Source: Oscillospiraceae bacterium
GTDB taxonomy: Bacteria > Bacillota > Clostridia > Oscillospirales > UBA929
Direction of reading: 5' to 3'
DNA: 53,166 nucleotides
Assembly (NCBI GenBank): GCA_009780275.1
Contig: WRAI01000017.1
Span: forward strand, 1 to 53,166
The notes under the pieces are model-generated. The model was not told where the DNA came from, made no database searches, and was given only the letters and a program-made list of their open reading frames with translations. The position numbers and the translations under genes are program-made. Shown here piece after piece: positions 1 through 53,166 of the stretch. How positions within the stretch are numbered: position 1 is the first letter of the stretch; each line of letters opens with the position of its first letter.

Positions 1-112
1 AAATTGGGGAGCTGCACTCCCCAAACCCCTTGCAAACACGGCGGAAGCGATTTTCGTTCTGCGGAACAAAAATCACTTTCGCCGTGTCTTTGTAGCCACC
101 GCCATAGAAAGG
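1..112 (+). other. Candidate oriT / hairpin region before relaxase
   Basis: Two inverted repeats precede the relaxase. The first pairs TTGGGGA (4-10) with TCCCCAA (18-24) around a 7-nt loop. The second is a long imperfect hairpin spanning 36-87, with ACACGGCG pairing with CGCCGTGT at the base and an inner GTTC/GAAC arm. Hairpins directly upstream of a MobA/MobL relaxase are typical of its cognate origin of transfer, but no nic site can be assigned by eye. The rest of the element lies left of the window. Confidence 0.5.
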
Positions 113-121
113 AGTACGACC

Positions 122-1390
122 ATCGCAATCTATCATTGCAGTATTAAAATAATCAGCCGTGGAAAAGGTAAATCAGCCGTTGCCGCCGCCGCTTATCGTG
201 CAGGTGAGAAAATCATAAATGAATATGACGGCGTGACCCATGACTATACCAAAAAAGGCGGGGTTGTGCATACCGAGATTTTACTGCCCGACCATGCCCC
301 AGCCGAATATTCAGACCGTGCCGTTTTGTGGAACGCCGTTGAAAAATTCGAGTGCTATAAAACCGCTCAACTTTCGAGGGAAATTGAACTTGCCCTGCCT
401 GTGGAATTAACGGAAACGCAAAACATTTCTCTTGTCAATGAGTATGTCAATCAGCATTTTGTTTCGGCGGGAATGTGCGCCGATATTGCTATCCACGACA
501 AGGACGATGGAAACCCACACGCACACATTTTACTCACCATGCGCCCCATTGAACAAGACGGAAAATGGGGGCAGAAATCCCGCACGGTTGATGGCAAGAA
601 AATCCCTACCGTGGATTGGAACGAGCAGACAAAAGCCGAAGAATGGCGCGAGGGTTGGGCGGTTGCTCTCAACGCTCATTTAGAAAAGCACAATCACGCC
701 GAGCGAGTAGACCATCGGAGTTATGAACGGCAGGGCGTTGATAAAATCCCATCTATCAAACTCGGCACGGCAGCTCATCAGATGGAGCAAAAAGGGGTTG
801 CCACAGACAGGGGCAACATCAACCGAGCAATCGAAGTTACAAATCAGAAATTGCGAGAACTCAAAGCGCAGATTGTGAAACTCCAAAAGTGGGTGCGTGA
901 CATTCCGAAAGAGCCAAACCTTGCCGAAGTTGTGCAGAGCATTTTTGACCGCCGGAGTGGAATACGCCACTTGAAGTACACCGCTGAAATTGTGAACTTC
1001 CTTGTCAGCAATGACATTAAAGACATGGCGGCACTTGAAAGCAAGCTGAAAGAAATGTATTCCACGCAACATGATATTCGCAACAAGTCAAAACCCATCG
1101 AGCGGCGATTGAAAGTTTTGGACGAGCATTTACGGCAAGTAGCGGATTACAAAAAGACTAAATGCCCAACCTCAAAAGCCTATCTTGACCGACACTTAAA
1201 CGGCAGAAAAACAATCCCCACAAAGGCATGGCGAACAGAGCGGGAGCGGTTACTTGCCGACAAGCAAGTGTTAAGCCACCAATACCAAAAACTCAAAAAA
1301 GAAACCGACCAAGTTTACAAAATACGGCGGGCGGTTTATGATTTGGTGCAGCCAGAAACGAGAACACCAACAAGAGATATGACACGGTGA
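122..1390 (+). CDS. MobA/MobL family relaxase, apparent ATC start
   Basis: This is a conjugative relaxase that would nick oriT and lead the DNA strand into a recipient. The frame is open upstream of the first GTG (233) and encodes AIYHCSIKIISRGKGKS, then AVAAAAYRAGE, the usual family N-terminus. The metal-binding motif GNPHAHILLTMRP follows near residue 135. Counting ATC at 122 as codon 1 puts the motif tyrosine (codon 194-196) at residue 25, matching the catalytic Tyr24/25 of RSF1010 MobA. A GAAAGGAG ribosome site (107-114) sits 7 nt before ATC. Starting at GTG 233 would remove the catalytic tyrosine, so translation either starts at ATC or the gene has lost its ATG. The protein would be 422 aa with a coiled-coil-rich C-terminal half. 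No other transfer genes are visible. Confidence 0.85.
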   Translation: MAIYHCSIKIISRGKGKSAVAAAAYRAGEKIINEYDGVTHDYTKKGGVVHTEILLPDHAPAEYSDRAVLWNAVEKFECYKTAQLSREIELALPVELTETQNISLVNEYVNQHFVSAGMCADIAIHDKDDGNPHAHILLTMRPIEQDGKWGQKSRTVDGKKIPTVDWNEQTKAEEWREGWAVALNAHLEKHNHAERVDHRSYERQGVDKIPSIKLGTAAHQMEQKGVATDRGNINRAIEVTNQKLRELKAQIVKLQKWVRDIPKEPNLAEVVQSIFDRRSGIRHLKYTAEIVNFLVSNDIKDMAALESKLKEMYSTQHDIRNKSKPIERRLKVLDEHLRQVADYKKTKCPTSKAYLDRHLNGRKTIPTKAWRTERERLLADKQVLSHQYQKLKKETDQVYKIRRAVYDLVQPETRTPTRDMTR

Positions 1391-1398
1391 CACACAAA

Positions 1399-1428
1399 GA
1401 AAAACGGCGGCATAAATCATGCCGCCGT
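1399..1428 (-). terminator. Intrinsic terminator of the MATE gene
   Basis: ACGGCGGCAT (1404-1413) pairs with ATGCCGCCGT (1419-1428) around a 5-nt loop. On the minus strand the stem is followed by TTTTTCTTT, so it terminates transcription leaving the MATE gene. It also separates this gene from the convergent relaxase. Confidence 0.85.
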
Positions 1429-1442
1429 AGCTTGTCTATCTG

Positions 1443-3017
1443 TTACCCCTCTCGATAATAATACTTCTTGCCCATCTTTCTCAAAAAGAAAATCGTCACG
1501 ACAATCGCTAACACTTCCGCCAACGGCATGGCGAGCCACGCACCGTCCAAACTCGGCGTGATAATTCTCGGCAATGTAACCAAGAGTGTCAATGTAAACA
1601 CCATCGTCCGCATAAGCGACATGAAACCCGATACCAAGCCATCGTTAAACGCCGTAAACCATGCTGTCGCAAACACATTGAACCCCATCAGCAAAAAGCC
1701 AAACGAGATAATTCGCAAACCCCGCACCGACATTGCGTGCAAATGCCCTGTACACATCTCACCGCCCCATGCCGTGAGATACTCCATCGGCACAGCACCA
1801 TATCCGCTCATATACTCATAGACAGGCAAATGTGCGCTGCAAACACTTTGAACAAGTCCATTCAAATGTACGCATACATCGTTTGGCGAAACGTAAATCC
1901 TCACCATCAAATCAGCGAAAATGAGTGTGCCAACCAACGCAATGACAGACAATGCCGCAACGATAATCAAGCTCTTTTTGTATAGCTTTTTCAAATTGCC
2001 GTGCCGCTCTTGCCCTATTTCGCTGTCTGCGCCATAGTGCTTTTTCTTTCCAAAATTGTAACTCACAACAGGTGCGATACCCGAAGCGTAGCCAAAGAAA
2101 AGCGAAGATAAAATGCCCATTCCTGCCAAAGCGATACCTGCCGCCGCAACGCCCTCCCAACCAACAATGCGGACAAGTACGTTGTTCATAACGATAGTCG
2201 TTACGGTTGTAGCCAACATCGTCACCATTTCGCTGATACCATTCATTGAAGAACGACCGAGAGCGCGAATATCCCATTTCGGACGGACAAAGTAAATACC
2301 TTTTTTTCGGCTGAAAGTAAAATATATCATGCCCAATATCGTTGGCACGGCATAGCCGATACCCGTTGCCAATGCAAGCCCCATCACGCCTAAATCAAAT
2401 ACAAAAATGAATAAGGCATTTAATGAAGTGCTTACGAGTGCGCCCGAACTGGAAGCGAACATACTAAGAACGGGGCGGCCTTCGGCAATCATAAGCTGAA
2501 CGAGGAACATACCGACCATAATAAACGGCATCATCAAAATTAGTGGTTGAATGTACTCCAAGGCCAAGTCAAAAACATCACTATCCGTGCCGAGCAGTCG
2601 CAACAGCGGACTTCTTGCAAACCAACCTACAACAGAGATAATCATACTTGTCACAAAAGTAACAAGAGTTAATAGGGTGAAATTTTCGCGAGCTTCTTGT
2701 AATAATTTTTTGCCTTTTTTCTTTGCGATAAGAGCTGTACCGCCGATGGATAACATTGCACCAATCGCCATTGTAAATGTGAAAAATGGCATAACAAAAT
2801 TGATTGCACCGAGGGCTTCTTGATTGATTCCGCGTGCGGCGAAAACGCCGTCAATCGTGCCGAATATGCCCATGATAATGAATGATAATATCGTGGGGAT
2901 TGTGAATGAAAGCAAAAACTTAAATGTTATCGGTTTATTCAGTTTTTCTTCCTCGGCGGCTTTTGCCGCTGCTTCTTTTTCTTCCTCTAACGTGAGGACT
3001 TCTTTGTGCTCTGTCAT
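1443..3017 (-). CDS. MATE family multidrug efflux transporter with inserted Cys/His loop
   Basis: This is a cation-coupled drug exporter of the inner membrane: 524 aa with about 12 hydrophobic segments in the two-bundle MATE arrangement (FLLSFTIPTILSFIIMGIFG at the start of TM1). The charged N-terminal tail of about 25 residues is Glu/Lys rich. After TM9, where the family normally runs from a short F-x-D-x-x-V loop straight into TM10, there are roughly 40 extra residues containing C-V-H, C-S-A-H and C-T-G-H-L-H groups. By MATE topology this loop faces outside. The start has AAGGAG 8 nt upstream. It is divergent from a BmrR-type regulator and read from a MerR-type promoter, so drug-induced expression is likely. 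The substrate cannot be told. Confidence 0.9.
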   Translation of the reverse strand: MTEHKEVLTLEEEKEAAAKAAEEEKLNKPITFKFLLSFTIPTILSFIIMGIFGTIDGVFAARGINQEALGAINFVMPFFTFTMAIGAMLSIGGTALIAKKKGKKLLQEARENFTLLTLVTFVTSMIISVVGWFARSPLLRLLGTDSDVFDLALEYIQPLILMMPFIMVGMFLVQLMIAEGRPVLSMFASSSGALVSTSLNALFIFVFDLGVMGLALATGIGYAVPTILGMIYFTFSRKKGIYFVRPKWDIRALGRSSMNGISEMVTMLATTVTTIVMNNVLVRIVGWEGVAAAGIALAGMGILSSLFFGYASGIAPVVSYNFGKKKHYGADSEIGQERHGNLKKLYKKSLIIVAALSVIALVGTLIFADLMVRIYVSPNDVCVHLNGLVQSVCSAHLPVYEYMSGYGAVPMEYLTAWGGEMCTGHLHAMSVRGLRIISFGFLLMGFNVFATAWFTAFNDGLVSGFMSLMRTMVFTLTLLVTLPRIITPSLDGAWLAMPLAEVLAIVVTIFFLRKMGKKYYYREG

Positions 3018-3061
3018 TGTAATTTCTCCTTTACTTTCGGTCGCACTTGCGGTATAATCAA

Positions 3062-3092
3062 AGTATAAACCATGACATTATGTCAGAGTCAA
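3062..3092 (-). promoter_or_regulatory. MerR-type promoter/operator for the MATE gene
   Basis: Read on the minus strand, a -35 TTGACT (3087-3092) and a -10 TATACT (3062-3067) are separated by a 19-bp spacer (3068-3086), longer than normal. Inside the spacer is the perfect dyad TGACAT-T-ATGTCA (3073-3085). An over-long spacer with a central dyad is the signature of promoters that MerR proteins activate by untwisting DNA. The adjacent divergent regulator is the obvious ligand. Confidence 0.85.
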
Positions 3093-3125
3093 TACCCAAT
3101 TTCAAAAAAAGGAAAAATTATTTTT

Positions 3126-3893
3126 ATGAGCAGAGAAAACGGTTTGCTTTCCATTGGTGAAATCTCAAAATTGACAGGGGCGAGTTTGCGCTCATTGCGT
3201 TACTACGAGAAATTAAATCTTCTAAAACCTGCCCATATTGACCCCGATTCGGGCTATCGGTACTACTCTTTCGACCAAGCATATCACGTTGAAATCATCA
3301 TGTTTTGCATTGAGTTAGACATACCACTCAAAGAATTAACGCAGTTTACAAGTGCAGATGATATGATGAATTTCCGTGCATTCCTAACACACGGAAAAGA
3401 GATTGCCGAGCAGAAACTCAAAAAAATCCGACAAGGGTTGGCACTTATCCGCGACTTAGAGCAGAAAATGGATTTGTCCGAGCAATACAACCCCGAAGAA
3501 ATATATGAGCGCGATTTTCCACAAAAACATTTCTATATCAAGCCGTGCGGCACTTCGTTGAGAGATTTAGATTTATTGGAATTGTTTGTGTCGTTTGCCG
3601 ATATAGGCGATGTAGACGGTTCAGCGGAATACGGTTTTTTGTGTGAACATTCTGGGGATAACACCTCATATTTTGCTTATATGGAAGTGCCAAAACGCAT
3701 GGCGAATAAAACAATCCCTGCCGGAAAATACGCTTGCCGGCAGAGCGAAAAGGCACAAATTGAGCAAGCCTGCGAATTGTTCAAAGAACACCTCACAGGC
3801 TCGTTTTTGGCTATTGAAACAGAGATTTTTACTGGCAGACATAAGATAAATAAGCCGTTTAATGAATTGCGAGTGATAACACTTGATAGCTGA
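3126..3893 (+). CDS. MerR family regulator, BmrR/TipA-like
   Basis: This is a transcription activator with an N-terminal MerR winged helix (SIGEISKLTGASLRSLRYYE, followed by a GYRYY wing), a dimerisation helix (about residues 75-120) and a C-terminal effector-binding GyrI-like domain of the BmrR kind. It would sense hydrophobic drugs and switch on the divergent MATE pump. ATG 3126 is chosen over the in-frame ATG at 3072 because the HTH begins immediately after it, an AAAGGAAA site precedes it, and the longer version would translate the operator itself. The product is 255 aa. It is likely autoregulated, since the operator lies 40-60 bp upstream. Confidence 0.85.
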   Translation: MSRENGLLSIGEISKLTGASLRSLRYYEKLNLLKPAHIDPDSGYRYYSFDQAYHVEIIMFCIELDIPLKELTQFTSADDMMNFRAFLTHGKEIAEQKLKKIRQGLALIRDLEQKMDLSEQYNPEEIYERDFPQKHFYIKPCGTSLRDLDLLELFVSFADIGDVDGSAEYGFLCEHSGDNTSYFAYMEVPKRMANKTIPAGKYACRQSEKAQIEQACELFKEHLTGSFLAIETEIFTGRHKINKPFNELRVITLDS

Positions 3894-3909
3894 AACTTAA
3901 TACTCGAAG

Positions 3910-3944
3910 TAGCGCAGGGATTATCCTCTGTGCTATTTTTTTGC
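3910..3944 (+). terminator. Intrinsic terminator of the BmrR-like gene
   Basis: TAGCGCAG pairs with CTGTGCTA (one G-U pair) around GGATTATCCT, followed by a run of seven T. It lies 17 nt after the regulator's stop codon. Confidence 0.75.
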
Positions 3945-4106
3945 CCTTTTTTCATTTGCACCCCTTGACAAATCAATCGTGCCGTCTGCGCAAACGGTGC
4001 AAATGTACGCTATCTAATAAATCTACCCTCAGACTATATTACATCTAATTTCGATAATCAAGGCATTGGGTAGACTTGCGTGAAACCTTTGCTCCATGCT
4101 TACTTG

Positions 4107-4589
4107 CTACACCGCCAACTCGGCAATAAACTGTTTAATGACTAAAACAAATTTTTTGATGTTTGCAAGGTCTTCACCATCAAGGTTTTTCAAATAAAGA
4201 GGCCAACATGTACACACTTCATCGAAGGTTTTACCCAGAATCATTTTGTTTCTGCTAATACCACAATCTCGATCGGGGCAATTCCGTGGATTTATTTTGC
4301 TTAAAATAAATTCTTTCAGCCCTGCGTCTGTTATACAGTGCTCATAATCTACAAACCAGCGTTCTCTTGTGAATTGACTGAATCGCAAAATCCATCCGTT
4401 TTCATCAATCAGCATATAGCAAACGCCTTTTGATTTATAGCTTGCTTTCCAATGCCTTCCCGATGTATGTTTGAGCGACATTTTATTTTCTTTCATAAAC
4501 TCAATAAAGTCAAGTGCGCTTTGTGCTGTTTCGCCATCAAGATGTAAAGTAACAGCATCTTCTGCTTGGGGCTTTATTTTCTCTGCCAT
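4107..4589 (-). CDS. Uncharacterised Cys-containing protein, MerR cassette copy 1
   Basis: I do not recognise this family. The product is 160 aa, apparently soluble, with no signal peptide. Against its relative at 24384-24893 the shared residues are a KGVC strand, FT-x3-WFV-x-Y, ITD-x2-LK-x-F, a C-x4-C-containing stretch, ILGKT-x3-VC-x-C, and VLVIKQFIAEL near the end. The four conserved cysteines could bind a metal or act in redox, but that is inference. ATG 4589 is one base after the stop codon of the upstream MerR gene, with GGAAG just before it, so the two genes are co-transcribed and probably translationally coupled. An upstream in-frame start would overlap the regulator by 90 bp and lacks a ribosome site. 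Confidence 0.75.
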   Translation of the reverse strand: MAEKIKPQAEDAVTLHLDGETAQSALDFIEFMKENKMSLKHTSGRHWKASYKSKGVCYMLIDENGWILRFSQFTRERWFVDYEHCITDAGLKEFILSKINPRNCPDRDCGISRNKMILGKTFDEVCTCWPLYLKNLDGEDLANIKKFVLVIKQFIAELAV

Positions 4590-4590
4590 C

Positions 4591-5619
4591 TTATCTTCCT
4601 GCTTTCGTACACGCAATGAAATACCCGGTTTTATCTTTATCAAAGCTACCGTCATCGCCACGCGCATCGTAATCAGCAAACACATCGCCCCCCCACGACC
4701 ATGAAGCGTCGTTGTATTCGTTCGACTCTCTGAGAATATCTTTTATTTGTCCCTCAACAAATCCACCCCAACCTTTGGCAATATAACCCTCATCAATATC
4801 AAAATAATCCATACCGTCCGGCACAGGCGTATCTGCTCTCATGAATTTGCCGATTTTATATCCTTGCAGTCTATTTTTTTCGTCATACTTATCCCACATA
4901 TATACGCCACCTGCGTATGGCATATCGGGCGCAATATAGTCCGCCATTTCGTCAAGGGTCGAAAAAATCCACTTCTTAGCACTCCAAACGCTTCCGAGAA
5001 TCCCCCCTGTATCAGCGTGTGGATTACCCCAATCGTTGCGGACATATACAGCCTTGCCGATAAAGCGGTATGCAGGATTTTTTACTACCTCAAACCGTTC
5101 CAATATGTGCGGCGAATTTGCCGTTTGGCTCTCAACCGCAATGCTTGTTAGCTGTTCGTCAACAACATCAGATGTATCAAGCAAGTTCGCAATGTCTGGA
5201 CTATCTTGTACCAATGATGTTTCAATTTCCACCGCTTTGTCAAATAGCATTTTTATGTCCGATGCGTTGTGAAAATCAGCTTGCCGCATTTGGTGAATAA
5301 ACTCTAACACGATTTCTTTTAATTCGTGCAAATGTGCTACTTCATTGTCAATGTCATCAACTTTTCTGTCCAAGACCGAGAGAACAGCATCGGAATTGTT
5401 TGCCGAAAATATTTGTCCGATGTCGGCAATCGAAATGTTCATTTTACGCAAGATTAGGATTTGCTTTAATCTGACAATCGCAGTTTCGTCATAGAGCCGA
5501 TAACCCGAACTTTCGTCACGGGAGCTATGGATAAGCCCCATCTTTTCGTAGTAGTGTAATGTACGCGCCGTAACATCGTAGCGTGTGGTGACTTCGTTGA
5601 TTTTTATTAACTGGTTCAT
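4591..5619 (-). CDS. MerR family regulator with C-terminal effector domain, cassette copy 1
   Basis: This is a 342-aa DNA-binding regulator. The N-terminal MerR domain contains DVTARTLHYYEKMGLI, SSGYRLYDE and LKQILILRKMNISIADI. A long coiled-coil linker follows (about 75-125), then a GyrI/AraC-effector-like C-terminal domain ending in WGGFVEGQIKDILRE and DKTGYFIACTKAG. It is roughly four-fifths identical to the regulator at 24895-25923 over the full length with no gaps. The promoter upstream has a 19-bp spacer with a palindrome, so the protein most likely activates its own two-gene operon. The inducer is unknown. The C-terminal domain suggests a small hydrophobic or amphipathic ligand. Confidence 0.88.
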   Translation of the reverse strand: MNQLIKINEVTTRYDVTARTLHYYEKMGLIHSSRDESSGYRLYDETAIVRLKQILILRKMNISIADIGQIFSANNSDAVLSVLDRKVDDIDNEVAHLHELKEIVLEFIHQMRQADFHNASDIKMLFDKAVEIETSLVQDSPDIANLLDTSDVVDEQLTSIAVESQTANSPHILERFEVVKNPAYRFIGKAVYVRNDWGNPHADTGGILGSVWSAKKWIFSTLDEMADYIAPDMPYAGGVYMWDKYDEKNRLQGYKIGKFMRADTPVPDGMDYFDIDEGYIAKGWGGFVEGQIKDILRESNEYNDASWSWGGDVFADYDARGDDGSFDKDKTGYFIACTKAGR

Positions 5620-5655
5620 AGTATTTTCTCCTTGTATTTTCGCAATAACAAGGTT

Positions 5656-5686
5656 AGTATAAAGCCTTACCTAAGGTAAGAGTCAA
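5656..5686 (-). promoter_or_regulatory. MerR-type promoter with CTTACCT dyad, cassette copy 1
   Basis: On the minus strand TTGACT (5681-5686) and TATACT (5656-5661) flank a 19-bp spacer holding the perfect dyad CTTACCT-A-AGGTAAG (5666-5680). The same promoter occurs base for base at 25960-25990 before the paralogous regulator. Confidence 0.88.
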
Positions 5687-5792
5687 GCCTTTTTTCAAAA
5701 GTTTTTTACAAAGAATCCGCACTCAGATTTTACCTCAAATGCGGTAGCTAATATAAATTCCTGCCCCTACGAATACTCACTATAACAATCAG

Positions 5793-6823
5793 CTATAATA
5801 CTTCCCCCAAATATCGTCGCGACATAATCCCGCACAACGCTTGCACCGCCTGCAAAAGCTCGTCTTTTCGCGCCGCTGCTTCGTCTTGCGGCAAATCAAC
5901 AATCACATCTTCAACCTCCGGTGTATAGCGAAATTTGCCAACAACTGCGCCGCAGAATACGCCGTCAACGAGAATATAATATAATGTATCGGGGTAATCG
6001 TGCGTAAACATCGTTTTTAGCCAATGTTCGTTTGACTTTACCATAAAGTCGTTGCGATGCATGGCAAAAACACGTTTTTTCGGCATTTCAGCGTAAGTTT
6101 CCAGTAATTTTACGTCATCGGGCAGCATATAGCCGTGCTCTGTTTCAAAAATCGTATTATTTTCAATCATCGTAGCTATCGCGGATTTGATTTCTTTTTC
6201 GGGCAATTTATAAAACGATTTTGCCATCTTGCTGTCAAACACGACATGACGATACGCAAACCGTTGCAGCACAATTATTAACGACTCATGGCGCGAATAC
6301 TGTTCCACGTCAACATCAGGAAACATTTCGGCAAACTTATACCAACCTCTGTCCCATTCGCCGTCGTACTGGTCTTCGTAAACCAAAAACGCTTCTTGCA
6401 AGCGGTGCAACGCCGGTGTAATGTCTTTAACGCGCAGTTGCAGCGTTTCTTTCAAATACTCAATGTTCATCGGGCCTTCACGCTCGATAAGTTCCCAAAC
6501 ACTCTCCTGCACGGGATTCGGCACAATCAGCGGCTTGCACGCTAACCCCGCAAACAACGCCAAATCCTCACGCACAATCCAACCGAGATTGCCGCCTTGA
6601 AACCGCCTTTAAGCAATTTGCGCTCGGCTTGCCGTTGACGGTTATATTCTATGTCGTTAAAATCGGCACGGTATGTGATGCTCGGCGGGTCGCCAAAACC
6701 GTTCCAATACACGTTTTGCCCGGGCTGGGTGTCGCGGTAGAGTGCGTCGTACTCGGCGTGGCTTACCGTGCTGTTCAAATGCTGCCGTTCCATGCGCAGG
6801 GCGGTTATGTGTTGTTGATTCAT
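5793..6823 (-). pseudogene. AlkZ/YcaQ-like winged-helix DNA-binding protein, frameshifted
   Basis: Two overlapping frames make one protein. The N-terminal piece (start ATG 6823, MNQQHITALRMERQHLN) runs to KLLKGGF near 6600. The C-terminal piece continues in another frame as QGGNLGWIVREDLALFAGL and ends at 5793. A single base missing near 6598-6603 would restore about 343 aa. The body has winged-helix character (EGPMNIEYLKETLQ, ITPALHRLQEAFLVYEDQ) and resembles the HTH_42 / AlkZ-like family. Some members of that family are DNA glycosylases, others uncharacterised. I am fairly sure of the frameshift and less sure of the family. It could be a real mutation or a consensus error. Confidence 0.65.
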
Positions 6824-6833
6824 AGCAAACTCC

Positions 6834-7163
6834 TTACTTTATCGGATGTAGTTTTGCCCATTCTCTGCACTGGTCTATACGTTTGCCCGGTGGCGTATCG
6901 CATTCCTCATCATCGCCGCAAGACATGTTGTAAATATCGTTGCACATAGTTGAATCATAAGTATGTGTTTCGGCACAGATAAGCATTGGCAACTTTTCGC
7001 ATTCGCCGCAATGCGCGTGACCTTTTTCAATACAGCATTTTGCCGTATCGCACTCACCCCAAAACGGATTGCCACCGCTGACAAGACAGCCATTGCAGCC
7101 GTTTGATTCTTTATAAGGGCAGGTGTCGCAACAAAGCCCGCAGCGTGATTGAATTTTGCTCAT
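6834..7163 (-). CDS. DUF3795 cysteine-rich protein
   Basis: This 109-aa protein opens with CGLCCDTCPYKESNGCNGC and carries about 15 cysteines in CxxC-like groups, as in DUF3795 proteins, which are presumed zinc- or metal-binding and have no assigned function. ATG 7163 is preceded by AGGAGG at 8-nt spacing. A longer in-frame start at 7238 would overlap the next gene upstream and is rejected. It ends 10 bp before the AlkZ-like pseudogene and may be co-transcribed with it. Confidence 0.75.
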   Translation of the reverse strand: MSKIQSRCGLCCDTCPYKESNGCNGCLVSGGNPFWGECDTAKCCIEKGHAHCGECEKLPMLICAETHTYDSTMCNDIYNMSCGDDEECDTPPGKRIDQCREWAKLHPIK

Positions 7164-7222
7164 GTATGTATCCTCCTGTTTTGTATGGATGGATTCTACC
7201 ACCCGCATATCATTCACTGCAT

Positions 7223-7588
7223 TTACGCAAAAAGACACCAGCGCACACCAAATTTGTCAATCAATACAAATTGAAGTTGGCTATATGGACAAGGCCCCAA
7301 AGCGTCGATGATTGTTGCATCATCTTTCAAAATCTCGTACGCTTTCTGTACACAATCTTCATTGCCCGTGCCAAATTCCAGTGCAAACATCATAGTGTTT
7401 CCGATAACAATTTCATCGCGCAGCTCCATCAACGCCAATATATGCCCGTTGATACTGAGCTCAGCATGAGCATAGCTGCCGTCCTCATTTTTGTGTTCTG
7501 CAACAAGCTCGGCATCAAAGGCCTTTTGGTAAAGTGCGGCGGCTGTGACGCTATTTTTAATGATTGCTTCAAAAAATACTCTGTGCAT
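7223..7588 (-). CDS. VOC superfamily protein, PhnB-like
   Basis: This 121-aa protein is a vicinal-oxygen-chelate fold member of the PhnB/glyoxalase-like type. It has VFFEAIIKNSVTAAALYQKAF at the N-terminus, an ED-x-SY-x-HAELSI strand, and LIDKFGVRWCLF at the end. It probably binds a small molecule or metal; no reaction can be assigned. AGGAGG precedes ATG 7588. It is clearly related to the protein at 26108-26470, which also lies beside a MerR cassette. About 40 bp upstream is the motif shared with the next VOC gene. Confidence 0.8.
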   Translation of the reverse strand: MHRVFFEAIIKNSVTAAALYQKAFDAELVAEHKNEDGSYAHAELSINGHILALMELRDEIVIGNTMMFALEFGTGNEDCVQKAYEILKDDATIIDALGPCPYSQLQFVLIDKFGVRWCLFA

Positions 7589-7628
7589 TTTTGTTGCCTC
7601 CTATATATGAATTATTGCTCAATGATAG

Positions 7629-7654
7629 CACCTCAAACACGACAACAGTATGAT
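7629..7654 (-). promoter_or_regulatory. Repeated regulatory motif upstream of VOC gene 1
   Basis: A 24-bp stretch (7629-7652) is identical to 8088-8111. It contains the half-site pattern GACA-N6-TGAT here and the full inverted repeat GACA-N6-TGTC in the second copy. Each copy lies just upstream of a -10-like element (TATCAT here, minus strand) and 40-55 bp before a VOC start codon. This suggests binding of a common regulator, plausibly the neighbouring WYL protein. Confidence 0.5.
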
Positions 7655-7679
7655 GATTTTATCAAGCATGGTATTATCC

Positions 7680-8033
7680 TCACAATATCAATATAGTGTT
7701 CCCGTCGGGGTCTTTCACGATAAGCTCTTTTCCGCCCCATGAAGCCGTTGTCGGAGGGTCAAGCTCAACCCCTTTTGTCTTCAATTCTTCATATGTTCTA
7801 TCGTGGTCATCGCACTCAAAAACAAATGTAACCGTACCGGTATTTGATTTGCCCCATTCGTTCTCGTTCCAAATCCAAATATGCGGTTGGTTTATATCAA
7901 ACCCGATTTCTGCGCCGTCAAAGTCTGTCGGGTCTTCTCCGCATATCGGAATCCCTAATTTTTCGTTGTAGAACCGCGCTAATGCTTCCGGATTCTTTGA
8001 TGAAATGTTCATGCCACCAAATTTAGTAATCAT
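7680..8033 (-). CDS. VOC superfamily protein
   Basis: This 117-aa glyoxalase-fold protein is one beta-alpha-beta-beta-beta pair module plus a second half. ITKFGGMNISSKNPEALARFY is at the N-terminus, DRTYEELKTKGVELD in the middle, and KDPDGNTILIL at the end, the last being a common VOC C-terminal strand. It is divergent in sequence from the PhnB-like VOC gene just downstream. A ribosome site AAAGGAG precedes ATG 8033. A binding or detoxification role is likely; the substrate is unknown. Confidence 0.8.
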   Translation of the reverse strand: MITKFGGMNISSKNPEALARFYNEKLGIPICGEDPTDFDGAEIGFDINQPHIWIWNENEWGKSNTGTVTFVFECDDHDRTYEELKTKGVELDPPTTASWGGKELIVKDPDGNTILIL

Positions 8034-8080
8034 TGTTTTTCTCCTTTAAGCTCTTGCTCGTAATTTTGACGAGCAATGTT

Positions 8081-8115
8081 AGTATACCACCTCAAACACG
8101 ACAACAGTATGTCCT
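8081..8115 (-). promoter_or_regulatory. Repeated regulatory motif and -10 upstream of VOC gene 2
   Basis: This second copy of the 24-bp repeat (8088-8111) is extended by a complete inverted repeat GACA-N6-TGTC at 8100-8113. On the minus strand it is followed directly by TATACT (8082-8087), a good -10, with no recognisable -35. That layout fits a promoter that needs an activator bound at the -35 region. Confidence 0.55.
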
Positions 8116-8129
8116 GTTGAAAATAAACT

Positions 8130-9020
8130 TCACCTATACTTCAACAAAATTTTCTCAGCAATATCCTGTATTTCTCGGGCAATATCGTCCGGCGCAAGCA
8201 CTTTGACTTTATCACCAAAGCCCAACAACCAGTTCAGCAAAAACGCACGATTTTCAAACCCGAATGCAAACAATAAGCCATCGTTGGTTTCCTCATAACT
8301 GCCCAAACCGTACGCCTCAATCAATCGATATTTCTCACTGCTGTCAAACAACGCCGTTAATTCAATATCATCGGTAAAATTCATGCCAAAGTCTTGCCGA
8401 TCGGGCGGAATCTCCCGCGGCGCAAATGTTTCGTCGCGCGTATTCAAATCCCACAGGCGTTGCAGCTTAAACATACGCCAATCCTGCCGCTCTATGCAAA
8501 AACCAAACACATACCACGATGACCACTGAAACAGCGCGATATACGGCTCAATGCAACGGCGCGAATGCCCGCTTTGGCTGTAATAGTCAAACACAATCAA
8601 CCGCGATTCACGCACGGCGCGTTTAATTAGCGCAATTTTCTCAGTCAATTGCCCCTTATAATAAGAGGCTAAATCAATTTTAATGGGATTTTTCTTGTCT
8701 GATTTTGCGCCCAGCTTATCAAGTGTCAACGCCGTTTTAGCATCGTCGGAAACACTGCCTAATCCTTGCACTGCGGCAATTAAATCGGGCAACTCCTCAT
8801 CGCGCAGCACGTTTTTATCCAGTGTAAATCCCTCGGCTATCGCAATGCCGCCGCCCGCGCCTTGCGCCGTGACAATCGGAATGCCGGCAACACAAAGCGC
8901 GTCAATATCACGCCCGATAGTACGGCGGCTGACCTCGAAGATTTCAGCCAACTCGGGTGCCGTCATGCGATCGTTTTGTAATAGCAGTGTAACAATGCCG
9001 AGCAGGCGGTCGAGTTTCAT
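8130..9020 (-). CDS. WYL-domain transcriptional regulator (YafY/DeoR-like HTH)
   Basis: This 296-aa regulator has an N-terminal HTH_11/DeoR-type winged helix (LLGIVTLLLQNDRMTAPELA, then EVSRRTIGRDIDAL). The middle and C-terminal portion is typical of WYL proteins (RLIVFDYYSQSGHSRRCIEP, WSSWYVFGFC) with a C-terminal extension domain. WYL proteins bind nucleic acid or nucleotide ligands and may activate or repress. It ends close to the second VOC gene and shares its direction. The repeated motif upstream of both VOC genes is a plausible target, which is inference from proximity. Confidence 0.88.
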   Translation of the reverse strand: MKLDRLLGIVTLLLQNDRMTAPELAEIFEVSRRTIGRDIDALCVAGIPIVTAQGAGGGIAIAEGFTLDKNVLRDEELPDLIAAVQGLGSVSDDAKTALTLDKLGAKSDKKNPIKIDLASYYKGQLTEKIALIKRAVRESRLIVFDYYSQSGHSRRCIEPYIALFQWSSWYVFGFCIERQDWRMFKLQRLWDLNTRDETFAPREIPPDRQDFGMNFTDDIELTALFDSSEKYRLIEAYGLGSYEETNDGLLFAFGFENRAFLLNWLLGFGDKVKVLAPDDIAREIQDIAEKILLKYR

Positions 9021-9029
9021 ATTTATCTC

Positions 9030-10397
9030 CTAGTACTCACACTGCCCCGCAGTCCTCGGAAACGGTACAACATCGCGAATGTTTGCCATGCCTGTCACAT
9101 ACATCAACAACCGCTCAAAACCTAACCCAAAGCCGGCGTGTTTTACACCGCCAAACTTACGCAGCTCCAAATACCACTCGTAGGCTTCCGGCAACATTCC
9201 GTCTTCGATAATGCGCTTTTCCAACACATCCAGCCGCTCCTCGCGCTGACTGCCGCCAATTAACTCACCCACGCCCGGCACGAGCATATCCATTGCGGCA
9301 ACCGTCTTGCCATCATTATTAAGACGCATATAAAAGCTCTTGATTTCCTTGGGATAATCAACCACAAAGACGGGCTTTTTCATCAAGGTTTCACTCAAAA
9401 AACGCTCGTGTTCGGTCTGGATGTCGCTGCCCCACGCCACAGGGAACTCAAACTTATCTTTGACTTTTTCCAGTTCTGCAATCGCCTCGGTGTAGGTCAT
9501 GCGCCCAAACGGCACGTCGCGCAGCTGTTCCAACCGTTCAAGTAACCCTTGCTCCATAAACCTGTCGAAGAATGCCAATTCGTCGGCGCATGTTTCAAAT
9601 AAGTGACTGACGATATGTTTCATCATGGCTTCGGCAAGCTCCATGTCATCGTTGATGTCGGCGAAAGCAATTTCCGGCTCAATCATCCAAAATTCAGCGG
9701 CGTGGCGCGGCGTATTTGAGTTTTCGGCACGGAATGTCGGGCCAAAAGTGTATGTCTTGCCGAACGCCAATGCAAACGCCTCGGCCTGCAATTGCCCCGA
9801 AACAGTCAAATGCGTCTGTTTGCCAAAGAAATCTTGAGTGAAATCGTCCTTACTTGGCGGCAACGTCGTCACGCGGAACATCTGCCCCGCACCCTCGGCA
9901 TCACTGCCCGTGATAATCGGCGTATGGGCGTAAACAAAGCCGCGCTTGTGGAAGAAGTCATGGATGGCAAACGACGCTTCGCTCCGCACGCGAAAAGTCG
10001 CCTGAAAGGTATTCGTACGCGGCCGTAAATGCGCAATCGTGCGCAAAAACTCCATCGAATGTCTCTTTTTTTGCAATGGATACTCGGGCGGCGATTCGCC
10101 CTCTACGCTCAATTCGGCAAGTTTCAACTCCAACGGTTGCTTGGCTTGCGGCGTACAGACAACCGTACCGCGCACGGTAACTGCCGTACCGACATTCAGA
10201 TTGGCAATGGTGGAAAAGTTTGGCAAATTACTCTCCCCCACCGCCTGAATGCCGCCCATGCGCGTACCGTCATTGAGGTCAAGGAAGCAAAAGTTTTTCA
10301 TGTCCCGTGCCGAGCGCACCCACCCGGCAAGTTCAACTTGTTGCCCGTCAAATGCTTGCGGCGCGGCAAAGATTTCGCGAATTGCTGTGTAAGGCAT
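9030..10397 (-). CDS. asnS: Asparaginyl-tRNA synthetase
   Basis: This is a class IIb aminoacyl-tRNA synthetase that charges tRNA-Asn in the cytoplasm. The product is 455 aa, a normal length. The N-terminal OB-fold anticodon-binding domain contains [20 protein letters not shown]. Class II motif 2 includes [20 protein letters not shown], and motif 3 includes [15 protein letters not shown] followed by [10 protein letters not shown]. The start [10 protein letters not shown] has GAGAGG upstream. No T-box leader is present in the 57 bp before it. It stands next to the WYL regulator gene in the same direction, 9 bp apart. Confidence 0.97.
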
Positions 10398-10454
10398 AGT
10401 GACCTCTCCTCTGTCGTATTGTTGCGATTATTGTAACATGATTTTGTTCAAAAT

Positions 10455-11234
10455 TCAATCCAAAAGACCCTTTGTCTTTTCGACGGCGAGTCGTAGAAAT
10501 TTATCGGGTTCTTTGATATATTCAAATCTCGCATTGCTCACTTCAAGGGCTAACGCCCCATTATAGCCAAACATTTTCAACTTTTCCGCTATGATATCCC
10601 AATGAAGATTGCCCGAGAAAGGCAATGCGTGACAATCATTTACTCCATCATTGTCATGTAAATGTAACGCCATCAGCCTATCACCATACAAACTCAATAA
10701 ATCAATTTCAGGCATAAATAAATTCCAGTGACCGCTATCAAAACAAAAGCCCAGCCGGTGCGACTGAATATCTCTGAAAATATATGCAAGAAATTCGGGG
10801 CGGCTCATGTTTTCTATGGCAATATTTACATTTAGGCGTTCCGCCACTTCCACAATCTCTTTCAATCTGTCAATACCAAAATCAAATTTGTTTGGCAACA
10901 TAACTTCCTTATTGCCGTTTTTATTTTCGGGGTGCATGACCAGTGTTGGTATATCATGATCTGCACAGTCTTCTATGCACGTAATCATTTCCCGTACATA
11001 ATCCTGCCCGTTAATGCTATCTTCCCACAGAAAATTGGCGTTCATATAGGGCGCATGAGCGTTTTCAACATATAGTCCGACATCTCTTGCATATGCGGGA
11101 AAATCCTTGTAGTCACTGTCGAAATAATCTGCCCACAACAATAAAACGCCCGAAAACCCTGCCTCGTTGATGTGACGCATTCTTTCTTGCGGGGAAAGGT
11201 GATAGCCAAACCAGTCAACAATCGTTATATCCAT
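10455..11234 (-). CDS. Sugar phosphate isomerase/epimerase family TIM barrel
   Basis: This 259-aa protein is of the xylose-isomerase-like TIM-barrel family (AP endonuclease 2 superfamily). It has TLVMHPENKNGN with the metal-site histidine, NIAIENMSRP (Glu), CFDSGHWNLF (Asp/His) and ALHLHDNDG, the usual set of divalent-metal ligands. Members isomerise or epimerise sugars or act as hydrolases. The substrate cannot be assigned and there is no pathway neighbour. It lies alone between asnS and the divergent methyltransferase gene. Confidence 0.85.
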   Translation of the reverse strand: MDITIVDWFGYHLSPQERMRHINEAGFSGVLLLWADYFDSDYKDFPAYARDVGLYVENAHAPYMNANFLWEDSINGQDYVREMITCIEDCADHDIPTLVMHPENKNGNKEVMLPNKFDFGIDRLKEIVEVAERLNVNIAIENMSRPEFLAYIFRDIQSHRLGFCFDSGHWNLFMPEIDLLSLYGDRLMALHLHDNDGVNDCHALPFSGNLHWDIIAEKLKMFGYNGALALEVSNARFEYIKEPDKFLRLAVEKTKGLLD

Positions 11235-11297
11235 TTTACTCTCTCAACACATAATCTTGCCTTCAATTATACCACCACTCGCACCGTATATCAAGCC

Positions 11298-11326
11298 TTG
11301 CGCTAGTCGACATAATGTGTTATAAT
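11298..11326 (+). promoter_or_regulatory. Promoter of the rRNA methyltransferase gene
   Basis: A consensus -10 TATAAT (11321-11326) is 17 bp from a weak -35 TTGCGC (11298-11303). The distance to the start codon at 11360 is short, and a GGAGGG ribosome site lies between. Confidence 0.6.
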
Positions 11327-11359
11327 GTAATCTAAACCGCACGATATGGAGGGCGCGTC

Positions 11360-12124
11360 ATGGATGATAATATATCAAGCACAAACACTAATGATATTTC
11401 GGTTGAGCTTTTAGAGGGTGTGCACGCCATCACCGAAGCGTTGCGTGCCGGGCGACCGTTGGATAAGCTATACGTTTCCAAGGACGCAAAAAACCTTAGA
11501 GGGCTGCTCCAAGAGGCAAAACGCGCCCAAGTCGTCGTTATCGAGCGCGAACGCGCCAATCTTGACGGCATGAGCGCCACGGGCAAACATCAAGGCGTGA
11601 TTGCCAGCGTTGCAGCGCGGCGTTACGCCGATTTGGATGAGATTATAGCCAACGCAAAGCAGTCGGAACGGCCAGCGCTAATTGTCTGCTGTGACGGCAT
11701 TGACGACGGCCGCAACCTCGGCGCAATCTGCCGTACGGCCGAGGCAGCGGGCGCGCATGGTGTCGTTGTTACCAAACGACGCTCGGCAAGCTTGTCAGTT
11801 TGGACTGACCGTGCGGCAGCCGGCGCGTTAGAGCATTTGCCGCTGGCTCGGGTAAGCAACTTGACTACAGCATTAAAAACGTTAAAGGACAACGGCTTAT
11901 GGATTTATGGTGCCGATGCCGACGGCAATGTTGACGGACTTGACGCCGACTTTTCCGGCGCGTGCGCGTTAGTACTTGGCTCAGAGGAATCGGGACTGTC
12001 TCGGTTGGTGCGCGAGCAATGTGATTTTATTGTCAGTCTACCTATGTTGGGCAAAATCGGTTCATTGAACGTATCAGCTGCAGCAGCTGTTTTATTGTAT
12101 ACCGCAGTAAAAACACGGAGGTAA
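11360..12124 (+). CDS. rlmB: TrmH/SpoU family 23S rRNA 2'-O-ribose methyltransferase (RlmB-like)
   Basis: This is a SAM-dependent RNA ribose methylase with a trefoil-knot fold, 254 aa. The N-terminal substrate-binding part has LLEGVHAITEALRAGRPLDK and SATGKHQGVIA. The SPOUT core follows with motif 1 DGRNLGAICRTAEAAGAHGV, motif 2 LGSEESGLSRLV and motif 3 IGSLNVSAAAAVLLY. The normal RlmB target is G2251 of 23S rRNA. Related TrmH paralogues have other targets, so the exact site is inferred. The downstream membrane gene follows after 5 bp, suggesting co-transcription. Confidence 0.9.
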   Translation: MDDNISSTNTNDISVELLEGVHAITEALRAGRPLDKLYVSKDAKNLRGLLQEAKRAQVVVIERERANLDGMSATGKHQGVIASVAARRYADLDEIIANAKQSERPALIVCCDGIDDGRNLGAICRTAEAAGAHGVVVTKRRSASLSVWTDRAAAGALEHLPLARVSNLTTALKTLKDNGLWIYGADADGNVDGLDADFSGACALVLGSEESGLSRLVREQCDFIVSLPMLGKIGSLNVSAAAAVLLYTAVKTRR

Positions 12125-12129
12125 AAATA

Positions 12130-14334
12130 ATGCCTAGACAAAAAGGCGAACGCGCTAAAAGCAATAAAAATAGATCCGATAAATGGGAACATTTAGATTT
12201 CATGTTTGAAGAGGGGCAACAACCTGTGCCAAGCGAGCTCACGCCGCCGGATTTAGTGACAATTACCGGGCTTGATGATATAAAAATGCCTACGCCACCT
12301 AAGGCCGATCCCCTCCAGATATCTATTGCGTCACCCTCTGCTTCATCTCTCGAAGCTACAAAAAAAGTAGACCCAACGGCACAGTTTAAGCAACTGACTG
12401 AGGAACTCAAAGAACTTGACTTACAACACGCCATCCATCTTAAAGAATCAGCTCCCCTTCCAGTTATCAAGCCTGTCGAAATTGAAACGGATGATGAGGG
12501 TTCATTCAAAGATGCTTTTGCGCCATCATCTGACTTTGTGGGTCAAAGTGTTGATGAGGATATTCCTTTAGAAGTGCCTATCGAAGTAAAGTCATCATTA
12601 TGGCAACGCTGGCGCGAGAAAATCGGCCGAACGCCCAGTCAAGAATATCAGCCTACGCCGGAAGAAACCGCCGACACCATCGGCAAAACCTTACCGTTAC
12701 TGCGATTGCGTGCTGCATTATTGCCATTTCTGATCCTGCCGCTGCTCTACCTCACACTGGCGGAGACGTTGCCGTTACCGCTATCAGAGGACATCACATT
12801 ACGACTGGGGTTGTTTTTCCGCCCGTATCGATTTTATGGCTTCACAGCCGCCATGCATTTGGCGGTCATGGCATTATGCTATGACGTCATCGCCGATGGC
12901 ATCCGGCAACTGATTACCTTGCGCCTTAGACGCTCGTTCGCAGTAACCGTCGCCAACTTGGCATCGTTAGCGTTTATTTATCAGATATTTCTCACGCCTG
13001 CCGCACAATTGCCTTACCGTGAGCTTAGGTTTGTGCCTCTCAACATCATCGCCGCCTTATCACTCATGTTCAGCTTATGGGCACGGCTCAGTGAAGCAAC
13101 CGCACGGCATCAAACGCTCAAGGTCGCGGCATCCATCGAAAAACCTATTGTTCTATTCCGCAAAGAGGCCGGCTACGAACGCCATGCCATCTTCGGGCGT
13201 ATTACAGGCAATCATGATGATTTTGTACAACAGATCGAAAGTCGCGACCAAGCTGCCGTCGTGGATAGCAAATTGGTTCCGATTTTATCTGTCTTGGCAG
13301 TGCTTTTCGCGCTGATTGCAGCTATCAGCAACGAAACACCTTACCTCTTTTTGTGGTGGTACTCCATCCTTACGCTGGCTGTCGCGCCATTTACTATCGG
13401 ATTGAGCTTTGCTTTACCCTATCGCCGCGTAGTGCGACATTTGGCGCGCTTCCGCGCTTGTATCGCGGGATGGCCGGGCGTCGCGGCACTCGCCGGCGAC
13501 GGCGTGTCTGCCTTGCGTGACGCCGACTTGTTTCCGCCGGGGCGTGTAAAAATTACCGGTATGGTGCCGTTCAATGACCACTCTCCCGCCCGTGCCATCA
13601 CTTACACTGCCAGCATTTTACGTGTCAGTGAATGCAACTTATCCATCTTGACCGATGAGTTGATTCGCGATATGAAAATGGGCGATGTTATTCAATCTGT
13701 CAGCCAATTTGAGTTTCATGAGGAAGGCGGCTTTTCCGGCGAGATTGGTAGCGACCGCATTTTGGTAGGCTCCGGCTCATTTATGCGGCGCATGGGCGTG
13801 TCACTGCCAAAAAAACTGCCGTCACGCACAGCCATTTATACTGCTATCAACATGAGCTTGGCATGTTCATTCCCGTTAGAATATACCACCAGCAAAGACG
13901 TGCGTCGCTCTGTGCGCAAACTCTTGCGTTACAATGTCCCGCCTGTACTTGTCTGCCGCGATTTCAACATTACGCCACGGTTGCTCAACCAGGTTATGAG
14001 CGGCTTAGGTGATCATGTAGACATCCCCCCCACCGAGCAGCGGCTGGCACTTTCGTCACCTGAGCATCCACTCAACATCAAGCTGGCAGCACTCATTGAG
14101 CGCGACAGCATTGCCACGTATACCGAGTGTATCGTATCCGGCATCAAACTCCGTTCGGCAACACGCTTCAACTTGCTGTTCCATCTACTCTGCTCTGTCG
14201 GCGGACTGCTGTTGTTCTTTTACTTTGCCTTTATCAATAGCCCTCAATCGCTTTTGCCACACATTATTCTGCTCTTCTTCGGCATTTTTCTCGTGCCGGT
14301 TTGGTTGGCATCTCGGATTGTAACGTGGCATTGA
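12130..14334 (+). CDS. P-type-ATPase-like membrane protein lacking the DKTGT motif
   Basis: This 734-aa protein has a hydrophilic N-terminus (about 1-185) followed by hydrophobic segments near 195-215, 225-255, 265-285 and 295-315. After them come a reduced A-domain-like stretch (IFGRITGNHDDFVQQIE), another membrane pair, and a cytoplasmic part. In P-type ATPases the phosphorylation site DKTGTLT precedes a valine-containing strand. Here that place reads DADLFPPGRVKITGMVPF. Further on, IGSDRILVGSGSFMRRMGV closely resembles the ATP-binding domain of P1B pumps. The C-terminus has two more membrane helices. The fold is therefore P-type-ATPase-like, but the catalytic aspartyl-phosphate motif is gone, so active transport is doubtful. 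Function is unknown. It follows rlmB by 5 bp. Confidence 0.6.
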   Translation: MPRQKGERAKSNKNRSDKWEHLDFMFEEGQQPVPSELTPPDLVTITGLDDIKMPTPPKADPLQISIASPSASSLEATKKVDPTAQFKQLTEELKELDLQHAIHLKESAPLPVIKPVEIETDDEGSFKDAFAPSSDFVGQSVDEDIPLEVPIEVKSSLWQRWREKIGRTPSQEYQPTPEETADTIGKTLPLLRLRAALLPFLILPLLYLTLAETLPLPLSEDITLRLGLFFRPYRFYGFTAAMHLAVMALCYDVIADGIRQLITLRLRRSFAVTVANLASLAFIYQIFLTPAAQLPYRELRFVPLNIIAALSLMFSLWARLSEATARHQTLKVAASIEKPIVLFRKEAGYERHAIFGRITGNHDDFVQQIESRDQAAVVDSKLVPILSVLAVLFALIAAISNETPYLFLWWYSILTLAVAPFTIGLSFALPYRRVVRHLARFRACIAGWPGVAALAGDGVSALRDADLFPPGRVKITGMVPFNDHSPARAITYTASILRVSECNLSILTDELIRDMKMGDVIQSVSQFEFHEEGGFSGEIGSDRILVGSGSFMRRMGVSLPKKLPSRTAIYTAINMSLACSFPLEYTTSKDVRRSVRKLLRYNVPPVLVCRDFNITPRLLNQVMSGLGDHVDIPPTEQRLALSSPEHPLNIKLAALIERDSIATYTECIVSGIKLRSATRFNLLFHLLCSVGGLLLFFYFAFINSPQSLLPHIILLFFGIFLVPVWLASRIVTWH

Positions 14335-14458
14335 CGGCTCACAAACGGAAAATAAGGGCATAATAATAAAAGCTCAACGTGAAAAATCCCCATAACTATC
14401 TTTCCCTGCTGTTACAGTTTGACCAAGAAACCGAACATGGCGAAGTTGTCATCATAAT

Positions 14459-14815
14459 CTACGATTTATCTCGACTTTTAGCCAACAGTGCACAAGAAAA
14501 CCCAAACACAACTGCTGCTGCAATGCCTGCGGCAGTTGCTGTTATGCCGCCTGTAAACGCACCAAACACCCCGTCAGTTGCCACGCCGCGCCGAACGCCT
14601 TCGGCTAACGCATAGCCAAAACCTGTCAATGGTACGGTTGCACCTGCGCCCGCCCATTCTACAAGCGGCGCATATATGCCAACCGCAGTCAATATCACAC
14701 CTGTTACGACATAAATCACCAATAGTCGTGCCGGTGTCAACTTTGTTTTATCCAGGATGATTTGCCCAATGGCGCATAGCAAGCCGCCAATAATAAATGC
14801 TTTCACAAAGTCCAT
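14459..14815 (-). CDS. spoVAE: Stage V sporulation protein AE (SpoVAE/SpoVAEB)
   Basis: This small membrane protein of the SpoVA complex moves Ca-dipicolinate into the developing spore and releases it at germination. The product is 118 aa, almost wholly hydrophobic with about four helices. KAFIIGGLLCAIGQIILDKT at the N-terminus and PLTGFGYALAEGV in the middle are family hallmarks. ATG 14815 (MDFVKAF) follows the spoVAD stop codon directly. An in-frame start 12 bp further upstream would lie inside spoVAD. It is the last gene of the symporter-spoVAD-spoVAE operon. Confidence 0.93.
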   Translation of the reverse strand: MDFVKAFIIGGLLCAIGQIILDKTKLTPARLLVIYVVTGVILTAVGIYAPLVEWAGAGATVPLTGFGYALAEGVRRGVATDGVFGAFTGGITATAAGIAAAVVFGFSCALLAKSRDKS

Positions 14816-14816
14816 A

Positions 14817-15830
14817 TTACACCTCAATGCACACGATGTGACAAATTCCGGGAATGCTTTCCCCTTGCATGACGCTCAATGGTGACAGCAATGCACCGGT
14901 GCCGCAGAAAAGGATCTTCTTCCACACTTTGGCGCGCATACGCTCCAACACATGTCCACACAACACAACGGCACTGCATCCGCAGCCCGATCCGCCGGCA
15001 TGCACGTCTTGGGTGTTGATATCATAAATCATCGCACCGCAGTCTTGCAAACGGTCACCGAGGTCATAGCCGTCTGTTTTGAGCAAATCTTCAAGAATTG
15101 ATTTACCCACTATGCCCAAATCACCCGTTAAAATCAGGTCATAATCACTCGGTTTGGTATCGGTGTCTTGCCAAAAGGCAATGATACTCTCATATGCTGC
15201 AGGTGCCATCGCGCCACCCATATGTCCGGCATCAGTGATGCCGCAATCGACGATTTTGCCGATTAACGCTTGGCTTATGCGCGGCAAATTCTCGGCAGTT
15301 TGCGCACTGATAACACAACCGCCCGCACCTGTGACCGTCCACTGTGCCGTAGGTAAACGCTGTCCGCCGTACTCCAACGGCATGCGATACTGCCGCTCTG
15401 CTGTGCAGAAGTGCGACGATGTCATGGCCACGGCATTCTGCGCATACTGCCCGTCAACTGCCATGGACGCAACAAGCAACCCCTCTGCCATCGTTGAACA
15501 CGCGCCATACAACCCCAAAAACGGCAAACTGCTCTCACGCAGGCCAAAGCTCGATCCCACACATTGGTCAAGCAAATCGCCTGCACATATAAGGTCGATG
15601 TTTTCCAGGGTTAATTTCGATTTATTGCATAAATACTGCAGCGTATCCTTTTGCATACGCGCTTCGGATTTCTCCCATGTTTTTTCACCAAATGTCGTAT
15701 CATCCGATGCGTAATCAAATGTATGCCCCAATGGCCCTGCGCTTTCGCGCTTACCGACCATGCAAGCACTGGCCGTGATTGTCGGCTTGGATGGAAATGT
15801 GATTGTTTGTCTTCCGATTTGTTTACTCAT
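14817..15830 (-). CDS. spoVAD: Stage V sporulation protein AD (SpoVAD)
   Basis: This 337-aa thiolase-like-fold protein binds dipicolinic acid in the SpoVA complex at the forespore inner membrane. Family features are SACMVGKRESAGPLG near the N-terminus, LLDQCVGSSFGLRE, the GACSTMAEGL segment, FCTAERQYRMPLEYGGQR, and a C-terminal GGSGCGCSAVVLCGH. The start codon lies 8 bp inside the end of the upstream symporter gene, so translation is probably coupled. In most spore formers spoVAC precedes spoVAD. Here it is absent and a symporter takes its place. Confidence 0.95.
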   Translation of the reverse strand: MSKQIGRQTITFPSKPTITASACMVGKRESAGPLGHTFDYASDDTTFGEKTWEKSEARMQKDTLQYLCNKSKLTLENIDLICAGDLLDQCVGSSFGLRESSLPFLGLYGACSTMAEGLLVASMAVDGQYAQNAVAMTSSHFCTAERQYRMPLEYGGQRLPTAQWTVTGAGGCVISAQTAENLPRISQALIGKIVDCGITDAGHMGGAMAPAAYESIIAFWQDTDTKPSDYDLILTGDLGIVGKSILEDLLKTDGYDLGDRLQDCGAMIYDINTQDVHAGGSGCGCSAVVLCGHVLERMRAKVWKKILFCGTGALLSPLSVMQGESIPGICHIVCIEV

Positions 15831-17193
15831 AGGGGTATTTTAATCGTTTTAGTGGAAAATATACCATCCCCAGCGCAAATACCGCTGCATTTGCAGCAAA
15901 TCCCGCCGCAATGCTCAACGGCGCGTCACCCAACCACAGTGTTACAGTCACTCCGCAGATCGCTGCTACAAACAGTATCGACTGGCGGGCACGTTTGCCC
16001 GCCAAGGCCGCGATTAGTGGTGCCAGCACAACAGGTGCCCAAAAACGGTATGAGAACAGGAGCAATTGAAATACTCCGCGTCCTTGCAACGCAATGGTCA
16101 TGGCAGTTAACCCGGTGACAACGTTAATGCCGCGCGTCAAATTTAACTGCGCCTTGTCTGACAATTTGACAAGCGGCAAAATCACATCATTGGATAACCC
16201 AACAGTCGCCGACGTCAAAATCGTATCCGCCGCACTCATCACAACAGCCAGCATTGCCGAAATGACAACACCGCGTAAAATAACCGGCATAACATTCAAA
16301 ATCAACGCCGGCATTGCCATCGGAGCAGCAATTTGGCTGTCAAGCACAAATACAATCAGCCCTACCCCCCCCGTCATGATGAAAAACGGCACTGACAGAT
16401 ATGCTGTCGCCATTGTGGCCTTGCGCAAAGTATCGCGCTCACGCCCAACAAACATACGTTGAACGTATGACGGAATCAACGCTTCGCCCACCATAAGCGA
16501 CACAAATAGTCCCGCGAACGCCATCCAGTCGCCTGTTGGTGCAATGCGCAAGTATTGCGGCGGTAGAGATTGTGCCAACGCCCCTACCCCGCCGACTGCC
16601 GATAGCCCGAACAGCACAAGCAACGGAATGCCCACCATCAGTACAATGAATTGAATACGGTCAATGGCAATAATCGAGGCGATACCGCCAGTTGTTGAAT
16701 AGAGCAACACTATCGAAAAACCAAGCAAAATACCTACTCCATAGGGAATACTTAGCAACTGTCGAAAAATATGACCCACCGCCGCGATTTGTACCGCCAA
16801 AATACCGGAAGCAAAAAAGAACGAACATAATCCGGTCAAAACCCGCGCCTGCTTTCCATAGGCACGCCCCATGATGTCTCCGGGTGATGTACATTGCGAC
16901 AAATCGCGTACACGCGGCAATAAGTAACGCGCAATGAGCCATTGTCCAACTGAAAAGCCCATCAGCGCCGCAATATTACCAATGCCGCTTGTGAATGTCT
17001 CCGCGGCATTTCCATTAGAGAATCCGCCGCCGATAAACGACGACGACAGCGTCGCCACCATCGTAAACATACCATAGGTCTTGCCAGAAACGTTAAATTG
17101 GTGTACACTCTTAACGTGACGACCTGCCCATAACCCTACGAATAAAATCATCAGCATGTATGCCGCGACAACGGCAATATCAATGGTTTGCAC
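15823..17193 (-). CDS. Sodium:solute symporter (SSS) family transporter
   Basis: This 456-aa inner-membrane transporter has about 12-13 hydrophobic helices. YMLMILFVGLWAGRHVKS is at the N-terminus, SSSFIGGGFSNGNAAE and AYGKQARVLTG follow, and the TTGGIASIIAIDRIQFIVL segment is typical of the SSS family (PutP/PanF relatives). Helix 8 has MSAADTILTSATVGLSNDV, which matches the region of conserved Na+-site serines. The substrate is unknown. Being translationally joined to spoVAD and spoVAE, it is probably expressed in sporulation, and a role in solute or dipicolinate-linked uptake is an inference. It is divergent from mscL across 29 bp. Confidence 0.9.
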   Translation of the reverse strand: MQTIDIAVVAAYMLMILFVGLWAGRHVKSVHQFNVSGKTYGMFTMVATLSSSFIGGGFSNGNAAETFTSGIGNIAALMGFSVGQWLIARYLLPRVRDLSQCTSPGDIMGRAYGKQARVLTGLCSFFFASGILAVQIAAVGHIFRQLLSIPYGVGILLGFSIVLLYSTTGGIASIIAIDRIQFIVLMVGIPLLVLFGLSAVGGVGALAQSLPPQYLRIAPTGDWMAFAGLFVSLMVGEALIPSYVQRMFVGRERDTLRKATMATAYLSVPFFIMTGGVGLIVFVLDSQIAAPMAMPALILNVMPVILRGVVISAMLAVVMSAADTILTSATVGLSNDVILPLVKLSDKAQLNLTRGINVVTGLTAMTIALQGRGVFQLLLFSYRFWAPVVLAPLIAALAGKRARQSILFVAAICGVTVTLWLGDAPLSIAAGFAANAAVFALGMVYFPLKRLKYPYE

Positions 17194-17222
17194 AATTTCA
17201 CCTCATCATTTAGGAGCTAGTT

Positions 17223-17654
17223 ATGAGAAAATTTATAAAGAAATTTTTTAGTGAATTTACGGAATTCGCTCTGCGAGGCAATGTCATGAACCTCGCCGTT
17301 GGTGTCATTATCGGCGTGGCATTTCAAGGCGTTGTCACCTCACTGACCGATAATATTTTGTCGCCTATCATCGGATTATTTATCCGCAGAAACTTGGATT
17401 TCCTGACCGTAACCATCTGGAATGCCACATTGTATTACGGCGCATTTCTCACGACTGTCATGAATTTTTTCATTATGGCGTTCGTCGTATTTCTCATCGT
17501 TCGCGGCATGAACAGAGTCTGCTGTATTGGGAAAAAGCCGGAAGATGAGCCCGCAACCGAACGCACTTGCCCATTCTGCATGAGTGGGGTACATAAAGAA
17601 GCCACTCGCTGCCACTCATGCACATCCATATTAGACAATGCTGACACGCCATGA
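17223..17654 (+). CDS. mscL: Large-conductance mechanosensitive channel with zinc-ribbon tail
   Basis: MscL is a membrane-tension-gated pentameric pore that releases solutes on hypo-osmotic shock. The product is 143 aa. FTEFALRGNVMNLAVGVIIG is the canonical N-terminal amphipathic helix and TM1, and TM2 is NFFIMAFVVFLIVRGMNRV. The cytoplasmic tail carries CPFC and CHSC pairs, a zinc-ribbon-like addition seen in some Firmicutes. ATG 17223 follows GGAGC. Its stop codon overlaps the start of cca by 4 bp (ATGA). Confidence 0.95.
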   Translation: MRKFIKKFFSEFTEFALRGNVMNLAVGVIIGVAFQGVVTSLTDNILSPIIGLFIRRNLDFLTVTIWNATLYYGAFLTTVMNFFIMAFVVFLIVRGMNRVCCIGKKPEDEPATERTCPFCMSGVHKEATRCHSCTSILDNADTP

Positions 17655-18805
17655 ACACACCTTGTATCGAAATTCTCAATCATTTGAATGCCGCCGGTTA
17701 CGAAAGCTATTTTGTTGGCGGCTGTGTGCGCGATCTGGCGCTCAATCGTACACCGCATGACTATGACATTGCTACACAAGCCACGCCCGAGCAAGTCAAG
17801 CAAGTGTTTAGTGATTCGCACGTCGTTGATACAGGCATTCGCTATGGGACAGTGACGATACGACATGAACATATCCCTATTGAAATTACAACGTTCCGCG
17901 CCGATGGCGCATACTCCGATGGCCGCCGTCCCGATGCCGTTTTCTTCGGACAATCTATCGAAATTGATCTAGCCCGTCGCGATTTCACTGTTAATGCCAT
18001 GGCGTGGAATCCCGAGCGCGGGCTTTTCGACCCTTTTGGCGGCGCAGCCGACTGCCAAACTAAGATTATTCGTTGTGTTGGCGAGCCGGTGCAACGGTTT
18101 TCCGAGGATGCCTTGCGTATTTTGCGGGCATTACGTTTTGCCTGTCAGCTTGGATTTTCCATTGAATCACATACACAAGCTGCTATGTACGAATGTGCTG
18201 AATCCTTGCGACACATTGCTTCTGAGCGAATTACCGCTGAAGTCAGCGCAATGCTGATGAGCTGCTCTTTGCGTCCAATGTTTAATAATCAAGCACTGTT
18301 CGCCGCTCTTGCGCCGCAATGGTCAGCACTTAGCAGCGAAGGTTGGCGCACGCTTTGTCAAGCCATTGAACGGTCTGACGATGTCATTGTACGCATTGCA
18401 ATGCTGTGCCATAATGGATTCCCTAAACGCTTGCGGTTAGATAATCGCACGATTTCTCGCATCAAGGCAATGCACCGCCAAATTGATTTACCAAGCGAGC
18501 CACACGCAATGGCTCATATCATTGCGGTATACGGCGTTGACGCTATCCGCGACTTGTTGACATATCGTCAGGCTTTTGATGAAACAGCGCCGGTTGACAT
18601 TTTCGATAACGTTCTCGCCACATTCTCTTGCCTGAATTTGAAGCAGCTGGCAGTCAACGGCAACGACCTTTTAGATATTGCACAGGGTGCACAAATCGGC
18701 AAGCTATTGCAAACATTGTTGCAAGCAGTCATTGACAAGGAAGTGGAAAACGAGCGGAAAGCGCTATTGCAATTCGCTAGGGACTTCTATAGGCGGCAGT
18801 TCTAA
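17651..18805 (+). CDS. cca: CCA-adding tRNA nucleotidyltransferase
   Basis: This is a class II polymerase that builds or repairs the 3' CCA end of tRNAs. The product is 384 aa. The head domain has FVGGCVRDLALNRTPHDYDI (nucleotide-binding Gly-Gly and the DxD metal site), RRDFTVNAMAWNP, and EDALRILRALRFACQLGF in the neck. The C-terminal part is the divergent tRNA-binding tail. It is translationally coupled to mscL. The last 42 bp overlap, tail to tail, with the 3' end of yqfD on the other strand. Confidence 0.95.
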   Translation: MNTPCIEILNHLNAAGYESYFVGGCVRDLALNRTPHDYDIATQATPEQVKQVFSDSHVVDTGIRYGTVTIRHEHIPIEITTFRADGAYSDGRRPDAVFFGQSIEIDLARRDFTVNAMAWNPERGLFDPFGGAADCQTKIIRCVGEPVQRFSEDALRILRALRFACQLGFSIESHTQAAMYECAESLRHIASERITAEVSAMLMSCSLRPMFNNQALFAALAPQWSALSSEGWRTLCQAIERSDDVIVRIAMLCHNGFPKRLRLDNRTISRIKAMHRQIDLPSEPHAMAHIIAVYGVDAIRDLLTYRQAFDETAPVDIFDNVLATFSCLNLKQLAVNGNDLLDIAQGAQIGKLLQTLLQAVIDKEVENERKALLQFARDFYRRQF

Positions 18806-19981
18806 CGGATCAAATGCCTGCATAACACCTATACGTTCTAAACACTCTGCCCTCAATCGCCCAAATAATGCGTCATCACGCAAGAAAAACTCAATTTCAA
18901 CCTGCAAAATCTCGGCATCACGGCTGCGTTGCGCCAGTTGTTCCATCAAGTGCCGCTCCAATGCCGCCTCTGCAATATCTTTGTTCATAACATATTCAAA
19001 CGGCTCAAACTCTAAGTACGCTTCACGAATCATTATCAATGGTAGTGTTACGCCCGGCGGAACTGAGAGTTTTCGTTCTTCTCGCTGTTTATCATAATGT
19101 TCGAATGGAACACTCCGCCCAGCCGATAGCCGTGTCAGCCAATTGCCGACTTGCAGCGTATATCGCATGCGTGACCGTCCCGTGTATTCTTTCCCCAGTG
19201 AATACAACGGCACAACACCCTCAATCTCATGCCATGTCCGCGCATAAACTTCACCCATTGCGTGCATAATACGCAACGTTCCATGCTCAGTAGCCGCTGC
19301 GCCGCTGATAAGAATATCGCCGGCATTGACGGTATCTCCCACTTCACGCAAATTCAATCCGTTATACACACGCATCGACACAATGACACCCGGCTTCCGT
19401 GCCACGATATGGCATGGTGTCGATGTCTCCAGCCGCGGTTCACCCATCACACGTTCACGCACTTCAACAATGGCGCGGCTGCCTCGTATGTTAATGCCCA
19501 ACCAACTCAATTCTTCAATGCGCAGCATCATCTCATCGCGCACATCTCTTGACCGAATGCGATTGGTCGGGGTACCGATCCCGATGCCAATATCCTGCAA
19601 GTGCATGAGGATTTTTTCACGCGGTAATTCATCATAGCCTATAACTTCAATATCCCATACAAACTGTGCCATAATGAAAACGGCTGCTATAAATATCCCC
19701 AATCCAATAATCATCCCCAACCGTTGGCGCAGTTGGCGCCATACATACGGCGCACCCATTTGTCCTACATGTTTGACAGAAAATCCTGCCTGCTCGCCCA
19801 GTTTGACCAGTTTACGGCATGATGCAAAATGTGCACTGACGCACATTTCAGTAGTATCAACACGTTCCAACTGCCATAGTGCTACACGATGCTCGGCACA
19901 AATGTTCAAAAATCGCTCGGGATTGCTGCCGAGAATCGCAAATCGCACAATACCGCGCCCGTAATTGATCGCTCTTTGCAT
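18764..19981 (-). CDS. yqfD: Sporulation protein YqfD
   Basis: This 405-aa mother-cell sporulation protein is conserved in spore formers and required for normal engulfment-stage sporulation in Bacillus. The N-terminal cytoplasmic domain includes FLNICAEHRVALWQLERVD. A single membrane segment follows near residues 90-110 (LGMIIGLGIFIAAVFIMAQF). The large extracytoplasmic part contains GINIRGSRAIVEVRER and KPGVIVSMRVYNG. It lies downstream of yqfC with a 38-bp gap. Normally phoH follows, but here the gene instead converges on and overlaps cca. Confidence 0.93.
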   Translation of the reverse strand: MQRAINYGRGIVRFAILGSNPERFLNICAEHRVALWQLERVDTTEMCVSAHFASCRKLVKLGEQAGFSVKHVGQMGAPYVWRQLRQRLGMIIGLGIFIAAVFIMAQFVWDIEVIGYDELPREKILMHLQDIGIGIGTPTNRIRSRDVRDEMMLRIEELSWLGINIRGSRAIVEVRERVMGEPRLETSTPCHIVARKPGVIVSMRVYNGLNLREVGDTVNAGDILISGAAATEHGTLRIMHAMGEVYARTWHEIEGVVPLYSLGKEYTGRSRMRYTLQVGNWLTRLSAGRSVPFEHYDKQREERKLSVPPGVTLPLIMIREAYLEFEPFEYVMNKDIAEAALERHLMEQLAQRSRDAEILQVEIEFFLRDDALFGRLRAECLERIGVMQAFDPLELPPIEVPSELQ

Positions 19982-20019
19982 AATGTTTATTACCTCCGAT
20001 TAGCAAGAGAGCCCTTGCT

Positions 20020-20304
20020 TTACGTTTCGAATTCAATGGCAACAATGCCGCCCTCAACCATTAAATCCTCAATATTCATAGCCTTAATGGTCAACCCATG
20101 TCCGCGCACACGCACAATGGTTTTGCCGCAATTGATGGCAACTTCGTTGTTCTCATACATCAGCAACCCCTTGTGATTGCTGATATAAAATTGCTGATTG
20201 CCTACCATTTCCATGCGCGGCACGCCAGCCACGGTATCGGCCGGCAAATCCATCATATCTGCGGCGCGTTCAAGCAGCGTCTTTTTATTTGGTTGCTTTG
20301 GCAT
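20020..20304 (-). CDS. yqfC: Sporulation protein YqfC
   Basis: This is a 94-aa YabP/YqfC family protein, normally transcribed with yqfD under sigma-E. It has RAADMMDLPADTVAGVPRM at the N-terminus, then GNQQFYISNHKGLLMYENNE and a C-terminal beta-rich half. GAGGTGAG precedes ATG 20304. I could not pick a convincing sigma-E promoter by eye in the upstream 130 bp, where a 17-bp palindrome sits. Confidence 0.93.
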   Translation of the reverse strand: MPKQPNKKTLLERAADMMDLPADTVAGVPRMEMVGNQQFYISNHKGLLMYENNEVAINCGKTIVRVRGHGLTIKAMNIEDLMVEGGIVAIEFET

Positions 20305-20361
20305 TATCTCACCTCAAAATTGTCCATGTCCATCCATATGTGTCTTGTCGCTCAGTCATGC

Positions 20362-20378
20362 CTTAGATAATATCTAAG
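20362..20378. repeat. 17-bp perfect palindrome upstream of yqfC
   Basis: CTTAGATA-A-TATCTAAG is a perfect inverted repeat 58 bp before the yqfC start codon, at the chromosome side of the accessory region. No T-run follows on either strand, so an operator or a recombination-site arm is likelier than a terminator. Confidence 0.5.
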
Positions 20379-20443
20379 TGGCGCTCGTTGGAACGGCGTT
20401 GATGGTACGACCTCACTTTAGCCTAAAAACGATACCACTAAAC

Positions 20444-20481
20444 AAAAAACGACTGCACTGTTGAAGTGTGGTCGTTTTTTT
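20444..20481 (-). terminator. Bidirectional terminator downstream of the HEPN locus
   Basis: AAAAACGAC (20445-20453) pairs with GTCGTTTTT (20471-20479), and the inner TGCACT/AGTGTG arm adds six pairs (two wobble) around GTTGA. A-rich DNA on one side and seven T on the other make it bidirectional. A similar but weaker hairpin follows the recombinase gene at 22078-22105. Confidence 0.75.
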
Positions 20482-20534
20482 GTTGCAATGCCATCGTTGA
20501 TTTGAAATTCGTGTACGGGGTGGTATTCGATTGC

Positions 20535-20551
20535 TGAAACCGTTGCAATCA
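20535..20551. repeat. 17-bp direct repeat, copy A
   Basis: TGAAACCGTTGCAATCA is repeated exactly at 22166-22182. Both copies start within a few bases of the stop codon of a minus-strand gene and are followed 55-60 bp later by a hairpin containing AACGAC/GTCGTT. The two flanks look like diverged copies of one unit of roughly 110 bp. Confidence 0.7.
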
Positions 20552-20554
20552 ATC

Positions 20555-20902
20555 CTAGAAGAGTAATTGACCATCGTCATTGAGTTCGTCCGTATCTTGA
20601 ATTAAATCAGAGTCATCAGCGTTATACTTAAAATTTGTGTATTGGCTATAATCGAAATCAACAGGCAATATTTTTTTTGCAAATCTATATATTTCGGTAT
20701 TGTTTCCATGTGCACGCCATCTCTGATTGAGCTGACAATTAGTGTTTATTTTTTCTATCAGTTGTATGAATTGCTCAGCAGTATATAATTCTAGATATGG
20801 CTCTATTAAATTTTCAAAGCACTTGTCTGCGCCATCGTATGATTGACGATTTCCAAACAAGTTAATGTAATATGTAATGAATAATGAAATGTCTTTCCCC
20901 AA
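20555..20902 (-). CDS. Probable C-terminal part of the HEPN protein, in the -1 frame
   Basis: This is an open frame of 115 codons from a TTG at 20902 that has no ribosome binding site. In the same frame it is open back to the slippery A-AAA-AAG at 20914-20920, reading AIEFLGKDISLFITYY across the junction. It is therefore better seen as the end of the upstream HEPN gene than as a separate gene. It contains aromatic-rich helices and a strongly acidic tail (DDSDLIQDTDELNDDGQ). No family is recognised. Confidence 0.55.
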   Translation of the reverse strand: MGKDISLFITYYINLFGNRQSYDGADKCFENLIEPYLELYTAEQFIQLIEKINTNCQLNQRWRAHGNNTEIYRFAKKILPVDFDYSQYTNFKYNADDSDLIQDTDELNDDGQLLF

Positions 20903-20907
20903 AAATT

Positions 20908-21885
20908 CTATTGCTTTTTTTCGAGAAATTTAATAGCATTATAGTGTAACTTCTCACTTGGCATTTTATCTAAATGTTCCTCAATACTCTCAGATAAAAA
21001 GTGCGCAACAATATTAAATTTTTCATTACTATTAGCCTTTGCTTGTAACAGTGTAGTGGCAGACTCACTCAACCGACAGTATATCTCTGGGAAAGCGCAT
21101 ATAAACAAACATATGTCATCTATTAGAGCGGGATTGATATTGCTGTATACTGGTTTATTCTCGCCTATATCAGACAATAAATCAGCAGTATATCTCTTCA
21201 TTACTACCGTAAGGCAATGGCTGTTAATTTTTCTATTATTATCACAGTCTTCATTTTCTAGACAAAATGTCATTTTCCATATGGCACTAAAAACCTTTTT
21301 TATCATATTTTGGCTCATGTGCCTTAGATACACCGAGGCCATATATTTCTCAAAATTGGCAAGGTCATTTATGAACACATCTTTATTGCTTGCGATGTCA
21401 GTCAATATTTTGTCAGTAATCGTTCTTATGAAAATTGGTGGTTTCGTAAGAATCCCATCTAACATATTTGAGATACACGAAGCAACCGTATCTCTATTTG
21501 GTGTATAAAGCTCACGGTCATGGTCTAATGCAGGGTGAGCCGCAAGATGCCGTATGCTCCTTAAGTACTCCAAATTTTTATGCGTGACAACATCAAAAAA
21601 ATCATTTGCTCTGCCAATTTTTTCTATCAGTTGACTTTCCCACTCAGCAGACTTAGGATTTCTTTTCTGAAGTTCCTCGATAGCTGATAATATATCAGCT
21701 GCTTGCTTTTCCCCATATACATTTTTTAGCTCGTCCAGTTTGTAAACAATATCTGTAATCACCACCGAATAAAGAACGACAATAGCCGCTCGATAGTTTC
21801 CATTGTAATATGAACTTGCGACCTCCTGAAAATACGTTTTTGTTTTTCCGTGATAGATGTTGTCAGTTTGTGCATTAAAATCCAT
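20908..21885 (-). CDS. HEPN-domain protein, candidate RNase toxin/defence gene (frame-interrupted)
   Basis: This 325-aa zero-frame product starts at ATG 21885 (MDFNAQTDNI). Residues about 25-120 form the helical HEPN-like part (NYRAAIVVLYSVVITDIVYK) and end in RSIRHLAAHP, in which R112-x4-H117 fits the RX4-6H catalytic motif of HEPN ribonucleases. The rest is helical with no recognised domain. The frame stops at 20908, two codons after a A-AAA-AAG heptamer. A -1 slip would fuse it to the next frame, giving about 443 aa. The locus is visibly more AT-rich than its neighbours and lies between two direct repeats beside a recombinase, so it looks like transferred cargo. A defence or abortive-infection role is inference. 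Confidence 0.65.
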   Translation of the reverse strand: MDFNAQTDNIYHGKTKTYFQEVASSYYNGNYRAAIVVLYSVVITDIVYKLDELKNVYGEKQAADILSAIEELQKRNPKSAEWESQLIEKIGRANDFFDVVTHKNLEYLRSIRHLAAHPALDHDRELYTPNRDTVASCISNMLDGILTKPPIFIRTITDKILTDIASNKDVFINDLANFEKYMASVYLRHMSQNMIKKVFSAIWKMTFCLENEDCDNNRKINSHCLTVVMKRYTADLLSDIGENKPVYSNINPALIDDICLFICAFPEIYCRLSESATTLLQAKANSNEKFNIVAHFLSESIEEHLDKMPSEKLHYNAIKFLEKKQ

Positions 21886-22077
21886 ATTTAACCCCTTAAA
21901 TAAGCACCACCGTGTACTCTTGTTTGTCATGCGTTATACGTTAGTATATCACTCCTTACGCCACTACTCAAATAATTATACAATATTTCGTCAATATTCG
22001 CAAGAAAAAATGCTCACCGTTACATATGAAGTGCGGTGGTTTTTCTTTGATAAGGCTACACTAGTCATTAAAACAAA

Positions 22078-22105
22078 AACGACCACACCGAAAAGCGCAG
22101 TCGTT
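22078..22105 (-). terminator. Hairpin downstream of the serine recombinase
   Basis: AACGAC (22078-22083) pairs with GTCGTT (22100-22105). On the minus strand it is followed by GTTTTTGTTTT. The stem is short, so termination is likely but weak. It resembles the stronger hairpin at 20444-20481. Confidence 0.5.
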
Positions 22106-22165
22106 CCTTTGCAAGGTTAGCCTGTTTGTTTTGATGTAATCGTGTAAGCCGCAATTTCCAATCGT

Positions 22166-22182
22166 TGAAACCGTTGCAATCA
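22166..22182. repeat. 17-bp direct repeat, copy B, overlapping the recombinase stop codon
   Basis: This is an exact copy of 20535-20551. The minus-strand TGA of the recombinase gene is the first triplet of the repeat (TGATTGCAACGGTTTCA in that orientation), so the repeat sits at the expected element-end position for a recombinase encoded at the edge of its element. Confidence 0.7.
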
Positions 22183-23658
22183 CAGGATTTTTGAGCCTAA
22201 TGGCGGGGCTTGCTCCTCCAAATCCGAACACTCGATTTCATCGAGCGTGATGGTGCGTGTGCCATCTTTACAGTTGTATAATAGCACAAGTTTATCGTCC
22301 TGTAAATAGACAGAATTAACAAATATCTCAACAATCCGCTTGCGATAAACCGGGTCATCCACATCGCCGTCTTTGAATTGGCTAATCCAATACACAATCT
22401 GCTCTTTGCTCAACGGCGGCTTGGTGATACTCTCTTGCGCGATAGCGATTTCGAGGTCGATTTTCTTGTTTTCCAAATCGTCAAGCCGTTGCTTTGTCGA
22501 GGCGGTGATAATGCCCTGTTGAATGGCATCGAGCATATTGACAATGCTTTTCTCAACCTCTTTGAGCTGTTTTTGAAGGTGAGGAATAACCGTATTTTCC
22601 TTGCCGTACAAGGCTACGATTGACGTTGCCGCTTGCGCTATCATTTTGTCATTCAGCACAAGCTCTTTCGTTTTGGCAACAACAAGCCGCTCTATCCAAT
22701 CCTTGCGAACCGCTTTCTTTTCGCATGACTTTTTATAAATCGCGTTGCCGCATTTGTAGTAGTGATACGCCTTTTTCGTCTTGCTCGTGCCGCTTGTTCC
22801 CACCATGAAAACGCCATCCGTGCCGCAGAATAATTTAGTCGTGAGGATAAATTCATCGGGTGCTTTTGCCGCTGCCGGAGCGTGTTTGTTCTTCGCCATT
22901 CGAGCCTGTACTCTATCGAAAATGTCTTGCGGCACAATGGCGGGCATACCGTCCGGCGTTATGGTATCGCCGTATTTATATTCACCGATATATCGCCGAT
23001 TTTTCAATAAATTATGCAAGCTGCTCTTGTTGGTATATTTGTATTTTGTGTTGGCAAAAACGCCGCGATTGTTCATGTTTTCGCTGATTTCGTTGACGGT
23101 TTGACCGTCTGCGTAGCGTGTAAATATTTCAAGGACAATGGGTGCGGTGAGCGGGTCGATTTCGTAAAATCGCTCGGCATTGACCTTGTAGCCGAACGGT
23201 ATCATGCCGCCGTTTGCTTTGCACTTCAAGGCGTTTTCTTTTTGTCCTCGCTTGACTTTGACGGACAACTCCGCCGAATAATATTCCGCCATGCCCTCCA
23301 AAATTGATTCGAGAATAATGCCCTCCGGGCCTTCGCTGATATTCTCTTTGGCTGATACGACTTTGACATTATTTCGCCGTAAAATGGCACGATATGTTGC
23401 GCTGTCGATACGGTTTCGGGCGAAACGGTCTAACTTCCAAACGAGGACTACCTCGAATTGCTTTTGCGAGCTGTCGGCAATCATGCGTTGAAATTCGGGG
23501 CGATTGTCTGCCGTTGCCGTCAAAGCACGGTCAAGATATGTGCCAACAATGGTGAGATTTTGCCGTTCGGCGTATTCTTTGCATTCGCGAAGCTGCCCCT
23601 CGATGGACTCCTCACGCTGATTGTCGCTTGAATATCGGGCATAAATGACGGCTTTCAT
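22180..23658 (-). CDS. Large serine recombinase
   Basis: This 492-aa site-specific recombinase integrates and excises mobile elements. The resolvase domain has AVIYARYSSDNQREESIEGQ with the nucleophile serine in RYSS, LVWKLDRFARNR and EGMAEYYSAELS. The recombinase domain (about 155-260) has GGMIPFGYKV and LLKNRRYIGEYKYGD. A zinc-ribbon region follows, then a coiled coil (about 365-420). The first ribbon knuckle reads LFCGTDG where most relatives have CGxCG, so one cysteine is missing, while YYKC and SCEKK remain. The C-terminus is close to the 17-bp repeat. It is the best candidate for mobilising this region. Confidence 0.92.
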   Translation of the reverse strand: MKAVIYARYSSDNQREESIEGQLRECKEYAERQNLTIVGTYLDRALTATADNRPEFQRMIADSSQKQFEVVLVWKLDRFARNRIDSATYRAILRRNNVKVVSAKENISEGPEGIILESILEGMAEYYSAELSVKVKRGQKENALKCKANGGMIPFGYKVNAERFYEIDPLTAPIVLEIFTRYADGQTVNEISENMNNRGVFANTKYKYTNKSSLHNLLKNRRYIGEYKYGDTITPDGMPAIVPQDIFDRVQARMAKNKHAPAAAKAPDEFILTTKLFCGTDGVFMVGTSGTSKTKKAYHYYKCGNAIYKKSCEKKAVRKDWIERLVVAKTKELVLNDKMIAQAATSIVALYGKENTVIPHLQKQLKEVEKSIVNMLDAIQQGIITASTKQRLDDLENKKIDLEIAIAQESITKPPLSKEQIVYWISQFKDGDVDDPVYRKRIVEIFVNSVYLQDDKLVLLYNCKDGTRTITLDEIECSDLEEQAPPLGSKIL

Positions 23659-24383
23659 GGCGTGTCCTCCCTCGCAAAATATGACTTTATTTTACCACAT
23701 TCGCGGGGGCGGCGTCAATGTTTTGTGGGATAATTTTCAAAAGGTATCATTTTGATTAAACCCCATTGCAAGGACTGTCCGAAACGGACACCCCATTTGA
23801 CGGGCTAACTTCAAGTTAGGGCGTGAGTGGAATCAAAGTCCGCTCATCAAGCGGCTAAGTCCAACTTAGGCAGCAGGACACCCTATGTAACGAATCGTTC
23901 AATAGGGGTATGACTGTGTGAAACGTACAGTCATACCCCACAAGGGCGCCCCAAAACAGGGCGGCCTTGGTTGAGTGCGGACGATGTGGGACGCACTCAA
24001 AACCAACAGGATAGAGTAACGAAACGTTACTCTATCCTGTTGGTGCGTCGGGGTTTCCAAAGGGGCGGCAAGCGCCCTTTGGCACACGATTTTGCTTGCA
24101 AAGTCTAGTGTGTTATGCCTGCCCTCCGACTGACGGGCAAACTCGCGTGTTGCCGGAAGGCAACAGCGGATTTGAGCGGCAGGAAAACGAGGCGGCGTTT
24201 CGAGCGTGGACGCTGGCTTTTGCCGTAGGCAAAGGGCAGCGGACAGCGAGAAATGACGGCGTGTTTTCATAAGGAGGGTGGGGCATATCGTACCCTGTTG
24301 GTGTTGTGAAATGGTGCAAAATGTGCTTATTCACGGCGTAGGTCGGCGGTTAGTGGTTAGCGGTGGAAATGCTTATTTTGAAC
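23659..24383. other. Non-coding region packed with hairpins
   Basis: I see no credible gene in these 725 bp. The visible inverted repeats are TGTCCG-AAA-CGGACA (23776-23790), CTAACTT-C-AAGTTAG (23805-23819), CCCTAT...ATAGGG (23881-23907), a 13-bp GGGGTATGACTGT stem extended by wobble pairs to an AAA loop (23905-23939), and TTGAGTGCG...CGCACTCAA (23971-24000). They continue with a perfect 20-bp stem with an AAA loop (24002-24044), CCAAAGGG...CCCTTTGG (24057-24082) and GTTGCC-GGAA-GGCAAC (24149-24164). Three of them share a loop of the form G-AAA-C. The open frames seen here simply read through the hairpins. It could be a structured RNA, an oriT or a recombination-accessory region. Confidence 0.75.
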
Positions 24384-24893
24384 CTAACTTGCCGTCACTA
24401 AATCGGCAATATACTGTTTAATAATCAGCACTATCTTCTTCGCTTGTTCAATTTCTTCATTATTTGGATTATAAACTCTGACTCCTACGCACCTGCATAC
24501 ATCATTGAGCGTTTTGCCTAATATCGTAATGCTGTCAAGTCCTTTGCATTCCCTTTTGATACAATTCGAGTTAGGTGATGGCGCAGTATGAATATTGTCC
24601 CATACAAATTGTTTCAAACTATTATCTGTTATGTATTGGTCGTAATTCACAAACCATTTTTCTTTATTTGTGAAATGCCCAAATGAAATATTCCAATTCT
24701 GTTCGGTGTCATCTAATCGTATATGACAAACGGATTTCCCTTTGTGTTTAACCACCCAAGTACCGCCTGCTTTTGTATCTCTTGGGGTTAGTCTTATGCT
24801 CGCAAGATAATCATTGAATTTTATCAAGCCATCTATTTGTTCATTGTCAATAACGCCAATAGCGGCATCTACGATTGTAATTTTAGCTGACAT
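24384..24893 (-). CDS. Uncharacterised Cys-containing protein, MerR cassette copy 2
   Basis: This 169-aa protein is of the same unnamed family as 4107-4589, but much more diverged than the regulators beside them. It keeps KGKSVC, FT-x3-KWFVNYDQYITD, LKQFVWDNI, NCIKRECKG (C-x4-C), ITILGKTLNDVCRC and IVLIIKQYIADL. ATG 24893 is one base past the stop codon of the upstream regulator, the same junction as in copy 1. An upstream GTG (24902) overlapping the regulator is less likely. No signal peptide or membrane helix is seen, and function is unknown. Confidence 0.75.
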   Translation of the reverse strand: MSAKITIVDAAIGVIDNEQIDGLIKFNDYLASIRLTPRDTKAGGTWVVKHKGKSVCHIRLDDTEQNWNISFGHFTNKEKWFVNYDQYITDNSLKQFVWDNIHTAPSPNSNCIKRECKGLDSITILGKTLNDVCRCVGVRVYNPNNEEIEQAKKIVLIIKQYIADLVTAS

Positions 24894-24894
24894 A

Positions 24895-25923
24895 TTATTC
24901 ACCCACTTTCGTACACGCTATGAAATACCCGGTTTTATCTTTATCAATGCTCCCATCATCGCCCCTTGCATTATAATCCGCAAACACATCGCCACCCCAC
25001 GACCATGACGCGTCGTTGTATTCGTTCGACTCTCTGAGAATGTCTTTTATTTGACCTTCAACAAAGCCGCCCCAACCTTTGGCGATATAGCCCTCGGGCA
25101 TATCAAAGTAATCCATGCCGTTAGGCACAGGTGTATCTGCTTTCATAAACTTGCCAATCATATATCCGATTAGTTGACTTCTATCATCGTATCTATCCCA
25201 CATATAAATTGCCCCGGCGTATGGCATATCGGGAGCAATGTAGTTAGTCATTTCGTCAAGGGTTGAATAGACCCATTTTTTAGCCACCCACAACTGCCCT
25301 TGTACATGGGCAGGCTCAAAATGCGGGTTGCTCCAATCGTTGCGTACATAAACTGATTTGCCGATAAAGCGATATGCAGGACTTTTCACAATTTCAAAAC
25401 GCTCTAATATGTGCGGCGAGTTTTCTTCCTTACTCTCGACCGCAACACTTGTCAACTGCTCATCTATCACATCAGATGTATCAAGCAAATTAGCAATATC
25501 GGGGCTATCTTGTGCCAACGATGTTTCAATTTCCACCGCTTTATCAAATAGCATTTTCACATCTGCTTCGTTATGAAAATCGACTTGTCGAAGTTGTCGA
25601 ATAAATTCCAGTACAATTTCTTTCAACTCGTGCAGGTGCGCTACTTCGCTGTCAATGTCGTCCACTTTTCTGTCCAACACAGAAAGCACGGCATCAGAAT
25701 TGTTTGCCGCAAATATTTTTCCGATATCGGCAATCGAAATGTTCATTTTCCGTAAGATAAGAATTTGTTTTAAGCGTGTGAGTGCTACTTGGTCATAGAG
25801 CCGATAGCCCGAATTTTCGTCACGGGAGCTTGCGATTAGCCCCATTTTTTCGTAGTAGTGTAATGTACGTGCGGTTACATCGTAGCGATTGGTGACCTCG
25901 TTGATTTTTGTTAATTGGCTCAT
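24895..25923 (-). CDS. MerR family regulator with C-terminal effector domain, cassette copy 2
   Basis: This 342-aa regulator matches the one at 4591-5619 in length and domain order: MerR HTH with DVTARTLHYYEKMGLI, linker coiled coil, then an effector-binding domain with WGGFVEGQIKDILRE and DKTGYFIACTKVGE. The differences cluster in the effector domain around residues 195-215 (SNPHFEPAHVQGQLWVAKKW here), where ligand specificity might differ. Its promoter is identical to that of copy 1, so the two regulators probably cross-talk. It lies inside the composite mobile region. Confidence 0.88.
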   Translation of the reverse strand: MSQLTKINEVTNRYDVTARTLHYYEKMGLIASSRDENSGYRLYDQVALTRLKQILILRKMNISIADIGKIFAANNSDAVLSVLDRKVDDIDSEVAHLHELKEIVLEFIRQLRQVDFHNEADVKMLFDKAVEIETSLAQDSPDIANLLDTSDVIDEQLTSVAVESKEENSPHILERFEIVKSPAYRFIGKSVYVRNDWSNPHFEPAHVQGQLWVAKKWVYSTLDEMTNYIAPDMPYAGAIYMWDRYDDRSQLIGYMIGKFMKADTPVPNGMDYFDMPEGYIAKGWGGFVEGQIKDILRESNEYNDASWSWGGDVFADYNARGDDGSIDKDKTGYFIACTKVGE

Positions 25924-25959
25924 AGTATTTCTCCTTGTATTTTTCGCGGTAACAAGGTT

Positions 25960-25990
25960 AGTATAAAGCCTTACCTAAGGTAAGAGTCAA
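25960..25990 (-). promoter_or_regulatory. MerR-type promoter with CTTACCT dyad, cassette copy 2
   Basis: The minus strand has TTGACT (25985-25990), a 19-bp spacer with CTTACCT-A-AGGTAAG (25970-25984), and TATACT (25960-25965). It is identical to 5656-5686 over the whole promoter. Confidence 0.88.
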
Positions 25991-26107
25991 GCCTTTTTCA
26001 AAAAATCTTTATAAAAAATCCGCACGCGGATTTTACCCTTGAATGCGGAAAATATAAACTTCCGCTGTTAAATTGAACCACCATCGGCGTGGTCGATTTT
26101 GCTTATA

Positions 26108-26470
26108 CTACACGAACATACACCAACAAACACCAAACTTGTCTCTTAGCATAAAGCATAATGGGCTGTAAAAATTTTCGCCCAACGGCTGATTAATTTC
26201 AGCCCCATCACGTAATACTTCATACGCTTTCTTGACTTTTTCTTCATTGCCGCCCCCCATGTGAAGGCAGAACTGCATATTGGTTCCAAAGGTTGCATCT
26301 ACACTTTCGGATAATGCTAATACTTGTCCAAAAATATCAAGTTCAGCGTGCATATAACTTCCGTCTTCATTTTCGTGAACGCCCTTAATTTTTGCGTCAA
26401 ATGCCAGTTGATATAGTTCAACTGCTTTTACGCTATCTTTAACATACACTTGAAACATTGACCTATGCAT
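26108..26470 (-). CDS. VOC superfamily protein, PhnB-like
   Basis: This 120-aa glyoxalase-fold protein is related to 7223-7588. It has MFQVYVKDSVKAVELYQLAF at the N-terminus, then ENEDGSYMHAELDI and MLRDKFGVCWCMF at the end. ATG 26470 has AGGAG 10 nt upstream. The open frame continues much further upstream, but that part crosses a promoter region and has no family resemblance. Its recurrence beside a MerR cassette suggests it travels with that cassette. Confidence 0.8.
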   Translation of the reverse strand: MHRSMFQVYVKDSVKAVELYQLAFDAKIKGVHENEDGSYMHAELDIFGQVLALSESVDATFGTNMQFCLHMGGGNEEKVKKAYEVLRDGAEINQPLGENFYSPLCFMLRDKFGVCWCMFV

Positions 26471-26602
26471 TTTGCATTTCTCCTGTTCACAAAATATAAA
26501 CTTCACGCACAAGTCAGCATGTATATGCGTGATGTAGATAATGTCGCTACCCACGACATGAGTATACCATATAACCTTGCCATTGTCCAGTTGAAAATAA
26601 AT

Positions 26603-26632
26603 TTGACAAAACGGGAACATTTCACCTATACT
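26603..26632 (+). promoter_or_regulatory. Promoter of the sigma-like gene
   Basis: A consensus -35 TTGACA (26603-26608) and -10 TATACT (26627-26632) are spaced by 18 bp. A strong ribosome site AAAGGAGGTG (26664-26673) precedes the ATG at 26681. Confidence 0.8.
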
Positions 26633-26680
26633 TATGTCGTATATATGTGTAAGTTGATTTTTGAAAGGAGGTGAACCCCC

Positions 26681-27538
26681 ATGTCTGCCCAGTATAACAT
26701 ACCCCGCAATCACCCACTGCGCCTGCTCCCGATGGTTTATATCCTGCCGTCGGAAATGCTCGTGCAATACCCGACACTTCTCAAATTCCCGCGAGGGCTA
26801 GGCGGCATACAAGCAAGCGAGGAACACCTTGCTACCCTCGAAAGCGATGCTTTTCTCGATGAAGTGATGAGGGCAACAGCACGGTTAGTTTTCCCGCATT
26901 TCGGCTTGAAAGGTTGGATTGAGCAGTACAGCGGATATTCCCCGGCATGGATATTCGCGTATTACATTCAAGTTTGGGCGAAAGCATTTGAGGACGAAAC
27001 GGATTTCGGCTTGCAATATTTATTTAACTTGCGCCGACATGAAGAAGTGCCGTTTTTCAATCCCGAATATGTCAATGAAGCCATGCTCCGTGCTGTCAAG
27101 CGTGTGATTGCCGAGCAAAACTGGCAGCCAATTTTGGACGTGATGCGTGAAATGCCTTGTCATGAAGATTTCGAGCCGTGGAGAAACAGCCAACCCCGTA
27201 TTGATTTTCTCCGCAAATGGTATCACTCGCGGGCAAGCACCAAAATGATTTCACTTGAAGCAAGCATGGCAAACGCCAACCACGCAATCCACGACATGGC
27301 GGCAAGCGATGCCGACTTTGTCGAAAATGTCCTTTCCGAGGACTACATCGAGCAATTCAAGGCGCGATTATCGCCCAAAGATTCACGCATTTTGGAACTG
27401 CGAATGGCAGGCTACACCGCCGAGAAAATCGCACGAGAATTAGGTTATAAAAACCACAGCGGCGTATTGAAGCGTATACGCACCATCGCCGCCGCCTACG
27501 AAAAATACGAGGACGAAAACACAGAAATCATTACATAG
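26681..27538 (+). CDS. Sigma-70 region-4-like HTH protein of a mobile element
   Basis: This 285-aa protein has a C-terminus (about 230-275) reading LSPKDSRILELRMAGYTAEK and then IARELGYKNHSGVLKRI, a helix-turn-helix of sigma region 4 type. The N-terminal two-thirds is helical and not recognised. Proteins of this size are often found directly before MobV relaxases in clostridial elements and are presumed regulators of mobilisation. It has a strong consensus promoter and its own terminator, followed immediately by the relaxase. Whether it binds RNA polymerase is unknown. Confidence 0.6.
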   Translation: MSAQYNIPRNHPLRLLPMVYILPSEMLVQYPTLLKFPRGLGGIQASEEHLATLESDAFLDEVMRATARLVFPHFGLKGWIEQYSGYSPAWIFAYYIQVWAKAFEDETDFGLQYLFNLRRHEEVPFFNPEYVNEAMLRAVKRVIAEQNWQPILDVMREMPCHEDFEPWRNSQPRIDFLRKWYHSRASTKMISLEASMANANHAIHDMAASDADFVENVLSEDYIEQFKARLSPKDSRILELRMAGYTAEKIARELGYKNHSGVLKRIRTIAAAYEKYEDENTEIIT

Positions 27539-27554
27539 CAGCAAAGAAAATTCC

Positions 27555-27587
27555 GCCGCCACTTTGAAAGGAAGTGGCGGCTTTTTG
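27555..27587 (+). terminator. Intrinsic terminator after the sigma-like gene
   Basis: GCCGCCACTT (27555-27564) pairs with AAGTGGCGGC (27572-27581), followed by TTTTTG. A GTG within its 3' arm (27574) would extend the relaxase frame upstream, but is not a plausible start. Confidence 0.9.
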
Positions 27588-27621
27588 TTGTGCCAAAATC
27601 AAAAATCAGGAGGTTTTCACC

Positions 27622-28578
27622 ATTCCACAGTACGCAATCATGAGATTTAGCAAGCAAAAGGGCGGCGCGGGCGCGCTCGAAGCCCATCACGAACGCAAAA
27701 AAGAAAAGTACGCCAGCAACCCCGACATTGACCCCAGCCGCAAGCACCGCAATTTCCACATCATCGAACCGACAACGACCAACAAACGCGAGAGCGACAA
27801 CAGAATTGCCACCGCACAATGTAAAATCCGCAAGGATAGTATCCGCTTTGTGGACACACTCGTCACCGCCAGCCCCGACTTTTTCAAGGGGAAGAAACGC
27901 AACGAAATCAAAGAATTTTTCACTACCGCCGTTGACTTTCTCGCACAGAAAATCGGCAAGGAAAACATTTTCGCCGCCATCGTTCACATGGACGAAAAAA
28001 CGCCGCATTTGCATCTTTGCTTTACACCCATCACGCCCGATGGGCGATTATCCGCGAAAGAAATCATTGGCAATCGGACGCAGTTGTCAAAATGGCAAGA
28101 TGATTTTTTTGCACACATGGTGCAGAAATTTCCCGACCTCGAACGCGGCGAACCCGCCAGTATTACTGGGCGGCAACACATCCCGATGCGTGTTTTCAAG
28201 CAAGCTGTCAATCTCGAAAAACAGGCAGCGAAGATTGTCGCCACGCTTGCCGAGATAACGCCGTTTAACGCCGGCAAGAAAAAAGATGAGTTGCTCGGAC
28301 AGCTCCACAAATTCATGCCAAATTGGTAGCAATTCGAGGGGCAAGTCAAGAAATATCGCCGCACGATTGACTTTCTCGCTGAACAAAATGCCGAATTAAA
28401 GCAGGAAGTGAAAGACAGCAAGTTGACTATGACGGAAAAGATGGATTATTTCACGGTAAAACACCATTACGAGCAAGCGAAACAGATTTTGCGACTTATT
28501 CCCGAAGATGTTCGCAAAGAAGCCGCCGACAAAGTATTCCGACCACAGAAATCAAAAACAAAACAATTAGAGCGATAA
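27622..28578 (+). pseudogene. MobV (Pre/MobM) family relaxase, ATT start and internal amber codon
   Basis: This is a mobilisation relaxase. From ATT 27622 the product begins (M)PQYAIMRFSKQKG, and the motif ALEAHHER puts the histidine at residue 22, the position of the nucleophilic His22 of pMV158 MobM. The metal motif HMDEKTPHLHLCF is present. AGGAGG ends 9 nt before the ATT, and no ATG occurs until codon 7 (27640). After 235 codons, TAG (28327-28329) interrupts the frame. It then continues in phase with QFEGQVKKYRRTIDFLAEQN for 82 more codons to TAA at 28576, matching the family C-terminal coiled coil. The catalytic domain is complete, so a truncated enzyme could still nick DNA. It may be decaying or read through. 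Confidence 0.85.
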
Positions 28579-28597
28579 TGGAGGGCATTTTTAATAT

Positions 28598-28759
28598 ATG
28601 ACAGAAACGCACACACCCAAAATTGAATATTCACAAGAGCAAATCGACGCGCTGGCACGATGCTTTTTACCCGCAATTCAAGCATTTTATGAGTGCGAGG
28701 AAAATCAACGCAAGTTCGAGGAATGGAAAGCAAGGCAGGACGAGCAATTAGCGGCGTGA
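28598..28759 (+). CDS. Small mobile-element protein, 53 aa
   Basis: This short frame, MTETHTPKIEYSQEQIDALA and onward, ends in a charged helix (FEEWKARQDEQLAA). It begins 19 bp after the relaxase frame ends and stops before the terminator. GGAGGG lies 12 nt upstream, which is rather far. Small proteins in this place are common after MobV genes. No function is known. Confidence 0.55.
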   Translation: MTETHTPKIEYSQEQIDALARCFLPAIQAFYECEENQRKFEEWKARQDEQLAA

Positions 28760-28779
28760 CTTCGTAAGTTGTAAGGTTA

Positions 28780-28817
28780 GGGCGGTGCGTCACACTTTGT
28801 GACACACCGCCCTTTTT
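28780..28817 (+). terminator. Terminator at the end of the mobilisation operon
   Basis: GGGCGGTG (28780-28787) pairs with CACCGCCC (28805-28812), with an inner GTCACA/TGTGAC arm, followed by TTTTT. A further hairpin, CCGAACACT/AGTGTTCGG, lies at 28844-28881 between it and the tRNA gene. Confidence 0.88.
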
Positions 28818-28893
28818 CTGTTTACTCCAACGATACAACAAACCCGAACACTTCACCTACAAAGAACGGTTGAGTGTTCGGATTTGTTCCAAA

Positions 28894-28983
28894 TGGCGGA
28901 GAGAGGGGGATTCGAACCCCCGGTAAGTTTTACCCTACACAGCATTTCCAATGCTGCACCTTCGACCTCTCGGACATCTCTCC
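28894..28983 (-). tRNA. tRNA-Ser (GGA)
   Basis: The acceptor stem GGAGAGA/TCTCTCC, a D-arm, the anticodon arm GCAGCA-TTGGAAA-TGCTGT with anticodon GGA, a long variable arm and the T-arm GGGGG-TTCGAAT-CCCCC are all visible on the minus strand. The CCA end is encoded. The long variable arm is characteristic of serine tRNA. The mobilisation module lies directly past its 3' end. Confidence 0.95.
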
Positions 28984-29040
28984 ATATCGCAATACCTTAA
29001 TGACACGATTTTTATTATAGCAAATACTCAAACAAAATGC

Positions 29041-29068
29041 AAGGGGCGATATAGGTATATCGCCCCTT
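29041..29068 (-). terminator. Terminator of htrA
   Basis: AAGGGGCGATATA (29041-29053) pairs perfectly with TATATCGCCCCTT (29056-29068). It lies 16 bp after the htrA stop on the minus strand and before the tRNA gene. The trailing sequence is moderately T-rich. Confidence 0.75.
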
Positions 29069-29083
29069 ATTCGCTTGGATAGT

Positions 29084-30427
29084 TTATGGCATTTCTTCTG
29101 CCACCGGCTCATCTTCAACCTGCACCGCCATCGGTGGCCCAAGCGTTACATCTAAACGAATCTCATTGCGGTCACGTACAATGGTCAAGCGTACAACATC
29201 TCCTACCGTGAACTGTCGCAATGCGCGCACCAAGTCATCAGTGTTGCTGATTGCAATGTCATTTATCGCAATAATCAAGTCTTCTTCGCGTACGCCAGCC
29301 TGATACGCTGCACCGTCTTCAACAACCATATACACGCCTGCACCCTCGATAGGGATCTGCCGGCTGCCGCGCACTTCAAAGAAGTTGGTTGCCGTGATAT
29401 TCAATGCAGCGCGTGTTGTCACCACGCCATTGGCGATGATATCGACAATCAACGGCTGCGCGTCATCAATCGGTATGGCAAACCCCAAACCCTCTACGCC
29501 TTCCCGCACGCTTTTAGCATTAATGACACCGACAACTTGCCCATATACATTAAGCAAAGGCCCGCCGGAATTACCCGGGCTGATTGCTGCATTCGTTTGC
29601 AACAAATTCATAGAAATAGCATTGCCGTGGTCACCTTCGATAAGAATTTCACGTTCCAATGCACTAATCATGCCATCGGTAAATGTATTTGCCAGTTCGC
29701 CGAGCGGGTTACCAATAGTGTAGACAGTCTCCCCTACGCGCAGCATGCTTGATGCGCCAAACTCCAAATAAAACAGGTCTTCACCATCAATTTTCAGCAC
29801 AGCAAGGTCGCTCAACTCGTCACTGCCGACAACTGTTGCTTCATAGCGTATGCCATTATATAACATAACTGTAACTTTTTGGTAACCAAAGACAACATGA
29901 TGGTTAGTCACGATGTACCCGTCTGCAGTAATGATAAAACCAGACCCGGCCGATTGCCGCGTAACAGACTGTCCGAGAGCGTTTTGTCCTGCCACCTCTA
30001 CTGTAATGGCAACAACGCCTTGGTTGCATTTCTCAAAAACCTCAACCGCACTCAACTGATCACCCGTAGGCAAGTTTAGTGGGAAATCACGATCCCCGGC
30101 GTTTTCATTATCTCGGTTCGGTGCAGCGTGAGCGGGATTTTCAACATTTTGCGTCCCACCGGATCGCTGCGGCGCGGTGTTCTGATCCAAATTTACGCCA
30201 ATCATTACACCGGCAACGCCAGTGATAAATGTACCAAACACCAAAAGCAGCACAAGCAAAGTAGTCAAGCCGTTTCGCTTTCGCTTGGGTGCCAACGATG
30301 GTGTGATTTGCGGCGACGGCATGTGTATCGGCTGCGGCGCAACCGCTCTTGTCTTTTCATAAAAATTGTTAAACTTTTGCCCGGTCTCTTCTTGTGTGAC
30401 AACAATGTCATCTTGTTCGTAATTCAT
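29084..30427 (-). CDS. HtrA/DegP-like membrane-anchored serine protease
   Basis: This 447-aa envelope quality-control protease has an N-terminal cytoplasmic part of about 55 residues, then one membrane helix (LTTLLVLLLVFGTFITGVAG) and an extracellular trypsin-like domain. The catalytic triad is visible as TNHHVVFG (His), LSDLAVLKI (Asp) and SPGNSGGPLL (Ser). A C-terminal PDZ domain (about 345-430) includes GVREEDLIIAINDIAISNTDD. It ends with an acidic tail. It is monocistronic and faces the tRNA gene. B. subtilis has three such paralogues (htrA, htrB, yyxA), so no finer name is given. Confidence 0.95.
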   Translation of the reverse strand: MNYEQDDIVVTQEETGQKFNNFYEKTRAVAPQPIHMPSPQITPSLAPKRKRNGLTTLLVLLLVFGTFITGVAGVMIGVNLDQNTAPQRSGGTQNVENPAHAAPNRDNENAGDRDFPLNLPTGDQLSAVEVFEKCNQGVVAITVEVAGQNALGQSVTRQSAGSGFIITADGYIVTNHHVVFGYQKVTVMLYNGIRYEATVVGSDELSDLAVLKIDGEDLFYLEFGASSMLRVGETVYTIGNPLGELANTFTDGMISALEREILIEGDHGNAISMNLLQTNAAISPGNSGGPLLNVYGQVVGVINAKSVREGVEGLGFAIPIDDAQPLIVDIIANGVVTTRAALNITATNFFEVRGSRQIPIEGAGVYMVVEDGAAYQAGVREEDLIIAINDIAISNTDDLVRALRQFTVGDVVRLTIVRDRNEIRLDVTLGPPMAVQVEDEPVAEEMP

Positions 30428-30528
30428 ATTTCACCTCGTGCAGCGTTTTATCCGCTCTTTTTATGTGCTTTTACATCTACATTTTAACCTAAAAATATGA
30501 GAAAATTATGAACCGCGCTTGATGTTTT

Positions 30529-31527
30529 TTATTCAAGAAAAACAATTTCGCTGTTACTAACTTTGAAATACCCTATATCAGAGACCCAACTGCTCCCGAA
30601 ACCACCCTCAAAATCCTCAAAATGTTCCATAAATCCCGCATGAAATACGCCATTTCCTCGATAATTGACAGAAATATCATACAGCGCAAAAGGTTCCGAT
30701 CTAAAAATTTCTTCTCTCGTGTCAAGGTCAAAAATGCCGATATATGATAGGCGCTCGCCGCTTTGTCCCTGTCTTGAAAAAGAGTACAACAAATATACAC
30801 TACCATTTTGTCTGAGCACAAAAATGCCTTGCACAATGCCCCATCCGCCAACACCTTGAGCGATATTCATGTAGTAATCCCGACCATTGACAACAATTGT
30901 TGTATCAAAGGTATATCTATTTTTCCATACACGGACAGGGAAGTCGCTTCTGCCCTTTGCTTCATCGTCTATGTGCCAAATACGGAGTTCTCGACTGATA
31001 GCACGCTCAGAAAAATCAAGCTCGCTAGCCTCAACAAGTGACATATCGCGCGTTACAAAAAATTCGGCGGCAATGCCTATGTCTTCGTCTCTGCAAATGC
31101 AAGAATAACTTGTTCTGATTCTGTATCTTCCTTCAGTGATATTTTCACAGAACATTCCGATATTATACGTATGTTTTGTGCGCCAACCAACATCTAAGGT
31201 GTACGCCGGCAAAATAAAGCCAACGCCATCCCTTTGGGTGAGGTCAACCCATCTTCCCCGGCTTGCATCGTATCGTTCCAGCACAAATGGCTCGCCAAAC
31301 GTAATGTTATACTCGGTGTTATTCTCCCAAAATGCGAGAACCATTGTCGTTCCCTCTGCATAATATCTCAACTCGGTTGTCAATGTTACGCCGGTCTCCT
31401 CCAGCTGAGGCAATTTTTCGTCAGATGGGCTTCCTGTTTGGTGACGGCAAGCAGACAAAAAGAGCATTCCGGTCATCGCGATGACCAGCAGCAGCGCCGC
31501 TAATGAAGATTTTGCGTCTTTTGTCAT
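30529..31527 (-). CDS. Uncharacterised lipoprotein with Ig-like N-terminal region
   Basis: This 332-aa secreted lipoprotein has the signal LAALLLVIAMTGMLFLSAC with lipobox LSAC. The region after it (about 45-150) contains AFWENNTEYNITFGEPFVLE and GRYRIRTSYSC, typical of the immunoglobulin-like fold found in Firmicutes surface lipoproteins. The C-terminal half is beta-rich and unrecognised. The locus is more AT-rich than the htrA gene beside it. No function can be assigned. Confidence 0.7.
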   Translation of the reverse strand: MTKDAKSSLAALLLVIAMTGMLFLSACRHQTGSPSDEKLPQLEETGVTLTTELRYYAEGTTMVLAFWENNTEYNITFGEPFVLERYDASRGRWVDLTQRDGVGFILPAYTLDVGWRTKHTYNIGMFCENITEGRYRIRTSYSCICRDEDIGIAAEFFVTRDMSLVEASELDFSERAISRELRIWHIDDEAKGRSDFPVRVWKNRYTFDTTIVVNGRDYYMNIAQGVGGWGIVQGIFVLRQNGSVYLLYSFSRQGQSGERLSYIGIFDLDTREEIFRSEPFALYDISVNYRGNGVFHAGFMEHFEDFEGGFGSSWVSDIGYFKVSNSEIVFLE

Positions 31528-31591
31528 AATTTCCTATCTCGCATAATGCTAAAATTCATATATCCTTTTCTGTCAATATACCACATGACAA

Positions 31592-31627
31592 CAAAAAAAG
31601 CAAGCGGGCGCACGAAGTGCGCCCGCT
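31592..31627 (-). terminator. Terminator of the pot operon
   Basis: AGCGGGCGCAC (31603-31613) pairs with GTGCGCCCGCT (31617-31627) around GAA. On the minus strand a run of seven T follows, after TTGC. Confidence 0.92.
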
Positions 31628-31675
31628 ACAATCTATCATACCCCGTGTGCGATACATTGCTTGCAGAAATCCGAC

Positions 31676-32875
31676 CTACTCAGCAGCTCTCCTTTTCTTG
31701 GCTACTTTCATGGCGATAAAGAGCCCTGCCAGTACAACAACAACGGCCGGAACACCAATCAAATACGGAAGCAAGTTGCGTTCGGCGCGGACGCGGCGGA
31801 ATTCGTCATTTAACCGATTGGTGGCTTCGACTGACTCGAAGGCAAACATATGCTCAAAGGCATTGGCACGCAGCCACTCATAGTCGGGGTATGCCAACGC
31901 AAAATTCTCGTCACTCAACTCAATATATTCCCGCGCAGCCGTGACAGGCGTGCTGTACCCGACATGGTTCATGTTGCGACCGGATACATCGGGACGGGTA
32001 AAAAAGTTGATAAATGCTTCGGCTGCCTCGGGGTGACGTGAGCTGGCCGGCACAACCATGGCGTTAACAAAGAAATTTACGCCTTCGTCCGGAATGGCAA
32101 ACCGCAGTGACGGATTACTGTACTGCATATAGAAGAAACTGCCAACATACCACGGCGCGAGCCATGCTTCGCCCGCCGGCATGAGGGTATAGATTTCATC
32201 CATGACATACTGCAACACCAACGGTCGCTGCTCGATAAGCAGTTCGCGCTGCGCTATGATTGCTTCATCCGACATATCGTTGATGTTATCACCGCGATAC
32301 AGCGCCGCAACGCCGAACGCATCGCGCGGGTTGTTGAACATCAAAATGCGATTGGCATAGTCTTCGTTCCACAGCGCGCCCCAGCTTGTGGGTGTGCTAA
32401 CGTGGTCACTGTTGTAGATGATACCGGTGATGCCCCATGCATAAGGCACGGAAAATGCATTTTGCGGATCGTACGCAGGATTGAGGAACAACTCGTCAAT
32501 ATATTGGAAATTTGGTATATTGTTGAAATTTAAAGGAAAAAGCATGTCTTCTTCAATGAGCTGCTCAATCATATAGTCTGACGGCACAATAACGTCATAG
32601 CTCGCGCCGCCTATTTGCAGTTGTGTGTACAGCTCTTCATTGGTGCTGTATGTGCTGTAATTGACAGTGATGCCGGTTTCGGCTTCAAACTCAGCAATTA
32701 AATCTTCGTCAATGAACAGCCCCCAGTTGAAGACGTTGATGGTGACACCAGTGAAGTCTTGCACACCGTGCGTGTTATCTTCGCAGGTTACGCAGGCATC
32801 GGCTGTTTGCGAGAGTGGGGTGATGCCCGCCAAAACGATTGCCATGACAAGCAGGGAAACGATTTTCTTTTTCAT
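31676..32875 (-). CDS. potD: Spermidine/putrescine ABC transporter substrate-binding protein
   Basis: This extracellular polyamine receptor is 399 aa from ATG 32875, which follows GGAGG; an ATG 15 bp upstream would place that ribosome site inside the coding region. It has an N-terminal signal (IVSLLVMAIVLAGITPLSQ), then VTINVFNWGLFIDEDLI, VIVPSDYMIEQL, PYAWGITGIIYNSD and the family sequence NFFTRPDVSG. Unlike most Gram-positive PotD proteins there is no clear lipobox. Instead the C-terminus has a hydrophobic helix (LIGVPAVVVVLAGLFIAM) followed by KVAKKRR, so it appears to be membrane-anchored from the C-terminal end. It is the last gene of potA-B-C-D. Confidence 0.93.
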   Translation of the reverse strand: MKKKIVSLLVMAIVLAGITPLSQTADACVTCEDNTHGVQDFTGVTINVFNWGLFIDEDLIAEFEAETGITVNYSTYSTNEELYTQLQIGGASYDVIVPSDYMIEQLIEEDMLFPLNFNNIPNFQYIDELFLNPAYDPQNAFSVPYAWGITGIIYNSDHVSTPTSWGALWNEDYANRILMFNNPRDAFGVAALYRGDNINDMSDEAIIAQRELLIEQRPLVLQYVMDEIYTLMPAGEAWLAPWYVGSFFYMQYSNPSLRFAIPDEGVNFFVNAMVVPASSRHPEAAEAFINFFTRPDVSGRNMNHVGYSTPVTAAREYIELSDENFALAYPDYEWLRANAFEHMFAFESVEATNRLNDEFRRVRAERNLLPYLIGVPAVVVVLAGLFIAMKVAKKRRAAE

Positions 32876-32939
32876 TGTTTGTACCTCCATGATTGTTTAT
32901 ATTTTTTACACAGGCGCCCACAATGCGCCCCTACGGTGA

Positions 32940-33782
32940 TTACATCCGGCCAAACAACCCGCCGCGCGGACGGCCGTTTTCGGGTTTCATATACTTAGCA
33001 CTGCGCGCTTGCAGTAGATTGATGAGCACCATCACCGCCAGCACGGTCAAGAACAACAGCGTGAACATGGCGTAAACAGGCGGCGGCATGGCACGTTTGG
33101 TGTAGCTGTAAATCTCGACCGGAAGGGTCACAAAACTTGGCCCATGTACGAAGAAACTGATGACAAAATCGTCGAGCGACAGCACAAAGGCCATCATAAA
33201 CCCACCCAATATGCCGGGGAAAATCTCGGGCAGTACAACTTTACGGAACGATTGGAACGGCGTACAACCCAAATCCCTTGCCGCTTCGCTGATATGTGGG
33301 TCGAGTTGCCGCAACTTGGGCATGACCGCAAGGATGACGTACGGCAAATTAAACGTGATGTGCGCAATCAGCAATGTCCCAAAGCCCAACGCATCGCGCT
33401 CCGATTGCATGGTACGTCCAATAAAGACAAAGAAAATGGCCAGCGATACGCCTGTTACGATGTCGGGGTTGGTGATGGGGATGCGAGTCAGCTTCATAAC
33501 GACACCACGCATTTTTTTGCGCATTGACACGATACCCATGGCTGCCATTGTTCCGAGAATCGTCGCTGCGGTGGCCGCGAGAAAGGCAACAATTAAGCTA
33601 TTTTGCAACAGCAGCATCAAGCGACTGTTGCCCGCCAACTGGCGGTAATTGTCAAGGGTAAAACCAGTAAAGATGGTCGGCGTTGAACTGGCGTCAAACG
33701 AACGCACAATCAAGAAGGCAATCGGTAGATATAGAAAAATGAAGACGCCGATGGTAAAGGCTTTTAATGCTTTCATTGTCAC
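32940..33782 (-). CDS. potC: Spermidine/putrescine ABC transporter permease PotC
   Basis: This inner-membrane permease has six predicted helices and the EAA loop EAARDLGCTPFQSFRKVVLP, which contacts PotA. GTG 33782 is chosen as start because GGAGGG lies 7 nt upstream. It gives 280 aa beginning (M)TMKALKAFTIGVFIFLYLP, which fits the family N-terminus. An upstream ATG (33815) would add 11 residues and put the ribosome site inside the gene. DDFVISFFVHGP near residue 210 is typical of PotC. Confidence 0.93.
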   Translation of the reverse strand: MTMKALKAFTIGVFIFLYLPIAFLIVRSFDASSTPTIFTGFTLDNYRQLAGNSRLMLLLQNSLIVAFLAATAATILGTMAAMGIVSMRKKMRGVVMKLTRIPITNPDIVTGVSLAIFFVFIGRTMQSERDALGFGTLLIAHITFNLPYVILAVMPKLRQLDPHISEAARDLGCTPFQSFRKVVLPEIFPGILGGFMMAFVLSLDDFVISFFVHGPSFVTLPVEIYSYTKRAMPPPVYAMFTLLFLTVLAVMVLINLLQARSAKYMKPENGRPRGGLFGRM

Positions 33783-33848
33783 GCTAAAACCCTCCACTTC
33801 GGCTTGCGATTCCATGCGGCGGACGCGTTTTTTCAGCGCTTCTTCTCA

Positions 33849-34655
33849 TCAGAATACACCCTCCTCGTCATCGCTAAACTTGTTCATGACGCCCATACAA
33901 AGCACCACCATCAGCATCAATACCAGTGACAGCGCGGCACCAACATTGGGGTTATACGCTGTGGTAAACATGTCTTCGATCATATCACCGATGAGCATTT
34001 GGCCGGCGGGGCCCATCTGCTGTGTGATGTAGAAAGTACTCACTGCGGGCACGAAGACCATCGTGATGCCCGCCGCGATGCCGGGCATACTCAATGGAAG
34101 CAGCACTTTGCGCAGTACTTGCTTGCGATCACAGCCCAAATCTTGCGCCGCTTCGATAACACGCTTGTCAATGCGCAATTGTACGGTATAAAGCGGCAGA
34201 ATCATATATGGCAAGAAGTTGTACACCATGCCCAACACCAGTGCCGGCGGTGTGCGCAGTAAGGGCAGCGGCCCGATGCCGATAAGCCCGATGGCGCTGT
34301 TGACAATGCCGGTGTTTTGCAGTAATGCCACCCATGCCAGTGTGCGCAGCAGGAAACTCATGCACATGGGCAGAATAATCATCATCATAAGCAACCGTTG
34401 CCGGCTTGGACGGCAACGCGCGATATAGTATGCCGTGGGGTAGCCAATTAAAAAGCAGAACAACGTCGCGACAGCGGCGTAAAGAATGCTATCAACAAAT
34501 GCGGGCAAAAATTCGCCCAATTGAGCCATGTTTCCAAATGTAAATTGTCCTGTGTGCTGATCGGTAAAGGCGAAGAATACCACCATAGCCATCGGCACGA
34601 CGATAAATATCGCCATCCATACCAGGTAGGGCACGGCTATCAATCTATTTTTCAT
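33849..34655 (-). CDS. potB: Spermidine/putrescine ABC transporter permease PotB
   Basis: This 268-aa permease subunit has [20 protein letters not shown] as its first helix and the EAA loop [20 protein letters not shown]. It forms the translocation channel with PotC. Its ATG overlaps the potA stop by 4 bp, showing translational coupling. Its stop precedes potC by 66 bp, which holds a potC ribosome site. Confidence 0.94.
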
Positions 34656-35800
34656 CGCAATTCACCATGCTGCGTTTCGTCGTAACTCTCTTCCTGCTCA
34701 TTAAATTCCACCAACTCGTCAAATTCGGCGCTGTATGAACTGTAATCGCCGAATTGCCCGGAATAGCGACTCTTTTTCATAATGTGAATATCTTCGGGAT
34801 TCAGGCGGATGCCGATTTGCGCACCAATTTCCGGTTGGTCGGTCGACTGTATCAACCATTTGAAGCCAGCGAAGTCGACGATAATATCGTAATGCACGCC
34901 TTTGAAGGTGATACTTGTCACGCGGCCTTTGAGATGGCCTTGCTCGACGGGTACGATGTCGATGTCCTCAGGGCGGATAACAATGTCGACAGGTTCGCGC
35001 TTGTCGAAGCCGCCATCAAGACACGGAAATTTGCGCCCAAAGAACTCGACAAGTTTATCTTCCAGCATAACACCGTCGAGAATGTTTGATTCGCCGATAA
35101 AATCGGCAACAAAAGCATTTTGCGGTTCATTATAGATGTCCTCGGGCGTGCCGACTTGATGGATTTCGCCCTTATCCATAACGACAACGGTATCGCTCAT
35201 GGTCAATGCTTCCTCTTGATCGTGCGTGACATAGACGAACGTGATATCAAGGGTTTGCTGAATGCGCTTCAGTTCATTTTGCATATCTTTGCGCAATCGT
35301 AAATCAAGCGCGCCGAGAGGCTCGTCCAACAGCAATACGCGCGGACGGTTGACAATGGCACGAGCGATGGCGACGCGCTGCTGTTGCCCACCAGACATTT
35401 GATGCGTTTTGCGGCTTTCAAAGCCTTTAAGGTTGACAATTTCGAGTGCTTCTTTAACACGCGCACGAATTTCGCGTTCAGGCAGCTTGGCGATACGCAA
35501 GCCGAACGCAACGTTTTCGTAGACATTGAGGTGCGGGAACAGAGCATATCGTTGGAAGACTGTATTGACGTTGCGCTTGTGCGGCGGCACGTCGTTAATT
35601 CTCACGCCTTCGAAAAAGACATCACCTTTTGTCGGCGACAGGAAGCCGCCTAAAATACGCAGGGTTGTTGTCTTGCCGCAGCCGCTGGGACCCAACAGTG
35701 TGAGAAATTCTTTATCCTTAATGTTGAGATTGATGCTGTTCAAGATAATTTCGTCGTCAAACGACACCACGCAATCGGCGATGCGAATGAGCTCGGACAT
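34652..35800 (-). CDS. potA: Spermidine/putrescine ABC transporter ATP-binding protein
   Basis: This 382-aa ATPase energises polyamine import. Walker A is [13 protein letters not shown]-loop [10 protein letters not shown], signature [14 protein letters not shown], Walker [13 protein letters not shown], and H-loop VTHDQEEAL. The C-terminal region (about 240-350) is the TOBE/regulatory domain, and the last 35 residues are acidic and unusual. It is the first gene of the operon, after a consensus promoter. Confidence 0.95.
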
Positions 35801-35837
35801 GTATCACTCCACCTTTCGAAAAAATTCGTAGAGACAT

Positions 35838-35866
35838 ACTATATATGGTATGACAGTATTTGTCAA
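35838..35866 (-). promoter_or_regulatory. Promoter of the pot operon with overlapping dyad
   Basis: On the minus strand TTGACA (35861-35866) and TATAGT (35838-35843) are spaced by 17 bp. A near-perfect dyad CATAC-N8-GTATG (35835-35852) covers the -10, a usual place for a repressor. The promoter begins only 4 bp from the hpt stop codon. Confidence 0.8.
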
Positions 35867-35869
35867 TAG

Positions 35870-36388
35870 TTAATTTTCGAGGATACCGATATACGATAAA
35901 TTCCGATACAGCCCCGCGTAGTCGAGGCCGTAGCCTACTACGAATAAATCTTCCACCTGAAAGCCAAGATAATCCACCACCACATCGGTTTGACGGCGTG
36001 ATGGTTTTTCCAGCAGCGTACAGATTTTAATTGACGCCGGTTTGCGGATTTGCAGTTGCTTGATAAGATAATCAAGTGTCAAGCCGCTGTCGAGGATGTC
36101 TTCAATGATGATGATGTCGCGCCCTTCAATGTCACAACCCAAATCCATCAAAATTTTGACTGTGCCAGATGTTTTTGTGCCGGCGCCGTAGGATGATACT
36201 TTCATAAACTCGAATTCACAGGGTAAGTCAATGGCGCGCGCCAAGTCGGCCATAAAGGTGACACAGCCTTTCAAAACGCCGACCAACAATGGGCTTTTTC
36301 CTTGATAATCTTGCGTGATTTCCGCGCCGAGCTCGCGGACTTTTGCGGCGATTTTCTCGGCACTTAGTAATGTTTTTGGTGCTGTCAT
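35870..36388 (-). CDS. hpt: Hypoxanthine phosphoribosyltransferase
   Basis: This purine-salvage enzyme converts hypoxanthine or guanine plus PRPP to IMP or GMP. The product is 172 aa, a usual length. LLVGVLKGCVTFMADLARAI is the N-terminal core, IIIIEDILDSGLTLDYLI the PRPP-binding motif, and VDYLGFQVEDLFVVGYGLDY the C-terminal substrate region. It reads in the same direction as the pot operon, though that operon has its own promoter. It is often next to tilS and ftsH in Firmicutes, but not here. Confidence 0.95.
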   Translation of the reverse strand: MTAPKTLLSAEKIAAKVRELGAEITQDYQGKSPLLVGVLKGCVTFMADLARAIDLPCEFEFMKVSSYGAGTKTSGTVKILMDLGCDIEGRDIIIIEDILDSGLTLDYLIKQLQIRKPASIKICTLLEKPSRRQTDVVVDYLGFQVEDLFVVGYGLDYAGLYRNLSYIGILEN

Positions 36389-36552
36389 GTGACCCGTTCT
36401 CCTTATGTCAAAAAGTGTCCAGCGACTGCGTGCAAACTTGTCCCAACGCTAAGTGGCAGACGGCGTTTTCGTCCGTGAAACTATCATACCAAAGAATGTC
36501 GGATTTTGCAACGGGTGATGAATGCGGCGCAAACGTCATCACGCACTAAATA

Positions 36553-36582
36553 TTGACAGGCGCAGCGCAAGCGTGTTATACT
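36553..36582 (+). promoter_or_regulatory. Promoter of the tryptophanase gene
   Basis: TTGACA (36553-36558) and TATACT (36577-36582) are separated by 18 bp. The leader is only about 45 nt, with AGGAGG at 36622-36627, so no tnaC-like attenuator peptide fits. Confidence 0.75.
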
Positions 36583-36632
36583 TTGTATTCTAACACGAAA
36601 CTCAAAATCTGTCCATTACATAGGAGGCCATC

Positions 36633-38090
36633 ATGTCTAACGTCAAAATGCGAAGCGGTGAGTCCATCCCCCTCGAAATGCACAAGGTGCGTATGGTGCA
36701 AAAAATTAACCTCTTGCCGGTCGAAGAACGACTGGAAACAATGAAAAAAGCCGGTTTTAATACTTTCCTGCTGCGAAATCGCGATGTATTTTTAGATATG
36801 CTGACAGACAGCGGCGTCAACGCCATGAGCGAAAATCAATTCGCCGCTATGATGCAGGCCGACGACAGCTATGCCGGCTCGGAAACATATTATCGTCTTG
36901 AAGAAGTCATTCAAGATGTTTTTGGCATGAAGCATTTTCTGCCCACTCACCAAGGACGGGCCTGTGAAAACATCCTTGCCGAAGTGCTGGTCAAGCCCAA
37001 CCCCGGTTCGGTCGCGCTGATGAATTACCACTTCACTACGACTAAGGCGCATATCGGGCTGAATGGCGGTTCAATCGAAGAAATTGTCATCGACGAGGGT
37101 CTCAACATCACGAGCAACCATCCATTTAAGGGTAATATGTGCCTTGATAAGCTCAATGCCGCCATTTCGCGGCTGGGCAAAGATAAGATTTGCTTTGTAC
37201 GCATTGAGGCAGGCACAAACCTTATCGGCGGTCAGCCTGTTTCGATGGCGAATATGCGCGACGTATCCGGCATTTGCCGCAATCATGGCATTCCGCTTGT
37301 CTATGACGCCAGCCTGTTGGCCGACAACCTGTACTTTATCAAAACCCGTGAGGCGGCATATAAGAGCGTTGATATCAAAGCGATTACGCGCGAAATCGGC
37401 GAGTTGATGGATATTGTGTACTTCTCGGCACGGAAACTGGGCGCAGCGCGCGGCGGTGGTATTATGGTATCGGACGACAATTTATTCCTACGGATGCGCG
37501 AGCTAATTCCGTTATACGAGGGCTTTTTGACTTATGGCGGCATGTCGGTGCGCGAAATGGAGGCATTGGCCGTTGGGTTGCGCGAGACGATGGATATCGA
37601 AGTCATCAGCCAAACGCCGATTTTTGTTGAGGCGTTGTGCAATGAACTGCTCGGGCGCGGTGTGCCTGTTGTCACACCGCCGGGTGGACTTGGGTGTCAT
37701 ATTGACGCGCGGGCGTTCTGTGAACATATTCCACAGGAAATTTATCCGGCAGGCGCATTGGCAGCGGCGATGTATATCGCCAGCGGCGTGCGCGGTATGG
37801 AGCGCGGCACAATGAGTGAGGAACGCGACAAGACCACCGGCAAGGATAAACTCGCCGAGATGGAATTGCTGCGTTTGGCTGTGCCTAAGCGTGTCTTTAC
37901 ACTATCGCAAGTGAAGTACACCGCCGACCGTTTGGCGTGGCTGTATGAAAACCGCAAACTGATTGGCGGCTTGAAGTTTGTCGAAGAGCCGAACGTATTG
38001 CGCTTCTTCTTCGGGCGGCTTGCGCCTGTGGGGAATTGGGCAGATGATTTGGCCAAGGCATTTAGACAGGATTTTGGAGAGAGTCTGTAA
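36633..38090 (+). CDS. tnaA: Tryptophanase (beta-eliminating PLP lyase)
   Basis: This PLP enzyme splits tryptophan to indole, pyruvate and ammonia. The product is 485 aa, near the family's usual 460-475. SIPLEMHKVRMVQKINLLP is at the N-terminus, THQGRACENILAEVL and YHFTTTKAHIGLNGG come next, and IVYFSARKLGAARGGG contains the expected PLP lysine. SGVRGMERGTMSEERD and PKRVFTLSQVKYTADRLAWL are near the C-terminus. Tyrosine phenol-lyase is the near relative. Overall resemblance is to clostridial tryptophanases, but residues deciding the substrate were not checked. It is monocistronic. Confidence 0.88.
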   Translation: MSNVKMRSGESIPLEMHKVRMVQKINLLPVEERLETMKKAGFNTFLLRNRDVFLDMLTDSGVNAMSENQFAAMMQADDSYAGSETYYRLEEVIQDVFGMKHFLPTHQGRACENILAEVLVKPNPGSVALMNYHFTTTKAHIGLNGGSIEEIVIDEGLNITSNHPFKGNMCLDKLNAAISRLGKDKICFVRIEAGTNLIGGQPVSMANMRDVSGICRNHGIPLVYDASLLADNLYFIKTREAAYKSVDIKAITREIGELMDIVYFSARKLGAARGGGIMVSDDNLFLRMRELIPLYEGFLTYGGMSVREMEALAVGLRETMDIEVISQTPIFVEALCNELLGRGVPVVTPPGGLGCHIDARAFCEHIPQEIYPAGALAAAMYIASGVRGMERGTMSEERDKTTGKDKLAEMELLRLAVPKRVFTLSQVKYTADRLAWLYENRKLIGGLKFVEEPNVLRFFFGRLAPVGNWADDLAKAFRQDFGESL

Positions 38091-38207
38091 TTCTATACTA
38101 GGCGGCTCTTGGCGATAACTTCGGCATTGATGAAGATGGATTTTCTTTTTGGTAGGCCGTGACGTCTTTACTGCATTGGAAAAGGATTTTGCAGATTAAC
38201 TGATACG

Positions 38208-38251
38208 ACAACCCCCATGGGATATGGCGTTGCCAATCCCATGGGGGTTGT
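38208..38251. terminator. Bidirectional terminator between tnaA and a lipoprotein gene
   Basis: ACAACCCCCATGGGAT (38208-38223) pairs with ATCCCATGGGGGTTGT (38236-38251) around a 12-nt loop, then TTTACG. The genes on each side converge here. Confidence 0.85.
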
Positions 38252-38265
38252 TTACGTTGTTATTT

Positions 38266-38652
38266 TTATTCCCGCTCAAAGAACCACTCTACATCCGGTT
38301 CGCGCGTATCGCGCAATACAAGCTCTCCTTCACGCAATTCAAACCAATGGCGTTCTTCGGCGGGCGGTGATGTGTCATCTCCATGCGGGAAAGCAAAGAC
38401 AATTTGTCTGCCGTCGACATGCCAATAAAATGGATCCGGCGAAATTGCCGATATTTCCGCACCGTCGATCCTCGTGCCGACTTCCCCGCTGCCGTCAGCA
38501 CGGAATATGTAGACAATTTCTAACTTTTCGTCCATGCTAGTATCAGAAATCTCAGCCACCCATGTGCCGACTAAATCACTGTCGATACTGTCCTCACATC
38601 CGGCGAGCGCGAGTACTGTCAGTAGTAAGATTGCTAAAATTGTCCGTTTCAT
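38266..38652 (-). CDS. Small lipoprotein, lipocalin-like (DUF5640-type)
   Basis: This 128-aa secreted lipoprotein starts at ATG 38652 (MKRTILAILLLTVLALAGC) with lipobox LAGC and GGGAGGG upstream. The mature part opens with LVGTWVAEISD and FRADGSGEVGT, a pattern seen in short lipocalin-like Firmicutes lipoproteins. It has no known function. The open frame extends upstream into hydG, but those residues lack a signal and are not used. Confidence 0.75.
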   Translation of the reverse strand: MKRTILAILLLTVLALAGCEDSIDSDLVGTWVAEISDTSMDEKLEIVYIFRADGSGEVGTRIDGAEISAISPDPFYWHVDGRQIVFAFPHGDDTSPPAEERHWFELREGELVLRDTREPDVEWFFERE

Positions 38653-38674
38653 TCGTATTGCCCTCCCAGCTTTT

Positions 38675-40018
38675 TTAATGACTATTGCAACAATGCCCTT
38701 TGTAGGCCACGTCTTCTTCCGGTTCTGATTGCAGGCGCTCCAACAACGCCGCAATCGCCGCCTTAGTGTCGCCTGTGGCATAACCCGCACTATATTCTAC
38801 TAAAGTTTTCAACGCACTCGGCGTGCAATATTCATTAATTTTTCCACTTTTAGCTAAATTCATAAACAAATCCCCTGTCCTGCCCTCACGATAGCAGTCA
38901 ACACAGAAACTGGGAATAAATCCATCTTCACACAGCCAGCGTACCACTTCGTCTAAATTTCGCGTATCGGAAACTGAAAACTGGCTTAATGCTTCTTCGT
39001 CCAACGTATAAGAGCCAACCCCTGTCCGCGAACCCGCCGAAATTTGGCTGACTCCGGCGTGTAACAGCCGCTTACGCAAAATCTCCGACTCTCGCGTTGA
39101 AGCAATCAATCCAACATACGGCAACGCCAATCGCAGCACGGCAACAATTTTTACAAAATGTTCGTCATCCAACGGGTACAACGGCTCGGCTGAACCCGCA
39201 GCCGCTTTCATTCGCGGCACACTAATCGTATGCGGTCCAACGCCGTGCGTTTTCTCCAAATGCAACGCATGGTGCAGTAGACCCAACACCTCAAAGTCGG
39301 CGTCGTACAACCCAAACAATGCCCCCAAGCCAATATCGTCAATACCGGCAGACATGGCCCTATCCATCGCCGTTGAGTGCCACGTAAAATCGCTTTTCGG
39401 ACCGTCGGGGTGATAGTAGGCGTATGCCTCGGGGTGATACGTCTCTTGAAACAAAACATAAGTGCCTATATTGGCAGCTTTGAGTTTGCGGTAATCATCC
39501 TCACTCGCCGCCGCAATGTTGACATTGACACGGCGAATCACACCGTTATCGTTGACGGTGTTGTAAATCGTTTCAATGCTTTCAGTGATATACTCAATCG
39601 GCGCGTGGTCGGGATGTTGCCCGGCTTCGAGCGCCAAACGCTTGTGTCCCATCGACTCCAACACGCGCACTTCGGCGGCAATTTCGTCCTGCGTCAACAC
39701 ACGGCGCAGCGTTTGATTATCGGCTTTGTAACCGCAATAGCGGCAATTGTTTACGCAATGGTCATTGATATATAACGGCGCAAAAATGACTACACGCTTG
39801 CCGTAAATGCGTTGCTTAACCTGCCGTGCGGCATCGAGAATGCTCTGCGTCACTTGCGGGTCTTTGTTTTTCAGCAGCACTGCTGCCTCAAACGGCGACA
39901 GTCCCATCCCGGCCAAGCCTTTGTCAATAATGGCTTGAACGGTAAATGTATGTTGCGCAGCACTCGCGCCCGCCGCTAAATCACGCTCGATAGCGTTGGC
40001 GTAAAATGTTTCTTGCAT
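38675..40018 (-). CDS. hydG: [FeFe]-hydrogenase maturation radical SAM enzyme HydG
   Basis: HydG cleaves tyrosine to give CO and cyanide ligands for the hydrogenase H-cluster. The product is 447 aa. The radical SAM cysteines are in CVNNCRYCGYKAD (Cx3Cx2C). The second cluster motif near the C-terminus is CVDCYREGRTGD...INEYC (Cx2Cx22C), which separates HydG from ThiH. RRVLTQDEIAAEVRVLESMG and GAGSRTGVG-like strands agree. It implies an [FeFe]-hydrogenase in this organism. HydE, HydF and the hydrogenase are not in the window. Confidence 0.95.
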   Translation of the reverse strand: MQETFYANAIERDLAAGASAAQHTFTVQAIIDKGLAGMGLSPFEAAVLLKNKDPQVTQSILDAARQVKQRIYGKRVVIFAPLYINDHCVNNCRYCGYKADNQTLRRVLTQDEIAAEVRVLESMGHKRLALEAGQHPDHAPIEYITESIETIYNTVNDNGVIRRVNVNIAAASEDDYRKLKAANIGTYVLFQETYHPEAYAYYHPDGPKSDFTWHSTAMDRAMSAGIDDIGLGALFGLYDADFEVLGLLHHALHLEKTHGVGPHTISVPRMKAAAGSAEPLYPLDDEHFVKIVAVLRLALPYVGLIASTRESEILRKRLLHAGVSQISAGSRTGVGSYTLDEEALSQFSVSDTRNLDEVVRWLCEDGFIPSFCVDCYREGRTGDLFMNLAKSGKINEYCTPSALKTLVEYSAGYATGDTKAAIAALLERLQSEPEEDVAYKGHCCNSH

Positions 40019-40121
40019 TATTTTCTCCTTGGATTTTGCTATATAGCGTCACGATACAACGCCTATCGGCGCATAAAATACGTTGAGCGTCGAAGACGAA
40101 TTACAGCTGAAAATGCTTATA

Positions 40122-40634
40122 CTATTCAGACATTTTCTTTAAGTAAAACTCATCTTGTATTTTCAAGGCTTCTTTGACTTCTTGTATGTTTTCGGCACAG
40201 AATGTCGGCAATGGAATGACACAATGCCCACAAATAAACCCATACTTGCCGTCGGGCAGAATAATTGAATAACCGTATGCTATTCCAGTGCCGCATTGCC
40301 CGCACTTATTTTCACATTCAAAACAACGCGTTTCGTATCCAGTATTTTCATAGTTATATATTTTTTCAAGGGCTTCTTTGAACACACCTGTGTATTGTTG
40401 TAGTGCATAAAAACTCATGGCTATTTGTGGTGAATTATTTTTCGTTCTGATACTTAAAATTGTTTTCTTCGTTTTACTCTTTCTAAAATCCGCTTTATCT
40501 TCGTTTTTTCCTGTTAATGCAGGCATATAACCCAATGATATTGCATATTCGGCAACTTCCAAGTAGCTTTTCCGGCAATCATTCGGTAAAGTAACAATTA
40601 TTTTGTTTAAGGCGTTTTTTTGTTTTTCTGTCAT
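40122..40634 (-). CDS. Uncharacterised zinc-ribbon-like protein
   Basis: I do not recognise this 170-aa protein. The first part (1-95) is helical and basic (DFRKSKTKKTILSIRTKNN). The second part has CFECENKCGQCGTG and then CGHC, which together form a likely two-knuckle metal site. AAAAGAGG precedes ATG 40634. The gene is AT-rich relative to hydG and murC on either side, suggesting later acquisition. It forms a small pair with the next zinc-ribbon gene. Confidence 0.6.
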   Translation of the reverse strand: MTEKQKNALNKIIVTLPNDCRKSYLEVAEYAISLGYMPALTGKNEDKADFRKSKTKKTILSIRTKNNSPQIAMSFYALQQYTGVFKEALEKIYNYENTGYETRCFECENKCGQCGTGIAYGYSIILPDGKYGFICGHCVIPLPTFCAENIQEVKEALKIQDEFYLKKMSE

Positions 40635-40724
40635 TTCAAAATACCTCTTTTGTTCAAAATATAAAACTTATTCACTATTGATTATCAAGCCGTTGTGTGG
40701 TACTTTGCTTATACTGCGAAATCA

Positions 40725-40925
40725 TTATTTAAGTTTATGTGGGTTCTCTAACGCCAAATTGAAAACATTTCCGCAATTTTTACAAGCGATAGCTGTAACT
40801 TTCAGCATACCAAAAATAGATCTTTTTCCATCTGGGTTGAACAAACTGCCACCATAACCTGTAAGTTCACCTTGCCTCAAATTATCACTTCCGCATTTTT
40901 CGCATTTCTCAATAATATGGCTCAT
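40725..40925 (-). CDS. Small zinc-ribbon protein
   Basis: This 66-aa protein starts at ATG 40925 (MSHIIEKCEKCGSDN) after a GGTGG site. It has one CxxC pair near residue 8 and a second (CKNCGNVF) near 50, the classic zinc-ribbon layout, with YGGSLFNPDGKRSIFG between. Similar small proteins are common in Firmicutes without a known role. It is AT-rich like its neighbour. Confidence 0.65.
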   Translation of the reverse strand: MSHIIEKCEKCGSDNLRQGELTGYGGSLFNPDGKRSIFGMLKVTAIACKNCGNVFNLALENPHKLK

Positions 40926-40962
40926 AGCTATACCACCTAATATAAATTTTCTGAGTATACTC

Positions 40963-42330
40963 CTAAACGTTATTAACAACCAACATTTCCCCCACTTGAT
41001 ACGCATCCCCCGCACCCATGGTCAAAATCAAATCGTTCGGCTGAACCTCTTTGCGCAAAATCTCGGCAATCTCGCCAAAATCACTCACTGCCCGCGCGCC
41101 GGGTATCAACGCTGCCAATTTCGCGCTCGACACAATACCCTCGTCCGGCTCGCGCGCCGCATAAATATCGGCAACAATCACGCTGTCGGCCAGTCTTAAC
41201 GCCTCGGCAAATTCGTTGAGCATTTGCGCGGTGCGGCTGTACAAATGCGGTTGAAACACCACGCGCACAGCATTGAAACCCATCTCGCGCACGGCATTGA
41301 GTGTTAATTCCACCGCCGTGGGATGATGCGCATAATCATCATAGACCCACGCATCGTTGCACCGCCCTTTCAACTCCATGCGCCGTTCCGCCGACCGAAA
41401 GCTCTGTAATGCAACGGCCGCCTCTTGCCCCGGAATCCCCAGCATTTGCGCTACGCCCAACGCACCAAGCGCATTAAGCATATTAAAATCGCCCGGCACA
41501 CTCAACGCAACGTGCGCGTAAAAACGCCCGTCCACAGTTACGTCAAAACTGGCGCACCCTTTGTCCCACATAATGTTTGTCGCTTGCACATTGTCGCTTT
41601 CAGCCAAGCCGAACGTCTTGTACTTCATGCCGTCCAATGCCTCGCGGCAATTCGGACACGCGCCGTTAATCAGCAAAATGCCGTCTTCCGGCGTGTTTTT
41701 CGCAAATTGCCTAAAAGCATCCAAAACCGCACCTAAATCGCTAAAAAAGTCTTGATGGTCATACTCAATGTTCAAAATTAGGCTAATTTTCGGATGAAAA
41801 TGCAAAAACGAATTGTAGTATTCACACGACTCGGTAATCATTAAATTCGAGTCACCCAAACAAAAGCCCTTGGGCTGCGTCGGCGTCCGCGCGCCGATAA
41901 ACGCCGTGGGCGAGCGGTCGGCAGTCGTTGCAATATGCGTCAGCATTGACGAAGTTGTCGTCTTGCCATGCGTGCCCGCAACGCAAACCGAGTATTCATA
42001 CGCCGTCATAATCGCGCCCAAGAGTTCGGCGCGTTCATACAACGGAATCCCCAACGCCTTGGCTTGTAAGACTTCAGCGTTGTCATCACGAATCGCCGCC
42101 GACCGCACGCAAACTTTTGCATCGCCAATCAAGCTGCCGTCGTGTACTGTCGATATTTCAATGCCCAACGCTTCCAAGTCACCAACACGTTGGCTGTCCT
42201 GCATATCCGAGCCACTTACAAAATGCCCCGATTTGTGCAGTAATTCCGCCAATTGCGCCATCGAAACGCCGCCAATTCCAATAAAATGTACCCGAACACC
42301 GGGGTTTGACAATAATTCTCGTAATTTCAT
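40963..42330 (-). CDS. murC: UDP-N-acetylmuramate--L-alanine ligase
   Basis: This cytoplasmic Mur ligase adds L-alanine to UDP-MurNAc, the first step of the peptidoglycan stem peptide. The product is 455 aa. The N-terminal UDP-binding domain has VHFIGIGGVSMAQLAELL, the ATP loop is GTHGKTTTSSML, the central domain has ILNIEYDHQDFF, and the C-terminal domain includes YDDYAHHPTAVE. It is the last gene of the valS-folC-murC group. Confidence 0.96.
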   Translation of the reverse strand: MKLRELLSNPGVRVHFIGIGGVSMAQLAELLHKSGHFVSGSDMQDSQRVGDLEALGIEISTVHDGSLIGDAKVCVRSAAIRDDNAEVLQAKALGIPLYERAELLGAIMTAYEYSVCVAGTHGKTTTSSMLTHIATTADRSPTAFIGARTPTQPKGFCLGDSNLMITESCEYYNSFLHFHPKISLILNIEYDHQDFFSDLGAVLDAFRQFAKNTPEDGILLINGACPNCREALDGMKYKTFGLAESDNVQATNIMWDKGCASFDVTVDGRFYAHVALSVPGDFNMLNALGALGVAQMLGIPGQEAAVALQSFRSAERRMELKGRCNDAWVYDDYAHHPTAVELTLNAVREMGFNAVRVVFQPHLYSRTAQMLNEFAEALRLADSVIVADIYAAREPDEGIVSSAKLAALIPGARAVSDFGEIAEILRKEVQPNDLILTMGAGDAYQVGEMLVVNNV

Positions 42331-42339
42331 CGTTGCTCC

Positions 42340-43638
42340 TTAACCCCGAATTCCGAATCCCGAATTCTGAACTTCTAAATACGCTTCTTCCATCATGTAA
42401 TGCGAGCCGCAAATCAACACTAAATCGCCATCTTGCGCCGCCTTTAACGCCATTTTAACCGCATTCGTGACTGTCTCGCAGGTTTTTACATCAGCACAAT
42501 GCGCACTCGCCAACGCGGCTAAGTCCTCGGCAGGCATAACACGGTCGGCATTCGCCGCGGTTGCATAAAACACCTTACAATGCGGCGCAAGTAAACCAAC
42601 GCATACATCCGCCTGCTTGCCGCGGCGCATACTGACAACGGCGTGAATTTCGCGCCCTTCGTACATTGATCTCAACGAATTCACCAACGCATACATACCG
42701 TCGGGATTGTGCGCAACATCCGCCATGACCAGCGGCTTTTCGCTCAAAATCTGCTGCCGCCCCGCCCACTCTACCGATTGCAAACCGTCTTGAATCACTT
42801 GCTCATCAACCACTACGCCGCAAAGACGCAGTTGCTCTAAACAGTCAATTGCAACGGCAGCATTTTTAACTTGATGTTCGCCCGCCAACGCCAAACAATA
42901 CGGCTTGCCGCGGTATGTGAACCGCGTTTGCGCCGGCGTTGCTTCCAAGATAATAATAGACTCCGGCTCGGTAAATGTCAAAGGAATTTCCTTGACAAGC
43001 GATTGCTCTAAAATCACGTTCAACACGCCGTCAGACTGCCCGCCCATTGCCACAGCACGGCTGCCACGCTTGAATATACCACATTTTTCGTACGCAATTT
43101 GCGGTAATGTGTCGCCGAGGTATTCCATATGGTCAAACGCAATCGCCGTCACCGCCGCAATCAACGGCGGCTCAATCACATTGGTAGCGTCCCAACGCCC
43201 GCCCATGCCGACCTCAATCACGCAAAAATCAACGTCATGCGCCGAAAACACTTGCAACGTCACGGCCACAACAATTTCAAATTCGCTCGGCGGCTCTTCC
43301 CCGTCGCGTTCCATTTGTTCGATAACCGCCTTGACTGCCGTCATCCGCTCTGCCAATTCGTCCTGCGAAATCATCTCGCCGTTAATACGGATTCGCTCAC
43401 AAAAATCAAACATATACGGCGACGTACACAACCCCACACGATAGCCCTGTTTACGCAGCACCGCGTCAATCATAGCACACGTCGACCCCTTGCCGTTCGT
43501 GCCGGCGACATGAATACAACGCAAGCCTTTTTCGGGATTACCCATCGCATTGAGCAATGCTTGAATGCGTGTTAAACCAGGCTTTGTGCCAAACTTCGCA
43601 ACACCATGTAAATAATTTAACGACTCCTGATAGTTCAC
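42340..43638 (-). CDS. folC: Bifunctional folylpolyglutamate/dihydrofolate synthase
   Basis: This 432-aa Mur-ligase-family enzyme joins glutamate to dihydropteroate and folates. IHVAGTNGKGSTCAMIDAVL is the P-loop, CTSPYMFDFCERIRINGEMI the family box, VIEVGMGGRWDATNVI the central motif, and DVAHNPDGM the C-terminal domain motif. It overlaps the valS stop by 4 bp. The C-terminus (EVQNSGFGIRG) is encoded by a short repetitive stretch at 42345-42370 and looks like a non-native tail. Confidence 0.95.
   Translation of the reverse strand: MNYQESLNYLHGVAKFGTKPGLTRIQALLNAMGNPEKGLRCIHVAGTNGKGSTCAMIDAVLRKQGYRVGLCTSPYMFDFCERIRINGEMISQDELAERMTAVKAVIEQMERDGEEPPSEFEIVVAVTLQVFSAHDVDFCVIEVGMGGRWDATNVIEPPLIAAVTAIAFDHMEYLGDTLPQIAYEKCGIFKRGSRAVAMGGQSDGVLNVILEQSLVKEIPLTFTEPESIIILEATPAQTRFTYRGKPYCLALAGEHQVKNAAVAIDCLEQLRLCGVVVDEQVIQDGLQSVEWAGRQQILSEKPLVMADVAHNPDGMYALVNSLRSMYEGREIHAVVSMRRGKQADVCVGLLAPHCKVFYATAANADRVMPAEDLAALASAHCADVKTCETVTNAVKMALKAAQDGDLVLICGSHYMMEEAYLEVQNSGFGIRG
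42345..42370. repeat. Short AATTCGGG-type repeat at the folC 3' end
   Basis: The minus strand reads CAGAATTCGGGATTCGGAATTCGGGG-like DNA: three near-copies of an (A)ATTCGG(G) unit. It covers the last codons and stop region of folC just before murC. Confidence 0.5.
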
Positions 43639-46241
43639 AAACTGCCCAATCCTTCCGTGATTTTCGCCAATTTCGCCATTAATGATGCCTCTTTTTCTCG
43701 GTCGGCCGCAACGACATTCGGCGGTGCTTTGGCAATGAATCCCTCATTGTTCAACCGCGCTTGCAACGGCGCAAGCTCTTTTTCCACTTTGACTTTCTCA
43801 GCCTGCAACCGCTTGATCTCGGCCTCACGATCAACCAACTGATCTAATGGCAGAAGAATCAGCGCCTCCTGCGTCATTACTTGCACATATCCTGTCAAGT
43901 CACTTGGTTTAACATTCGTAACCGACACTTCACTGCCCGAAGCCAACCTACACAACACAGCTTGACCTGCATCATAAGCGACAAGCTCGTCTGTTACAAT
44001 CATAAGTGCCGTCTTTTTGCTCGGCGGAATATTCATCTCGGCACGCTTGGCACGGATGGCGCGGATAGCTTCCATCACGCGTTCCATCGCCGCGGTTTCT
44101 GCCGCATACGGCGCATTGCCGTCAGCTTGCGGCCATGTGCCGCGCACGAGTAAATCACACGGTTTATGCGGCAACGATTGCCATATTTCCTCGGTAATAA
44201 ATGGCATAAACGGGTGCAACAACGTCAAAATCTTGGACAAAACGTATGTCAACACGCGCTGAACGTCCTGTTCGTGCGCAAATACGCGCGGTTTGGACAA
44301 CTCGATATACCAATCGCAAAATTCGTTCCACACAAAGTCCACCATCATCTGCGCCGCCATGCCTAAATCGTAACGGTCGATTGCCGCCGTAACATTTTGT
44401 ACTGTCGTGTGCAAACGGTTAAGAATCCATTTGTCTTCTTGCTGCAATGTATCGGGCAAGCTTGATTCGCTTAATTCAACATCGTTACTCAGTACAAATC
44501 TTGCCGCGTTCCATAGCTTATTCCCGAAATTTCGCATAGATTCGCACTTCTCGTCGCTAAACCGCAAGTCGTTGCCGTTGCCTACGCCAATTGTCAACGC
44601 CAAGCGCAACGAATCTGCGCCATACTTTTGCACCATTTCAACCACATCAACGCCGTTGTCGAGCGATTTTGAAATTTTTCGCCCATCTTCAGCCCGCACA
44701 AGACCGTGAATAAACGCCGTTTTGAACGGCACATCGCCCATGAATTCCAAGCCCATAACAATCATGCGCGCAACCCAAAAGAAAATGATGTCGTACGCGG
44801 GGTTGACAACCATTGTGGGATAAAAATACGCCAAATCGGATGTTTTCTCCGGCCAGCCAAAGACCTCAAATGGCCACAATGCCGCCGAAAACCACGTATC
44901 CAGCACATCAGAATCCTGCTGCCAATCATTTTGCCCGCATTTTTGGCATTCCTTCGGCACGGCACGCGCCACAACAAGTTCGTCGCACGCCGCGCAAGTG
45001 TAGGCCGGAATGCGGTGTCCCCACCACAATTGCCGCGAAATACACCAATCGCGAATATTTTCCATCCAGTGTAAATAAATTTTCGTAAAACGTTCCGGTT
45101 CAAACGCCATTTTCCCGTTTTTTACAACGTCTATCGCTTTTTTCGCCAACGGCTCCATTTTGACAAACCACTGCTCACTCGCCAGCGGCTCAACTGTGTC
45201 TTTGCAACGATAGCAGCTACCAACGGCGTGAGTGCGTTTTTCGGTTTTTGCAAGCAGCCCCGCTGCTTCTAGATCAGCCAGCATTTTCTTGCGCGCATCA
45301 TAACGCGCTAAGCCTTGATACTGCCCGCCATTTTCGTTTACAACAGCCTGCCCGTCCAGCACAATCAATTGCGCCAAGCCGTGCCGCTGCGCTACATCAA
45401 AGTCATTCGGGTCATGCGACGGCGTGATTTTTACACAGCCCGTGCCAAATTCGCGGTCGACATATTCGTCGGCAATTACGGGGATTTCGCGCCCAACAAG
45501 CGGCAGCACCACCATCTTGCCTACCAAGTGCGTATATCGCTCATCTTCGGGGTGTACGGCAACCGCCATGTCGCCCAGCATCGTTTCAGGGCGCGTCGTC
45601 GCAACGATCAAATACTCGTCAGTGCCTTTAACAGGATACTTGATATGCCACAAATTTCCTTCACGGTCGTTATGCTCAACCTCATCGTTCGCCAACGCCG
45701 TTTCACATTTCGGACACCAGTTGATAATGCGCAACCCTTTATAAATCAAGCCTTTTTCGTACAGCTTAACAAATGCCTCAACCACTGCACGAGAACATCC
45801 CTCGTCCATGGTAAAACGCTGACGTTCCCAGTCACAGGACACACCAAGGCTCTTAAACTGCTCAAAAATACGCCCGCCGTACTGTTCTTTCCACGCCCAA
45901 ACATGTTCAAGAAATTTCTCACGCCCCAAATCGTGGCGCGTCACACCATGCTCTTCGCGCAGCATTTTTTCCACACGCGCTTGCGTTGCAATGCCGGCAT
46001 GGTCAATACCGGGAACCCAACACGATTCATACCCCTGCAAGCGTTTGGCGCGAATAAGAATGTCCTGCAAACTGTTGTCATAAGCGTGACCGATGTGCAG
46101 CTGCCCTGTTACATTCGGCGGCGGCATAGCGATAGAAAACGGCGGTTTATCGGGATTGACCCGGGCGCGAAAAGCGTTTGCGTCCATCCACATGGCATAT
46201 GTGCGACTTTCAGCAGCGGCATGATTATAGTTCTTTTCCAT
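43635..46241 (-). CDS. valS: Valyl-tRNA synthetase
   Basis: This 868-aa class Ia synthetase has PPPNVTGQLHIGHAYD containing the HIGH motif, the editing domain (TTRPETMLGDMAVAV), GRKISKSLDNGVD as the KMSKS-type loop, anticodon-binding helices, and the C-terminal coiled coil (AEIKRLQAEKVKVEKELAPL). The length is normal for Firmicutes. The 114 bp upstream shows no T-box element. Two of its zinc-type CxxC pairs are visible in the catalytic insert (CAACDEL, CQKCGQN). Confidence 0.97.
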   Translation of the reverse strand: MEKNYNHAAAESRTYAMWMDANAFRARVNPDKPPFSIAMPPPNVTGQLHIGHAYDNSLQDILIRAKRLQGYESCWVPGIDHAGIATQARVEKMLREEHGVTRHDLGREKFLEHVWAWKEQYGGRIFEQFKSLGVSCDWERQRFTMDEGCSRAVVEAFVKLYEKGLIYKGLRIINWCPKCETALANDEVEHNDREGNLWHIKYPVKGTDEYLIVATTRPETMLGDMAVAVHPEDERYTHLVGKMVVLPLVGREIPVIADEYVDREFGTGCVKITPSHDPNDFDVAQRHGLAQLIVLDGQAVVNENGGQYQGLARYDARKKMLADLEAAGLLAKTEKRTHAVGSCYRCKDTVEPLASEQWFVKMEPLAKKAIDVVKNGKMAFEPERFTKIYLHWMENIRDWCISRQLWWGHRIPAYTCAACDELVVARAVPKECQKCGQNDWQQDSDVLDTWFSAALWPFEVFGWPEKTSDLAYFYPTMVVNPAYDIIFFWVARMIVMGLEFMGDVPFKTAFIHGLVRAEDGRKISKSLDNGVDVVEMVQKYGADSLRLALTIGVGNGNDLRFSDEKCESMRNFGNKLWNAARFVLSNDVELSESSLPDTLQQEDKWILNRLHTTVQNVTAAIDRYDLGMAAQMMVDFVWNEFCDWYIELSKPRVFAHEQDVQRVLTYVLSKILTLLHPFMPFITEEIWQSLPHKPCDLLVRGTWPQADGNAPYAAETAAMERVMEAIRAIRAKRAEMNIPPSKKTALMIVTDELVAYDAGQAVLCRLASGSEVSVTNVKPSDLTGYVQVMTQEALILLPLDQLVDREAEIKRLQAEKVKVEKELAPLQARLNNEGFIAKAPPNVVAADREKEASLMAKLAKITEGLGSL

Positions 46242-46355
46242 GACTTATCTCCAATTCGGGTTAAAAATGTATAACTTTAATAGTATATACCATATCGGCG
46301 TATTTGTCCACATTGCAGAAAATGCTTGTTGGACGGCATAACCCCAGAGATTGCA

Positions 46356-47072
46356 TCATGCTTTTTTGCCCTTATTTTGTTGCTGCAAAAACATCCCTAT
46401 ACTGACAGCAATTATCGCTACAATGACAATTGCCATAATTTGTCTGAAAAATCTTGCAAAAAGTCCGGCAAAATCAATAAAAAATCCTTGATTATCTAAT
46501 ATAATTTCGCCGGTTTCAATGTCAAAAACCACCGTTCTGCGCTCGTCCGTTCGTATTGTCAGCTCGTTGCTTTCGGCATCAAAGTTTGTAATTGACCAGT
46601 TGTACCGATACGGTCTTGCAAAATCCATCTCCCTACGTCTTGTTTCTGCATCAGGATTATTTAACAAATGATGCCTTGAATATGTTCTGACAACTTCGCC
46701 ATACGCATAAAAAACCAACGACTGGCTCCTGCCCGATGAGCAAGTAACAGACGAAACAAAATACGACATATCATTGGAAAAATACGCCCGCAGCCCCAGC
46801 CATGCCCTCCTAAAATGATTGATGGTATATACAAGTTGCCTCGGCTCTGTATTTGTATAAATCGCCGCTCTTTCATCACCATCTTCGTGTTCAAACCGAT
46901 AATAGCCGCTCTCTTCGCAAAAGACGTAACCGTAGAAACGAAACACCCTTGTTTGGTCCTCTGAGATAATCTCAAACGATTCCGGCGGCGCAATCGACAA
47001 CGCCATAACAGGCATTACAACAATATTAAGCAGCACTGTAATCAACGCGACCAATATGACTAACTTTTTCAT
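46356..47072 (-). CDS. Uncharacterised secreted/membrane-anchored protein
   Basis: I do not recognise this 238-aa protein. ATG 47072 gives a signal sequence (MKKLVILVALITVLLNIVVM) ending near VMALS. A beta-rich extracellular part contains EDQTRVFRFYGYVFCEESGY, and a C-terminal helix (IMAIVIVAIIAVSIGMFLQQ) with QNKGKKA would anchor it. GGAG lies 13 nt upstream, rather far. The gene is AT-rich compared with valS and mutS2 beside it. Confidence 0.6.
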   Translation of the reverse strand: MKKLVILVALITVLLNIVVMPVMALSIAPPESFEIISEDQTRVFRFYGYVFCEESGYYRFEHEDGDERAAIYTNTEPRQLVYTINHFRRAWLGLRAYFSNDMSYFVSSVTCSSGRSQSLVFYAYGEVVRTYSRHHLLNNPDAETRRREMDFARPYRYNWSITNFDAESNELTIRTDERRTVVFDIETGEIILDNQGFFIDFAGLFARFFRQIMAIVIVAIIAVSIGMFLQQQNKGKKA

Positions 47073-47137
47073 GGCAACTTTTTTGCTCCTTATGCATGGA
47101 ATGCAAATTTCCGCATTTTTTGGTTGACATAACAACT

Positions 47138-47620
47138 TTACGCTTTATCCCCCGCGCAACAACCGCCCCGTCCCAACTCTTTTCTAAAAAATATACACCG
47201 CTCTGTTTCAACAAATCCCAACCGCAAATGAAATTTATAGCTGTCAACATTATCCAGCAAGCAATCGCTCAGAAACTCGCGGCAACCGTTCTCCCGCGCC
47301 CAATGCTCGCACACAGCAACAAGCGCGCGCGCAATACCGTTTTTACGATGTGCTTCCCGAACGTAAATTGCCTCTAAGTACCCGCAAGTTTCGTCGTACG
47401 CCTTGCCGTTTACATACTCGCTCCGCAATGCGCCGTGGCTGACGCCGATTGGCCGTTCATCTTCATACGCGAGAAAAAATGCCGACTTTTTGTTTACTAA
47501 ATCTTTCGCGGTACATTCGCGCAATTCTTCGTACGACTCATCATCGCCGTACAGTTCGCGCAACAGTTCGGTGACAAGCTCAACGTCACTTGCGCCCGCG
47601 TTTCGTAGCATAATCGCCAT
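47138..47620 (-). CDS. GNAT family N-acetyltransferase
   Basis: This 160-aa acetyl-CoA-dependent transferase has ASDVELVTELLRELYGDDES in the N-terminal helices, then YLEAIYVREAHRKNGIARAL and VAVCEHWARENG, which carry the V-x-x-x-x-R-x-x-G-I-A acetyl-CoA-binding loop. It resembles aminoglycoside 6'-acetyltransferase-type GNATs, but the substrate is unknown. It follows mutS2 closely (10 bp) and could be co-transcribed. Confidence 0.85.
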   Translation of the reverse strand: MAIMLRNAGASDVELVTELLRELYGDDESYEELRECTAKDLVNKKSAFFLAYEDERPIGVSHGALRSEYVNGKAYDETCGYLEAIYVREAHRKNGIARALVAVCEHWARENGCREFLSDCLLDNVDSYKFHLRLGFVETERCIFFRKELGRGGCCAGDKA

Positions 47621-47630
47621 GCTTTTCCTC

Positions 47631-50012
47631 CTATTTCAACGTCACAACCGTCACGCCATCTTCTCCCTCACCATAACGCCCCAGCCGAAATGCCTTAACC
47701 TGCCGATGACCCTTCAAATGCCCATGCACTGCACTTCGCAACACACCCGTACCTTTGCCATGCACAATACGCGCCGTCTCCATCTTCGCCATAACGGCAC
47801 TATCTAAATATGCGTCAACTTCCGGCAATGCCTCATCAACGTTCTTGCCAAGGATGAGCAGCTCCTGCGGCGCAGTGCGAAATGTCGGTTCATTGCTGCT
47901 GCCGTCACCGTGCCCGTAGTTTTTAGCCTCCACGGTCACTCGCTCGCGCTCAATCAGCTGCAATTCATCGACATGTGCCTTGACCTTCAAAATGCCTGCT
48001 TGCAACTCAACCTTGCCGTCTTTATCCGGTAACTTGATAACCGTTGCCTGTCCACCCAATTTCAGCATTTCGACGGTATCACCAACTTGTATAGCACATT
48101 GTTTAGGCTTTGCAGCTATTTTTCGTTTTATTTGCAAAGCTTTCTCCGTCTCATTAAGCTGCCGCTTCATGCTTGTCCGCGCCTCTTGCAATGTGTCAAA
48201 GCTGCCCTTGTTCGCCTTGCGGCGCAAAGCGGCGATTTCCTCATGCACTAAATCGGCCGCCGCCCGCGCTTCGTCTAAGATACGGTGTGCCTCAGTTTGT
48301 GCTTTTTCGGCGGCTTTTTGACGCTCGTTTTCAATCTCACGCGCCAGCCTGTCCCATTCGGCGCGTTTATTGCCTGCCAGCCGCGCATGCTCTTCAGCTG
48401 TTTGACGCGCGTCTTCCAGCTTCTTTCGCTGGCTGTCGAGTGCCGCGACGACATCCTCAACCGCCGCGTCACCCGTTTCAATATGCCGCACCGCCTGTGT
48501 GACAATATGTTCCGGCAGCCCCAGCCGCCGCGAGATGGCAAACGCATTAGACTTGCCGGGCACGCCAAGCAACAACCTATACGTCGGTTTCAATGTATCA
48601 ACATCAAATTCACATGCCGCATTTTCCACACCGGCCGTCGTCAATGCAAAGGCTTTCAGCTCGGCATAATGTGTCGTCGCAGCAATAACCGCGCCTTGAC
48701 TCCGCGCGTATTCAATAATGCTCCGCGCCAATGCCGCGCCTTCGACCGGGTCAGTCCCCGCGCCCAATTCATCAAACAAAACCAGCGTATTCTGCCCTGA
48801 TTGCGCCAAAATAGCAACAATATTCGTCATATGCGCACTAAATGTGGATAGAGATTGCTCAATGCTTTGCTCATCACCGATATCTGCCAATACTGCGCGA
48901 TAGAGCGGCACTTGGCTACCGTCATCGGCGGTAATAAACAGTCCGCAAGCTGCCATTAACGACAGTAGCCCGATGGTTTTCAACGCAACCGTCTTGCCGC
49001 CTGTGTTTGGGCCGGTCACGATAAGCGTGTCAAACGTTTCGCCCAACGTCACGGTAATCGGCACGGCAATTTTTCGGTCAAGCAGCGGGTGGCGCGCACG
49101 GCTTAGCGACAACGCGCCGTTTTCTGTAAGCGTCGGCCTGCTTGCGTACATTTCATACGCCAACTTTGCGCGGGCAAAAATGCAGTCTAGCGCAAGCAAC
49201 ATATCATGATTCATCAAAATCGCGTCGCCAACCTCAGAAACATCTCTGCTCAGCGCTGCCAAAATTCGCTCAATTTCAGCGCGTTCGGCGGCCTCCCATT
49301 CATGGATTTCGTTGTTCAGCGTCACCACTTCCTGCGGTTCGATAAAAAACGTCGCACCGCTGGAACTCACGTCATGCACCAATCCCGGCACGTCATTTTT
49401 ATGCTCGTTGCGCACCGGCACAACAAACCGCCCGCCGCGTTGCGTAATCACGGCATCTTGCAACACTTTTGAACGGGATGACACAATTTTTTGCAATACT
49501 TCACGCACTTTACTCGCCGCAATACGTTTTTTTCGACGAATATTTGCCAGTTCCGGACTGGCATGGTCAGCAATCTCGTCTTCGCCGAGAATCGCCGTTG
49601 TGATAGCGTCTTCGAGACGTTTGATGGGTTGCAAGGCGGAAAAATATTTGCTTAAATGGTTGACATTGCCCGCTTTATCTTCACTCGCATATGACTTTGC
49701 CCCCCGCGCCGTGCGCAACAAATCAGCAACCTGCAATAATTCCCCCGTAGACAATACACCGCCGTCGTTTGCCCGCTTGACAATATCTTTCACCGGGCGC
49801 AACCCGGCAAAAGACGGACTACCCTGTGTACCGATGCAATCATATGCGTTAGCCGTTTCATCCAGCAAACACTGTGCATCGTGCATATTATTCGCCGGTA
49901 TAAGTGCCACTGTCCAAGCCTTGCCCTCAGCACTTTGCGCACAATCGGCAAGCATAGCTAAAATACGCGACAACTCTAAGATGCGCATAGATTTTTGCTG
50001 CAAGTCCATCAT
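47631..50012 (-). CDS. mutS2: MutS2 family DNA/ribosome-associated ATPase
   Basis: This 793-aa protein has a MutS-like core and ATPase with GPNTGGKTVALKTIGLLSLM (Walker A), LVLFDELGAGTDPVEGAALA (Walker B) and ATTHYAELKAFAL. A coiled coil (about 510-620) and a C-terminal Smr domain with ARIVHGKGTGVLRSAVHGHL follow. MutS2 suppresses homologous recombination and rescues collided ribosomes in Firmicutes. The conserved L-D-L-R/H-G entry to the Smr domain reads ELLILGKNVDEALP here. ATG 50012 follows GGGAGAG; an upstream in-frame ATG (50033) has no such site. Confidence 0.95.
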   Translation of the reverse strand: MMDLQQKSMRILELSRILAMLADCAQSAEGKAWTVALIPANNMHDAQCLLDETANAYDCIGTQGSPSFAGLRPVKDIVKRANDGGVLSTGELLQVADLLRTARGAKSYASEDKAGNVNHLSKYFSALQPIKRLEDAITTAILGEDEIADHASPELANIRRKKRIAASKVREVLQKIVSSRSKVLQDAVITQRGGRFVVPVRNEHKNDVPGLVHDVSSSGATFFIEPQEVVTLNNEIHEWEAAERAEIERILAALSRDVSEVGDAILMNHDMLLALDCIFARAKLAYEMYASRPTLTENGALSLSRARHPLLDRKIAVPITVTLGETFDTLIVTGPNTGGKTVALKTIGLLSLMAACGLFITADDGSQVPLYRAVLADIGDEQSIEQSLSTFSAHMTNIVAILAQSGQNTLVLFDELGAGTDPVEGAALARSIIEYARSQGAVIAATTHYAELKAFALTTAGVENAACEFDVDTLKPTYRLLLGVPGKSNAFAISRRLGLPEHIVTQAVRHIETGDAAVEDVVAALDSQRKKLEDARQTAEEHARLAGNKRAEWDRLAREIENERQKAAEKAQTEAHRILDEARAAADLVHEEIAALRRKANKGSFDTLQEARTSMKRQLNETEKALQIKRKIAAKPKQCAIQVGDTVEMLKLGGQATVIKLPDKDGKVELQAGILKVKAHVDELQLIERERVTVEAKNYGHGDGSSNEPTFRTAPQELLILGKNVDEALPEVDAYLDSAVMAKMETARIVHGKGTGVLRSAVHGHLKGHRQVKAFRLGRYGEGEDGVTVVTLK

Positions 50013-50144
50013 ATTATCTCTCCCTTTTGGCACACTTTACAACGGCATTTAGTTGACAAAACTTCACTCACTTCTGATTTCGTTGTCTGCGCAACTACAC
50101 GCAAGTTTCCGGGATTCCATTTTTGCCGGACACCTGCTCAGCGC

Positions 50145-50783
50145 TTATGATAACCTCTTATAAAACACCAAGCTCTCAAACGCGTGCGCCAAGTGCGTTT
50201 GCAGATAATCTTCAGCCTCATCGCGCCAATCATCATCACTCACGACAAAGGAAAATGCCCGCTCAGTCGGCGCGGTTTGGCTATGATGAATGGCTTTCAC
50301 ACGGTCAGAAGAAAGCCCTTGCGGAGCTTCTAATTGATAACCTGCGATCGCCGCGATGCGCCACTCAAAGACCGCCTTGATATGTTCCAGCGTATACTGA
50401 GTGCCACTTAGTTTGTGCAGGGCAGTTAACATCAATCTCAGCAGCGCATCGTCCTGCCTGTCGCCGTCCGCCACGACATCGGCAACGTCGGCCATATATG
50501 TTGCCAGTGCCAGCTTCCGTACATCGCTGCGCAACGGCACAAAAAAACTGTGTGCTTCGGCGTCGTTGATAGTCAAGCGTTCGCGGTAGTCGAACACCGA
50601 AAATCGTGCATACACCAACGGCTCAACAAACGCCAACAATGGCGATTTGCGCCGCCGCGCACCCCGCGCACGCAACATCACCTTGCCATGCTGTCTGGAC
50701 AGTACGAGCAGATACGCACTGTTGTCACCATACGGCGTTGCCCGCAACACAAGGGCGTCCAACTCGCTAAATATCTGGCTCAT
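50145..50783 (-). CDS. recO: DNA repair protein RecO
   Basis: This 212-aa recombination mediator loads RecA onto SSB-coated DNA. The N-terminal OB fold has LVLRATPYGDNSAYLLVLSR and MLRARGARRRKSPLLAFVEP, typical of RecO. The usual length is about 240-260, and the zinc-binding cysteine cluster normally found in the C-terminal half is absent (no cysteines at all). The start overlaps the era stop by 4 bp. The function is probably retained. Confidence 0.9.
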   Translation of the reverse strand: MSQIFSELDALVLRATPYGDNSAYLLVLSRQHGKVMLRARGARRRKSPLLAFVEPLVYARFSVFDYRERLTINDAEAHSFFVPLRSDVRKLALATYMADVADVVADGDRQDDALLRLMLTALHKLSGTQYTLEHIKAVFEWRIAAIAGYQLEAPQGLSSDRVKAIHHSQTAPTERAFSFVVSDDDWRDEAEDYLQTHLAHAFESLVFYKRLS

Positions 50784-51661
50784 TCGACTGTGTAACCATA
50801 GCTCCGCACATGCGCCTGCGAATCACGCCAATTTTTGCGCACTTTGACCCATGTTTCCAAAAAAACTTTGCAGTTAAAGAACTTTTCCAGTTCAATCCGC
50901 GCCTGCTCGCCCACTTTTTTCAAAACAGAACCCTGCTTACCGATAACAATCGACTTGTGGCTCTCCCGCTCGCACACAATCGTCACGCCGATGCTCAGCA
51001 ACCCGGCGCTCTCTTCCCATTGCTCACACACGCAGGCAATACCGTGCGGAATCTCCTGATTCAACGCCCACAGCAACTTCTCACGCACAATTTCGCAAGC
51101 ATACTGTTGGTCGGGCTGATCTGTCACCATGCCGTCGGGAAAAAGTTGCGGCCCTTCAGGCATAAGCTTTGCCAACTCTTGCTTCAACGCGTCGACGCCA
51201 TTTCCCGTCCGCGCAGACAACGGTATCATGGCAGTAAAGTCATACTGCTCAGCGTACAGTTGCAACACAGACAGCAATTCCTGTCGCGGCAACGTGTCAA
51301 TTTTATTGATGACCAACACACAAGGCACGCCCATCGCCTTAATACGCTCCAACAAAATGCCCTCCGGCTTGCCAATACGCGCCACCGGCTCAACAACCAG
51401 CACAAGAGCATCAACATCCAGCATGCTCTCATTCACCGTGCGCTGCATGACATCATCCAACTTGTTTTTAGGCTTGTGAAAGCCCGGCGTGTCCATCAAC
51501 ACAAGCTGCACATCGTCATAATACGCCACTGCACTGATTCGATTACGCGTTGTCTGTGGCTTGTTGCTCACAATGGCGACTTTCGCGCCGCAAAGTGTAT
51601 TGGTCAACGTCGATTTTCCGGCATTTGGCCGTCCGACAATAGTAATTAAACCCGATTTCAT
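50780..51661 (-). CDS. era: GTPase Era
   Basis: This 293-aa GTPase assists 30S ribosome assembly. G1 is GRPNAGKSTLTN, the switch region has KPQTTRNRISAV, G3 is MDTPGFHKPKNKLDD, and G4 is VINKID. The C-terminal KH domain carries SIVIGKQGSVLKKVGEQARI-type sequence. It overlaps ybeY by 4 bp and recO by 4 bp, a tight operon. Confidence 0.97.
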   Translation of the reverse strand: MKSGLITIVGRPNAGKSTLTNTLCGAKVAIVSNKPQTTRNRISAVAYYDDVQLVLMDTPGFHKPKNKLDDVMQRTVNESMLDVDALVLVVEPVARIGKPEGILLERIKAMGVPCVLVINKIDTLPRQELLSVLQLYAEQYDFTAMIPLSARTGNGVDALKQELAKLMPEGPQLFPDGMVTDQPDQQYACEIVREKLLWALNQEIPHGIACVCEQWEESAGLLSIGVTIVCERESHKSIVIGKQGSVLKKVGEQARIELEKFFNCKVFLETWVKVRKNWRDSQAHVRSYGYTVE

Positions 51662-52092
51662 CGCAGTTCCCCCAATGTTTCCATAATCTCTTTCTCCCGC
51701 GCACGCATCCGCGCTTTTTCCGCGCCCTCGTCAACATGGTCGTAACCCAACAGGTGCAGTATCGAATGTACCGTCATGTAGCTAAGCTCACGCCTAACGC
51801 TATGTCCGAACTCAACAGCCTGCTGCTCTACTATCGGCAAGCAGATTGCCACATCGCCCAGAAAAACATCTTCACCGCTCGGGAACGATAGCACATCTGT
51901 GGTCTTATCAATATTCCGCGTACGAGCGTTGAGCCCGCGTATGCTTTCTTCGTCTACGCAAGCAACGGCAATTTGACGTTTGCCGTCCACACCCTCACAC
52001 CGCAACGCACACCGTGCCGCGCGTTTAATTGCTCGCCGCATACTCCACGGCGCGCTCGATACGCTAATTTTTACGTTTCGCATAATTCTCAT
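51658..52092 (-). CDS. ybeY: Endoribonuclease YbeY
   Basis: This 144-aa zinc-dependent endoribonuclease acts in rRNA maturation and quality control. TTDVLSFPSGEDVFLGDVAI and the metal motif HSILHLLGYDHVDEGAE (HxxxHxxGYDH) are diagnostic. The start at 52092 overlaps the phoH end by 29 bp. A second ATG (52083, MRNVKISV) is an equally good candidate. Neither has a strong ribosome site, so translation is likely coupled to phoH. Confidence 0.95.
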   Translation of the reverse strand: MRIMRNVKISVSSAPWSMRRAIKRAARCALRCEGVDGKRQIAVACVDEESIRGLNARTRNIDKTTDVLSFPSGEDVFLGDVAICLPIVEQQAVEFGHSVRRELSYMTVHSILHLLGYDHVDEGAEKARMRAREKEIMETLGELR

Positions 52093-53020
52093 ACGCTTGA
52101 ATAATCCGCTGTACCATTACGTGCCGCACAACATCTTTATGGCTCAATTCACACTGTGCAATGCCTTCGACATTTCTCAGCACCCGCATGGCCTCAATCA
52201 GCCCCGATGGTTTATCTTTCGGTAAATCAACTTGTGTCACGTCGCCGGTGACAACAACTTTGGAGTTCTGTCCCATGCGCGTAAGAAACATTTTCATCTG
52301 CTCACGCGAGGTATTTTGCGCTTCATCAAGGATGATAAATGAATCATCTAATGTCCGCCCGCGCATATATGCCAAGGGTGCGACTTCGATTGAACCGCGC
52401 TCCATATGCTTTTGATAATTGTCGCCGCCCAACATATCAAACATGGCGTCATATAACGGGCGCAGATACGGATCAACTTTATTTTGCAGATCGCCGGGCA
52501 AAAAGCCCAACTTCTCCCCTGCCTCAACCGCCGGGCGCGTCAAAATAATGCGGCTGACCGCTCTATCACGGAACGCCGTCACTGCCGCCGCGACCGCCAA
52601 ATACGTCTTGCCCGTGCCTGCGGGACCAACGCCCAACGTTACAGTGTTCTTTGCAATGGCATCAATATATCGCTGCTGCCCGGGCGTTTTTGCTTTGATA
52701 GGCTTGCCGCGCGCCGTCACACATACCACGCCCTTGCCCATAGCTTCAAGCTGACTGTCCTGCCCGTCTTCCACCATCTGCATGACCATATTGACGTTCT
52801 GCTCATCAAGTGCTTCGCCTTTGGCAACCAGCGACAGCAACGCTTGCACCGCCCGCGCCGCCAAGGCTACCACCTCAACCTCACCGCTAATTTTCACCTC
52901 ATCGCCGCGGCTGACAATCACCACGCCATACTGCTTTTCAATCAGCCGAATGTTTTGGTCAAAGCTGCCGAATAGTGCGATAAGCTCCTCCATGCGGTCT
53001 ACTTGAATAATCTGCTCCAA
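52064..53020 (-). CDS. phoH: PhoH family ATPase, TTG start
   Basis: This 318-aa P-loop ATPase/helicase-like protein is often paired with YbeY. The P-loop is LGVGPAGTGKTYLAVAAAVT, Walker B is DSFIILDEAQNTSREQMKMF, and TRMGQNSKVVVTGDVTQVDL is typical of PhoH. The N-terminal part has EELIALFGSFDQNIRLIEKQ. The first codon is TTG (53018-53020), supported by GAGGTG 5 nt before it and by the 2-bp gap from the rsmE stop. No ATG occurs nearby in frame until MEELIAL at codon 10. Confidence 0.94.
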   Translation of the reverse strand: MEQIIQVDRMEELIALFGSFDQNIRLIEKQYGVVIVSRGDEVKISGEVEVVALAARAVQALLSLVAKGEALDEQNVNMVMQMVEDGQDSQLEAMGKGVVCVTARGKPIKAKTPGQQRYIDAIAKNTVTLGVGPAGTGKTYLAVAAAVTAFRDRAVSRIILTRPAVEAGEKLGFLPGDLQNKVDPYLRPLYDAMFDMLGGDNYQKHMERGSIEVAPLAYMRGRTLDDSFIILDEAQNTSREQMKMFLTRMGQNSKVVVTGDVTQVDLPKDKPSGLIEAMRVLRNVEGIAQCELSHKDVVRHVMVQRIIQAYENYAKRKN

Positions 53021-53022
53021 AA

Positions 53023-53166
53023 TTACACCTCATAATATAACGTAATGCTCGCTAACACCGCCACGGGTGCGGTTTCACAACGTAATATTCTCGCACCCAG
53101 CGTCACAGCTGTCAATGATTGCATCGCTTTTTCGGCTTCATCTTCGCTAAACCCACCCTCGGGGCC
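53023..53166 (-). CDS. rsmE: 16S rRNA (uracil-1498-N3) methyltransferase RsmE, C-terminal part
   Basis: This is the last 47 codons of a gene running off the right edge. It reads GPEGGFSEDEAEKAMQ, then VTLGARILRCETAPVAVLAS, the SAM-binding knot motif and the closing helix of RsmE. RsmE methylates U1498 of 16S rRNA. It precedes phoH directly, a common Firmicutes order. Confidence 0.9.
   Translation of the reverse strand, partial: GPEGGFSEDEAEKAMQSLTAVTLGARILRCETAPVAVLASITLYYEV

What the first reader, a model, noticed from the sequence alone, without database searches (positions are those of the whole stretch)
23776..24164. Cluster of hairpins with common G-AAA-C loops beside the recombinase
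Eight inverted repeats lie within 390 bp, including a perfect 20-bp stem (24002-24044). Three have the same AAA loop closed by G-C (TGTCCG-AAA-CGGACA, GTG-AAA-CGT, AACG-AAA-CGTT). Two (23881-23907 and 23905-23939) share bases, so they would compete. This looks like a designed structure: a structured RNA, a folded single-strand oriT, or a recombinase accessory site.
Basis: partly seen in the sequence, partly recalled or inferred. Interest (0 to 1): 0.65.

Follow-up and report, generated by a model that had tools for sequence, protein, structure and literature searches.

The report
Folded DNA at a conjugation origin
The hairpin cluster is the left half of a conjugation start site (oriT): the DNA strand exported to a recipient cell can fold into a string of hairpins before the predicted cut and, right after it, into a three-armed shape that evolution has preserved in dozens of gut-bacterial mobile elements.

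Summary
The region 23729-24117 has the highest inverted-repeat coverage of any 389-bp stretch in the window (0.46; best elsewhere 0.21), and 0 of 100 shuffles fold as well.

The finding's coordinates cut through a larger feature, about 23776-24290: the oriT of a MOBV-type integrative mobilizable element. The pMV158/MobM nick sequence TAGTGTG|TTA lies at 24106-24115. The IR1/IR3-type hairpin sits in the right place, and a MobV relaxase gene related to MobM is 3.4 kb downstream.

The module occurs across the bacterial order. Directly after the nick, the transferred strand folds into a three-way junction (24113-24290). A covariance model built without the window finds it starting at exactly the first base after the nick (49 bits, E 4e-12). 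In the relatives, 21 of 40 pairs show compensatory changes (0/500 shuffles). 28 of 31 hits examined abut a MOBV nick sequence. Classical MOBV plasmids (pUB110, pAMalpha1) lack this domain.

The distal array (23776-24000) is lineage-specific in sequence. Some other elements, and pUB110, have unrelated but equally folded DNA there.

Best reading: a folded single-strand oriT whose flanks probably serve second-strand priming or strand protection (function inferred). "Structured RNA" and "recombinase site" are less likely.

The parts
23776..24000 (+). distal (trailing-side) hairpin array: 23776-23790, 23805-23819, 23840-23854, 23855-23869, 23881-23907, 23905-23939, 23942-23970, 23971-24000
   Evidence: z -9.7 for -340..-125 of the nick; no alignable relatives
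24002..24044 (+). stem A, perfect 20-bp hairpin; a 20-27 bp stem in the same place in most relatives, sequence not kept
24057..24082 (+). stem B (CCAAAGGG...CCCTTTGG)
24083..24112 (+). stem C, nick hairpin of MOBV IR1/IR3 geometry, ends at the nick
   Evidence: PMC5863519
24106..24115 (+). predicted nick sequence TAGTGTG|TTA, cut between 24112 and 24113
   Evidence: PMC5090054
24113..24290 (+). leading-region three-way junction: closing stem D (+2..+15 with about +160..+175), arm E 24130-24182, arm F 24183-24268
27574..28329 (+). MobV relaxase gene (catalytic domain complete; in-frame stop after it)
22180..23658 (-). large serine recombinase gene of the element

Best explanation
The hairpin cluster is the trailing half of the oriT of a serine-recombinase, MOBV-type integrative mobilizable element. 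In the donor the MobV relaxase recognises the nick hairpin (stem C) and cuts the + strand between 24112 and 24113. The + strand leaves 5' end first. Its first ~178 nt fold into a conserved three-way junction; the last ~340 nt to leave (array, stems A, B and C) fold into a chain of hairpins that brings stem C back for the relaxase to re-join the ends. Shown here: nick sequence and hairpin, relaxase in cis, conservation and covariation of stems, and that the better-folding strand is the transferred sense. Inferred from precedent: cleavage, export, re-joining and the role of the flanks. The most likely role of the flanks is a single-strand origin or priming platform that lets host RNA polymerase or primase start the second strand in the recipient; strand protection or relaxosome assembly comes next.
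For: Nick sequence identical to the MobM cut 5'-TAGTGTG/TTA-3'. Stem C has the IR1/IR3 geometry with 8 nt to the nick in 30 of 30 modules. MobV relaxase in cis, matching the solved MobM domain over residues 20-211; MobV homologues 1.2-4.4 kb downstream on the same strand in 8 other loci. Module in 48 of 394 genomes of the order. Leading junction: 21 of 40 pairs with double changes, score 0.389 against 0.146 shuffled, 0/500; model built without the window hits 24113-24295 from the first base after the nick, E 4e-12; 28 of 31 model hits abut a MOBV nick. + strand folds better in 29 of 31 modules with DNA parameters. Precedent: pMV158 module = MobM + oriT + two sso's, and ssoU loss lowers transfer (PMC4595007).
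Against: No experiment. mobV has an in-frame stop after its catalytic domain, so this copy may be decaying. oriT lies 3.4 kb from mobV, unlike pMV158. The distal array has no relatives to test by covariation. Known sso motif CS-6 absent and no promoter-like boxes above chance, so the priming role is only inferred.
Confidence: 0.88

Rival explanations
1. A refinement about the flanks: they are a single-strand origin or single-strand promoter. In the recipient RNA polymerase binds the folded ssDNA and makes a primer or an early transcript (sso-like or Frpo-like).
For: Folded strand is the transferred one. pUB110, a MOBV plasmid, has equally folded DNA just upstream of its oriT (z -8.0 and -7.5). 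sso function depends on structure more than sequence (PMC4595007), which fits an array kept in shape but not in sequence. Frpo folds in the leading region of F (PMC9849209).
Against: CS-6 motif absent. No -35/-10 pair above chance. A primer made near the 5' end is useful only after the strand is circularised.
Confidence: 0.45
2. A structured RNA: the + strand is transcribed, and the junction is a cis-regulatory leader or a small RNA.
For: G.U pairs are common and A.C pairs rare in the sense strand. In many relatives an ATG follows stem D, and one annotated hypothetical gene starts there.
Against: The structure begins at the second base after the nick in all modules. The reading frames after the ATG are 19-108 codons with scattered stops, and the ATG is absent in the window, its second copy and several divergent modules. 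No Rfam match. G.T wobbles are also tolerated in ssDNA.
Confidence: 0.1
3. Transcription insulator: hairpins terminate transcription from the recombinase side or from outside so that oriT stays free.
For: In several relatives stem A has an A-tract before and a T-tract after a G+C-rich core, as a two-way terminator would (L059, L031, L011, L002/L136).
Against: In the window stem A and the array stems have no T-run; terminator-like matches are no more than chance. Does not explain the leading junction.
Confidence: 0.15
4. Recombinase accessory or attachment site for the adjacent large serine recombinase.
For: The array lies about 120 bp upstream of the recombinase start.
Against: Among the recombinase relatives checked only L059 and L073 have a nick motif, and the other upstream regions show no related array. 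The same oriT module occurs in elements whose recombinase lies several kb away. Sites of this recombinase class are short dsDNA sites (own knowledge).
Confidence: 0.04

Closest known systems
oriT of pMV158 / pUB110 (MOBV1, relaxase MobM)
   Same: Nick sequence TAGTGTG/TTA, IR1 8 nt before the nick inside a bulged longer hairpin ending at the nick; MobV relaxase; in pUB110 strongly folded DNA just upstream of oriT
   Different: Has a conserved three-way junction from +2 that pUB110, pAMalpha1 and two Enterococcus plasmids lack; extra stems A and B; mobV 3.4 kb away instead of next to oriT
Tn4451-kind integrative mobilizable elements (serine recombinase + MobV)
   Same: Large serine recombinase and MobV relaxase in one element (PMC5704250)
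   Different: Tn4451 oriT could not be fetched, so its structure was not compared; ends of the window's element not determined
Single-strand origins (ssoA/ssoU of rolling-circle plasmids, sso1 of ICEBs1)
   Same: Folded ssDNA next to a MOBV oriT or dso; structure matters more than sequence (PMC4595007)
   Different: No sequence match, no CS-6 motif, priming not shown
Frpo single-stranded promoter of plasmid F
   Same: Folded DNA in the leading region of the transferred strand (PMC9849209)
   Different: Starts at the nick itself; no -35/-10 pair recognisable above chance in the window

Membership tests
MOBV (pMV158-type) oriT | nick sequence 5'-TAGTG(T/C)G/TTA-3' | tested here: met
   24106-24115; PMC5090054
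MOBV (pMV158-type) oriT | IR1 8 nt upstream of the nick within a longer bulged IR3 ending at the nick | tested here: met
   stem C in 30 of 30 modules; PMC5863519
MOBV (pMV158-type) oriT | MOBV relaxase in the same element | tested here: met
   NF041497 MobV 168 bits, PF01076, PDB 4lvi match; C-terminus cut by a stop
MOBV (pMV158-type) oriT | IR2, an alternative hairpin spanning the nick | tested here: inconclusive
   not seen in the minimum-energy folds; alternative folds were not searched systematically
MOBV (pMV158-type) oriT | site- and strand-specific cutting by the relaxase | not testable with these tools
   needs a nicking assay
Integrative mobilizable element with serine recombinase (Tn4451 kind) | serine recombinase, MobV relaxase and oriT together | tested here: met
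Integrative mobilizable element with serine recombinase (Tn4451 kind) | defined ends (attL/attR) and excision | tested here: inconclusive
   no clear direct repeats; no empty site read
Single-strand origin (sso) | stable fold of the single strand | tested here: met
Single-strand origin (sso) | conserved CS-6 motif TAGCG(A/T) (motif from own knowledge) | tested here: not met
   none at -500..+300 of the window's nick
Single-strand origin (sso) | orientation-dependent priming of the second strand | not testable with these tools
   needs ssDNA assay
Frpo single-stranded promoter | -35 and -10 boxes rebuilt by the fold | tested here: inconclusive
   linear scan finds no more than chance; arms of the fold not modelled as promoters
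Known structured RNA (Rfam 15) | match to a family model | tested here: not met
   only a tRNA in the window at gathering cut-offs; permissive hits in the region all far below cut-off

The most novel reading that the evidence does not exclude
In a widespread group of Clostridia mobilizable elements the 5' end of the exported strand is itself a selected nucleic-acid device: a conserved three-way-junction ssDNA domain that begins at the relaxase cut and acts as a priming, promoter or pilot structure in the recipient, paired with a fast-changing hairpin array at the 3' end of the strand.
Probability: 0.45. Interest if true: 0.75.

Novelty: new variant of a known kind. Interest (0 to 1): 0.55.

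Why it matters
How ssDNA delivered by mobilizable elements of Clostridia is turned into duplex and established is poorly known. A covarying structure that starts at the nick gives a precise, testable object: which bases to unpair and re-pair, and on which strand. The covariance model also finds oriT modules of this kind in unannotated genomes (29 of 394 sampled genomes of the order), some in gut elements that carry resistance genes such as aadE.

Tried and rejected
Rfam at gathering and permissive thresholds: nothing relevant.

Blastn of the distal array alone in 391 genomes of the class: only self and one chance-level hit.

Exact pattern ending in TTATGCC in viral contigs: no hits; the variant ending in TTATAC gave 12 loci.

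A second oriT suspected at 42.5 kb from 13-mer matches lies inside coding sequence and is chance.

Gene-leader idea: the ATG after stem D in many relatives opens ORFs of 19-108 codons with scattered stops, so it is not a conserved gene.

Known sso motif CS-6: absent.

Recombinase as organiser: of the roughly 48 recombinase relatives checked only two carry a nick motif, both in the window's orientation.

Element ends: no clear direct repeats; the neighbouring HtrA-like gene has only distant homologues in the family, so no empty site was read.

Full report
OBSERVATION. The 389-bp region folds with z -11.2 (0/100 shuffles). Inverted repeats cover 46% of 23729-24117, the top of the whole window, with 21% the best elsewhere. 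Only two strict GAAAC hairpins exist in the window.

IDENTITY. Blastn of the region finds one part of it, about 24048-24141, in 48 of 394 genomes of the order, in a second contig of the same genome (97%), in gut plasmids and in gut contigs filed as phage. That part holds TAGTGTG|TTATGCC at 24106-24119. The relaxase MobM of pMV158 cuts 5'-TAGTGTG/TTA-3' (PMC5090054). Its oriT has an 18-nt IR1 8 nt before the nick, inside a longer bulged IR3 that ends at the nick (PMC5863519). Stem C (24083-24112) has this geometry in all 30 aligned modules. A MobV relaxase gene lies at 27574-28329 on the same strand. It matches the solved MobM domain over residues 20-211, with the histidine motif present. In 8 related loci a MobV homologue lies 1.2-4.4 kb downstream on the same strand, 72.5% identical in termite-gut locus L059. 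The element also has a large serine recombinase (22180-23658). It is therefore an integrative mobilizable element of the Tn4451 kind (PMC5704250), and the finding is its oriT.

ARCHITECTURE. Thirty-eight distinct modules were collected. In the strand that would be transferred, inverted repeats cover 35-57% of positions -150 to -25 against 8% in controls. Separate folds give nearly the same layout in most modules. Stem A is at about -115..-65 (20-27 bp), stem B at -57..-31, and the nick hairpin C at -31..-1. After the nick, a closing stem D runs from +2 to about +144 (+175 in the window) and encloses arm E (+18..+71) and arm F (+72..+124; to +156 in the window). D, E and F form a three-way junction whose closing stem begins at the second base after the cut.

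COVARIATION. An alignment of 17 leading regions without the window gave 40 consensus pairs, 21 with compensatory double changes and 96.4% of cells paired. The covariation score was 0.389 against 0.146 in shuffles (0/500 reached it) and at most 0.131 for slid partners. The covariance model from it, R1, hits the window at 24113-24295 with 49.2 bits, E 4.2e-12, starting at exactly the first base after the predicted cut. It also hits the second copy in the genome (51.4 bits) and several divergent modules left out of the model. In 394 genomes of the order it finds 40 places in 29 genomes. Of 31 loci examined, 28 have TAGTG[TC]G|TTA directly before the match, although these bases were not in the model. 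At least five of those loci also contributed to the model and others are near-identical to each other, so the count is not of independent events. The + strand folds better than its complement in 29 of 31 modules with DNA parameters and 27 of 31 with RNA parameters. Stems A and B show fewer but clear double changes. R1 finds nothing in pUB110, pAMalpha1 and two Enterococcus MOBV plasmids, so the junction is not a general part of MOBV oriTs.

THE DISTAL ARRAY. 23776-24000 has no alignable relative. It is partly built of diverged repeats, and two of its hairpins (23805-23819 and 23855-23869) differ by a compensatory C-G to G-C swap. The equivalent stretch (-340..-125) folds strongly in some other elements with unrelated sequence (L149 z -8.9, L018 -8.0, L162 -6.2, L017 -6.1; window -9.7). 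It does not in most others, many of which diverge from each other within 100-150 bp of the nick and so probably end there. In pUB110 the DNA just upstream of the MOBV oriT folds equally strongly (z -8.0; -7.5). From my own knowledge this is where pUB110's single-strand origin (ssoU type) lies; the passages I read give its length as 340 nt but not its position relative to oriT. [quoted passage not shown]

MECHANISM. Cutting at 24112|24113, export of the + strand with 24113 leading, and re-joining at stem C follow from MOBV biology and are inferred. The leading junction would be the first DNA to enter the recipient and the array the last. The role I think most likely for one or both is a platform for starting the second strand or an early transcript (about 0.45). 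Strand protection and relaxosome assembly remain open. Known sso motifs and promoter boxes were not found above chance, so I do not file it as a known sso or Frpo promoter. A structured RNA is less likely because the boundary is the nick, no gene follows consistently and no RNA family matches. In several relatives stem A looks like a two-way terminator, but not in the window.

LIMITS. No experiment exists. mobV carries an in-frame stop after its catalytic domain, so this copy may be decaying. The distal array's conservation is untested for lack of relatives. Element ends were not determined. Most folds used RNA energy parameters; the DNA-parameter checks agree. A literature search found no earlier description of the junction, but only open-licence papers were searched.

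Noticed in passing
window 24311-24380: A dispersed ~50-70 bp repeat (about TTYACGGCGTRGGTCGGCGGTTAGYCGTTAGCGGTGGAAATGCTTATT) with about ten further copies in the same genome, several behind a terminator-like hairpin and next to what look like gene ends.
   Followed up: partly
window 20555-21930 (-): PD-T7-3 anti-phage defence gene, split into two consecutive ORFs; probable cargo of the element, interrupted here.
   Followed up: no
window 28327-28600 (+): In-frame stop after the MobV catalytic domain; the same frame stays open for about 90 more codons.
   Followed up: partly
window 23998-24013 with 24291-24306: The left arm of stem A could instead pair with DNA just beyond stem D (14 of 16, I3), a possible alternative closure of the whole module.
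   Followed up: no
L190 and L193 (genomes of the same family), around position 1500: The leading junction is kept but the DNA upstream of the nick is unrelated and has no oriT, as if exchanged at or near the nick.
   Followed up: no
window 26681-27538 (+): 285-aa protein of unknown kind directly before mobV, with a weak sigma-70-like C-terminal match below cut-off.
   Followed up: no
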